From Aeromicrobium sp. (lineage in GTDB: Bacteria > Actinomycetota > Actinomycetes > Propionibacteriales > Nocardioidaceae): a stretch of 37,213 bases of DNA. Under the pieces are notes generated by a model. It ran no database searches. It was not told the origin of the DNA and worked only from the letters and a program-made list of their open reading frames with translations. Where the stretch lies: the NCBI GenBank assembly GCA_025965115.1, contig JAOPXO010000180.1:1-37213 (forward strand), in the 5' to 3' direction. The position numbers and the translations under genes are program-made. Shown in pieces: positions 1 to 37,213 of this stretch; the first letter of the stretch is position 1; each line of letters starts with the position of its first letter.

Positions 1-2
1 TA

Positions 3-848
3 CTTGCAGCCGATTCCCACTCGGTCACGGTCGAGCAGCGGGACGGTCGTACGGTCGTCATCCCGCTCGCCTCGGTGGTGACCTGGAAGGCCGTGCCGGA
101 CCGTCCGCTGCGACGCCGCGGCGCTTCCGCGATAGACCCAGCGGAGCTGACCCGCATCACCTCGCGCGGGTGGCCGGCGATCGAGTCCGTGCCGCTCGGC
201 GAATGGGAGCTCCGCGCGTCAGGCGGCTTCACCGGACGCGCCAATTCCGTGGCGGTGCACGGCTCCCCCGACGTCCCGTTCGATGCTGCGCTCGAGCGGG
301 TCAGTGGCTTCTATGCTGAGCGTTCCCTCCCGGCTCTGGCGCAGGTCGTTCTCGGCTCGGCCCGCGATCAGGCGTTCGCGTCTGCCGGTTGGCGGCCGAT
401 GGCGGGCTACTTCGGCGGCGCCGTCGTGCAGGTCGCCGACCTCGAACCGGCGTACGACGCCGACCCCGACGCCCGCATCAGCGCCACGGCAGACGATGAA
501 TGGCTCGACCACTACGGACGCGTCAACGATCCGGTCGCTGCCCGGGCCGTGATGGAGGCGCCGCCGACTGTCGGCTTCGTCTCGATCGGTGCCCCGATGG
601 TCGCGATCGGTCGGGTCGTCGTGACCGGCGAATGGGCCGGCCTCGCGTGCGTCGAGGTCGTGCCAGAGCGTCGGCGGCAGGGACTCGCTCGCCGCATCGT
701 CGACTCCTCACTCGCCTGGGCGGTCGAGCGTGGTGCCGACAAGGCCTATCTGCAGACCATGCGGTCGAATGAGGCTGCGCTCGCGCTCTACGAGGCGTAC
801 GGATTCGTCGATCATCACGACTACCGCTACGTCGAGCCGCCCAGCTAG
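3..848 (+). CDS. GNAT family N-acetyltransferase, 5' end cut by window edge
   Basis: The reading frame is open to the left edge of the window, so the ORF-track start (GTG at 75) is probably internal. The residues upstream of it (HSVTVEQRDGRTVVIPLASV) read like an SH3-like N-terminal domain seen on some actinobacterial GNAT proteins. The C-terminal half carries the acetyl-CoA-binding motif A (PERRRQGLARRI) followed by the typical NEAALALYEAYGF segment of the GNAT fold. It is probably a cytoplasmic acyltransferase using acetyl-CoA; the acceptor cannot be deduced. Its TAG stop overlaps the stop of the convergent VanW gene in a shared CTAG. The family assignment is firm and the substrate is unknown. 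Confidence 0.85.
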   Translation, partial: LAADSHSVTVEQRDGRTVVIPLASVVTWKAVPDRPLRRRGASAIDPAELTRITSRGWPAIESVPLGEWELRASGGFTGRANSVAVHGSPDVPFDAALERVSGFYAERSLPALAQVVLGSARDQAFASAGWRPMAGYFGGAVVQVADLEPAYDADPDARISATADDEWLDHYGRVNDPVAARAVMEAPPTVGFVSIGAPMVAIGRVVVTGEWAGLACVEVVPERRRQGLARRIVDSSLAWAVERGADKAYLQTMRSNEAALALYEAYGFVDHHDYRYVEPPS

Positions 849-2992
849 GGCTTCTTGCCACAGATGACGTGGTCGGCCGCTTGGTAGTGCGCCGTCTTGG
901 TCTCGGACTTGACCTTGATGCTGGATCCGGGGCGATAGAAGTAGCGGTAGACGTCGACGTCGAATCCGCCGACCGGATCCTGCGGCACGCACTTGTTGGT
1001 GTCGTCGTACTGCGTGCCCGGCGAGCGGAAGTTTCGCTTGGCCGACAGCCCTGCCTTGATGTCCCACACCTTGGTGCTCCACAGCTCGACGTGCATTTGA
1101 CCGGCCGACGACGCGGTGCCCGGCACGACCCAGGCGCGGATCAGCACGCCGTACTTGGTGGGGTTCTTGAACTGCATGTCGAGGCTGCCCCAATAGACAG
1201 TTGACTCGCGCCCGACCGGATAGCGGCTGATGTAGAACGCATGGGGGTGGTGCTCGACGTCGACCATGCCGCCGAAGAAGCCGGCGTTGTACGTCGTGGT
1301 CGCGACCTGTGAGACGCCGCCGCCGAGCTCCTCGCGGAACACGCCGCCGTTGATGACCGTACCCACCGTGAAGCCGTTGGCCACCGTGCGCTCGCCGACG
1401 GTCTTGTTCATGCTGTACGTCTCCCCCGGCTTGAGGATCGTGCCGTTGATGAGCTGCGCCGCGCGTCCTTGGTTCTGGTTCCGGTAAGGCGCGTAGGGGA
1501 AATCCGTCTCGAAGCTGCTGATCCGCTGGGTGATCTTGAGCGCCTTGGCGTCAGCCGTGGTGAGCAGCGGCTCGACGACCTTGGCCTTGATCGTGACCTT
1601 GCGGTCGTCGCCGGACTTCGCCAACACGGGGAGCAGCTTCTGGGCCATTTCAGCAGGTTGCAGGCCTACTCCCGGCTTGCCCGGGACGACGACCGGCTTG
1701 TTGTTCTCGATGCGCACCGTCGCGTCCACGGCCTTGGTGCCGATGCCCGTGGTGCTGTTCGTCAGCGGGCCGGCCAGCTTCTTGGGATCGATGTATGGGG
1801 TCAGCTTGCCGCTCTCGACGCGTACGACCAGTGCAGGCGCATAGGCCGTGACCGGCAGCGAGACCTTCTTCGCGCCAACCGCGATCGTGACGGGGCCGCT
1901 GACCGCTGGCTTGGCGTACGACGTCATCTCCGCGTCGAGCGCTTCGGCATCGACGGTCGGCTCGACCACGGACGTCGCGACGTGGACCGGCTTGGTGCTG
2001 ACGAGATATGCCGCACGGATTGCACTCGCGGTGTCAGCGCGGCTGACGGTGAGCCCTGGCTTGGGTGCACGGGCCTGCGGCTTGGCCTTCGGGAAGGTGA
2101 TCTGCGGCTCGACGACATCTTTGTTGACCGTCGCGCCGATCGAGCTGATGACGCTCTGCAGCTTCGAGTTGTCGACGTCGAGCGCCGGAGCGGTCTTGTG
2201 CGAGCCGAAGAACAGCCCGACGATGTCAGCGGGCTTCCAGCTCCGTGTGCCACCGGCCTTGTCGATCGTCCGGTCGAGGTTGAGGGCCAGGCCGGCGTCG
2301 GCTGGGGCGATGTGGAACTCGGAGTTGTCGTGGGTGAGCACCAGCGGGTCGGCGGCGTGCGGCGTGAGTGCCTTGTCGACCGCTGCACGGGCCGCGGACG
2401 GCGACATATCGCTGATGTCGACGGGTCCGATCGAGGCGTTGGCGGGCATCCGGGTGCCGGTCACGAAATAGCCTGCGACATACAAGGCCGCAACGACGGC
2501 GACGAGTCCCAGCACTGCGCGCCGACCCTTGTGGGTCTTGGTGGTGTCGCCGTCGTCGCTGGGCGGGGGCGGTTCGTCACCGAGGGGTGGTTCGGCGGCC
2601 CACCCGGGATCGGGGGTGTCCGCGATGGCCGTCTCGAGCGCGGGCTCCGGCTGAGGCTCGGGCGGTGGATCGGGCTCCAGCCGCTCGAGCACTGGTGCCT
2701 CGGCGCTGGCGGGCTCCTCGACGGGATCTGCCTCGGCTTCAGCCTCGGCGTCAACCTCAGCCTGCGGCTCGGCGCCAGGCTCGGCGTCAACCTGCGGCTC
2801 GGCCGCGCCCTCGGCTTCCTCCCGGGCGCCCACCGACGCGACGTCCTCGCTGTCACCGAGGTCGAACTCGACGTCCTCCTCGACGACCAGGCCCGGCTCG
2901 TCCGCGACATGATCTGCGGCGAGATCCGTCTCGGGCACCGGATCAACCGGAGCCTCGTCGGATTTCACGCCGTCATCAGGTTGATCGATCAT
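845..2992 (-). CDS. VanW-domain envelope protein with acidic cytoplasmic N-terminus
   Basis: The protein has 715 aa. Residues 1-155 are an acidic, Pro/Glu/Ala-rich region with no predicted fold. A single membrane segment follows at about 159-178, placing the rest outside the membrane. Two segments, around 230-300 and 440-485, resemble the putative peptidoglycan-binding domain found with VanW proteins. From about residue 490 comes a VanW domain with the signatures LKPGETYSMN and GGGVSQVATTTYNA. VanW domains occur in glycopeptide-resistance clusters and in many Gram-positive envelope proteins, but their biochemical role is unsettled. The ATG overlaps the flavin reductase stop by ATGA, so translation is probably coupled and this is the last gene of the mshB cluster. 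The long acidic tail is unusual. Confidence 0.88.
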   Translation of the reverse strand: MIDQPDDGVKSDEAPVDPVPETDLAADHVADEPGLVVEEDVEFDLGDSEDVASVGAREEAEGAAEPQVDAEPGAEPQAEVDAEAEAEADPVEEPASAEAPVLERLEPDPPPEPQPEPALETAIADTPDPGWAAEPPLGDEPPPPSDDGDTTKTHKGRRAVLGLVAVVAALYVAGYFVTGTRMPANASIGPVDISDMSPSAARAAVDKALTPHAADPLVLTHDNSEFHIAPADAGLALNLDRTIDKAGGTRSWKPADIVGLFFGSHKTAPALDVDNSKLQSVISSIGATVNKDVVEPQITFPKAKPQARAPKPGLTVSRADTASAIRAAYLVSTKPVHVATSVVEPTVDAEALDAEMTSYAKPAVSGPVTIAVGAKKVSLPVTAYAPALVVRVESGKLTPYIDPKKLAGPLTNSTTGIGTKAVDATVRIENNKPVVVPGKPGVGLQPAEMAQKLLPVLAKSGDDRKVTIKAKVVEPLLTTADAKALKITQRISSFETDFPYAPYRNQNQGRAAQLINGTILKPGETYSMNKTVGERTVANGFTVGTVINGGVFREELGGGVSQVATTTYNAGFFGGMVDVEHHPHAFYISRYPVGRESTVYWGSLDMQFKNPTKYGVLIRAWVVPGTASSAGQMHVELWSTKVWDIKAGLSAKRNFRSPGTQYDDTNKCVPQDPVGGFDVDVYRYFYRPGSSIKVKSETKTAHYQAADHVICGKKP

Positions 2993-3522
2993 GCTTTCTC
3001 CCCCAGGACGCTCTTCTCCGACTCCGGTCTTCGGACAATCGTGCCGTAGTGCGAGCGGTAGTACAGCAGCGGATCGTCGACGCCGTCGCGGACGCCGGCA
3101 CCCGTGACTGCGCCGACCAGGATCGTGTGATCGCCACCGTCATGGGTGGCCTCGGTCGTGCACTCCAGCCACGACAACGATTCGTCGAGCAACGCCGCCC
3201 CAGAGGCCTCCCGGTGGTAGGCAACACCCTGCAGCTGGTCGTCGAGCGGACGTCCACGGTTGGCCAACCATGCCGACGCGGCGAGGCCTTCTTCGGCAAG
3301 GATCGACACCGCCCAGAAGCCCGACTCGAGCACCGCCTCGTGGAATCGACTCGTCTTGTGAGAGCACACGAGCACGAGGGGAGGATCGAGCGAGACCGAC
3401 GTGAATGCGCTCGCGGTCATGGCGTGATCGGTGCCGTCAAGGACCGTCGACACGACGGTCACACCGCTGGCGAACCGACTCAACGCGCCGCGAACCGCAC
3501 TGGTCTCCACCGCCGCGGTCAT
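2989..3522 (-). CDS. Flavin reductase family protein
   Basis: This 177-aa protein has the FMN-binding split-barrel pattern of flavin reductases: an N-terminal FASGVTVVST, then AMTASAFTSVSLDPPLVLVC and a C-terminal region with SHYGTI. Such proteins reduce FMN or FAD with NAD(P)H for a partner monooxygenase, or bind flavin themselves. No monooxygenase partner is adjacent. It overlaps the upstream membrane-protein gene and the downstream VanW gene by ATGA at both ends, which suggests an operon. A TAGTCT hexamer also lies exactly six bases before the ATG, inside the end of the preceding gene, so an internal leaderless promoter is possible. The family is confident; the physiological substrate is not known. 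Confidence 0.88.
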   Translation of the reverse strand: MTAAVETSAVRGALSRFASGVTVVSTVLDGTDHAMTASAFTSVSLDPPLVLVCSHKTSRFHEAVLESGFWAVSILAEEGLAASAWLANRGRPLDDQLQGVAYHREASGAALLDESLSWLECTTEATHDGGDHTILVGAVTGAGVRDGVDDPLLYYRSHYGTIVRRPESEKSVLGEKA

Positions 3523-3869
3523 TGCTCAAGACTAGGAGTTCGTACCGCTCCCACCACGATGACCCCCAGGCATCCGGCGATGAACGCCCAGCCCAGCCAG
3601 TCGGTAGTGACGAGATAGCTGTGGCCGGGCGAGTACTGGTACCACAGCTGCAGCCCCGTCAGCGCCGCTGCCCAGCCGAGGCCGAGCCAGGCTCCGCCCA
3701 GACGGGTGACGCCCATCGCCGCTCGCACCACGGCGATCGTGGCACCGAGGACCAGCACCAACCCCCACGGCCACGTGACGCCGTGGGCGTACGCGGCCTG
3801 TCGATGCACGAGGGCGCCGACAAGGCAGAGGTACGCCCCGACGATGACAAGGGCAACGCGTATGAGCAC
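3519..3869 (-). CDS. Small four-helix membrane protein next to mshB
   Basis: The protein has 116 aa and starts at GTG. Four hydrophobic segments are visible: LIRVALVIVGAYLCLVGALV, WPWGLVLVLGATIAVVRAA, LGGAWLGLGWAAALTGLQLW and LGWAFIAGCLGVIVVGAV. It looks like the short membrane protein (DUF6113 type) found beside mshB in other actinomycetes; that link is from memory of gene neighbourhoods and untested here. It lies 16 bases after mshB and overlaps the flavin reductase start by ATGA, so it is most likely co-transcribed. No catalytic motif is visible and no function is claimed. Confidence 0.75.
   Translation of the reverse strand: MLIRVALVIVGAYLCLVGALVHRQAAYAHGVTWPWGLVLVLGATIAVVRAAMGVTRLGGAWLGLGWAAALTGLQLWYQYSPGHSYLVTTDWLGWAFIAGCLGVIVVGAVRTPSLEQ
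3529..3534 (-). promoter_or_regulatory. Candidate internal -10 box (TAGTCT) for flavin reductase
   Basis: TAGTCT stands six bases upstream of the ATG at 3522, the distance expected if transcription starts on the A of the ATG. It lies in the coding end of the upstream gene, so codon constraints could also explain it. Confidence 0.4.
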
Positions 3870-3885
3870 TGGAGTCGGGCAGCCG

Positions 3886-4791
3886 CTAGATTCCGGCGAA
3901 CAGGTCTTCCTCGAAGCCGTTGGCTCCGACTGGTCCGCGTACGCCCTTGGCCAGGCGGTAGAACTCCGTGCCCCACACCTGATTGCCCAGATTGTTCGAG
4001 AGCGCGAAGAACGGGCCGTCGACGGTGATCTGTGTGGCGTGCGCCTTCATGGCCTCCATCTTGGCGTCGGCGTAGTCGTTGGCGTCGACCACGGCGTCGA
4101 GCTCCTCATCGCTGCTGCCCCACGGGATGTTGTCGGGCTCCCAGCCCTCGAATGTCGTGGTGTCGCCGGCCGCGCGAAGCGCGCGGATCCCTTCGCCAAC
4201 CTGCGACTTCGACATCGCCGTCCAGTAGATCTTGGACACGTCCCAGGCCTCGCCGAGCTCGGGCTTGTAGGAGCGTACGGCGGCCAGTGCAACGGCGTAG
4301 GTCGTGACCCGGTGCGCCTGGATGTGATCGGGGTGGCCGTAGTTGCCGAACTCGTCGTACGTCACCACGACCTGCGGCCTGACCTCACGAATGATCTCCA
4401 CCAACAGATTGGCCGCCACGGTCAGATCGGCGTGCCAGAACGTGTCAGGGCGGGTGTCATCGGCGACTGTGGCCGCGCCGTTGTCGTCCCACTTCATGCC
4501 CGAGTCGCGGAAATGACCGGGGCCACCGAGGAAGCGGTGGTCCGTGACACCAAGCACCTTCATCGCGAGGTTGAGCTCCTCGATGCGATGTTCGCCGAGG
4601 GTGTCGTCCCTGTCGGCGGCCAGGTGCGCCAGCTCCGGGATCAGCACCTCGCCCTCCTCGCCCAGCGTGCACGTGACGAGCGTGACCTGCACGCCCTCCG
4701 CGACGTACTTGGCCATCGTGGCGCCGTTGCCGATCGTCTCGTCGTCCGGATGGGCGTGGACCAGCAGGATGCGGCGATCGCTCGAAGTCAT
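3886..4791 (-). CDS. mshB: N-acetyl-GlcN-inositol deacetylase of mycothiol synthesis
   Basis: The protein has 301 aa, the usual length for MshB. It has the zinc-binding AHPDDE motif at residues 13-18 and the second metal/catalytic segment GHPDHIQAHR near residue 150. MshB removes the acetyl group from N-acetyl-glucosaminyl-myo-inositol, the second dedicated step of mycothiol synthesis, in the cytoplasm. The related mycothiol-conjugate amidase (Mca) shares the fold. The length and the neighbouring small membrane protein favour MshB, but Mca is not excluded by eye. A TAGCCT hexamer six bases before the ATG suggests a leaderless transcript of its own. The upstream phosphatase gene ends 20 bases away and could also read through. 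Confidence 0.87.
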   Translation of the reverse strand: MTSSDRRILLVHAHPDDETIGNGATMAKYVAEGVQVTLVTCTLGEEGEVLIPELAHLAADRDDTLGEHRIEELNLAMKVLGVTDHRFLGGPGHFRDSGMKWDDNGAATVADDTRPDTFWHADLTVAANLLVEIIREVRPQVVVTYDEFGNYGHPDHIQAHRVTTYAVALAAVRSYKPELGEAWDVSKIYWTAMSKSQVGEGIRALRAAGDTTTFEGWEPDNIPWGSSDEELDAVVDANDYADAKMEAMKAHATQITVDGPFFALSNNLGNQVWGTEFYRLAKGVRGPVGANGFEEDLFAGI

Positions 4792-4797
4792 GGCTCA

Positions 4798-4803
4798 AGG
4801 CTA
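4798..4803 (-). promoter_or_regulatory. Candidate leaderless -10 box (TAGCCT) of mshB
   Basis: TAGCCT followed by exactly six bases and the mshB ATG fits the TANNNT actinobacterial -10 with transcription starting at the A of the start codon. It lies in the 20-base gap after the phosphatase gene. No Shine-Dalgarno sequence is present. Confidence 0.55.
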
Positions 4804-4811
4804 CTGGGGGC

Positions 4812-5954
4812 TCAACCCTCTGGTATTGCTCGCCGGTCGCGCGACCGTTGCTGAGACTCGCGTATCGCCTTCGGGGGCCCTGTCTCGGTCGCCTCGGCCA
4901 CGGTCGGGGATTCCCGAATCTGCACGAGGACGAGCGCGACGTCGTCCCGGATGTGCCCGCCGAGATACTTTCTGAGCGCTTCGACCAAGACCCTCAGGGC
5001 ATCGTCAAGGTCGCCGGTCCCCAGCTGCGCCAGGTGCTGCTCGAGCGGGAAGAACACGTCTTTGCGGTTGCGCGCCTCGACCAGCCCGTCGGTGTAGAAC
5101 AGCAGCCGATCGCCCGGCACGACGGTATGGACGGTCAGCCCGGGATTTGCACCCAGACCCAGCGGTGGCGTCGTCGGGCCGGTGTCCAGCAGCACACCCT
5201 TCGAGCGCCGGATCAGGTACGGCGGGTGGTGGCCGCAATTGGCGAATGTGACATCGTCTTCGCCGAACTCGGCCACCAGGGCGGTGGTGAACTCCTCGTC
5301 CTCGACAACGCGCCCGATCACATCGTCAAGGGCCCGCGCCACGGCGGCGACATCGGGCTCCTTGTAACCGGACTGGCGAAATGCACCCAACGCCGTCGCG
5401 GCCGTTCTGACTGCGTCGAGTCCCTTGCCTCGCACGTCACCGATGATCAGCCGAGTTGCCGACGGGGTCGCCACGAATTCGTACAGATCGCCGCCGACCA
5501 TCGCGTCCTGCGCGGCTGACACGTATCTCACCGCGACGTCGAGCGGACCGATCGAGGCTGGTGGCGGCCGCAGCACGGCCTCCTGGGCGGTCTGGGCGAT
5601 CGCGGTGATGCGGGTGAGTCGCGCTTCACGCCTCCCGCGATTGTGAGCGGACCATACCGCCAGCAAAGCCGTGACCGCGCAGACGATGACTCGGACCGTC
5701 CAGTCGCGGGCGCCGAAGGAGTCATGCCACGCGCCTGCTCCGACGGCGGCCACGATGGAGACGAGAGCCACCACGGCGGTCCGCCGAGTCGTGGTGAACA
5801 TCGACGCGACAATCGCACCGATTGCGTAGGTGCCGGCCAGCTGGACACCGGTCGCCACGTCGATGCCGATCGTGGCCAGGGTCGCGCACAGACCACTGGT
5901 CAGGCCCCAATCCTCTTCGGCCTTCTCGACTGAGGTCGTCCGCGGCGGCCGCAT
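4812..5954 (-). CDS. Membrane PP2C/SpoIIE-type serine/threonine phosphatase
   Basis: I chose the ATG at 5954 (380 aa) over the longer track ORF because GGGAGG stands eight bases before it; starts at 5990 or 6041 lack a good ribosome site, and the one at 6041 would run into the divergent peptidase gene. Three to four hydrophobic segments fill about residues 20-110. A SpoIIE/PP2C catalytic domain follows with GGDLYEFV, IGDVRGKGLDAV, ANCGHHPPYLI, FYTDGLVEARN and the metal-binding DDVALVLV near the end. Members of this RsbU-like group dephosphorylate anti-anti-sigma factors in partner-switching cascades. No sigma, STAS or kinase partner is encoded in the window, so its target is unknown. Confidence 0.88.
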   Translation of the reverse strand: MRPPRTTSVEKAEEDWGLTSGLCATLATIGIDVATGVQLAGTYAIGAIVASMFTTTRRTAVVALVSIVAAVGAGAWHDSFGARDWTVRVIVCAVTALLAVWSAHNRGRREARLTRITAIAQTAQEAVLRPPPASIGPLDVAVRYVSAAQDAMVGGDLYEFVATPSATRLIIGDVRGKGLDAVRTAATALGAFRQSGYKEPDVAAVARALDDVIGRVVEDEEFTTALVAEFGEDDVTFANCGHHPPYLIRRSKGVLLDTGPTTPPLGLGANPGLTVHTVVPGDRLLFYTDGLVEARNRKDVFFPLEQHLAQLGTGDLDDALRVLVEALRKYLGGHIRDDVALVLVQIRESPTVAEATETGPPKAIRESQQRSRDRRAIPEG

Positions 5955-6004
5955 GCCGGAATCCTCCCAGACAGCGGGCTCAGGCGACATGGTTGGATCA
6001 AGAG

Positions 6005-8098
6005 ATGACCGTGTCCTACCCCCGCCTGGCCGCTCGCACATTGCGATTCACCCTCGGCATACCGCGCAATCTCACGATCTCGCCCGATGGCGGCACGGTC
6101 CGATTCATCCGCACACCTGATGGGGTTACCCGCACGGGTCAGCTGTGGGAGTACGACGTCGCGACAGCGACCGAGACCCTGCTCGTCGACCCGGACGCCC
6201 TGCTGGGCGAGGCCGGTGAGGAGCTGTCCGCGGAGGAGCGATCCCGCCGTGAGCGCAGTCGCGAATCGGCCGCCGGAGTCGTGGCCTACGACGAGGACGA
6301 CACCGGTCGCTGGGCCTGCTTGGCACTGTCGGGCCAGCTCTGGTCCGTGCACCTCGGCGTCAAGGCCGTGCACTCCTTGCCGAGCGTCGGGGCAGTCATC
6401 GATCCCCGCCTCGACCCCACCGGCCGGCTGATCGCCTACGCCTCCGGGAGCGCGCTCCGGGTGATTGGTGTGGATGGGAAGGGCGAGCGCGCGCTGGTCT
6501 CCGCCGAGTCCGACACCGAGGTATGGGGTCAGGCCGAGTTCATCGCGGCCGAGGAGATGGACCGCTTCCGCGGCTTCTGGTGGGCGCCCGATGGTCAGTC
6601 GTTGCTGGTCGAGCGCTTCGACGACGCACCCGTGCAGACGTGGCACATCGCCGACCCCGAGCACCCTGACCGCGAGCCCGTCGCCCGGCACTATCCCGCA
6701 GCCGGCACCCCCAACTCACTCGTCACGTTGTGGCACGTCGACCTCGACGGCAACCGCACCGAGGTCGAGTGGGACCGCGCGGCATACGAATATCTCGGGC
6801 GGGTGACCTGGACCTCGCACGGCGACCCGGTGATCCAGGTGTTGAGCCGCGACCAGCGGTCGTCCCAGATCCTGACCGTCGACGTGGCCTCTGGGCGTAC
6901 GGAGGTGATCCGCGAGCTGACCGACCGTGCCTGGGTCGAACTGTCCTCGGCGCCGAGATTTGCGCCGGGTGGTCGACTCGTCACGGTCGAGGACGTCGAC
7001 GGCTGGCGTCGCGTTGTCGTCGACGGCTCGCCCATCACCCCGGACGAGTGGCAGGTCCGCGGGATCGTCGATGTCTTCGAGGACTGTGTCGTCGCCACCG
7101 CCTCGCACGAGGCCACCGAGGTGCAGGTCGTGCGTTTCGGCCTCGACGGCTCCGTCACCCTGATCACCGAGGGGGCGGCCGTGCACGGCGCGCTGATCGG
7201 CGGCCCGACCACGGTCATCACCCGGTCAGGGCTCGAGAAGGTCGGCACCACGGTGTTCGTGCACCGTGAGGGCGAGGAGCCCGCCGAGATCCGAGTCGTG
7301 GCCGAGCCGGCACCGCACGAACCACGCGTCCAGATGTTGCAGGCCGGCAAGCGCGATCTGCGCACGGCCGTGCTGTTCCCTCGTGATCACCAGCCAGGCT
7401 CGACTCGACTGCCAGTGTTGATGGATCCGTATGGCGGACCTCACGCCCAACGCGTACTCGCCTCCGCCCGCGTGTTTCTCGAGGCCCAGTGGCTGGCTGA
7501 CCAGGGATTCTGCGTCATCGTCTCGGACGGCCGGGGCACCCCGGGGCGTGACTATGACTGGGAGCGTGAAGTGCAGGGCGACTTCGCCGGGGTCACCCTC
7601 GATGACCAGGTCGACGCGCTCGCCGCAGTTGCCGAGCAGTACCCCGACGACATCGACACCACCCGTGTCGGCATCACCGGCTGGTCATATGGCGGCTACC
7701 TCGCCGCGCTGGCCGTGCTCCGACGCCCCGACGTGTTCCACGCGGCGGTCGCTGGCGCACCCGTGACGGAATGGCGGCTCTACGACACCTGCTACACCGA
7801 GCGCTATCTCGGCGATCCCACCACTCAGCCGGACGTTTATGACGCCAACTCGCTGCTGCCCCTGGCGCCTGGCCTCGAACGACCGCTGATGATCATCCAC
7901 GGCCTTGCCGATGACAATGTCGTGGCCGCCCACTCGCTGCGGCTGTCATCCGCCTTGCTCGCGGCGGGCCGGCCGCACACGGTGCTGCCGCTCTCCGGGG
8001 TCACTCACATGACTCCGCAGGAGGTCGTCGCCGAGAACCTCAAGCTGTTGCAGATCGACTTCCTCAAGAACGCCCTCGGCGTCCCGAACGACGCCTAG
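6005..8098 (+). CDS. S9 family peptidase, dipeptidyl peptidase IV-like
   Basis: The track ORF begins far upstream inside the divergent gene; the ATG at 6005 (697 aa) gives the family-like N-terminus MTVSYPRLAARTLRF. The N-terminal beta-propeller half ends in a DPP IV-type double glutamate, AAEEMDRFRGFWW, which in DPP IV anchors the substrate N-terminus. The C-terminal alpha/beta hydrolase domain has Ser561 in GWSYGG, Asp636 in HGLADDNV and His668 in GVTHM, with the triad spacing of DPP IV. It should release dipeptides from peptide N-termini. No signal peptide is visible, so it is probably cytoplasmic. Its stop shares CTAG with the convergent small gene. Confidence 0.9.
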   Translation: MTVSYPRLAARTLRFTLGIPRNLTISPDGGTVRFIRTPDGVTRTGQLWEYDVATATETLLVDPDALLGEAGEELSAEERSRRERSRESAAGVVAYDEDDTGRWACLALSGQLWSVHLGVKAVHSLPSVGAVIDPRLDPTGRLIAYASGSALRVIGVDGKGERALVSAESDTEVWGQAEFIAAEEMDRFRGFWWAPDGQSLLVERFDDAPVQTWHIADPEHPDREPVARHYPAAGTPNSLVTLWHVDLDGNRTEVEWDRAAYEYLGRVTWTSHGDPVIQVLSRDQRSSQILTVDVASGRTEVIRELTDRAWVELSSAPRFAPGGRLVTVEDVDGWRRVVVDGSPITPDEWQVRGIVDVFEDCVVATASHEATEVQVVRFGLDGSVTLITEGAAVHGALIGGPTTVITRSGLEKVGTTVFVHREGEEPAEIRVVAEPAPHEPRVQMLQAGKRDLRTAVLFPRDHQPGSTRLPVLMDPYGGPHAQRVLASARVFLEAQWLADQGFCVIVSDGRGTPGRDYDWEREVQGDFAGVTLDDQVDALAAVAEQYPDDIDTTRVGITGWSYGGYLAALAVLRRPDVFHAAVAGAPVTEWRLYDTCYTERYLGDPTTQPDVYDANSLLPLAPGLERPLMIIHGLADDNVVAAHSLRLSSALLAAGRPHTVLPLSGVTHMTPQEVVAENLKLLQIDFLKNALGVPNDA

Positions 8099-8361
8099 TC
8101 CTTGAGGCGTTTTGGTTCGCCGGGGAGGTTGAGCGGTTCGGCGGGCAGGTGCTCGTCGCCGGGCATCCAGCCGCCGTAGACGTCAACCATCTCGATGACA
8201 CGGTCGTCAAAGGGTTCGACCAGCAGCACCCAGGCGTGGTCGGCGGAATCGTCCTCTCCGGCAAATGCCTCGCGCCGGAGCGTTGTCGCATAGCCCTCGG
8301 CCTCGAGCGCCGTCATCAGCTCGACGGCATCATCATCGGCGTCGAAGTAGATCGCACTCAT
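8095..8361 (-). CDS. Small acidic hypothetical protein
   Basis: The track ORF of 144 aa is too long at its start; the ATG at 8361 has GGAGG seven bases upstream and gives an 88-aa protein beginning MSAIYFDADDDAVELM. It is acidic, lacks membrane segments and has a compact alternating pattern (ATTLRREAFAGEDDSADHAW, LLVEPFDDRVIEMVDVYGGW). I do not recognise a family. The gene converges with the S9 peptidase and shares CTAG at the stops. Confidence 0.7.
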   Translation of the reverse strand: MSAIYFDADDDAVELMTALEAEGYATTLRREAFAGEDDSADHAWVLLVEPFDDRVIEMVDVYGGWMPGDEHLPAEPLNLPGEPKRLKD

Positions 8362-8414
8362 ACCGCAGCCTCCGTCTATAACCCACGATACGGCGACAGC
8401 GGCATGACCCCGGT

Positions 8415-8447
8415 CCCATGATTCACTCGCTCGCGCTCGCTCATGGG
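8415..8447. repeat. 33-base palindromic element between divergent genes
   Basis: CCCATGA and TCATGGG form perfect seven-base arms around a 19-base core made of CTCGC-type units (CTCGCTCGCGCTCGC) that is itself partly self-complementary. It lies in the 139-base gap between the small hypothetical gene and the FAD oxidase. GAGCGAGCG-type dispersed palindromes are known in actinobacterial genomes, and this resembles one. No second copy was noticed in the window. Confidence 0.5.
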
Positions 8448-8500
8448 CGAGAACATATCGCGCTGCGTTGAGCCCGACCAGCAGGCGGCACACTGAACCC

Positions 8501-9748
8501 ATGGCGAAGAACTGGGCAGGCAACATCACCTACTCGGCAACGGAGCTCCGCGAGCCGGAGTCAATCGAGGAGCTGGCCGAAATCGTGGCTGCAGCGCCGG
8601 CCGTTCGGGCCTTGGGCAGCCGTCACTCGTTCAACCGCATCGCCGACACCACTGGCATCCAGATCTCGGTCGTGCGGATGACCGGCGCGGTGGAGATCGA
8701 CACCGGAGCACGTACGGCCAGGGTGCCTGCGGGTCTTCGCTACGGCGAGATCGTGGAGGAGCTCGATCGCCAGGGTTGGGCATTGCGGAATCTTGCTTCT
8801 CTCCCGCACATCTCGATCGCCGGCGCGATCGCCACCGGCACCCACGGCTCAGGCGTCGGAAACGGCAGCCTGGCAACCGCGGTCGCGGGGCTGGAGCTCA
8901 TCACGGCCGAAGGGTCGACCCTGACGAGTCGACGAGACGACACCAACTTCGCCGGCATGGTCGTCTCGCTCGGTTGCCTCGGCGTCGTCACCCACGTGAC
9001 GCTCGACATCGTGCCGACGTACGAGGTGCGCCAAGACGTCTACGATCACCTGAGCTGGGCCGCCCTCGCGGAGAACTTCGACGCCATCACCTCCAGCGCC
9101 TACAGCGTCAGCCTGTTCACCGACTGGTCCGATCACGGCCTCACCGCCTGGCTCAAGTCCCGGGTCGACGACTTCAACGCGCGCCCTGATCTGTTCGGCG
9201 CCACCCCGGCGACGCGACCGCACCACCCACTTCCCGACGGGCCGGGCGAGGTCGCGACGGTTCAACTCGGCGTGCCCGGCCCCTGGTGGGACCGGCTGCC
9301 ACATTTCCAACTCGGCTTCACCCCGAGCAACGGCGAGGAGCTGCAGACCGAATACCTCATGCCCCGCGCTCACGCCCTCGAGGCGATCGAGGCCGTACGC
9401 GCGCTGGCTCCGCGCATGGAACCCCACCTGTTCATCGCCGAGATCCGCACGATCGCCGCCGACGACCTCTGGCTGAGCCCCAGCCACAGCACCGACTGTG
9501 TGGCGTTCCACTTCACCTGGCGCCAGCACTTCCCCGAGGTATCGGCGCTGCTGCCAGACCTCGACTCGGCGCTTGCACCGTTCGGCGCCCGGCCGCACTG
9601 GGGCAAGGTGTTTGAGACCGATCGCGAACGGCTGCTGGTCGCATACCCGCGGTTGAACGACTTCGCGCGCCTCGCCGGCGGCCTCGACCCCGGCCGAAAG
9701 TTCGCCAACGACCTGACGTCGCAATGGCTCGGACGTGTGACGCAATAG
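8501..9748 (+). CDS. AldO-type FAD-dependent alditol oxidase
   Basis: I chose the ATG at 8501 (415 aa) because the product then starts MAKNWAGNITYSATEL, matching the start and length of Streptomyces alditol oxidase (about 418 aa). His42 in GSRHSFN is the position that carries covalently bound FAD in AldO. ASLPHISIAGAIATGTHGSG is the rest of the FAD-binding site, and the C-terminus has the ARPHWGKVF segment of the aldonolactone-oxidase domain. AldO oxidises the terminal hydroxyl of xylitol, sorbitol or glycerol with O2, giving the aldose and H2O2. Substrate range here is inferred from similarity only. A CACACT hexamer six bases before the ATG is a weak leaderless-promoter match. Confidence 0.88.
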   Translation: MAKNWAGNITYSATELREPESIEELAEIVAAAPAVRALGSRHSFNRIADTTGIQISVVRMTGAVEIDTGARTARVPAGLRYGEIVEELDRQGWALRNLASLPHISIAGAIATGTHGSGVGNGSLATAVAGLELITAEGSTLTSRRDDTNFAGMVVSLGCLGVVTHVTLDIVPTYEVRQDVYDHLSWAALAENFDAITSSAYSVSLFTDWSDHGLTAWLKSRVDDFNARPDLFGATPATRPHHPLPDGPGEVATVQLGVPGPWWDRLPHFQLGFTPSNGEELQTEYLMPRAHALEAIEAVRALAPRMEPHLFIAEIRTIAADDLWLSPSHSTDCVAFHFTWRQHFPEVSALLPDLDSALAPFGARPHWGKVFETDRERLLVAYPRLNDFARLAGGLDPGRKFANDLTSQWLGRVTQ

Positions 9749-9781
9749 TTGTCGTCGATCCTGTCGTCGCAGTCCGCAGGC

Positions 9782-10531
9782 GTGAACACTGAAGGTGTGA
9801 CCGCGTTCAATCCTGTCCCCCGCGAATTGAGCGGGATGCGGCTGTTTCGACAGGACTGGACCCGCCTGACGTTCATCCACTGGGCCGTCGACCCGGCGCT
9901 CGTCGCGCCGCTCATCCCCGCAGCCACCCGGCCCGACACGCTCGACGGCGTGACCTACGTCGGACTGATCCCGTTCGAGATGCGCCGCGCGGGATTCGGG
10001 CGCGGACCGGCCGTGCCGTATTTCGGCGACTTCGCGGAGACCAACGTGCGGCTCTACACGGTCGACGATGAAGGCCACCACGGCATCGTGTTCCGCTCCC
10101 TCGAGACGTCGCGGCTCGCCGTGATGCTCGGCGCCCGTGCCGCGTTCGCAACGCCCTACATGTGGGCCAGGATGCGCATCGCCCAGCACGGCGACGTCAT
10201 CGAGTACACGACTCGACGCCGCTTCCCCGGGCCGCGACGCGTTGGTGGTCGCATCACCGTACGGATCGGCCGGCCGATCATCGATCCGTCACCCATCGAA
10301 CTGTTCATCACGGCGCGGTTCGGCCTGCACACGCGTTACCTCGGACGTACGCTCTGGATCCCCAACCACCACCACCCCTGGCCCCTGCACGATGCGACCG
10401 TCGAGCACCTCGACGACGGCCTCGTCGCCGCTGCCGGGCTGCCGGGAGTGGTCGACCGGGCACCCGATTCGGTGATGTATGCCGACACCGTGAGCACGGC
10501 CTTCGGCAACCCTGTCGTGGTCTCGCGCTGA
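9782..10531 (+). CDS. DUF2071 (YqjF-like) protein
   Basis: The C-terminal 240 residues match the DUF2071/YqjF pattern: RLFRQDWTRLTFIHWAVDP, TYVGLIPFEM, PYFGDFAETNVRLYTVD, GIVFRSLETSRLAVMLGAR, and the later FGLHTRYLGRTLWIPNHHHPW. The start is uncertain. The track uses TTG at 9749, while GTG codons at 9782 and 9797 are more plausible; none has a clear ribosome site at good spacing. It follows the oxidase gene by about 30 bases on the same strand and may be co-transcribed. No biochemical activity is established for the family to my knowledge. The stop is one base from the end of the interrupted cupin gene. Confidence 0.8.
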   Translation: MNTEGVTAFNPVPRELSGMRLFRQDWTRLTFIHWAVDPALVAPLIPAATRPDTLDGVTYVGLIPFEMRRAGFGRGPAVPYFGDFAETNVRLYTVDDEGHHGIVFRSLETSRLAVMLGARAAFATPYMWARMRIAQHGDVIEYTTRRRFPGPRRVGGRITVRIGRPIIDPSPIELFITARFGLHTRYLGRTLWIPNHHHPWPLHDATVEHLDDGLVAAAGLPGVVDRAPDSVMYADTVSTAFGNPVVVSR

Positions 10532-10532
10532 T

Positions 10533-10958
10533 TCAGGCAAGCTCGAAGTCGTCGAAGTCGAATCCCGGCGACACCAGACAGCTCACCAACGCGTCAGCCT
10601 GCGAATGCCGGGTGCGCTGTCACACGCCGGTCGGCACCAGCACTTGTGGCTCTTCGCCGGATGCCAGATCTGTCCCGAGCACCGTGACCGTCTCGCCGAC
10701 CGGCGCGTCCCCGTCTCCACCAAGCTCGAGGGTGACCGCGCCGCGGCCGTGCGACACCCAGAGCTCATCGGAGGCGACCCGATGCCAGGCTGAGGCCTCG
10801 CCGGCCGGCAGCAAGAAGTAGATGAGGGTCGCCGTCGGTCGCACCCGCCCATCCGGGAGAGTGACCATCACCGGCGATGCCCAGGTCTGCCGGAACCACC
10901 CACCCTCGGGGTGTGGTTCGAGACGCAACGACGCCGCAAGCGCTGGCACGTCCGTCAC
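10533..10958 (-). pseudogene. Cupin_5 (DUF985) protein with in-frame TGA
   Basis: The GTG at 10958 overlaps the end of the phosphotransferase gene by GTGA. The first 112 codons give a normal cupin_5 sequence (LRLEPHPEGGWFRQTW, LIYFLLPAGEASAWHRV, SDELWVSHGRGAVTLEL, QVLVPTGV). A TGA then occurs at 10620-10622, where the family has the Trp of VPAGxWQ. After the TGA the same frame continues QRTRHSQADALVSC, then LVSPGFDFDDFELA, the conserved family C-terminus, and stops at 10533, one base from the convergent gene. The lesion is therefore a single TGG-to-TGA change: a recent nonsense mutation, a base-call error, or a readthrough codon. Without the C-terminus, the last beta strands of the barrel are lost. 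Confidence 0.85.
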
Positions 10959-11716
10959 AGCGCGGCGTCAATCTCGGCGATGCGCGCCCGGAAGGCCTCG
11001 ACCCGGTCACGGGTGCGCTGCGGTTCGCCGACCTTGGCCAGGTTGAGGAAGCCTTCCTCGCCACGCGCCTGACCTGCTTCGATTCGGTCACTCGCCGTCG
11101 TCATACGCGCCACCACCGCTTCGAGTACGGTCATCGGTCCCCACTCGCCATAGGCGTCAACCAGCAGGTCGAGCCGGCGTACGACGTCCTCGATCGGGAT
11201 CTCGCGATAGAGCGGGATCGCGGTCCACGCAAGAAATGCGAGGTCGTCGATCGGTCGCCCCGGACCGGCCATGTCCCAGTCGATCATCGCGACGAAATGG
11301 CCGCTCTGGATGATCCAGTTGTACGCACCCGGATCGTGGTGGCAGATGATCTCATCGGCCGACAGCTCGACCTCGCCCGCCGCGCGCCAGGTGCGGACTC
11401 CATCGGGCCGGAACCCCTCGACCAGATCGTGGAAGTCACGGAGCCAGGTGACCGCTTCGACGAGCACGGTGTCGAGGACGACCTCACGGTCGACCGGCAC
11501 GCCGCGTCCCTCGACGTACTCGAGGATCTCGCGTCCCTCGTCGTCAATGCCCTGCACCTCGGGGATGCCGCGGAGGCCGTTTTCGTGCAGGTATCCCAGC
11601 AACTCGTGGACCGCAGGAGTCCACGGCCCGGTGGGGCGCCTGACGGTGCGACCCATGCGTGTGACGCCGCCAACACCTCCGGGAAGTTGCTCAGGCTCTG
11701 TGTCGTCGCGTGGCAC
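10955..11716 (-). CDS. APH/choline kinase-type phosphotransferase
   Basis: The kinase-like fold is shown by HHDPGAYNW (HxDxxxxN catalytic loop) and MIDWDMAGPG (metal-binding DxD-type motif). The N-lobe is short, beginning near VRRPTGPWTPAVHELLGYL, as in a group of compact actinobacterial phosphotransferases. The track ORF extends far upstream inside the divergent gene, so the start was set at GTG 11716 (253 aa); ATG 11734 is the alternative. The substrate could be an aminoglycoside, choline or another small alcohol and cannot be inferred. Only nine bases separate its start from the divergent YibE/F start. It overlaps the cupin gene and is likely co-transcribed with it. Confidence 0.8.
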   Translation of the reverse strand: MPRDDTEPEQLPGGVGGVTRMGRTVRRPTGPWTPAVHELLGYLHENGLRGIPEVQGIDDEGREILEYVEGRGVPVDREVVLDTVLVEAVTWLRDFHDLVEGFRPDGVRTWRAAGEVELSADEIICHHDPGAYNWIIQSGHFVAMIDWDMAGPGRPIDDLAFLAWTAIPLYREIPIEDVVRRLDLLVDAYGEWGPMTVLEAVVARMTTASDRIEAGQARGEEGFLNLAKVGEPQRTRDRVEAFRARIAEIDAAL

Positions 11717-11725
11717 TCTTTCATC

Positions 11726-12982
11726 GTGGCACATTCGCATTCGCACGAGACTCCCGACTACGGCCCGCCCCGGCGCCGTCTCGCTGCCATGCTCACGGCG
11801 ATCGTCCTGGTGATTGCCGGTGGAGCGATCGCGGCCATGATCGTACTGTGGCCCGACTCCAGCAAGGTGCCACACGACAAGAATCCGTATGGTGGCAAGG
11901 ACGTCAGCACGATCAGCGCCACGGTCACCAAGGTGACGCCGTTCAACTGTCACAGCAACGGTGGCGATGGCCCAGACGGCCAGGCATCGGTCAAGGGCGA
12001 TTGCGCTCACATCGGGGTCAAGGTCAAGGGCGGCACCGCGACATTCGACCTCGACCCCACCCGCTACAAGGCGGGCATCCACGTCGGCGACGGCATCTCG
12101 GTGGTGAAGTTCGCACCGCCGGGGCAGACGCCGACCTACCAATTCCTCGACTTCCAGCGTGGCGTGCCACTGATCGCCCTGGCCGCGATCTTCGCTGTGG
12201 TCGTGATCGCCATCGCGAGGTTGCGCGGGCTCTTCGCCATGGTCGGCATCGGCATCACCTTGCTGGCGCTGACGAAATTCATTCTCCCGGCGTTCCTGGC
12301 CGGTGAGTCACCGGTGATCGTGACGGTGGTCGGTGCCACGGCGATCATGATCGTGGTGCTCTATCTGACCCACGGGGTCTCGATACGCACCACGGCTGCA
12401 TTGTTCGGCACCCTGTTCGGCATCGTCCTCACGGCGGTGATCGGGCTCGCCGCGACGGGCTGGACCAATCTCAGCGGAGTCGGCTCGGAGGACGATCAGA
12501 CCTTGATCGCTGTCGTGCCCAGCATCCATCTGTCCGGAGTCGTGGCGGCCAGCATGGTCATCGCCGGACTCGGCGTCCTCAACGACGTCACCGTCACCCA
12601 GGCCAGTGCCGTGTGGGAGATGAGGGCGTTGCAGCCGTTGGCGCGGGGTGCCACGATCTTCGCCTCGGCGATGCGCATCGGCCGCGATCACATCGCCTCG
12701 AGCATCTACACACTCGTGTTTGCGTACGCCGGCTCGGCAATGACGATTCTGCTACTGATCACGGCCTATCAACGCAGCCTCACCGAGATGGCCACGACCG
12801 AGGAGATCGCCGACGAGATCGTACGCGCGCTGGTCGGCGCGATCGGACTCGTGCTCGCGGTGCCGATCACGACGGTCTTTGCGGTCTGGCTCGCGCCAAA
12901 GCCACGCGACGAGGCTGATGAGCCGGCCCCCACGCCGCCCACACCGACACCGGGACGGCGCCGCGCAGTTCGTACGGCGTGA
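11726..12982 (+). CDS. YibE/F family membrane protein
   Basis: The GTG at 11726 gives 418 aa starting with a His-rich tail (AHSHSHE) and one membrane helix at about 20-40. An extracytoplasmic region of about 110 residues follows. Then come seven or so helices, including LIALAAIFAVVVIAIARLRG, FAMVGIGITLLALTKFI and VIVTVVGATAIMIVVLYLTHG. The polar motif GLGVLNDVTVTQASAVWE is typical of YibE/F proteins. These are conserved membrane proteins of unproven transport function. The acidic EEIADEIVR precedes the last helix and the C-terminus is Pro/Thr-rich. The TGA directly abuts the stop of the convergent hydrolase, together forming the palindrome TGATCA. Confidence 0.85.
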   Translation: MAHSHSHETPDYGPPRRRLAAMLTAIVLVIAGGAIAAMIVLWPDSSKVPHDKNPYGGKDVSTISATVTKVTPFNCHSNGGDGPDGQASVKGDCAHIGVKVKGGTATFDLDPTRYKAGIHVGDGISVVKFAPPGQTPTYQFLDFQRGVPLIALAAIFAVVVIAIARLRGLFAMVGIGITLLALTKFILPAFLAGESPVIVTVVGATAIMIVVLYLTHGVSIRTTAALFGTLFGIVLTAVIGLAATGWTNLSGVGSEDDQTLIAVVPSIHLSGVVAASMVIAGLGVLNDVTVTQASAVWEMRALQPLARGATIFASAMRIGRDHIASSIYTLVFAYAGSAMTILLLITAYQRSLTEMATTEEIADEIVRALVGAIGLVLAVPITTVFAVWLAPKPRDEADEPAPTPPTPTPGRRRAVRTA

Positions 12983-14299
12983 TCAGTCGTCCGGATTGGA
13001 CCGACACCTCAAGATGTTGCAATTGGCGTTGGGCGCGAGATCGCGTAACAGTACGGCCGGACTGAGGTAGTTGATCGGATTGATGTCGAGGTCCAGCGGA
13101 GGCGTCTTGAACGGCCCCGGATCGGCGATGTGCTGGTCCTGCACTCCGCGCATCAGGAGCCGGAAGAAGTTGTAGTACAGATCCGACCCGGTCCCCGACG
13201 CGCTCAGGATGCCCGCAAGGTTGAGCGACGTGTCGCCGAGCACGCCGGTCCAGGTCACCGTCATGTGCAGGCTGGGAATGATGAAGTTGTTCTGCTGCAG
13301 GGCGCCGACCATCGCATACAGATCCTTGGGTGCGCTGCCGATCAGCTGACCGTTGAGCGTCTGGGCATCCGGGATGTTGGCCGATGTGCAGGTCTTGCCG
13401 CCGTTGACCCAGAACAGGTAGCCGTAGCAGCCGTTGGTCTGTGTTGGCGTCCGCAGCTTGCTGATGTAGGCGGTCGAGAGCAGTCGCTTTCCGTTCCACG
13501 TGCCTCCGTGTTGCATCATCAGGCCGAGCTTGGCGAAATACACCGGCGGCATGAACAGATTGGCGTATCCGTAGGTGTTGCGGGCGCGGTCGCGGAGCCA
13601 GATATAGCTCGACTTGGGGATGCCGACCGGGCCGAAGAGGTACTTCTGGGCGTATGCCTGCAGGTCCTGCCCGACCGCGCGCTGCACGACGTACGCCAGC
13701 AGGTCAGGAGTGCGCTGGCTGTACTCGAAATGCGTCCCCGGCTTGTGGGTCAGCGGTTGTGCGAGCGCCTCCTGAGCGATGTTGGGATCAAGGCCGACCG
13801 TCACGAACTCGGACAGGATCGCCTCATCGAGCCCTGAGGTCTCGGTCAGCAGATCGCGGATCGTGATGGCTCGGTGCGCGGCATCGCCCCAGCCCTTCGG
13901 GAGGTACGTGCCGATCGGATCGTCGAGATTCAATCTGTGCTGGTCGTAGGCGATGCCGGTGAGGATCGAGATGACCGACTTCGTCGAGCTGAAGAGCTCC
14001 ATCGGCACCAAGTCGGTGACCGGGTCGAGAAGTCCCCGGCCGATCTTGCAGTCATTACGGAAGATCTGGACAGATGCGCGCAGATGGGTCTGGGCATAGA
14101 GGATCGCCGCGTTCACGGCCGACTTGTCCATCGCCTCCTCGCCCGGTTTGGCGGTAGGCAGCTTGGCGCTGTCGGTGATCGTGCAGTGCTTCTGCGGCGT
14201 GGACGCATGCGCCGTGGACCCCGTTGCCGACATCAATGCGATGGCCAGTGCTGCCGTCACGGCTGCCGACACGATCTTGATCCGGACACTCAACTGCAT
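12983..14299 (-). CDS. Secreted serine hydrolase of the beta-lactamase/esterase fold
   Basis: The ATG at 14299 has GAGGAG seven bases upstream and gives 438 aa with a signal peptide (IVSAAVTAALAIALMSATGSTAHA). The SxxK motif is SSTK at 104-107, followed by DLLTETSGL, the usual post-motif of class C-like serine hydrolases. At the YxN position the sequence reads FEYSQRTPDLL, with Gln where Asn is usual. Cysteines at NDC, GCYGY, KTCTS and NCNILRC suggest disulfides outside the cell. It could be a penicillin-binding-like or lipid/ester hydrolase. The divergent TetR gene and the operator overlapping the predicted -35 (TTTACT, 17 bases from TACCTT) imply repression by that regulator. Confidence 0.82.
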   Translation of the reverse strand: MQLSVRIKIVSAAVTAALAIALMSATGSTAHASTPQKHCTITDSAKLPTAKPGEEAMDKSAVNAAILYAQTHLRASVQIFRNDCKIGRGLLDPVTDLVPMELFSSTKSVISILTGIAYDQHRLNLDDPIGTYLPKGWGDAAHRAITIRDLLTETSGLDEAILSEFVTVGLDPNIAQEALAQPLTHKPGTHFEYSQRTPDLLAYVVQRAVGQDLQAYAQKYLFGPVGIPKSSYIWLRDRARNTYGYANLFMPPVYFAKLGLMMQHGGTWNGKRLLSTAYISKLRTPTQTNGCYGYLFWVNGGKTCTSANIPDAQTLNGQLIGSAPKDLYAMVGALQQNNFIIPSLHMTVTWTGVLGDTSLNLAGILSASGTGSDLYYNFFRLLMRGVQDQHIADPGPFKTPPLDLDINPINYLSPAVLLRDLAPNANCNILRCRSNPDD

Positions 14300-14342
14300 T
14301 GGGGGGCTCCTCGCCGGTGGTCTGCCGATCAAGGTAGTCGAT

Positions 14343-14360
14343 CTTTACCCGCAAGTAAAG
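14343..14360. promoter_or_regulatory. TetR operator candidate CTTTAC-N6-GTAAAG
   Basis: The inverted repeat has perfect six-base arms around CCGCAA. It lies in the 74-base gap between the divergent hydrolase and TetR genes. It sits directly upstream of the TetR -10 box and covers the hydrolase -35 candidate, so one bound dimer could block both promoters. TTTAC...GTAAA arms are common among TetR operators. Confidence 0.65.
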
Positions 14361-14361
14361 G

Positions 14362-14367
14362 TATGCT
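14362..14367 (+). promoter_or_regulatory. Leaderless -10 box (TATGCT) of the TetR gene
   Basis: TATGCT is followed by exactly six bases and then the GTG start. It is the best consensus match among the leaderless candidates in the window and adjoins the operator palindrome. Confidence 0.65.
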
Positions 14368-14373
14368 CGCAAC

Positions 14374-14988
14374 GTGAGCCAAGGACGAGCACCCCGATCG
14401 AGCGGGGCACGGCCAACTGATGACCAGCTGTTGGACGCCGCCCTGCTTGTCTTCTCGACGCAGGGGTTCCATGCCTCGACGATGAGCGAGATCTCTGACC
14501 GCGCGGATTCGACCAAACCCACTCTCTACGCGCACTTCGGTGACAAGGACGGACTGTATGCGCGCCTGCTGCAGCGTGAGGCCGAGCTGTGCAGGACGCA
14601 TCTCTTCGCGGCGTACGCGAATGCCGCAGGCCTCCCCTTGAGCGAGCAGACCCGGGCCGATGTCGAGGCATTCTTCGACTACGCAGCCACCCGGAGCCTT
14701 GGCTTCGAGTTGTTGTTCGGCGCCCAGAACGGCGGGGCGGTGACCACTCGGGATGAGCTCGTAGAGGCGTTGGTCACGCAGATCGCTCAACGACTTACCG
14801 ACTACGTGTCGCGCAGCACCACGTCGCGGCCGACCTGGCGAGAGCACCAGCTGGCGGCGATGCTGGTCGGCGGCACCATCACCGCGGCTCAGCACGCGAG
14901 ATCAGAGCCCGGAGTCGACCTCGACCAGGCTTGCCGGCTGGCCTCCGACTACGCCATCGCTGCCCTCAAGAATTTGCCACGGGATTGA
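14374..14988 (+). CDS. TetR family regulator divergent from the serine hydrolase
   Basis: The protein has 204 aa and starts at GTG. The N-terminal helix-turn-helix is visible at about residues 17-62 (LLDAALLVFSTQGFHAST, MSEISDRADSTKPTLYAHFGDKDGL split over the recognition helix). A mostly helical ligand/dimer domain follows. The gene appears to be transcribed without a leader from TATGCT, next to an 18-base operator-like palindrome shared with the hydrolase promoter. It most likely represses itself and the hydrolase; the effector is unknown. Confidence 0.88.
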   Translation: MSQGRAPRSSGARPTDDQLLDAALLVFSTQGFHASTMSEISDRADSTKPTLYAHFGDKDGLYARLLQREAELCRTHLFAAYANAAGLPLSEQTRADVEAFFDYAATRSLGFELLFGAQNGGAVTTRDELVEALVTQIAQRLTDYVSRSTTSRPTWREHQLAAMLVGGTITAAQHARSEPGVDLDQACRLASDYAIAALKNLPRD

Positions 14989-15056
14989 CATCGGATGGAC
15001 GTCAGATGTTCACGTGTTGTGCCCGCTGACCTGCGGTGATGGCTTGTACGCGTCGG

Positions 15057-15090
15057 TAGAATGGGGTTGACGGATCACACCCAGATCCGT
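15057..15090 (+). promoter_or_regulatory. Promoter -10 (TAGAAT) and inverted repeat ACGGATC-N7-GATCCGT
   Basis: TAGAAT at 15057-15062 is a good -10 box without a clear -35. Eight bases downstream, at 15070-15090, perfect seven-base arms flank ACACCCA, near the expected transcription start of the small gene at 15120. It may be an operator, or a stem-loop in the leader of about 50 bases. The rest of the 131-base gap shows nothing else recognisable. Confidence 0.45.
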
Positions 15091-15119
15091 TCACCAACCC
15101 TCACACCCCAGGGGTCCCG

Positions 15120-15470
15120 ATGTCTCACCCGCGCCACGAACCCTCCTGGTCGGCGATCTACAAGCTGACCAGCGAGCCACGCCAGCAGCGGATCCTGCGT
15201 GCGATCGATCGCATCGACCACCCCGGCATCACCGCGCTCGGGACCACCAGGGACGGCGAGTTCTTCATCGTCGCCAAGTGCACCACCGCGGTCGCCGATG
15301 TCCGGATCCGTCGGATCGTCATGTCGCTCGATCTGTTGTCCGAGCGGATCAGTCCGGTCGACGACCTGTACGAGCCCGAGCCACCGACGTCGTCCTACGC
15401 CTTGGGGTTCGACCTCCCGCGTCGCCTCGCCAAGCGGCTCCCCGTGGATCGGATCCGCAAGATCCTCTAG
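15120..15470 (+). CDS. Small conserved-looking hypothetical protein
   Basis: This 116-aa protein is soluble, with an N-terminal helix (QQRILRAIDRID), a central beta-alpha pattern (GITALGTTRDGEFFIVAKCT, DVRIRRIVMSLD) and a basic end (RRLAKRLPVDRIRKIL). I do not recognise the family. The centre is compatible with a small ferredoxin-like fold, but that is only a pattern impression. AGGGG lies about five bases before the ATG. The stop overlaps that of the convergent lipase by CTAG. Confidence 0.7.
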   Translation: MSHPRHEPSWSAIYKLTSEPRQQRILRAIDRIDHPGITALGTTRDGEFFIVAKCTTAVADVRIRRIVMSLDLLSERISPVDDLYEPEPPTSSYALGFDLPRRLAKRLPVDRIRKIL

Positions 15471-16495
15471 TTGTGGACGTACGCCTTCAGGGCCGGCGGC
15501 TTTGCCACGTGCGGAGTCGCTGCCAGGGTCACGGCGAGGTGTGCCGAGGTGTTGGCGAAGTCGGTCGCAAAGGTGACCGGGTTGACCCCCGGCTGCAGCA
15601 GCTGACGGCACACACTGTGGTCGATCCGTGACACCTTGGCCGGTCCGGCGTGACCCATCGCGTCCATGACCAACGCGTACGCAACCGGGTCGGCGGTGCC
15701 GATCAGCAGGTGGTCGGTGACGTGGGCGGGACAGACCGCCTGCACCGAGATGTTGGCGATGTCGCCGCCACCACCGTGCAGTGAGCTGCTCCCCGCATCG
15801 TTGACGTTCGGCTGCACGACCTCATCGAGCACCGTGTAGATGTTCGTGTACGAAATCCCGGGAAAGGTCTCGGCCCGCGAGTTCAGCGCCTGGATGAACG
15901 GGCTCCGGTAGATCTGTTGCCAGATGGCGGGAGCACAACCCACCACAGGAAGGCACAAGGGCACCGCGACCACCGTGCCGTGGTTCGACGGGGCCATCCC
16001 GATGACGTCCGCGACATCCGCGCGGGTGTCCGGCCAGAACCGGAGTGCCCAGCGCGGCACCATGCCGCCCTGACTGTGGCCGACGATCTCCAGCTTCTTG
16101 CCACTCTCAGCGTGCATCGTTCGGATTGCGTAGACGACGTACTCCCCCGCGATCTGGATGTCTCCCATCGTGCTCGCCGGGAGCGTGACGGCACACCACG
16201 GACGACCCTGCTGGGTGAATGCGCGCTCGTAGTTCCAGCTGAAGTCCTGCTCGGGGGTCACGGTCGTGCCCGGCACGAGCAGGATGGGATTGAACGAGCT
16301 GGTCCTGAGATTGCCACTGCACGACAGGCTCTTGGCGAGCGTCGACGTCGAGACCGACAGCGGGGGACCTGGCCGGTTGGTCGGCGCGTAGGTCTCGGCC
16401 GATGCGAGCGACGGCACCATGGCGGTCAGCGCCACCGCGACCATGGCCGCCGTCAAGATCCGGATCGTCACGCGTCGAGGCATCTCAGTCACCAT
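15467..16495 (-). CDS. Secreted lipase resembling Candida antarctica lipase B
   Basis: The ORF is 342 aa (start at 16495, or ATG 16483). The signal peptide ILTAAMVAVALTAMVPSLASA is clear. The mature protein parallels CalB: ILLVPGT with the oxyanion Thr, HSQGG with nucleophile Ser, TVLDEVVQP with the acid Asp, and VQAVCPAHVTDH with the His. Segments such as APAIWQQ and MAPSNHGTV also align. Cysteines at LSCSGN/PWCAV and QAVCP/HSVCRQ sit where CalB has two disulfides. It should hydrolyse lipid or other esters outside the cell. It lies downstream of the LPXTG gene beyond a strong hairpin, so it probably has its own promoter; the palindrome GTTTCGAAAC lies about ten bases before the 16495 start. 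Confidence 0.88.
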   Translation of the reverse strand: MVTEMPRRVTIRILTAAMVAVALTAMVPSLASAETYAPTNRPGPPLSVSTSTLAKSLSCSGNLRTSSFNPILLVPGTTVTPEQDFSWNYERAFTQQGRPWCAVTLPASTMGDIQIAGEYVVYAIRTMHAESGKKLEIVGHSQGGMVPRWALRFWPDTRADVADVIGMAPSNHGTVVAVPLCLPVVGCAPAIWQQIYRSPFIQALNSRAETFPGISYTNIYTVLDEVVQPNVNDAGSSSLHGGGGDIANISVQAVCPAHVTDHLLIGTADPVAYALVMDAMGHAGPAKVSRIDHSVCRQLLQPGVNPVTFATDFANTSAHLAVTLAATPHVAKPPALKAYVHN

Positions 16496-16541
16496 TCATG
16501 CGGGAGTTTCGAAACATGGTGACATGGAACGCTTTCGCATG

Positions 16542-16581
16542 GCACCGGCCCGGTCCACCGCGAGGTGGTCCGGGCCGGTGC
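16542..16581 (-). terminator. Long GC-rich hairpin downstream of the LPXTG gene
   Basis: Two 18-base arms pair at 17 of 18 positions around a four-base loop (GCGA on the + strand). It starts 12 bases after the stop of the LPXTG gene and has no T-run. Such U-less hairpins act as terminators in many actinomycetes. It separates the surface-protein and lipase transcripts. Confidence 0.75.
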
Positions 16582-16593
16582 ACGTGCGGTCGA

Positions 16594-18858
16594 TCAGGCC
16601 CGCTTGGTGTTCCTGCGGACGATCACGAAGCCGGCAAGCAGTGACATCCCAGCGAAGCTGAGAGTCCACGGCGAGATTCCGGAACCGGTGTCAGGCAGCA
16701 CACCGTCGGAGTCGCCTCCGTCACCGTGGTGGTGATGACCGTGGTGGCCGTCTCCCGGATCGTCGCTGCTGCAATCGGCAACATGGAACGTCACGGTCGC
16801 CACATTCGACGTCTCACCGTTCTCGTCATATGTGTAGGTGAACGAGTCGTCACCGGAGAAGCCATCGTTCGGGATGTAGAGGAACACTCCGAAGAAGACC
16901 TCGAGAAGGAATCCGTTCGACACGTCCGACTGGACGTCGGCGATGGTGAACAAGCCCGCGTCGGGATCGTTGTCCAGGACGAAATAGATCGGCAGCGTGG
17001 GGTCGCACGGGACGTCGAAGTCGTCATCCACTGCCACCGGAGTGACGTCGATCGTGACAGTCGCTGTGTTGCTCGACAGACCCGAATCGTTGTCGGTGTA
17101 CTGGTAGGTGAACGAGTCCTGACCAACGAAGCCCGGATCGGGCGTGTAGGTGAAGGCCGTGTTGACGCCCACCCCCGTCTGCACGTAGTCGCCATTCGAC
17201 GGAAGCGTCAAGGCAACCACGAGGCCAGGATTGGCACTCGAGTCATTGGCGAGCTCAGCTGGCGGGTCAACCGTCAGGACACTGCCAGCGGCGACCGTGT
17301 AGTTGTCGTCATTCGCCACCGGAGCCCCGCGGACGGTCAGCGTCACCGTGGCGTCGTTGCTCGTCAGGCCCGTGTCCGGGTCGGTGAAGTTGTAGACGAA
17401 GGAGTCTGGACCGGTGTAGCCGGCGTCCGGCTGGTAGGTGAACCCACCAGTGCCCGTGCCGGTGAAGGTGCCGTGCGTCGGCCCTGTGACCAGGTGTCCG
17501 CCGTCACCGTTGTGCGGAAACGGCAGGTCATTGACGAAGACGCCCGGAGTCGCCGGCGTCGAGAGGACGGTCAGCAGGGTGTCCTTGGTGACCCCGTAGG
17601 AGTCGTCGACTGCAACCGGCGGGTCGACCGGCAGCACGTGGATGACGACTGTGCCGACGTTGCTGACCAGGTGGGTCACCGGGTCGGTGATCGTATAGGT
17701 GTAGGAGTCGTCGCCGGTGAAGAGGGGATTGGGCTTGTAGGTGAACCCGCCGGCGCCGGTGCCGTTGAACATGCCATCTTGGACCGGGTCGACGATCGCG
17801 CCGTCATCGGTCTGACTCGAGTCGTTGGCGAAGATACCCGGCGACGGGACGGTCAGGAGTGCACCCTGGTTGACGTTGTACTCGTCGTCCTGGGTCGTCG
17901 GCGGGTCGCCGACCGTGATCGTGACCGTGGCGGTGTTGCTGAACTGGATCGCTGTGTCGTCGAAGAAGCGATAGGTGAACGTGTCGATACCGGTGAAGCC
18001 GGGATCTGGCACGTAGGTGAAGCCACCGTCTGAGGCGATTCCAGGCTGGGACAGGGTGCCGTGAGACGGGCCTGACGGCACCTGGAACCCGAGGACCTGA
18101 ACACCGCTGTCGTTGCCGAACACTCCGGACGGGCCACGGACCAGCGTGACACCCGGCGAGGTGGTGTAGGCATCGTCCTTGGCGACCGGGGTTCCGGTCG
18201 CGTTGACGTCGATCGACACCGTCGCCGTGTTGCTGGTGCCGGATCCGGCAACCGTGTACGTGTAGGTGAACGTGTCGGGACCGGCATATCCGGATGTCGG
18301 CACGTAATGGAAACCACCGCCGCGCTGGAGGAACGGCTGCGACAGGGTGCCGTGGGTCGGGCCGGTCACGACCGTGAACTGGGACGGAAACGGCAATCCG
18401 GGAGCGTCGTTCTTGAAGACTCCGGAAGGGGCGAACTTGTTGAGCGTGCCGTTGGTCGCGACGGTGTAGCCGTCGTCCACGGCGACGGGGGTCGCGAGGG
18501 CCGCGGCGATCTTGGCGAATCCCTTGCTAATAACGTCGGTCGGCGGCGTTGACGTCGGATCCGGAGTGTCCGTCGGGTCAGTCGGGTCGGTCGTCGTGGG
18601 ATCGTCCGACGGCTCTGAGGTGGTCGGGTCGTCCGACGGCTCTGGGGTGGTCGGGGTGTCCGTCGGATCCGGAGCCGGAGTCGTGTCCGTCGGGTCGGGA
18701 GTCGGGGTCGTCTCCGTGTCCGAAGGGGTTGGCTCGGTCGGCTGCGACGTGGTGTCGCCCGATCCGCCATCCGTGCCATCGTCGGCGAATGCCGCGACAG
18801 ATGGGCTGCAGAGCAGCACCGCGAGGAACAGGGCCAGCAGGACGCGGAACGCGCGCAT
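16594..18858 (-). CDS. LPXTG-anchored protein with six cadherin/Ig-like repeats
   Basis: The ATG at 18858 has GGAG six bases upstream and yields 754 aa. Order of parts: signal peptide (LLALFLAVLLCSPSVAAFA); a Pro/Thr/Asp-rich stalk of about 100 residues with PTDT and PSDDPTT repeats; six repeats of about 85-95 residues, each opening with P-V/T-A-x-DD-x-Y/F and closing with DSFTYTY..NTATVTI-type strands; a His-rich stretch (GHHGHHHHGDGG); then LPDTG at 721-725, a membrane helix and RRNTKRA. The last repeat alone has a Cys pair. It is a sortase-anchored surface protein, probably adhesive or structural. No sortase is encoded in the window. TATGAT at 18914-18919 (minus strand) is a candidate -10. 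Confidence 0.92.
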   Translation of the reverse strand: MRAFRVLLALFLAVLLCSPSVAAFADDGTDGGSGDTTSQPTEPTPSDTETTPTPDPTDTTPAPDPTDTPTTPEPSDDPTTSEPSDDPTTTDPTDPTDTPDPTSTPPTDVISKGFAKIAAALATPVAVDDGYTVATNGTLNKFAPSGVFKNDAPGLPFPSQFTVVTGPTHGTLSQPFLQRGGGFHYVPTSGYAGPDTFTYTYTVAGSGTSNTATVSIDVNATGTPVAKDDAYTTSPGVTLVRGPSGVFGNDSGVQVLGFQVPSGPSHGTLSQPGIASDGGFTYVPDPGFTGIDTFTYRFFDDTAIQFSNTATVTITVGDPPTTQDDEYNVNQGALLTVPSPGIFANDSSQTDDGAIVDPVQDGMFNGTGAGGFTYKPNPLFTGDDSYTYTITDPVTHLVSNVGTVVIHVLPVDPPVAVDDSYGVTKDTLLTVLSTPATPGVFVNDLPFPHNGDGGHLVTGPTHGTFTGTGTGGFTYQPDAGYTGPDSFVYNFTDPDTGLTSNDATVTLTVRGAPVANDDNYTVAAGSVLTVDPPAELANDSSANPGLVVALTLPSNGDYVQTGVGVNTAFTYTPDPGFVGQDSFTYQYTDNDSGLSSNTATVTIDVTPVAVDDDFDVPCDPTLPIYFVLDNDPDAGLFTIADVQSDVSNGFLLEVFFGVFLYIPNDGFSGDDSFTYTYDENGETSNVATVTFHVADCSSDDPGDGHHGHHHHGDGGDSDGVLPDTGSGISPWTLSFAGMSLLAGFVIVRRNTKRA

Positions 18859-18913
18859 CGAAATCTCCATGCATAAGAACTTGATGAGGATCCCGGACTG
18901 AGCCCCCGCGGAC

Positions 18914-18919
18914 ATCATA
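18914..18919 (-). promoter_or_regulatory. Candidate -10 (TATGAT) of the LPXTG gene
   Basis: TATGAT is near consensus and would place the transcript start about 50 bases before the ATG at 18858. No good -35 is seen. The 216-base gap to dedA is AT-richer than its surroundings and holds GTTATT and AATAAC arms 17 bases apart. A weak TACGTT box lies at 19010-19015 toward the DedA gene. Confidence 0.4.
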
Positions 18920-19074
18920 GGGGCAGATCTGAGTTATTGGTGACCGATTGCCTCAAATAACCATTCTGGGACGCATTTCGGCAATTTCGTCCTCCCGGAA
19001 TGCCGCGTGTACGTTGCTGGTTGATCCTTCGAGAAGCCGTGCAACCTCGGCCAATCCCCGGGGAAGGCACACAC

Positions 19075-19701
19075 ATGAGCATTGTCAGCAATGTGGTCGA
19101 CAAGATCCTGCTGCTCGACAGCGGCTACGCCTACTCACTCGTCGGTTTCCTCGCATTCGCCGAAGCCGCGATCTTCATCGGCTTCGTCCTCCCTGGCGAG
19201 ACCGCGGTGATCCTCGGCGGCGTGCTCGCGTACCGCCACTCCGTGTCGCTGACTGTGATGATCCTGATCGTGATCGCTGCGGCAATCCTCGGAGACACCG
19301 TCGGCTATGAGGTCGGCAAGAGGTACGGGCGACGCATCCTGCAGCTCCCGGTGTTCGCCAAGCACGAAGAGGCGCTCGAGATCGGCTGGAGACGGCTACG
19401 CGAACGCGGCGGCAAGGCCGTGTTCCTTGGGCGGTTCACCGCGTTCCTGCGTGCCGCGATGCCGGGACTCGCCGGCACGGCCGGCATGCCGTACCGCACG
19501 TTCATCAAGTGGAACGCCGCCGGCGGGATCATCTGGGGCGGCGGCTTCACCCTGCTGGGATTCGCTGCGGGCGCGAGCTACACCAAGCTCGAGGGCTACG
19601 CGGGGCGCGCGGGCCAGGTTGTCCTCGTCCTGGTCCTCCTGCTCGTGGTCATCTGGTACATCCGACACCGCCGCGCTGTCGGCATCAGCGACCCGGACTA
19701 G
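19075..19701 (+). CDS. DedA family membrane protein
   Basis: The ATG at 19075 has GGGAAGG seven bases upstream and gives 208 aa. Hallmarks of DedA/SNARE-associated proteins are FLAFAEAAIFIGFVLPGE near the start, ILGDTVGYEVGKRYGRR, and the re-entrant loop FLGRFTAFLRAAMPGLAGT, followed by C-terminal hydrophobic helices. DedA proteins are proposed lipid flippases (some move undecaprenyl phosphate) needed for envelope homeostasis; the substrate of this one is unknown. It is divergent from the surface-protein gene. The end lies nine bases from the convergent OsmC gene. Confidence 0.9.
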   Translation: MSIVSNVVDKILLLDSGYAYSLVGFLAFAEAAIFIGFVLPGETAVILGGVLAYRHSVSLTVMILIVIAAAILGDTVGYEVGKRYGRRILQLPVFAKHEEALEIGWRRLRERGGKAVFLGRFTAFLRAAMPGLAGTAGMPYRTFIKWNAAGGIIWGGGFTLLGFAAGASYTKLEGYAGRAGQVVLVLVLLLVVIWYIRHRRAVGISDPD

Positions 19702-19710
19702 AGGCAGACT

Positions 19711-20211
19711 TCAGCGGCTGATCGTGGCGGTGCTGACCTGCGGCGCCGAGATGATGCTCTGCAGCACGACGCAGTAGCGCTCAGTCAGCTTCTGCAGGGT
19801 CGCCAGCTCGTCTGGGCTGGCGTCGGTGTCGAGCTCGAACGACAATCGGATCGCCGTGAACCCGACACGTACGTCCTTGTCGACGGCGAGCGTGCCGCGG
19901 AAGTCAAGGTCACCATCCGCCTTCACCGAACCGCCGCGAACATCCAGCCCGAGGGAGGCCGCGACGGCACCAAGAGTCACGCCGGCGCAGGCGACAAGCG
20001 CCTCGAGCAGCATGTCGCCCGAGCACAGCTGCGTCCCGTCACCTCCGGTGGCCGGATGCAGGCCAGCTTCGGCCATCGCCCGACCGGTATTGATCGAGCA
20101 GCTCACGCCGTCACCGAGCTGACCGGTGGCGCTCAGGGTGACCTGCGCGGCTTCTGGCTCGACGCGATAGCGCTGCTTCAACGGATCCTGAATCTCACGC
20201 AGTGTGGTCAT
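19711..20211 (-). CDS. OsmC family thiol peroxidase-like protein
   Basis: The protein has 166 aa with the two OsmC cysteines in ALVACAGVTL and ERYCVVLQSI, the pair that reduces organic hydroperoxides in OsmC/Ohr proteins. The N-terminus (REIQDPLKQRYRVEP) is of the longer OsmC-like subgroup rather than Ohr. It lies 20 bases downstream of the methyltransferase gene on the same strand. A TAACCT box five bases before the ATG is a weaker form of the leaderless promoter pattern. Peroxide detoxification is the likely role. Confidence 0.85.
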   Translation of the reverse strand: MTTLREIQDPLKQRYRVEPEAAQVTLSATGQLGDGVSCSINTGRAMAEAGLHPATGGDGTQLCSGDMLLEALVACAGVTLGAVAASLGLDVRGGSVKADGDLDFRGTLAVDKDVRVGFTAIRLSFELDTDASPDELATLQKLTERYCVVLQSIISAPQVSTATISR

Positions 20212-20231
20212 CCTTCAGGTTACCGATGCGG

Positions 20232-20858
20232 CTAGCCGACCCGGATGGCGCTGCCCGCATAGCGATAAATCCACGGCCGCGAGATCTTTGGACCCGGGAA
20301 ATAGCGCTGGTCGAGCTCGGTGATCTCGAATCCCGCCGAGCTGATCAGAGCGACGATGTCGCGCGAGAGATGACACCCGCCGGCGACGACCCTCTCGACC
20401 GGGTCGAGCCGACGCTGCCACCGCGCGACACCGGGCTCCGGAGCCAGGCCATGCTCGAGGAACTCAAATGTGCCGCCGGGCCGCAGTACTCGATGAATCT
20501 CGCGCAGGGCCGCGTCGACATCCGGGATCGTGCACAGCGTGAAGGTCGACAAGGCCGAATCGAACGAGGCGTCGGGCTCATCGAGTGACTGCCCGTCAAG
20601 ACCAGACCGGGTGATCGGGGTACGCGATGCGACTCGCCGATCGGCCGACATCTTCCAGGCCACGTCGGACGGTTCGACGGCCGCAATGGTGTCAACCGCA
20701 TCGGGATATTTCTCGATGTTGAGACCAGAGCCGAAGCCGATTTCGAGGACCTGACCGCCCAACCGCGCGCATACCGACTGGCGGTCCTTCATCACGTCAC
20801 CCGTCGACAAGGCCCGGTCAACGAGATGCGGCACCACGCGATCGCCCCATATGCCCAT
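20232..20858 (-). CDS. Class I SAM-dependent methyltransferase
   Basis: The protein has 208 aa. Motif I is VLEIGFGSGLNIEKYP, motif II includes AAVEPSDVAW, and the following strands (FDSALSTFTLCTIPD, REIHRVLRPGGTFEFLEHG) are typical of the UbiE/methyltransferase-11 group. The N-terminal IWGDRVVPHLVDRAL and C-terminal WIYRYAGSAIRVG are found in small phospholipid- or arsenite-like methyltransferases, so the substrate is open. TACGAT six bases before the ATG indicates a leaderless transcript. OsmC follows and could be co-transcribed. Confidence 0.85.
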   Translation of the reverse strand: MGIWGDRVVPHLVDRALSTGDVMKDRQSVCARLGGQVLEIGFGSGLNIEKYPDAVDTIAAVEPSDVAWKMSADRRVASRTPITRSGLDGQSLDEPDASFDSALSTFTLCTIPDVDAALREIHRVLRPGGTFEFLEHGLAPEPGVARWQRRLDPVERVVAGGCHLSRDIVALISSAGFEITELDQRYFPGPKISRPWIYRYAGSAIRVG

Positions 20859-20864
20859 GTCTCG

Positions 20865-20870
20865 ATCGTA
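20865..20870 (-). promoter_or_regulatory. Leaderless -10 box (TACGAT) of the methyltransferase gene
   Basis: TACGAT is followed by six bases and the ATG at 20858, within the 25-base gap after the MFS gene. No ribosome-binding site is present. Confidence 0.55.
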
Positions 20871-20883
20871 TGCACGAAGTCAT

Positions 20884-22149
20884 TCAGATTCGATGCTGGT
20901 GCGCGACTGGTGCCTCGACGACTCGGGCTTGGGTGACTGCTCGGACGCTTCCGATGACCGCGATCGATACGAGAGCAACGAACACGAGCATGGCATCGCG
21001 CGCTGCCACGTACTGAGTGGCAATGCCGAGCGCGACGACCGGCACGGAGAGTCCGACGTACGCACCGAGGAAGAAGCCGGCCAGCACCTCACCCCGAGCA
21101 CCCGCTGGAGCAGTTGAACCGGCCGTTGCGAGGGCGCCGCCGAACACCAGTCCGGCACCGGCACCGGCGAGCGCTCCTCCGATCACGAAGAGCACCAGGC
21201 TTGGCAGCCACATACCGGCAACGAGCAGGGCCAGTCCGGGGACCAGCAAGCCGGCACCGGTCCGCAATGTGGCGTGGAGGCCCATTCGGGCCAGGGCGAT
21301 CTGGGCAAGGGCGCCAGACGCAAATGCCACGAAAGCGATGGAACCCGCGACGGCGTGGGAAGTCTCATGCATCGTGCCGGCAAGGAAGCTCGGTGCCAGG
21401 GAGTTGAAGACTCCGTACACGGCGAAGGCGCCGAATGCCGCCGCCGTGGCCGCGAAGAAGGTACGCCGACCATGTGGCGGCACGGCGATCTGCTGGGGAC
21501 GCCACGCCGGTGCAGGCGCAGGTCGTACCGCCGTCTCCGGCGAGACGGCAACCAACAGAGAGAGGACGAGTAGCAAGGCGCCGAACACGTAGTAGGACAG
21601 GCGAAGCGGCTGCGGAGCGAATTGCGCGAGCATCCCGGCGATCAGGGGTCCGAAGCCGATCCCACCCAGGTTGGCAGCCGTCGCCACGATCTGTCCCCGG
21701 CGCTCGCCGCGAGCCCCGGCGGCGGTACGGGCATGAAGCTCGGCGAGGTATGCCGTCGCGGTTGCGGTCGTCATCCCGACGGAAATGCCGGACACCACGC
21801 GGGCGAGCAACAGCCCAGGAAGGCTCGGCGCCACGAGGAAGATGGCGGCAGCAAGAACATTGGTGAGCAGAGCCGGGACGAATATCCGCTTGCGTCCCAC
21901 CCAGTCCGAGACGTGGCCAGCCAGGAACAGGCTGCCGATCACACCCACCGCGTACACCGCGTACACGAGCGTGATGGTGATCGTCGAGAAATGATCGCGG
22001 CGCTGATAGAGGACATAGAGCGGCGTGGGCACGGCAGAGAAGCCCATGTTGACCAGGAATGCGGCCGCAGCAACCCAGAATCCGAAGGTGTGGTGACGAT
22101 GGGCGGCACGATGACTCGCGGATGTCGTGGACGGTGCAGAAATGGTCAC
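20884..22149 (-). CDS. MFS transporter
   Basis: I chose the GTG at 22149 (421 aa) because AAGGAG stands about six bases upstream. Twelve hydrophobic segments are visible. Motif A lies in the loop after helix 2 (GHVSDWVGRKRIFVPAL), and the centre has the loop VSPETAVRPAPAPAWRP between the halves. The profile fits sugar/drug-efflux MFS proteins. Both ends are His-rich (HRAAHRHHT, APVAHQHRI). It diverges from a LysR regulator across a 108-base gap with an LTTR-type box, so it is the likely target of that regulator. The substrate is unknown. Confidence 0.87.
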   Translation of the reverse strand: MTISAPSTTSASHRAAHRHHTFGFWVAAAAFLVNMGFSAVPTPLYVLYQRRDHFSTITITLVYAVYAVGVIGSLFLAGHVSDWVGRKRIFVPALLTNVLAAAIFLVAPSLPGLLLARVVSGISVGMTTATATAYLAELHARTAAGARGERRGQIVATAANLGGIGFGPLIAGMLAQFAPQPLRLSYYVFGALLLVLSLLVAVSPETAVRPAPAPAWRPQQIAVPPHGRRTFFAATAAAFGAFAVYGVFNSLAPSFLAGTMHETSHAVAGSIAFVAFASGALAQIALARMGLHATLRTGAGLLVPGLALLVAGMWLPSLVLFVIGGALAGAGAGLVFGGALATAGSTAPAGARGEVLAGFFLGAYVGLSVPVVALGIATQYVAARDAMLVFVALVSIAVIGSVRAVTQARVVEAPVAHQHRI

Positions 22150-22218
22150 AGCATGCTCCTTGAAGGCGATTCCCTCCACCATGCATCCGCAGCCGTTATG
22201 CTGTCGAACGAAGAAAAT

Positions 22219-22237
22219 AGATCTTTGTCATCGATCT
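22219..22237. promoter_or_regulatory. LysR-type binding box AGATC-N9-GATCT
   Basis: A T-N11-A core inside the dyad ATC-N9-GAT fits the LysR-type operator rule. It lies 21 bases before the LysR start and 70 bases before the divergent MFS start. Confidence 0.5.
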
Positions 22238-22257
22238 TGTGAATGATTGGAAGTCCC

Positions 22258-23148
22258 ATGGAACTTCGGCACCTGGAGCACTTCCTCGCGGTCGCCGAGG
22301 AGCAGAGCTTCACGCGGGCGGCGGCTCGCGTCCACCTCGTCCAGTCGGCGCTCTCGGTGTCCGTCCAGAGCCTCGAGCGAGAGCTCGGCACACGACTGTT
22401 CAATCGCACGACGCACAGCGTGCAGCTGACCGACGCCGGGACGGCGTTGCTCGTCGAGGCGCGACTCACCCTGGCCGCGGCCGAGGCCGCGCGCGACGCC
22501 GTCGCGGCGGTGCGTGGAGGCGTCCGCGGGACCGTGCGGATCGGCATCATGCAGTCCTTGGCCCTGATCGACCTCGCCACCCTACTGACGCGCTATCACC
22601 GCCAGCATCCCGATGTCAGGCTCGTGCCCAACCCGGCAGCCGGAGGGACGGCCCAGCTCATCCAGGACGTGCGCGACGGCACGCTCGACCTCGCCTTCGC
22701 CGGGCTGCCGACGCGCTACCCGAAGGGTCTGACTGCACGCACCATCGCGTCCGAGGAGATGATGTTGGCCTGTCCCCCGGATCATCCGCTGGCCAAGCGC
22801 AAACGCATCGAACTGACCGAGCTCGATGGTGAGCTCTTCGTCGACTCCCCTCCAGGTTGGGGCACCAGGCTGAGTGTCGACCAGCTGTTCGCCGACGCCG
22901 GCCTGCGCCGGGAGATCGCCGTCGAGGTCGGCGACATCCCGACCATCTCCGAGCTCGTGCGCGCCGGGTTCGGCTTCGCCCTGGTCAGCCCTTCGACCCT
23001 GCCGGACCCCAAGAGTCTGGTGCTTCGCCCGGTGCGCCCGTCGCCGAAGTTCACCGTGTCTTTGGTGGCCCCCTCGGCGCGACCGCCATCGGCGGCTGCG
23101 CGCGCCTTCATCGAGCTGGTGCATGCGACCTACCCGAAGTTGTCATGA
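22258..23148 (+). CDS. LysR family transcriptional regulator
   Basis: The ATG at 22258 (296 aa) is preferred over the track start because GGAAG is four bases upstream and MELRHLEHFLAVAEEQSFTR is the canonical LysR N-terminus. The helix-turn-helix occupies about residues 15-60 (AAARVHLVQSALSVSVQSLE). The effector-binding domain starts near 88 (GTVRIGIMQSLALIDLA). It diverges from the MFS transporter gene and precedes the aldo/keto reductase gene by 68 bases, so either set may be its regulon. Confidence 0.9.
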   Translation: MELRHLEHFLAVAEEQSFTRAAARVHLVQSALSVSVQSLERELGTRLFNRTTHSVQLTDAGTALLVEARLTLAAAEAARDAVAAVRGGVRGTVRIGIMQSLALIDLATLLTRYHRQHPDVRLVPNPAAGGTAQLIQDVRDGTLDLAFAGLPTRYPKGLTARTIASEEMMLACPPDHPLAKRKRIELTELDGELFVDSPPGWGTRLSVDQLFADAGLRREIAVEVGDIPTISELVRAGFGFALVSPSTLPDPKSLVLRPVRPSPKFTVSLVAPSARPPSAAARAFIELVHATYPKLS

Positions 23149-23216
23149 ATTTGGGGAATGACCGTCATCGTCAACAATCGTTGGACAGCATCACCGCATA
23201 GCGTCACAGTTGGACC

Positions 23217-24233
23217 ATGACTTCAACAATCCACCATGATCTGGCCCCGGTTGCCTTCGGCACGACCGATATGGCCATCACCCGCGTCGGGTTCGGCGCC
23301 TGGGCTGTCGGCGGAGGCGACTGGGCGTATGCCTGGGGACCCCAGGACGACGACGAGGCCATCGCCGCCATCCGGCACGCCGTCGAGTCCGGTGTCAACT
23401 GGATCGACACCGCTGCGATCTACGGCCTGGGCCACTCCGAGGAGGTCGTCGCGGCGGCCTTGGACGGCATCCCAGAGGCCGATCGGCCGTACGTGTTCAC
23501 GAAATGCGGGCTGGTGTGGGACGAGACTGACCGCTCGATCGCGCCACGCCGCATCGGCGATCCTGCATCGATCCGGCGCGAGGTCGAGAGCTCGCTGCGC
23601 CGGCTCAACGTCGAACGCATCGACCTCTACCAGATGCACTGGCCCGCCGAGGATGGTGCCGATCTGGCTGACTACTGGCAGACCCTCCTCGATCTCAAGG
23701 CCGAGGGCAAAGTGCGCGCCGTCGGGCTCTCCAATCACCACGCGAACCAGCTCGAGGCTGCCGAGGCACTCGGGCACGTCGACACGCTCCAGCCGCCGTT
23801 CTCCGCGATTCACCGCGCAACGGCCGAGCTGCTGCCCTGGACCAGGGCGCACGACACTGGCGTCATTGTCTACAGCCCGATGATGTCAGGGCTGCTGACC
23901 GGCTCATTCGACCGCAGCCGGGTGGCCGGCTTGCCTGCTGACGACTGGCGAGGAACCAGCGCCGACTTCACCACGAACCTCGATGCCAACCTGGCAGTCG
24001 CCGACGCGCTCCGGAAGGTGGCCGAGCGCCATGGCATCAGCCAGCCTGCCGCAGCCGTCGCGTGGACCCTTGCCTTCGGCGGTGTCACCGGCGCGATCGT
24101 CGGCGCACGCAGCCCGAAGCAGGTCGAAGGCTGGCTGGCGGCCGCGTCGACCGTCCTCACGCAGGACGATCTCGACACGGTCGCCGACGCCATCGCCCTG
24201 CTCGGTGCCGGCGAAGGTCCAGTTCGCCCCTGA
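23217..24233 (+). CDS. Aldo/keto reductase
   Basis: The protein has 338 aa with the AKR tetrad: Asp and Tyr in WIDTAAIYGLGHSE, Lys in FTKCG and His in LYQMHWP. The cofactor site is indicated by IVYSPMMSGLL and AIVGARSPKQVEG near the end. It reduces aldehydes or ketones with NADPH. It starts a tight run with a DUF1275 membrane protein (10-base gap) and a beta-hydroxyacid dehydrogenase. CACAGT six bases before the ATG is a partial leaderless-promoter match. Substrate unknown. Confidence 0.9.
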   Translation: MTSTIHHDLAPVAFGTTDMAITRVGFGAWAVGGGDWAYAWGPQDDDEAIAAIRHAVESGVNWIDTAAIYGLGHSEEVVAAALDGIPEADRPYVFTKCGLVWDETDRSIAPRRIGDPASIRREVESSLRRLNVERIDLYQMHWPAEDGADLADYWQTLLDLKAEGKVRAVGLSNHHANQLEAAEALGHVDTLQPPFSAIHRATAELLPWTRAHDTGVIVYSPMMSGLLTGSFDRSRVAGLPADDWRGTSADFTTNLDANLAVADALRKVAERHGISQPAAAVAWTLAFGGVTGAIVGARSPKQVEGWLAAASTVLTQDDLDTVADAIALLGAGEGPVRP

Positions 24234-24243
24234 AAGGAGTCGT

Positions 24244-24924
24244 ATGTCCGTCGCATCGCCCGTAGGAGAACGCCGTACCGTCACGGCCCTGCTCACTCTG
24301 ACACTGGTGACGGGTCTGATCGATGCGGTCAGCTACCTGCAGCTGGGGCGGGTCTTCGTCGCCAACATGACCGGGAACGTCGTGTTCCTCGGCCTCAGCG
24401 TTGCGCCGCACTCGGGCCTCTCCGCCGCGGCATCGCTCGTCGCTATCGGCGGATTCCTCGTCGGCGCATTCCTCGGTGGACGTCTCGCGGTGCGGCAGTC
24501 GAGGTTGACAGCCCGCTGGCTCGGTATGGCCCTCGGGGTCGAGGCGTGCATCGTCGGCGCGGTCGCCCTGCTGACAGCGACAGGTGTCATGCCTGCCGAC
24601 TCGTCGCACGGGTCCTGGGCCACGATCGCCGTGCTTGCCGGAGCCCTCGGCATACAGAACAGCACGGTTCGTCATCTGGGCGTTCCGGATCTGACCACGA
24701 CCGTGCTGACCCTCAGCCTCACCGGCCTCGCCGCGGACGGGAACTGGCGACAGCGGCCGGCTCGTCGACGAGCTGCATCGGTGCTGGCGATGCTGGCCGG
24801 AGCGGCTGCCGGTGCCGGACTCCTGCAGGTCTCGACCTCAGCAGTCATCGCCCTCGCTGCCGTGCTGGTCGCCGTCGCGGCCGCCCTGCTCAGCCCACCA
24901 CATCTATGGAGTGAATCAACATGA
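24244..24924 (+). CDS. DUF1275 (YoaK-like) membrane protein
   Basis: The ATG at 24244 follows AAAGGAG at ideal spacing, giving 226 aa; the longer track ORF runs into the aldo/keto reductase gene. The family signature is LVTGLIDAVSYLQLGRVFVANMTGN, followed by FLGLSV and later ALGIQNSTVRHLGVPDLTTT. About six membrane helices are visible. The function of DUF1275 proteins is unknown. The gene overlaps the following dehydrogenase by ATGA, indicating co-expression. Confidence 0.88.
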   Translation: MSVASPVGERRTVTALLTLTLVTGLIDAVSYLQLGRVFVANMTGNVVFLGLSVAPHSGLSAAASLVAIGGFLVGAFLGGRLAVRQSRLTARWLGMALGVEACIVGAVALLTATGVMPADSSHGSWATIAVLAGALGIQNSTVRHLGVPDLTTTVLTLSLTGLAADGNWRQRPARRRAASVLAMLAGAAAGAGLLQVSTSAVIALAAVLVAVAAALLSPPHLWSEST

Positions 24925-25787
24925 CCAGAATTGCAGTTGTCGGCCTCGGCACGATGGGCGGACGGATCGCCGGCCGCCTGCTGTCCCAGGGGCACGACGT
25001 ATGGGGAACCAACCGAACCAAGACCAGGGCTGACGCACTGATCGAGCAGGGCATGCACTGGTGTGACACACCGCGGGAAGCCGCCGAGTCAGCCGATGTG
25101 GTCATCAGCATGGTCACCGACGCAGCAGCGCTGCACGCGATCACCTCCGGACCAGACGGAATCCTTGCGGGTCTGCGACCTGGGACGGTCCACATCGACA
25201 TGAGCACTGTCGGCCCGGAGACCAGCCGCGATGTCGCGGACGAGGTCGCAGCAGTCGGCGCGTCGATGCTGGCCGCACCGGTCTCTGGCAGCGTTTCAGC
25301 GGTCGAGGAAGGCAGTCTCGCCATCATCGTCGGCGGCGACGCGGACGTGTTTGCCCGGGTCGAACCGATCCTGCGCCAGCTCGGCACTCAGATCACCGTG
25401 GTCGGTGACCCGGAGCAGGCACTGCTGATCAAGATGGCCATCAACATCAGTCTCGCGGTGCAGATGCTGGCCTTCAGCGAGGGAGTCTTGCTGGCCGAGC
25501 GAGGAGGTGTTGATCGCGACGTGGCGATCGACGCGCTCACCAGCAGCGCGATCGGCTCGCCGATGCTCAAGGCTCGCGCCGCGATGGTGCGCGAACTTCC
25601 CGATCAGGCCTGGTTCGACGTACGACTGATGCACAAGGACATCCGGCTCACGCTCGAGAGCGGCGGGCAGCTCGGGGTTCCGCTGCCCACGACGCGGGTG
25701 GCTGACGATCTCCTCACCGCAGCCACGGCACTCGGATATGAGCACCGCGACATCGCCGTGATGTTCCGTGTGCTCTCCGAGCTCTAG
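24921..25787 (+). CDS. NAD(P)-dependent beta-hydroxyacid dehydrogenase-like protein
   Basis: The protein has 288 aa. The Rossmann motif is VVGLGTMGGRIAGRL, the substrate-binding segment is APVSGSVSAVEEGSLAIIVGG, and the catalytic Lys is in LLIKMAINISL. These are hallmarks of the 3-hydroxyisobutyrate/tartronate-semialdehyde reductase family, which also includes succinic semialdehyde reductases. It is the third gene of the run with the aldo/keto reductase, so both may process related carbonyl compounds. Its stop shares CTAG with the convergent GNAT gene. Confidence 0.88.
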   Translation: MTRIAVVGLGTMGGRIAGRLLSQGHDVWGTNRTKTRADALIEQGMHWCDTPREAAESADVVISMVTDAAALHAITSGPDGILAGLRPGTVHIDMSTVGPETSRDVADEVAAVGASMLAAPVSGSVSAVEEGSLAIIVGGDADVFARVEPILRQLGTQITVVGDPEQALLIKMAINISLAVQMLAFSEGVLLAERGGVDRDVAIDALTSSAIGSPMLKARAAMVRELPDQAWFDVRLMHKDIRLTLESGGQLGVPLPTTRVADDLLTAATALGYEHRDIAVMFRVLSEL

Positions 25788-26383
25788 CGTGGTGCCACCG
25801 TCTTGCGCATGACGCAATTGCCCTGGCCTTTCGGGCGGTCGTAGACAAATCCGGCCTTCTCGTATGTGGTGCGCGTGACGTTGTAAAGGAATGACGAGGA
25901 GACCTTCTTGCCCGGCGGGAGATCGTGCGGATAACCCTCGACAACTCCACCGCCGGCCTTGCCAATCAGATCGAGCGCACCGTCGAGGGCTGCACGGGCC
26001 ACACCCTGGCGTCGGTAGTCGCGGTCGATGAAGAAGCAGGTCAGCCGATAGTCGGGCAGGGTCTCGGCGGTGGCTTCGTACTCCTTGCGATGGTGGATGT
26101 TGGGAAGCTCTTCGGGCGTGCCGTACTCGCACCACCCCACCGCAACATCGCCATCGAAGACCAGCGCTGCGTGCGCCTTGCCCTCGTGGACCAGATTCTG
26201 CTTGTGGTCGCGGTAGGCCGCCGCCGGCTGACCCTTGGCGTTCTCGACACAGGTGGGGTGGAACCACGTGCACCAGCAGCCACCCCATACGCCGTTGTGC
26301 TTCTCCGCGAGCGCCCGGAACGCCGGCCAGGTCGAGTCGTCGAGCGCCCGAATCGTGTAGTCCGCCACCTTGGTCTCGGTCAT
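25784..26383 (-). CDS. GNAT family acetyltransferase
   Basis: The protein has 199 aa with a distinctive N-terminal WGGCWCTWFHP and the GNAT coenzyme A motif FFIDRDYRRQGVARAALDGAL. The C-terminal TRTTYEKAGFVYDRPKGQGN matches the last strands of the fold. The tryptophan/cysteine-rich start is common in a small actinobacterial GNAT group of unknown acceptor. A TAGCCT box six bases before the ATG points to leaderless transcription, back to back with that of the divergent DDN-family gene. Confidence 0.86.
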   Translation of the reverse strand: MTETKVADYTIRALDDSTWPAFRALAEKHNGVWGGCWCTWFHPTCVENAKGQPAAAYRDHKQNLVHEGKAHAALVFDGDVAVGWCEYGTPEELPNIHHRKEYEATAETLPDYRLTCFFIDRDYRRQGVARAALDGALDLIGKAGGGVVEGYPHDLPPGKKVSSSFLYNVTRTTYEKAGFVYDRPKGQGNCVMRKTVAPR

Positions 26384-26389
26384 GGCAGC

Positions 26390-26395
26390 AGGCTA
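26390..26395 (-). promoter_or_regulatory. Leaderless -10 box (TAGCCT) of the GNAT gene
   Basis: TAGCCT is followed by six bases and the ATG at 26383. It is the same hexamer and spacing as at mshB. Confidence 0.55.
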
Positions 26396-26420
26396 GAACG
26401 CATCGGCGACGTTTTCCCAG

Positions 26421-26426
26421 TAGGTT
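26421..26426 (+). promoter_or_regulatory. Leaderless -10 box (TAGGTT) of the DDN-family gene
   Basis: TAGGTT is followed by six bases and the ATG at 26433. The two divergent -10 boxes in this 49-base gap are only 25 bases apart, so their polymerases must compete. Confidence 0.55.
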
Positions 26427-26432
26427 TGCGCG

Positions 26433-26927
26433 ATGGGTCGCTTCTCATTGCCGGACGAAAAGCCGAAGGGCTTGGACAATCCGGGTGCCGCGAGGTTCAT
26501 CCGCTACATGTCGAAGGCCAACGTCGCGGCCTTCAAGCTGACCAATGGACGGCTGGGTGGCAGGTGGCGGATCGGCGAAGGCTTCAAGAAGCCGCCACCG
26601 ATCCTGCTGCTCGAACACGTCGGACGCACCTCGGGCAAGACGTTCACCGCACCGCTCGTCTACCTCGTCGATGGCCCCAACCTGGTCGTCGTTGCGTCGC
26701 AGGGCGGTCTGCCCAAGAACCCTCAGTGGTACGCCAACCTGGTCGCCAAGCCGGACACGGTCGTCCACCTTCGCAAGCAGAAGGCGCGCGACGTCCACGC
26801 GCGGGTCGTCGAGGGTGCCGAGCGAGACGCACTCTGGGCTCGACTCCTCGACCTCTACGCCGACTTCGCGAAATACGCGAAGTGGACCGACCGTGAGATT
26901 CCCGTCGTCGTCCTCGAACCTCGCTAG
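26433..26927 (+). CDS. DDN-family deazaflavin-dependent oxidoreductase
   Basis: The protein has 164 aa with the DDN/DUF385 pattern: [47 protein letters not shown] and [13 protein letters not shown]. Family members bind coenzyme F420 and reduce quinones or nitroimidazoles. The N-terminal helix [18 protein letters not shown] may contact the membrane. It is divergent from the GNAT gene, and its stop shares CTAG with rnhA. The use of F420 is inferred from the family. Confidence 0.88.
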
Positions 26928-27373
26928 CGCGCCATCGCCTCGAGCATCCCGCGGGTCGCCAGCTGGTCCGCCAGCTCGTTGTCGACGACACCGGAATGCC
27001 CCTTGACCCAGAACCACTCCACCTCATGTCGCTCGCACGCGGCTTGGAGTCTTTGCCACAGGTCGACGTTCTTGACCGGCTGCTTGGCCGACGTCTTCCA
27101 CCCGTTCTTGGCCCATCCCGCGACCCACTTCGTGATTCCACTGCGTACGTAGGTGCTGTCGGTGTGCAGATGCACGACAACCGGACGTTTCAGCGCTTCC
27201 AGCGCCATGATCGTCGCCGTCAGCTCCATCCGGTTGTTGGTCGTCTCGGCGGACTCGCCGCCGAACAACTCCCGCATGTGTTCGCCATGCCTCAGCACGG
27301 CGCCCCAACCTCCCGGGCCGGGATTGGGCGTGCACCCTCCGTCGGTGTGGATCACCACCACGTCTTCACTCAC
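26924..27373 (-). CDS. rnhA: Ribonuclease HI
   Basis: The GTG at 27373 (149 aa) gives the normal length and N-terminus; the track start adds a Ser-rich run that is the regulator's coding region out of frame. The carboxylate set is present: Asp in [15 protein letters not shown], Glu in [16 protein letters not shown], Asp in [12 protein letters not shown] and Asp in the last segment [11 protein letters not shown], with the His of KGHSG. The basic handle region [16 protein letters not shown] is also present. It cleaves RNA in RNA-DNA hybrids. It follows the TetR gene by seven bases, an unusual pairing that suggests shared transcription. Confidence 0.93.
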
Positions 27374-27380
27374 TGCGCCA

Positions 27381-27974
27381 TCATGCCGTGAGTGCGTGGA
27401 AGACGTCGACGAGCTCGTCGATGACTTGATCGACGCTGAGGTCGAGGACACCCTCGTGCCAGGCAAGCCCGACCTGGGTCAACGCACCGGCAAACGCGTA
27501 CGCGCGAAGCCGTAGAGCCGCATCGTCGGATCCTTCGGGGGCCGGGCTGAACTCGAACCAGAGCTCCACCGCACGCGTGGCGAAGCCGTCGCCGTAGGGA
27601 GCTAACGCACCGGTACGACCCTCGACAGCGAGGAGCCGAGCCACGCGCGGGTCGCTCAGCGCTCCGCGGAGGTAGACGGTCAGGGCAGGCCGGGGGTCCT
27701 GCCCACCGCCGGCGATGATCCCCGGAATCACCTGCTCGACCAGCCGATCAGTGACCTGTTGGAACACCGCAGCGGCGAGCTCGTCGATCGACGCGAAGTT
27801 CTCATAGAAGTAGCGCTTGGTGAGTTTCGCCTCGGCGCAGATGTCGACGATCCCGACTGCCGCTACGCCGCGGGTGCCGAAGAGTTCAAGACCGGCGTCG
27901 ATCAGTTTCTGGCGCCGCTCATCGCGCCGCTCGGTGGCGGTCACTCCGCCGTACACACGTGCGGTCTCAGGCAC
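27381..27974 (-). CDS. TetR family regulator of the DoxX-MpaB-CrtC-like operon
   Basis: The protein has 197 aa and starts at GTG, with AGAGGTG eight bases upstream. The helix-turn-helix spans about residues 20-66 ([19 protein letters not shown], then the recognition segment [16 protein letters not shown]). The gene diverges from the DoxX operon across 88 bases that hold a good promoter and an 18-base palindrome. It probably represses that operon in response to an unknown, likely hydrophobic ligand. RNase HI lies immediately downstream. Confidence 0.88.
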
Positions 27975-27993
27975 TTCTTGTCACCTCTCACAT

Positions 27994-28023
27994 TTGACAC
28001 CCGATCGTATCAGATCGTAGAGT
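27994..28023 (+). promoter_or_regulatory. Promoter TTGACA-N18-TAGAGT of the DoxX operon
   Basis: TTGACA at 27994-27999 is a perfect -35 and TAGAGT at 28018-28023 fits TANNNT. The transcript would start near 28030, just at the operator palindrome. Two GATCGTA direct repeats lie between the boxes and read TACGAT on the other strand, where they could serve the TetR gene. Confidence 0.65.
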
Positions 28024-28031
28024 CATCAATG

Positions 28032-28049
28032 TGATCCTCTAAAGGATCA
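28032..28049. promoter_or_regulatory. TetR operator candidate TGATCCT-N4-AGGATCA
   Basis: Perfect seven-base arms surround CTAA, placed at the predicted transcription start and 13 bases before the DoxX ATG. A TetR dimer here would block transcription of the operon. Confidence 0.65.
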
Positions 28050-28062
28050 GATTGGTGGACCA

Positions 28063-28422
28063 ATGAGTACGTCGACAATCACGACCATCGTCACCGTCGC
28101 CCTCGCCGCGCTGTTCCTGCTTTCAGGCGCCAGCAAAGTGCTCCGTCATCCCGCGTCCCTCGTCTCACGCGACGAGCTGAAGGTGCCCGCGATCCTCTGG
28201 AGCCTGATCGGCGCCGCCGAGATCGCCGGTGCCGCCGGCGTGCTGATCGGCCTCGGCGTGACGCCACTCGGAATTGCCGCCGCTGCCGGACTACTGGTCC
28301 TGAGCATTGGCGCGGTGGGAGCTCACGGCCGAGCACACGATCCGATCGCCCACACAGCTCCGGCCGTGCTCGGCTTCCTCCTGGCCGCAGGGACGCTCGC
28401 GCTGTTCGTGACGGGCGGATGA
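28063..28422 (+). CDS. DoxX-like membrane protein
   Basis: The protein has 119 aa with four hydrophobic helices and the DoxX-type start ALAALFLLSGASKVLRHP, followed by VPAILWSLIGAAEIAGAAGVLIG. DoxX relatives often accompany redox enzymes in membranes and may handle quinones or electrons, although their role is generally unproven. GGTGG precedes the ATG. The stop overlaps the MpaB-like gene by ATGA, so the two are translationally coupled. Confidence 0.85.
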   Translation: MSTSTITTIVTVALAALFLLSGASKVLRHPASLVSRDELKVPAILWSLIGAAEIAGAAGVLIGLGVTPLGIAAAAGLLVLSIGAVGAHGRAHDPIAHTAPAVLGFLLAAGTLALFVTGG

Positions 28423-29690
28423 CCACGATGACTGCAGACGCCGGATCGATGACCGAACCGATTCCCACCGAGTTCCTCGGATACTGGAAGCGGCTCGACG
28501 AGCCAGGCATCCGGCGAGCCCGCCGACTCTGCCGAGCCATCCTGCGTTTCGATCCCATACCCGACGAGGCGCAGGTGCTGGACTTCGCTCGCGGCTACTA
28601 CGACGCCGATCCAGTCGCGGAGGCATTCGTTGACGAGGTGTACGGCGGTCGCGGCAGCGCGGAGGGTCGTCGGATGCTCGACCTCGCCATCGCACACGGT
28701 GTCGAGTCCATCCCCGATGCACCGGAGTCGATGCGGAAGCTCTTCGACGAGTTCGAACGTCCGCCGGCGTGGCTCGATCCCGCCAAGATCGACCAAGGAG
28801 CTGCGCTGTTCAGGCGCTTCGGTCCGTCGGTGTTCAGCTTTGCCGGCGTTGAGACACTGCTCGGCTACACCGAGAGCTCGATCGTCAAACCCCTGTCCAT
28901 GACCGGTGGCTATGCCGGCGACAGCGCGTTGAACCGGTTCATGGAGACCGCACGGTTCTGGATCGACGTCTCTGAGCCGGGCGGCCTCGACACCGGTGGC
29001 CCAGGTCGAGCGACTGCGATGAGGGTACGTGTGATGCACGTGTTCCTCCGCCGGCACATCGTTGAGCATCCTGACTGGGAGATCGACTCTTGGGGTGTGC
29101 CGATCAGCCAGTCCGATGCGCTGATCACCCTGATGTCCTCAAGTCTCACGCCCGGCCTGGCCATGCACCTGATGGGCTATCGCACCACACGCCGCGAGAT
29201 CGAGACGTTGATGCACTACTGGCGTTACATCGGACACCTGCTCGGCGTCCAACCGCGCTGGTACCCCGAGACGTTCGTCGAAGGGCTTCAGCTCAGCACG
29301 GTGTTCCTGCTCAAGTGCGCCAAGACAGCCGGGGCCGACGGTGTTGAGCTGGTGGAGTCGTACCCTCGCGCATTCACCCCGAAGACGGGTGGGCCCTGGC
29401 GCAGGCGACTGCGCGATGAGATCAACTATCGGGCCCAGGTCGGCTACACCCGGTTCTTCCTGCCCGGCCGGTTCTACCGCAAGTACGACATGCCCAACCC
29501 CTGGCCCTGGGCCCTCCACCCGCTGCTCCGGGCGCCCGGCATCTTCATCGTCGACACGCTGCGTCGGCACGTTCCGCCGATCGCACGACAGGTCGACCGC
29601 TATGCACGGTGGCGCCGCAACACCTGGTGGCTCAACGAAATGGGCGAGAAGGAGTCGAAGTTTGCCCCGGCCGAGGCGCTGCGCCGTTGA
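28419..29690 (+). CDS. MpaB/Lcp-type oxygenase (DUF2236)
   Basis: The protein has 423 aa with the DUF2236 pattern: FSFAGVETLLGYTESSIVKPL, RFMETARFWIDVSEPGGL, VRVMHVFLRRHI (the His here corresponds to the proximal haem ligand region of latex-clearing protein), and WGVPISQSDALITLMSSSL. The family includes Lcp, a b-type haem dioxygenase that cleaves polyisoprene double bonds, and fungal MpaB, which cleaves a farnesyl chain. An oxidative role on an isoprenoid or other hydrophobic chain is therefore reasonable but inferred. It is the second gene of the operon, coupled to DoxX, and the CrtC-like gene follows after 46 bases. Confidence 0.86.
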   Translation: MTTMTADAGSMTEPIPTEFLGYWKRLDEPGIRRARRLCRAILRFDPIPDEAQVLDFARGYYDADPVAEAFVDEVYGGRGSAEGRRMLDLAIAHGVESIPDAPESMRKLFDEFERPPAWLDPAKIDQGAALFRRFGPSVFSFAGVETLLGYTESSIVKPLSMTGGYAGDSALNRFMETARFWIDVSEPGGLDTGGPGRATAMRVRVMHVFLRRHIVEHPDWEIDSWGVPISQSDALITLMSSSLTPGLAMHLMGYRTTRREIETLMHYWRYIGHLLGVQPRWYPETFVEGLQLSTVFLLKCAKTAGADGVELVESYPRAFTPKTGGPWRRRLRDEINYRAQVGYTRFFLPGRFYRKYDMPNPWPWALHPLLRAPGIFIVDTLRRHVPPIARQVDRYARWRRNTWWLNEMGEKESKFAPAEALRR

Positions 29691-29736
29691 GCCACTTCCG
29701 CGCACGACATCTCATACCGAAGGAAGGCTGACAATC

Positions 29737-30837
29737 ATGTTCACGAAGGAAACCTGTCGGATGGCCTCAGTGCCGGCCGACTACGAACGGTTCGGGATCG
29801 CCCAGGGCAGTATCGCTCCCTGGGAGGATGGGTTCCGCACCGACCCTGGCGGTCCTGGCACGTTCGAATGGTGGTATTTCGACGCCGTCCTCGAGGACGG
29901 CTCCACGGTGGTGATCAACTTCATGGTCAAGGACATCCGTGGGGGCGGCGGGGTCAACCAACCGGTCCGGCCCGTCGTCACGTTCGAGCTGGACCGCCCC
30001 GACGGCACACATGTCGAGCGCACCACACCGGTGCTCGACGACTTCTCATTCTCGGCAGACCGCTGCGATGTACGAGTCGGCGCGAACACCTTCGTCGGTG
30101 ACCTGCACGCGTACGCGATCCATGTCGAGATCGAGGACGTGGTCGCGGAGGTCACCCTCACGGGACGTGTGCCTTCCTGGCGACCCGACACCGGTCACAT
30201 GCTGTTCGGAAGCGATCGACCTCACCTGTTCGCGTGGCTGCCCTCCATGCCTCAGGGGGCTGTCGAGGCAACTCTCATGATCGATGGGCAGACACGAACC
30301 CTGGCCGGAACCGGCTATCACGATCACAACTGGGGCAACGCCGCGATGCAGCAGCTGATCAATCACTGGTACTGGGCACGTGGCGAGGCCGGCAGATACT
30401 GCGTGATCGCGTCGAACATCACCGCCGAACGGAAGTACGGCGATACCGAGATCCCGATCTTCATGCTCGCGAAGGACGGCAAGATCGTGGCCGATGACAG
30501 CTCATTCGTGCGGTTCGAGAAGACCGATGAGCATCCTGACCCTTTCACCGGGAAGCCGGTCGCCGACATCACGGTCTACGACTACGACGCCACGGCCGAC
30601 GGCGGTGAGCACTACCGAGTCACCTTCGCGCGTGGTTACACGATCGTCAACAACCGCATGATCGACTCCGTCAAGGGCCCCAAGCATGTCCTCGCAAAGC
30701 TCGTCGGATTCGACGGTTCCTATATGCGATTCACCGGCCAGGTCACCGTCGAGCACCTCACCGACGGCGCCGACCCAGCGCCCGTGACCGCGCCGGCCCT
30801 GTGGGAGCTCATGTACTTCGGCAAGACCAGGACTTAG
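29737..30837 (+). CDS. CrtC/AttH lipocalin-like protein (putative hydratase or cyclase)
   Basis: The ATG at 29737 follows AAGGAAGG by nine bases and gives 366 aa; the longer track ORF overlaps the oxygenase gene. FEWWYFDAVLEDGSTVV near residue 40 and GTGYHDHNWGN near residue 190 are the marks of the CrtC/AttH double-lipocalin fold. CrtC hydrates carotenoid C=C bonds, and other members act as cyclases or Diels-Alderase-like enzymes. There is no signal peptide. As third gene of the operon it probably acts on the same substrate as the DUF2236 oxygenase. The actual reaction is unknown. Its stop overlaps the convergent gene by TTAG. Confidence 0.82.
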   Translation: MFTKETCRMASVPADYERFGIAQGSIAPWEDGFRTDPGGPGTFEWWYFDAVLEDGSTVVINFMVKDIRGGGGVNQPVRPVVTFELDRPDGTHVERTTPVLDDFSFSADRCDVRVGANTFVGDLHAYAIHVEIEDVVAEVTLTGRVPSWRPDTGHMLFGSDRPHLFAWLPSMPQGAVEATLMIDGQTRTLAGTGYHDHNWGNAAMQQLINHWYWARGEAGRYCVIASNITAERKYGDTEIPIFMLAKDGKIVADDSSFVRFEKTDEHPDPFTGKPVADITVYDYDATADGGEHYRVTFARGYTIVNNRMIDSVKGPKHVLAKLVGFDGSYMRFTGQVTVEHLTDGADPAPVTAPALWELMYFGKTRT

Positions 30838-31886
30838 TAGTTGCGGCCGGTGATGACGGGTAGGTCCTTGAGCGTCACCACGCCCGGTGCGGCCGCGACG
30901 ACGTACGGGACGGCGTTCGTCGCGGGCATCGCGGTGTAGATCATCCCGGGACCCATGTAGCCGTCCTCGTCCCAGTCACTCGGCGGGAGACAGTTGATCA
31001 CGGTGCGGAAGTTCGGGCGCCCGAACACCTGGATGACATGCCCGTGCGCGATCTTCTTGGGTGGCGTGACGATGCCCATGATCCAGTTGAACCCCACCGA
31101 CACGACGTTCCTGTCGCCGACCCAGGCGCGATGGAAGCCGTACACGCCACCGATGCTGCCCTTTGGGATCTTCATGAAGCCGAGGTCGGCATCTTCGTCG
31201 GCCGGGGTGAACAACACATCGAAGCTGAGCCGATCCACCGTGAGGCCCATCGCCTCGGTCATCATCGCGGCGGACTCCGCGAACACCTCGCTCTCAGTGC
31301 GTACGTAGTCCTCGAGGCCAGGAGTCGTCAGCTCGCGACCGAAGCCCATGTGGCTCATCGTCTCGTTCGACTCGTACGTCGAGCAGTCCACCGACTCGGT
31401 GATCCGGATCTCGTCGACCCGCTCGCAGGCGCCGGACAGGACCATGCCGACCATGTTGGTGATCCCCGGATGGGCGCCTGAGCCGAAGATCGTCGACTTC
31501 CCGACCTCGCAGGCCTTGGCGATACGCGCCTTGTCGGCATCGGACAGCTTGCCGCCGGTGATCCAGGCAGCGGTCGCGACGATGTTGATGCCGGCCGTCA
31601 GCAGGCGCTCGAGCTCGTCGACGTCCTGCCACAGCGGGTTGTAGCAACAAGCGTCCGGGGCAAGAGCGATGAGCTCGTCGATGTCGTTGGTGGCGTTGAT
31701 GCCGGTCGGTTCGGGCCAGTTGCACAAGTCGGCCGCGTCCTTGCCGACCTTGTCGGCACCGTGCGCGTACACACCGACCAGCTCGAGGTCGGGTCGAGCG
31801 AGGATCGCGTGGAGTGAGCGGCTGCCGATGTTGCCGGTCGTCCACTGGATGACTCGCAGCGGACGGTCGAACGAAGGGGTCGTCAT
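30834..31886 (-). CDS. DapB-like NAD(P)-dependent dehydrogenase
   Basis: The ATG at 31886 gives 350 aa; the longer track ORF extends into the upstream gap. The Rossmann start VIQWTTGNIGSRSLHAIL and the DapB-like segments DIDELIALAPDACCYNPLW, TAAWITGG and FGSGAHPGITNM assign it to the dihydrodipicolinate reductase-like group. That group includes 2,4-diaminopentanoate dehydrogenase and many actinobacterial proteins of unknown substrate. It is not DapB itself, which is shorter. It converges on the CrtC-like gene, so it is not in that operon although it may be functionally linked. It diverges from the first GH16 gene over 212 bases. Confidence 0.82.
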   Translation of the reverse strand: MTTPSFDRPLRVIQWTTGNIGSRSLHAILARPDLELVGVYAHGADKVGKDAADLCNWPEPTGINATNDIDELIALAPDACCYNPLWQDVDELERLLTAGINIVATAAWITGGKLSDADKARIAKACEVGKSTIFGSGAHPGITNMVGMVLSGACERVDEIRITESVDCSTYESNETMSHMGFGRELTTPGLEDYVRTESEVFAESAAMMTEAMGLTVDRLSFDVLFTPADEDADLGFMKIPKGSIGGVYGFHRAWVGDRNVVSVGFNWIMGIVTPPKKIAHGHVIQVFGRPNFRTVINCLPPSDWDEDGYMGPGMIYTAMPATNAVPYVVAAAPGVVTLKDLPVITGRNY

Positions 31887-32098
31887 GCGCCCTAGTAGAT
31901 CAGCCACCGACACGGCAGCCGCTCGAATCTCCGAAGACGCCACCTGTCGGTCTAGCTGATACGGCCCGATGGGGCTACGCGATCTAGTCCGCATGAGCCA
32001 TACACGCAGAATGCCGCCGAGTGACATCCTGTCTGTAGGGAGCGCCCCGCCGACACAGCACGTCGATCGGTGGGGTCGAAGTAGCAAGAGGGAGACTC

Positions 32099-33151
32099 AT
32101 GTTTCGAGCGCGCGCGGTTATTGCTGTCTGCACAGCCGGAATCTCGGTTGGTGCGGCGATCATTGTCGGGGCTGGAGCTGCAACGGCCAAGCCGGTGCAG
32201 AAGACCGAGAGTTTGGCGTCCGGGTTCAGCTGGCCAACTCCGCGACCAACGCCAACCCCGACGCCAACTCCGAGACCAACTCCGACGCCGACCCCAAAAC
32301 CAAGTCCAACTCCAACACCGACTCCGACGCCGACTCCAACACCGACTCCAACACCGACTCCGACCCCGACCCCAACACCACCTCCGGGTCCGTCATGTGG
32401 GGGCGACAGCCCGGACAAGCCCGGTGGTGGGCAGTACACCTGCACGTTCACCGATGACTTCGATGGCTCCGCCCTCGACTCGTCGAAGTGGACGATCGCT
32501 ACCACGGCCCAGACCAACATGAGCAACGCCAACAACGACTGCTATGTCGACAGCCCTGACAACGTCTCGGTCTCGGGGGGCTATCTGCACTTGTCGTCAC
32601 GGGTCGAATCGGCCCCATTCGTGTGCCATCGAACCTACGGCGACTTCACCACGACCAAGACTGCTGCGAATGTCGTGAGCTATGGGAAGTTCACCCAGAC
32701 ATATGGACGGTTCGAGTTCCGAGCGAAGTTCCCCACGGCGTCCTTGGGGTATGACTCGGCGCTGTGGATGAGTCCGCAGGTCCTGACGTACGGGGCATGG
32801 CCGAATTCCGGGGAGATTGACGTGGCGGAATGGTTCGGCAACGCCTATTCCGACCACGTCGTTGCCTCGGCGCACTACCTGGGAGAGACCAGCAATATCG
32901 GCAACTGTGTCGTGCCGGGCGCTGCCACAGGCTTCCACAACTACGCGGTGGACTGGACAGCGACGACGATGTACTACTACTTCGACGACCAGCTCTGCTT
33001 CCAACACTCGTGGAATCCGGCAGCGCCGTTGCTCGCTCCCAAGCCGTTTGACCAGGCGTTCTACATGACCATGACCCAGACAGGCGTGTGGAACGCGCCG
33101 GTCGGGGTGAGTGCCACCATGGACCTCGACTGGGTTCGCGCCTGGAAGTAG
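32099..33151 (+). CDS. Secreted GH16 glycoside hydrolase with Pro-Thr linker (copy 1)
   Basis: The ATG follows GAGGGAG and yields 350 aa: signal peptide ([22 protein letters not shown]), a Pro-Thr linker at about 46-97, and a GH16 domain opening [22 protein letters not shown]. The catalytic motif is [10 protein letters not shown] (ExDxxE), with nucleophile and acid/base Glu. Six cysteines are conserved with the two paralogues downstream and probably form three disulfides. GH16 enzymes cut beta-1,3/1,4-glucans and related galactans; the polymer here is not predictable. The linker would hold the catalytic domain away from the cell or another module. The leader before the start is shared with copy 3. 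Confidence 0.92.
32234..32389 (+). repeat. Six-base tandem repeat encoding the Pro-Thr linker
   Basis: A run of about 26 CCNACN units encodes (PT)n with a few Arg, Lys and Ser interruptions. The unit keeps the frame when it slips, so linker length could vary between strains. Confidence 0.85.
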
Positions 33152-33157
33152 CTCGGG

Positions 33158-33499
33158 TCACTCCGCTGTGACCACATCGATGGAGATCTCGACGGCCGGA
33201 ACCGCCGCCCTGTTCTCCAGCCAGTGAACCGTGTTGCGGTCCTCGGGCCAACCAACCCCCGGCCCGTACTCGGTGGCGATGCCGTCGCGATGATCGGTGA
33301 TCGTCCCCTGGAGCGTGTAGACGGTTCCAGGCCTGCCGACGTGGTCGTGCAGGGGGCCGAACACGGCGCCCGGCTCGAAGGTGAGCATGCGCATTCGAAG
33401 CTGTCGCCCCTCCATGCCCTCGATCTCGGGACCGAGATCAACAGTCGCCAGCAACTCGCTCGTGACGCCTCGCGTCTCCGGCACCAGTTCATCGCTCAT
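33158..33499 (-). CDS. Single-domain cupin protein
   Basis: The protein has 113 aa with the two cupin motifs: GPLHDHVGRPGTVYTLQG, with metal-binding His residues, and a second near GVGWPEDRNTVHWLENR. AGGA is seven bases before the ATG. It ends six bases from the stop of the first GH16 gene and diverges from the P-loop protein. The substrate is unknown; many such cupins are small dioxygenases, isomerases or sugar-binding proteins. Confidence 0.82.
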   Translation of the reverse strand: MSDELVPETRGVTSELLATVDLGPEIEGMEGRQLRMRMLTFEPGAVFGPLHDHVGRPGTVYTLQGTITDHRDGIATEYGPGVGWPEDRNTVHWLENRAAVPAVEISIDVVTAE

Positions 33500-33576
33500 C
33501 GTGTTGTCCTATCCCTGAGGCGTGGCTGGATTGTCCACCCCCGCGGAACCACGCGTCCAGATCGGGACAGCGACGT

Positions 33577-33582
33577 TAGGCT
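33577..33582 (+). promoter_or_regulatory. Leaderless -10 box (TAGGCT) of the P-loop gene
   Basis: TAGGCT is followed by six bases and the GTG at 33589, matching the pattern of the other leaderless genes. Confidence 0.55.
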
Positions 33583-33588
33583 CCTGAC

Positions 33589-34062
33589 GTGGCCCGAGTT
33601 TTGGTGACCGGTATGTCGGGTGCCGGCAAGAGCACCGTTCTCGCCGGCCTTGCCGCTCGCGGACATATGACCGTCGACACCGACCACGACGACTGGACGT
33701 TGCCTGACGGGCTGTGGGACTCGGTTCGGATGTCGACCCTGCTGGCTGACCACGACGACATCTGCGTCTCCGGCACGGTCGAGAACCAGGGCGAGTTCTA
33801 CGACCGCTTCGAGCACGTCGTGCTGCTCAGCGCACCGGTCGACGTCCTGCTCGCACGACTGCGGACCCGGACCACCAACTCGTACGGCAAGTCCGCCCAG
33901 CAGCAGGAAGACGTCCGGACGTACGTCACTGAGGTTGAACCCTTGCTCCGGCGGACCGCCACCCTCGAGCTCGACGGACGACGTCCGGCCGGCGAGCTGA
34001 CCGAAATCGTCGAGGGTCTCCTCCGGCAGCCGCGGCCTGAGTCCTCGCGTGACCTACCGTAG
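33589..34062 (+). CDS. P-loop kinase-like ATPase
   Basis: The protein has 157 aa and starts at GTG. Walker A is GMSGAGKST at about residues 8-16. The compact layout, with FEHVVLLSAPVDVLLARLRTR as the lid-proximal strand and helix, resembles adenylate/shikimate-type kinases (AAA_18-like). It lacks a recognisable specific substrate motif. It is transcribed from its own leaderless promoter and ends nine bases before the second GH16 gene, which could therefore be co-transcribed. Confidence 0.8.
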   Translation: MARVLVTGMSGAGKSTVLAGLAARGHMTVDTDHDDWTLPDGLWDSVRMSTLLADHDDICVSGTVENQGEFYDRFEHVVLLSAPVDVLLARLRTRTTNSYGKSAQQQEDVRTYVTEVEPLLRRTATLELDGRRPAGELTEIVEGLLRQPRPESSRDLP

Positions 34063-34070
34063 GACCACCC

Positions 34071-34928
34071 ATGCGAATCCGAGCCGCCGCCACACTCGTT
34101 GCCCTGATGGCGTTGGCCATCTCGGCCTGCGGCGGCGGTTCGGGCGGTGAGCACCGACTGACGTGTGGCGGCGAGCCCCCCGCCAAGCCGGGCGGCGGCT
34201 CGTACAGCTGCACATTCAGCGACAACTTCACTGGCTCGACCTTGGACTCGTCGAAGTGGATGGTGCAGACCACGGCCCGTAGCGGCTACGCGACAGGCAG
34301 CGACTGCTACGTCAACAGTCGCAACAACATCTCGGTGGCTGGCGGCTATCTGCACCTGACCTCGCGGGTCGAGCCTGCGCCGTTCATCTGCCACAGTCCA
34401 CTAGGGCACTTCACGACCAGCCAGACCGCCGGCAGCGTGTTGACGTTTGACAAGTTTGCCCAGACGTACGGGCGATTCGAGTTCCGCGCGAAATTCCCAT
34501 CGACGGTGGGTCCCGGAGTCGACTCGGCACTGTGGATGTATCCGGTCAAGCCGGCCTACGGGGCGTGGCCCAACTCCGGTGAAATCGATGTCGCGGAGAG
34601 GTTCGGCACCCCGACGGCCGACCACATCCTCCCGTCCGTGCACTACGCAGGTGAGGACTCGGCTCTCAGCACCGGCCACGGGTGCGTGGTCCCCACTGCA
34701 GACTCGGCATTCCACACGTACGCGGTCGACTGGACCACGACGACGATGTACTTCCGTTATGACGGCCACCTGTGCTTCCAACATTTCTGGACCCCCAACG
34801 CGCCATTGGTGCGACCGCAGCCCTTTGACCAGGCGTTCGACCTGGTGATGACCCAGACCGGCCAGAGGGGCGCGCCGGTCGGGACCACGATCACGATGGA
34901 CGTCGATTGGGTCCGCGCCTGGAGATGA
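34071..34928 (+). CDS. GH16 glycoside hydrolase lipoprotein (copy 2)
   Basis: The protein has 285 aa. The lipobox LAISAC at about residues 15-20 is followed by GGGSGG, so it should be lipid-anchored. The domain opens CGGEPPAKPGGGSYSCTFSDNF, the catalytic motif is GEIDVAERFG, and the six cysteines of copy 1 are kept. The Trp of EWFG is Arg here. It lacks the Pro-Thr linker. Its TGA overlaps the ATG of the hydrolase gene downstream (ATGA), an unexpected coupling of a glycanase with a dehalogenase-like enzyme. Confidence 0.9.
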   Translation: MRIRAAATLVALMALAISACGGGSGGEHRLTCGGEPPAKPGGGSYSCTFSDNFTGSTLDSSKWMVQTTARSGYATGSDCYVNSRNNISVAGGYLHLTSRVEPAPFICHSPLGHFTTSQTAGSVLTFDKFAQTYGRFEFRAKFPSTVGPGVDSALWMYPVKPAYGAWPNSGEIDVAERFGTPTADHILPSVHYAGEDSALSTGHGCVVPTADSAFHTYAVDWTTTTMYFRYDGHLCFQHFWTPNAPLVRPQPFDQAFDLVMTQTGQRGAPVGTTITMDVDWVRAWR

Positions 34929-35920
34929 ACCTCGCAGCGGCCACAATGGTGCTCGTGAGTACTCGAGCGCTCCGGACCCCCGACCCCCGGTTCACGAATC
35001 TGCCGGGCTACCCGTTCACGCCGAACTACCGCGATGTCGAGGCCGATGGCATGGACCCGGTGCGGATGCACTACCTCGACGAGGGACCCGGCGACGGCCC
35101 GGTCGCGTTGCTGCTCCACGGCCAGCCGACCTGGTCCTACCTGTACCGCACGGTGATACCGGTGCTCGCGGGCCGCGGGATTCGCGTGATCGCTCCGGAC
35201 AACATCGGCTTCGGCCGGTCCGACAAGCCCGCACGCAACACCGACTACACGTTCGCACGGCACATCGAGTGGACCCGTAGCCTGGTGACCGGGCTCGACC
35301 TGCGCGACATCACCTTGGTCGCCCAGGACTGGGGTTGTCCGATCGGGTTCAGTGTCCTTGCTGCGGAGACTGAGCGTTTCGCGCGAGTCGTTGCCGCCAA
35401 CACGATCCTGCACACTGCCGATCCGACCTTGGCCGACAGGCTCGACTTTGCGGTCAACGGGGTGGGCGAATCGCGGGTGCTGCTCGAGGAGGCGCTGGTC
35501 GACTACCTGATCTACACCCAGCGAGCCGAGGAACTCCGTGCCAGCGATTTCATCGCCGCCACGGCCTCGACGCCACCCGACCCGGAGGTCCTCGCGGCGT
35601 ACGACGCGCCGTTCCCCGACCCGTCGTACACAGCGGGCCTCAGGCAGATGACGGTCTTGCTGCCGCTGACTCGCAACGATGTCGGTGCCCGGATCGGTCG
35701 CCGGACGATGCGGGCTCTCGAGCAGTTCGAGCGACCGTTCCTGACGGCGTACTCCGACGGTGATCCAGCCACACGAGGGTGGGAGTCGATCTTCCAGGAG
35801 CGCGTCCCGGGGGCTGCCGGTCAGCCACACGTGCAGATCGCCGGAGCCGGTCACTTCCTGCAGGAGGACGCCGGGGAACAGCTCGCCGAAGTCGTCGCGG
35901 ATTTCATCGCCCGGACCTAG
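34925..35920 (+). CDS. Haloalkane dehalogenase-like alpha/beta hydrolase
   Basis: Numbering uses the ATG at 34925 (331 aa); ATG 34946 and GTG 34955 are alternatives, and homology begins at about LRTPDPRF. The fold and residues match subfamily I haloalkane dehalogenases: HGQPTWSYLYR, nucleophile Asp135 with Trp136 in QDWG, the acid in YSDGDPATRG and the base in AGAGHFLQED. The cap region (LLEEALVDYLIYTQRAEEL) has no Trp, whereas these enzymes use a cap Trp to hold the halide. It may therefore not dehalogenate and could be an epoxide or ester hydrolase. It is cytoplasmic, with no signal peptide. Confidence 0.85.
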   Translation: MNLAAATMVLVSTRALRTPDPRFTNLPGYPFTPNYRDVEADGMDPVRMHYLDEGPGDGPVALLLHGQPTWSYLYRTVIPVLAGRGIRVIAPDNIGFGRSDKPARNTDYTFARHIEWTRSLVTGLDLRDITLVAQDWGCPIGFSVLAAETERFARVVAANTILHTADPTLADRLDFAVNGVGESRVLLEEALVDYLIYTQRAEELRASDFIAATASTPPDPEVLAAYDAPFPDPSYTAGLRQMTVLLPLTRNDVGARIGRRTMRALEQFERPFLTAYSDGDPATRGWESIFQERVPGAAGQPHVQIAGAGHFLQEDAGEQLAEVVADFIART

Positions 35921-35967
35921 CGAAGTCATGCGCCTGCTCTTCTAGTGGACCAACGTAGCGAGCCGGA

Positions 35968-35980
35968 ATAATCGCATTAT
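35968..35980. promoter_or_regulatory. AT-rich palindrome ATAAT-CGC-ATTAT
   Basis: Five-base arms of pure A/T stand out in this GC-rich DNA, 100 bases before the third GH16 gene. They could be a -10 or regulator site. The rest of the 160-base gap includes the leader shared with copy 1. Confidence 0.35.
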
Positions 35981-36080
35981 GCAGGACGCGGCGTGCGGTA
36001 TGTGGCACGCTGACCCGCGGGGATACGTCTACCGACCTGTTGGCGCGCCGATCGGGTGGGTCGAGTCTGGAAGGGCAATC

Positions 36081-36980
36081 ATGTCTCGATCGCTCGTAGC
36101 TGCTGCCATCTGCGCGACCGGGATCCTGCTGGGTGTGTTGGCCGCCTTCGGGGCGGGAGACCCGGCAACGGCGGCCAGCGTTCACCGTCAGGCACCCACG
36201 TGCGGTGGGGAGCGGCCCGCCAAGCCCGGCGGAGGCAAGTACACCTGCACGCTCACCGACGACTTCAACAAGTCGACCTTGGACTTGTCGAAATGGACTG
36301 TCGGGACCACCGCGCGGACCGGGTACGCCACGGGCCGCATCAGCAACGCCCCCGACTGCTACGTGAACAGTCCCAAGAACGTATGGGTCACGGGCGGTCA
36401 GCTTCATGTGAGGGCACGGACCGAGGCGAAGCGCTTCACATGTCACAGCCCGTATGGCAGCTTCACGACCAACAAGACTGCTGGCAGTGTCATGAGCTAC
36501 GGGAAGTTCACCCAGACCTATGGGCGGTTCGAGTTTCGAGCCAAGTTCCCGAAGACCAAGATCAAACACATCGACTCGGCCCTCTGGATGAATCCGCAGA
36601 AGCCGGCGTACGGGAAGTGGCCAAAATCCGGGGAGATCGATGTCGCGGAGTGGTTCGGCTCCGATAACGGAGGCCACGTCCTTCCTTCCGCGCACTACCA
36701 GGGCGACAATCCCAAGGTCCGCACGGCCCGCAACTGTGTGGTGCGCAAGGCAGACTCGCAATTCCATACCTACGCGCTCAACTGGACCAAGACGACGATG
36801 TACTTCTGGTACGACGGCAAGTTGTGCCTCAAGCATTCCTGGAAACCAGGCTGGCCGCTCCACTCACCGCAGCCCTTTGACCAGCCGTTCTATCTCGTGA
36901 TGACCCAGACCGGCGGTCAGGACCCACCGGCCGGCACGAAAACCACGATGGACGTCGACTGGGTTCGCGCCTGGAAATAG
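36081..36980 (+). CDS. Secreted lysine-rich GH16 glycoside hydrolase (copy 3)
   Basis: The ATG at 36081 follows GGAAGGG and gives 299 aa with a signal peptide (AAAICATGILLGVLAAFGAG). The domain opens CGGERPAKPGGGKYTCTLTDDF, the catalytic motif is [10 protein letters not shown], and the six cysteines are kept. Counting from CGG, it has 23 lysines against 7 and 5 in copies 1 and 2, so its surface is far more basic. This suggests binding to an acidic polymer or the cell wall. Its upstream leader contains a 16-base block nearly identical to that of copy 1. Confidence 0.9.
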   Translation: MSRSLVAAAICATGILLGVLAAFGAGDPATAASVHRQAPTCGGERPAKPGGGKYTCTLTDDFNKSTLDLSKWTVGTTARTGYATGRISNAPDCYVNSPKNVWVTGGQLHVRARTEAKRFTCHSPYGSFTTNKTAGSVMSYGKFTQTYGRFEFRAKFPKTKIKHIDSALWMNPQKPAYGKWPKSGEIDVAEWFGSDNGGHVLPSAHYQGDNPKVRTARNCVVRKADSQFHTYALNWTKTTMYFWYDGKLCLKHSWKPGWPLHSPQPFDQPFYLVMTQTGGQDPPAGTKTTMDVDWVRAWK

Positions 36981-37092
36981 CTCGCGCGGGACCTGGTCGC
37001 GTTCAGACGTTGAAGCGGAACTCGACTCAGTGGCACTCGGCCTGGTTCGAGTTTCCCGGCCTGGGTCCGTCGAATGGTCGACGCCTCCGCTG

Positions 37093-37212
37093 TCAGGCTT
37101 GATAGGGCGCCCCCACGATCCATCCGCCCAGATGCACCGGTTTCGCCACGGTGTCGATGAGCTCGACGGTGTCGCCATGCCGGATGGTGCCTGGCGTGAT
37201 GACCCAAGAGTC
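37093..37212 (-). CDS. C-terminal end of a MOSC-like protein, cut by window edge
   Basis: A frame too short for the ORF track runs leftward from the window edge: SWVITPGTIRHGDTVELIDT, then VAKPVHLGGWIVGAPYQA and TGA. The GTIRHGDTVEL segment resembles the end of MOSC domains, which serve in molybdenum-cofactor sulfuration or metal-sulfur proteins. Only 39 residues are visible, so the call is tentative. The 112 bases between it and the GH16 stop hold no clear terminator. Confidence 0.45.
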   Translation of the reverse strand, partial: DSWVITPGTIRHGDTVELIDTVAKPVHLGGWIVGAPYQA

Positions 37213-37213
37213 G

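What the first reader, a model, noticed from the sequence alone, without database searches (positions are those of the whole stretch)
28063..30837. DoxX / DUF2236 oxygenase / CrtC-like operon under a TetR: possible isoprenoid-modifying pathway
DUF2236 includes Lcp and MpaB, which cleave isoprenoid C=C bonds, while CrtC hydrates isoprenoid C=C bonds. Here the two are co-transcribed with a membrane DoxX protein and a dedicated TetR. No carotenoid synthesis gene is nearby, so the substrate may be imported or a membrane terpenoid, quinone tail or sterol-like lipid. I know of no described system with this set.
Basis: partly seen in the sequence, partly recalled or inferred. Interest (0 to 1): 0.62.

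Follow-up and report, generated by a model that had tools for sequence, protein, structure and literature searches.

The report
Heme oxygenase and prenyl-hydratase-like operon
A soil actinobacterium carries a small regulated gene set that pairs an enzyme built like a rubber-cutting heme oxygenase with one built like an enzyme that adds or removes water at isoprenoid double bonds; the pair recurs in many actinobacteria beside ring-cleavage genes, which points to an undescribed route for breaking down isoprenoid-tailed lipids.

Summary
Behind a divergent TetR lie DoxX_2 (28063-28422), an MpaB/Lcp-family oxygenase (28419-29690) and a CrtC-like two-domain lipocalin (29737-30837), apparently one transcript. 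The oxygenase keeps Lcp's proximal heme His (H207) plus R173 and T177, invariant in 41 homologues; its model matches only Lcp in the PDB. The lipocalin keeps CrtC's catalytic Tyr, Asp and Trp residues but not His239, falls below CrtC family cut-offs, and folds like lipocalin Diels-Alderases, kievitone hydratase and 25-phosphosteroid lyase.

The oxygenase-lipocalin pair is conserved: 37 of 83 loci, 34 directly adjacent. DoxX is lineage-restricted (3 loci). In a sister clade (Rhodococcus, Gordonia, Dietzia, Nocardioides, Solirubrobacteraceae) the pair often sits with homogentisate dioxygenase, a phenylacetaldehyde-dehydrogenase-like enzyme, multicopper oxidase, CoA-transferase and Mce importers. 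Near relatives of the window gene pair the oxygenase with YceI, a polyisoprenoid-binding family.

Best reading: an inducible operon that oxidatively cleaves an isoprenoid-type lipid, the lipocalin adding or removing water at the double bond the oxygenase cuts. The substrate may be a prenylated (hydro)quinone; unproven for the window. The genome shows no phytoene/squalene synthase, so home-made carotenoids are unlikely. New variant of a known kind.

The parts
27381..27974 (-). TetR-family regulator, divergent from the operon
   Evidence: PF00440 39.5 bits; same cluster of TetR (c46) stands divergent upstream in L041 and L042
27994..28023 (+). Promoter-like site TTGACA-18-TAGAGT; the TTGACACCC...CGTATCAGATCGTA block is nearly identical in L041 and L042
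   Evidence: one site found, 0.7 expected by shuffling, so conservation carries the weight
28032..28049 (.). Candidate TetR operator, palindrome TGATCCTCTAAAGGATCA between promoter and first start codon
   Evidence: the perfect palindrome is not kept in L041/L042, so candidate only
28063..28422 (+). DoxX_2 small membrane protein, 119 aa, three strong hydrophobic stretches (9-27, 60-78, 98-116)
   Evidence: PF13564 68.9 bits; hydropathy
28419..29690 (+). MpaB/Lcp-family heme oxygenase (inferred), 423 aa; H207 proximal ligand, R173, T177, E176 in place of the Lcp distal Lys
   Evidence: PF09995 57.5 bits; Lcp alignment; 41-sequence alignment; AF2 pLDDT 89.6 and Foldseek to 5o1l/5o1m
29737..30837 (+). 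CrtC-like two-domain lipocalin, inferred isoprenoid (de)hydratase, lyase or cyclase; numbering from Met 29761: W38, W159, Y186, D188, W203, W205 match CrtC catalytic residues
   Evidence: sub-threshold PF07143/PF24137; 25-sequence alignment; alignment with a real CrtC; AF2 pLDDT 83 and Foldseek

Best explanation
A TetR-controlled operon for oxidative cleavage of an isoprenoid-type lipid. The regulator would release the divergent promoter when the lipid or a derivative is present (inferred). The CrtC-like lipocalin would use its conserved Asp188 as general acid/base, with Trp residues steadying a tertiary carbocation, to interconvert a trisubstituted C=C and its tertiary alcohol or ether, that is, hydrate, dehydrate or open a ring (inferred from residues and fold). 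The MpaB/Lcp-type oxygenase would bind b-type heme through His207 and cut the C=C with O2 into carbonyl products (inferred from residues, fold and the family's known reactions). DoxX would be a membrane partner, perhaps for electron or quinone handling (weak). The most likely substrate class is a lipid with a prenyl-type tail or side chain taken from outside or from membranes, such as a prenylated (hydro)quinone or chromanol; a sterol-type side chain is the next best. Shown here: gene order, conservation, key residues, predicted folds, partner genes. Not shown: any activity, heme binding, substrate or regulation.
For: Oxygenase: PF09995 above cut-off; Lcp R164, T168 and H198 (PMC5522427) correspond to R173, T177 and H207, invariant in 41 sequences; Foldseek finds only Lcp among significant hits. 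Members of the family cleave C=C in prenyl chains or polydienes (PMC12724181). Lipocalin: Y266, D268, W283, W285, W241 and W110 of R. gelatinosus CrtC (PMC4717167, PMC12402844) correspond to Y186, D188, W203, W205, W159 and W38, invariant in 25 sequences; the central ones were checked against a photosynthesis-cluster CrtC. Its fold matches kievitone hydratase, which hydrates a prenyl C=C, and 25-phosphosteroid lyase, which makes an isoprenoid-type C=C by elimination. Linkage: the lipocalin gene is directly downstream of the oxygenase gene, same strand, in 34 of 83 loci, plus 3 within 4.2 kb; on the oxygenase tree the label needs 11 changes against about 27 in shuffles. Substrate class: near relatives L043 and L069 have a YceI gene immediately upstream of the oxygenase and L045 has one downstream; YceI structures hold octaprenyl lipids or ubiquinone-8 (PMC9113575). 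In the sister clade the pair often sits with hmgA (622 bits, cut-off 511), an ALDH closest to phenylacetaldehyde dehydrogenase StyD, a multicopper oxidase, CoA-transferase, HMG-CoA-lyase-like protein and Mce/YrbE genes. The window genome has 31 MlaD (Mce) domains and no phytoene/squalene synthase.
Against: The ring-cleavage, ALDH and Mce genes are not beside the window operon, and the genome (88% complete) shows only one weak HGD-like gene, so the sister clade's substrate cannot simply be carried over; the two clades' lipocalins are only 24-29% identical. Most oxygenases in the window's own clade (28 of 33) lack a nearby lipocalin, so it is not essential to that oxygenase. The nearest lipocalin outside the clade, on a Streptomyces plasmid at 66% identity, has no oxygenase beside it. 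CrtC His239 is Phe. The Lcp distal Lys is an invariant Glu here, and Lcp Glu148 has no obvious counterpart.
Confidence: 0.5

Rival explanations
1. Sterol or triterpenoid side-chain route: the lipocalin forms a delta-24-type alkene by elimination, as 25-phosphosteroid lyase does, and the oxygenase cuts it to a shortened aldehyde plus an acetone-like ketone. The lipid enters by one of the genome's Mce systems.
For: Foldseek match of the lipocalin to 25-phosphosteroid lyase and its known reaction; 31 MlaD domains in the genome; MpaB cleaves a terminal prenyl C=C with loss of acetone (PMC12724181).
Against: 25-PSL is a weaker match than the Diels-Alderases and NE1406; no kinase or steroid-ring gene is beside the operon; the sister clade's partners (hmgA, phenylacetaldehyde-DH-like) point to an aromatic head group.
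Confidence: 0.15
2. Membrane protection or detoxification: DoxX and the oxygenase remove oxidised or foreign polyunsaturated lipids, and the lipocalin is a carrier or scavenger rather than an enzyme.
For: YceI-type lipocalins paired with membrane redox proteins act against lipid peroxyl radicals (PMC9113575); DoxX is a membrane protein; one regulator controls a short operon.
Against: CrtC catalytic Tyr, Asp and Trp residues are invariant in 25 sequences, more than a carrier needs; the sister clade's clusters look catabolic.
Confidence: 0.15
3. Specialised-metabolite tailoring: as in fungal clusters where MpaB and lipocalin Diels-Alderases act in biosynthesis, the operon modifies a home-made or partner-made compound.
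For: Best fold matches of the lipocalin are Diels-Alderases CghA, Fsa2 and Phm7; sub-threshold DA_N and AsqO_C matches.
Against: No synthase, terpene cyclase or PKS/NRPS was seen among the window genes examined; no phytoene/squalene synthase in the genome; neighbours vary between relatives.
Confidence: 0.1
4. The grouping is loose: a TetR-oxygenase unit is the functional core, and the lipocalin and DoxX are passengers gained in one lineage.
For: 28 of 33 clade members lack the lipocalin; at least 21 of 30 testable have a divergent TetR; DoxX beside the oxygenase only in 3 loci.
Against: The same two families pair again in the other clade in 32 of 50 loci, mostly in tight same-strand order; in the window clade oxygenase and lipocalin diverge in step (82 and 75% to L041, 67 and 54% to L044).
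Confidence: 0.1

Closest known systems
Latex clearing protein Lcp (LcpK30, PDB 5O1L/5O1M)
   Same: PF09995 catalytic domain, proximal His, active-site Arg and Thr, overall fold
   Different: About 20% identity; distal Lys167 replaced by invariant Glu176; Glu148 not obviously kept; in an operon with a lipocalin
MpaB (mycophenolic acid) and bacterial MpaB-family oxygenases such as Nro1
   Same: Same Pfam family; C=C-cleaving reaction class reported (PMC12724181)
   Different: Nro1 has Lys71 and Arg72 where this has Glu176 and Thr177, and is a shorter form (PMC12724181 gives 323 aa against 423 aa here); a short form is what L041 carries as an extra gene
Carotenoid 1,2-hydratase CrtC
   Same: Catalytic Tyr-x-Asp and Trp-x-Trp with identical spacing, plus other Trp
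   Different: His239 is Phe; below PF07143 and NF045922 cut-offs; no carotenoid genes found
Kievitone hydratase (7A0Q/7A0T) and 25-phosphosteroid lyase (9G4C)
   Same: Two-domain lipocalin fold acting at isoprenoid-type C=C
   Different: 13% and 10-12% identity; different partners and context
Lipocalin Diels-Alderases CghA, Fsa2, Phm7
   Same: Closest PDB folds
   Different: 12-16% identity; PF24137 below cut-off; no polyketide cluster seen

Membership tests
MpaB/Lcp oxygenase family (PF09995) | Pfam gathering score | tested here: met
   57.5 bits against 23
MpaB/Lcp oxygenase family (PF09995) | Proximal heme His (Lcp H198) and active-site Arg164 and Thr168 | tested here: met
   H207, R173, T177, invariant in 41 sequences
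MpaB/Lcp oxygenase family (PF09995) | Lcp-like fold | tested here: met
   AF2 pLDDT 89.6; Foldseek 5o1l E 2.4e-7, TM 0.60/0.67
MpaB/Lcp oxygenase family (PF09995) | b-type heme and O2-dependent alkene cleavage | not testable with these tools
   needs protein
Rubber oxygenase Lcp (strict) | Distal Lys167 and catalytic Glu148 | tested here: not met
   Lys replaced by Glu176; no Glu at the aligned place of 148; Lys167 is only 59% conserved among Lcps (PMC5522427)
Carotenoid 1,2-hydratase CrtC | Family score (PF07143; NF045922 equivalog) | tested here: not met
   20.2 against 22.5; 26.2 against 400
Carotenoid 1,2-hydratase CrtC | Catalytic Tyr266, Asp268, Trp283, Trp285, Trp241, Trp110 | tested here: met
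   Y186, D188, W203, W205, W159, W38; W110 = W38 is placed by spacing and conservation only
Carotenoid 1,2-hydratase CrtC | Catalytic His239 | tested here: not met
   F157 in the window; the aligned clade A and B homologues shown have Phe as well
Carotenoid 1,2-hydratase CrtC | Carotenoid biosynthesis context | tested here: not met
   no PF00494 in own genome, 88% complete
Lipocalin Diels-Alderase (PF24137/PF22903) | Pfam gathering score | tested here: not met
   26.3 against 27; 14.5 against 27
DoxX-like (PF13564) | Pfam gathering score; small membrane protein | tested here: met
   68.9 bits against 26.3; hydropathy
TetR regulator | TetR_N domain; divergent promoter with operator | tested here: inconclusive
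   domain met; operator only a candidate palindrome

The most novel reading that the evidence does not exclude
Actinobacteria hold an undescribed pathway that strips the isoprenoid tail from prenylated (hydro)quinones or chromanols such as tocopherols, tocotrienols or plastoquinone. The lipid enters by Mce; a multicopper oxidase and the CrtC-like lipocalin open the chromanol or make the ring-proximal C=C; the MpaB-type oxygenase cuts it to an arylacetaldehyde; a phenylacetaldehyde-dehydrogenase-like enzyme gives a homogentisate; homogentisate dioxygenase opens the ring. The window operon would be a short version that makes only the cut.
Probability: 0.2. Interest if true: 0.8.

Novelty: new variant of a known kind. 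Interest (0 to 1): 0.55.

Why it matters
Bacterial turnover of isoprenoid-tailed lipids beyond sterols and rubber is little mapped. A conserved pairing of an alkene-cutting heme oxygenase with a prenyl-hydratase-like enzyme would supply two useful biocatalysts (ozonolysis-like cleavage and cofactor-free alkene hydration or elimination) and a testable route, with named genes in cultured Rhodococcus, Gordonia and Nocardioides, for how soil bacteria might degrade vitamin E or quinone lipids.

Tried and rejected
(1) Operon extending to 30834-32087: rejected; it is convergent, a 2,4-diaminopentanoate-dehydrogenase-like protein, and no relative of it turned up in the other oxygenase loci. (2) Three-gene system widespread: rejected; iterative DoxX search found it beside the oxygenase only in the window, L041 and L042, plus a distant DoxX after the lipocalin in L040. 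(3) An early by-eye idea that the window lipocalin lacks the CrtC Tyr-x-Asp was dropped after aligning a real CrtC: the motif is Y186-x-D188, upstream of where I first looked. (4) Carotenoid substrate made by the cell: no PF00494 gene. (5) Literature searches for a tocopherol or prenylquinone catabolic gene cluster in bacteria found none in this library; weak evidence of absence. (6) The perfect palindrome as operator: not kept in relatives, left as candidate. (8) My crude gene caller on loci missed genes and was replaced by six-frame profile searches.
Full report
WHAT IS THERE. The window is contig C273 of a 3.03 Mb, 88%-complete genome; its relatives are Nocardioidaceae. A TetR gene (27381-27974, -) faces three genes on the + strand: DoxX_2 (28063-28422), an MpaB/Lcp-family gene (28419-29690; ATGA overlap) and a CrtC-like lipocalin (29737-30837). 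The start at 29737 is preferred because AAGGAAGG precedes it and the extra N-terminal residues are matched in L041 and L044. A TTGACA-18-TAGAGT promoter-like site at 27994-28023 lies in a block nearly identical in L041 and L042; a perfect 7-bp-arm palindrome follows at 28032-28049 but is not conserved. The next gene (30834-32087, -) is convergent.

THE OXYGENASE. PF09995 scores 57.5 bits against a cut-off of 23. The profile aligns with Lcp. Lcp Arg164, Thr168 and the proximal ligand His198 (PMC5522427) correspond to R173, T177 and H207, invariant in 41 sequences; the distal Lys167 is an invariant Glu176. The AlphaFold model (pLDDT 89.6) matches only Lcp structures with significance (E 2.4e-7, TM 0.60/0.67). 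The family's described reactions are oxidative C=C cleavage in prenyl chains and polydienes (PMC12724181). The genome holds six PF09995 genes.

THE LIPOCALIN. It is below the PF07143, NF045922 and PF24137 cut-offs. Its model (pLDDT 83) matches CghA, Fsa2 and Phm7 Diels-Alderases, NE1406, kievitone hydratase and 25-phosphosteroid lyase. CrtC of R. gelatinosus needs Y266, D268, H239 and W241 (PMC4717167) and W110, W283 and W285 (PMC12402844). Aligned with the CrtC of Roseobacter litoralis, taken from its photosynthesis plasmid, the window protein has Y186-x-D188, W203-x-W205 and W159 in place, with the same 15 and 17 residue spacing from Asp to the two Trp, but Phe157 for the His. W38 is the likely W110. 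These residues are invariant in 25 sequences. Protonation chemistry at a trisubstituted alkene, in either direction, is therefore the natural inference; hydration itself is not shown.

CONSERVATION OF THE SET. A GTDB scan with the oxygenase alignment gave 80 loci; with the window and four loci from related whole genomes, and without two repeat records, 83 were compared. The lipocalin lies directly downstream on the same strand in 34 and within 4.2 kb in 3 more. Several loci without it are cut by contig ends. By my rough estimate, one or two such genes in a 5 Mb genome would fall within 5 kb by chance well under 1% of the time. The tree has two well-supported clades. Clade A (33 rows, 5 with lipocalin) holds the window, L041/L042 (82% identical), L044/L046, Solirubrobacterales, Mycobacterium and Nocardia. 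Clade B (50 rows, 32 with lipocalin) holds Rhodococcus, Gordonia, Williamsia, Dietzia, Nocardioides, Amycolatopsis and Solirubrobacteraceae. In clade A at least 21 of 30 testable loci have a divergent TetR, from several TetR subfamilies. DoxX appears beside the oxygenase only in the window, L041 and L042, plus a distant DoxX after the lipocalin in L040. L041 and L042 carry a further short MpaB-type gene (196.6 bits in L041) at the head of the operon. In whole-genome samples both parts are rare: the lipocalin in 6 of 395 class genomes at E 1e-20, the oxygenase in 5 of 397 phylum genomes at E 1e-90.

WHAT THE PARTNERS SAY. In clade B many of the pairs share clusters with homogentisate 1,2-dioxygenase (TIGR01015, 622 bits against 511), an aldehyde dehydrogenase whose best NCBIfam model is phenylacetaldehyde dehydrogenase StyD (649 bits, cut-off 800, so a lead rather than an assignment), a multicopper oxidase (closest model o-aminophenol oxidase), an unassigned conserved protein with a GFSGGG motif typical of alpha/beta hydrolases, a class III CoA-transferase, an HMG-CoA-lyase-like protein, MlaE permease and Mce proteins. 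In Nocardioides L038 the gene next to the pair is a different, divergent HGD-type protein, and many clade B genomes hold such a divergent HGD elsewhere besides the cluster copy. An alkene cut next to a hydroquinone ring would give an arylacetaldehyde; oxidation gives a homogentisate; HGD opens it. That is a coherent, untested route for prenylated (hydro)quinones or chromanols. In clade A, the window's sister lineage in Solirubrobacterales has a YceI gene immediately upstream of the oxygenase (L043, L069) and Mycobacterium L045 has one downstream; YceI proteins carry octaprenyl lipids or ubiquinone-8 (PMC9113575). Two independent partner types therefore point to isoprenoid lipids. The window genome has 31 MlaD domains, no phytoene/squalene synthase and one weak HGD-like gene.

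HOW IT MOST LIKELY WORKS. TetR senses a lipid or derivative (inferred). The lipocalin sets up or removes the C=C by acid/base chemistry at Asp188 (inferred). The oxygenase, heme-bound through His207, cuts the C=C with O2 (inferred). DoxX serves at the membrane (weak). Confidence 0.5 in this general form; about 0.2 for the full prenylquinone route.

LIMITS. No activity, heme content or substrate was tested. Transfer from clade B is limited by 24-29% lipocalin identity. A Streptomyces plasmid protein 66% identical to the window lipocalin stands without the oxygenase, so the lipocalin can act in other settings. Literature coverage is open-access only; no description of this set was found in the searches made.

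Noticed in passing
L041:6737-7660 and L042:6737-7663: The closest relatives' operon starts with an extra short MpaB-type gene (PF09995, 196.6 bits in L041) that the window operon lacks; two different MpaB-type oxygenases share one operon there.
   Followed up: partly
L091, L098, L099, L104-L106, L108, L110: In Williamsia-like loci the oxygenase gene sits between the glycolytic gap-pgk-tpi-ppc genes and the pgl-opcA-zwf-tal-tkt pentose phosphate genes, an odd fixed place for a lipid-type oxygenase.
   Followed up: no
L113 (titled Bifidobacterium breve MAG) and L108 (titled Kitasatospora): Neighbourhoods look like Solirubrobacteraceae and Williamsia respectively, so these records are probably mis-binned or mislabelled.
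   Followed up: no
L122:7914-9020 (Streptomyces plasmid NZ_CP107787): A lipocalin 66% identical to the window's stands beside a TetR gene without any oxygenase of this type nearby.
   Followed up: partly
G000:C95 (L002, L127): Another MpaB-type gene of the window genome lies a few kb from a run of Mce genes and has a TetR 30% identical to the window's beside it.
   Followed up: partly
window 32099-33151 and 34071-34928: Two secreted-looking family 16 glycoside hydrolases; the first has a long Pro-Thr repeat linker.
   Followed up: no
L072, L073, L074, L078, L081, L082, L089, L094-L097, L102, L109, L113, L117: A multicopper oxidase near the phenoxazinone-synthase (PhsA) type travels with the oxygenase-lipocalin pair in the other clade, in L117 as two copies.
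   Followed up: partly
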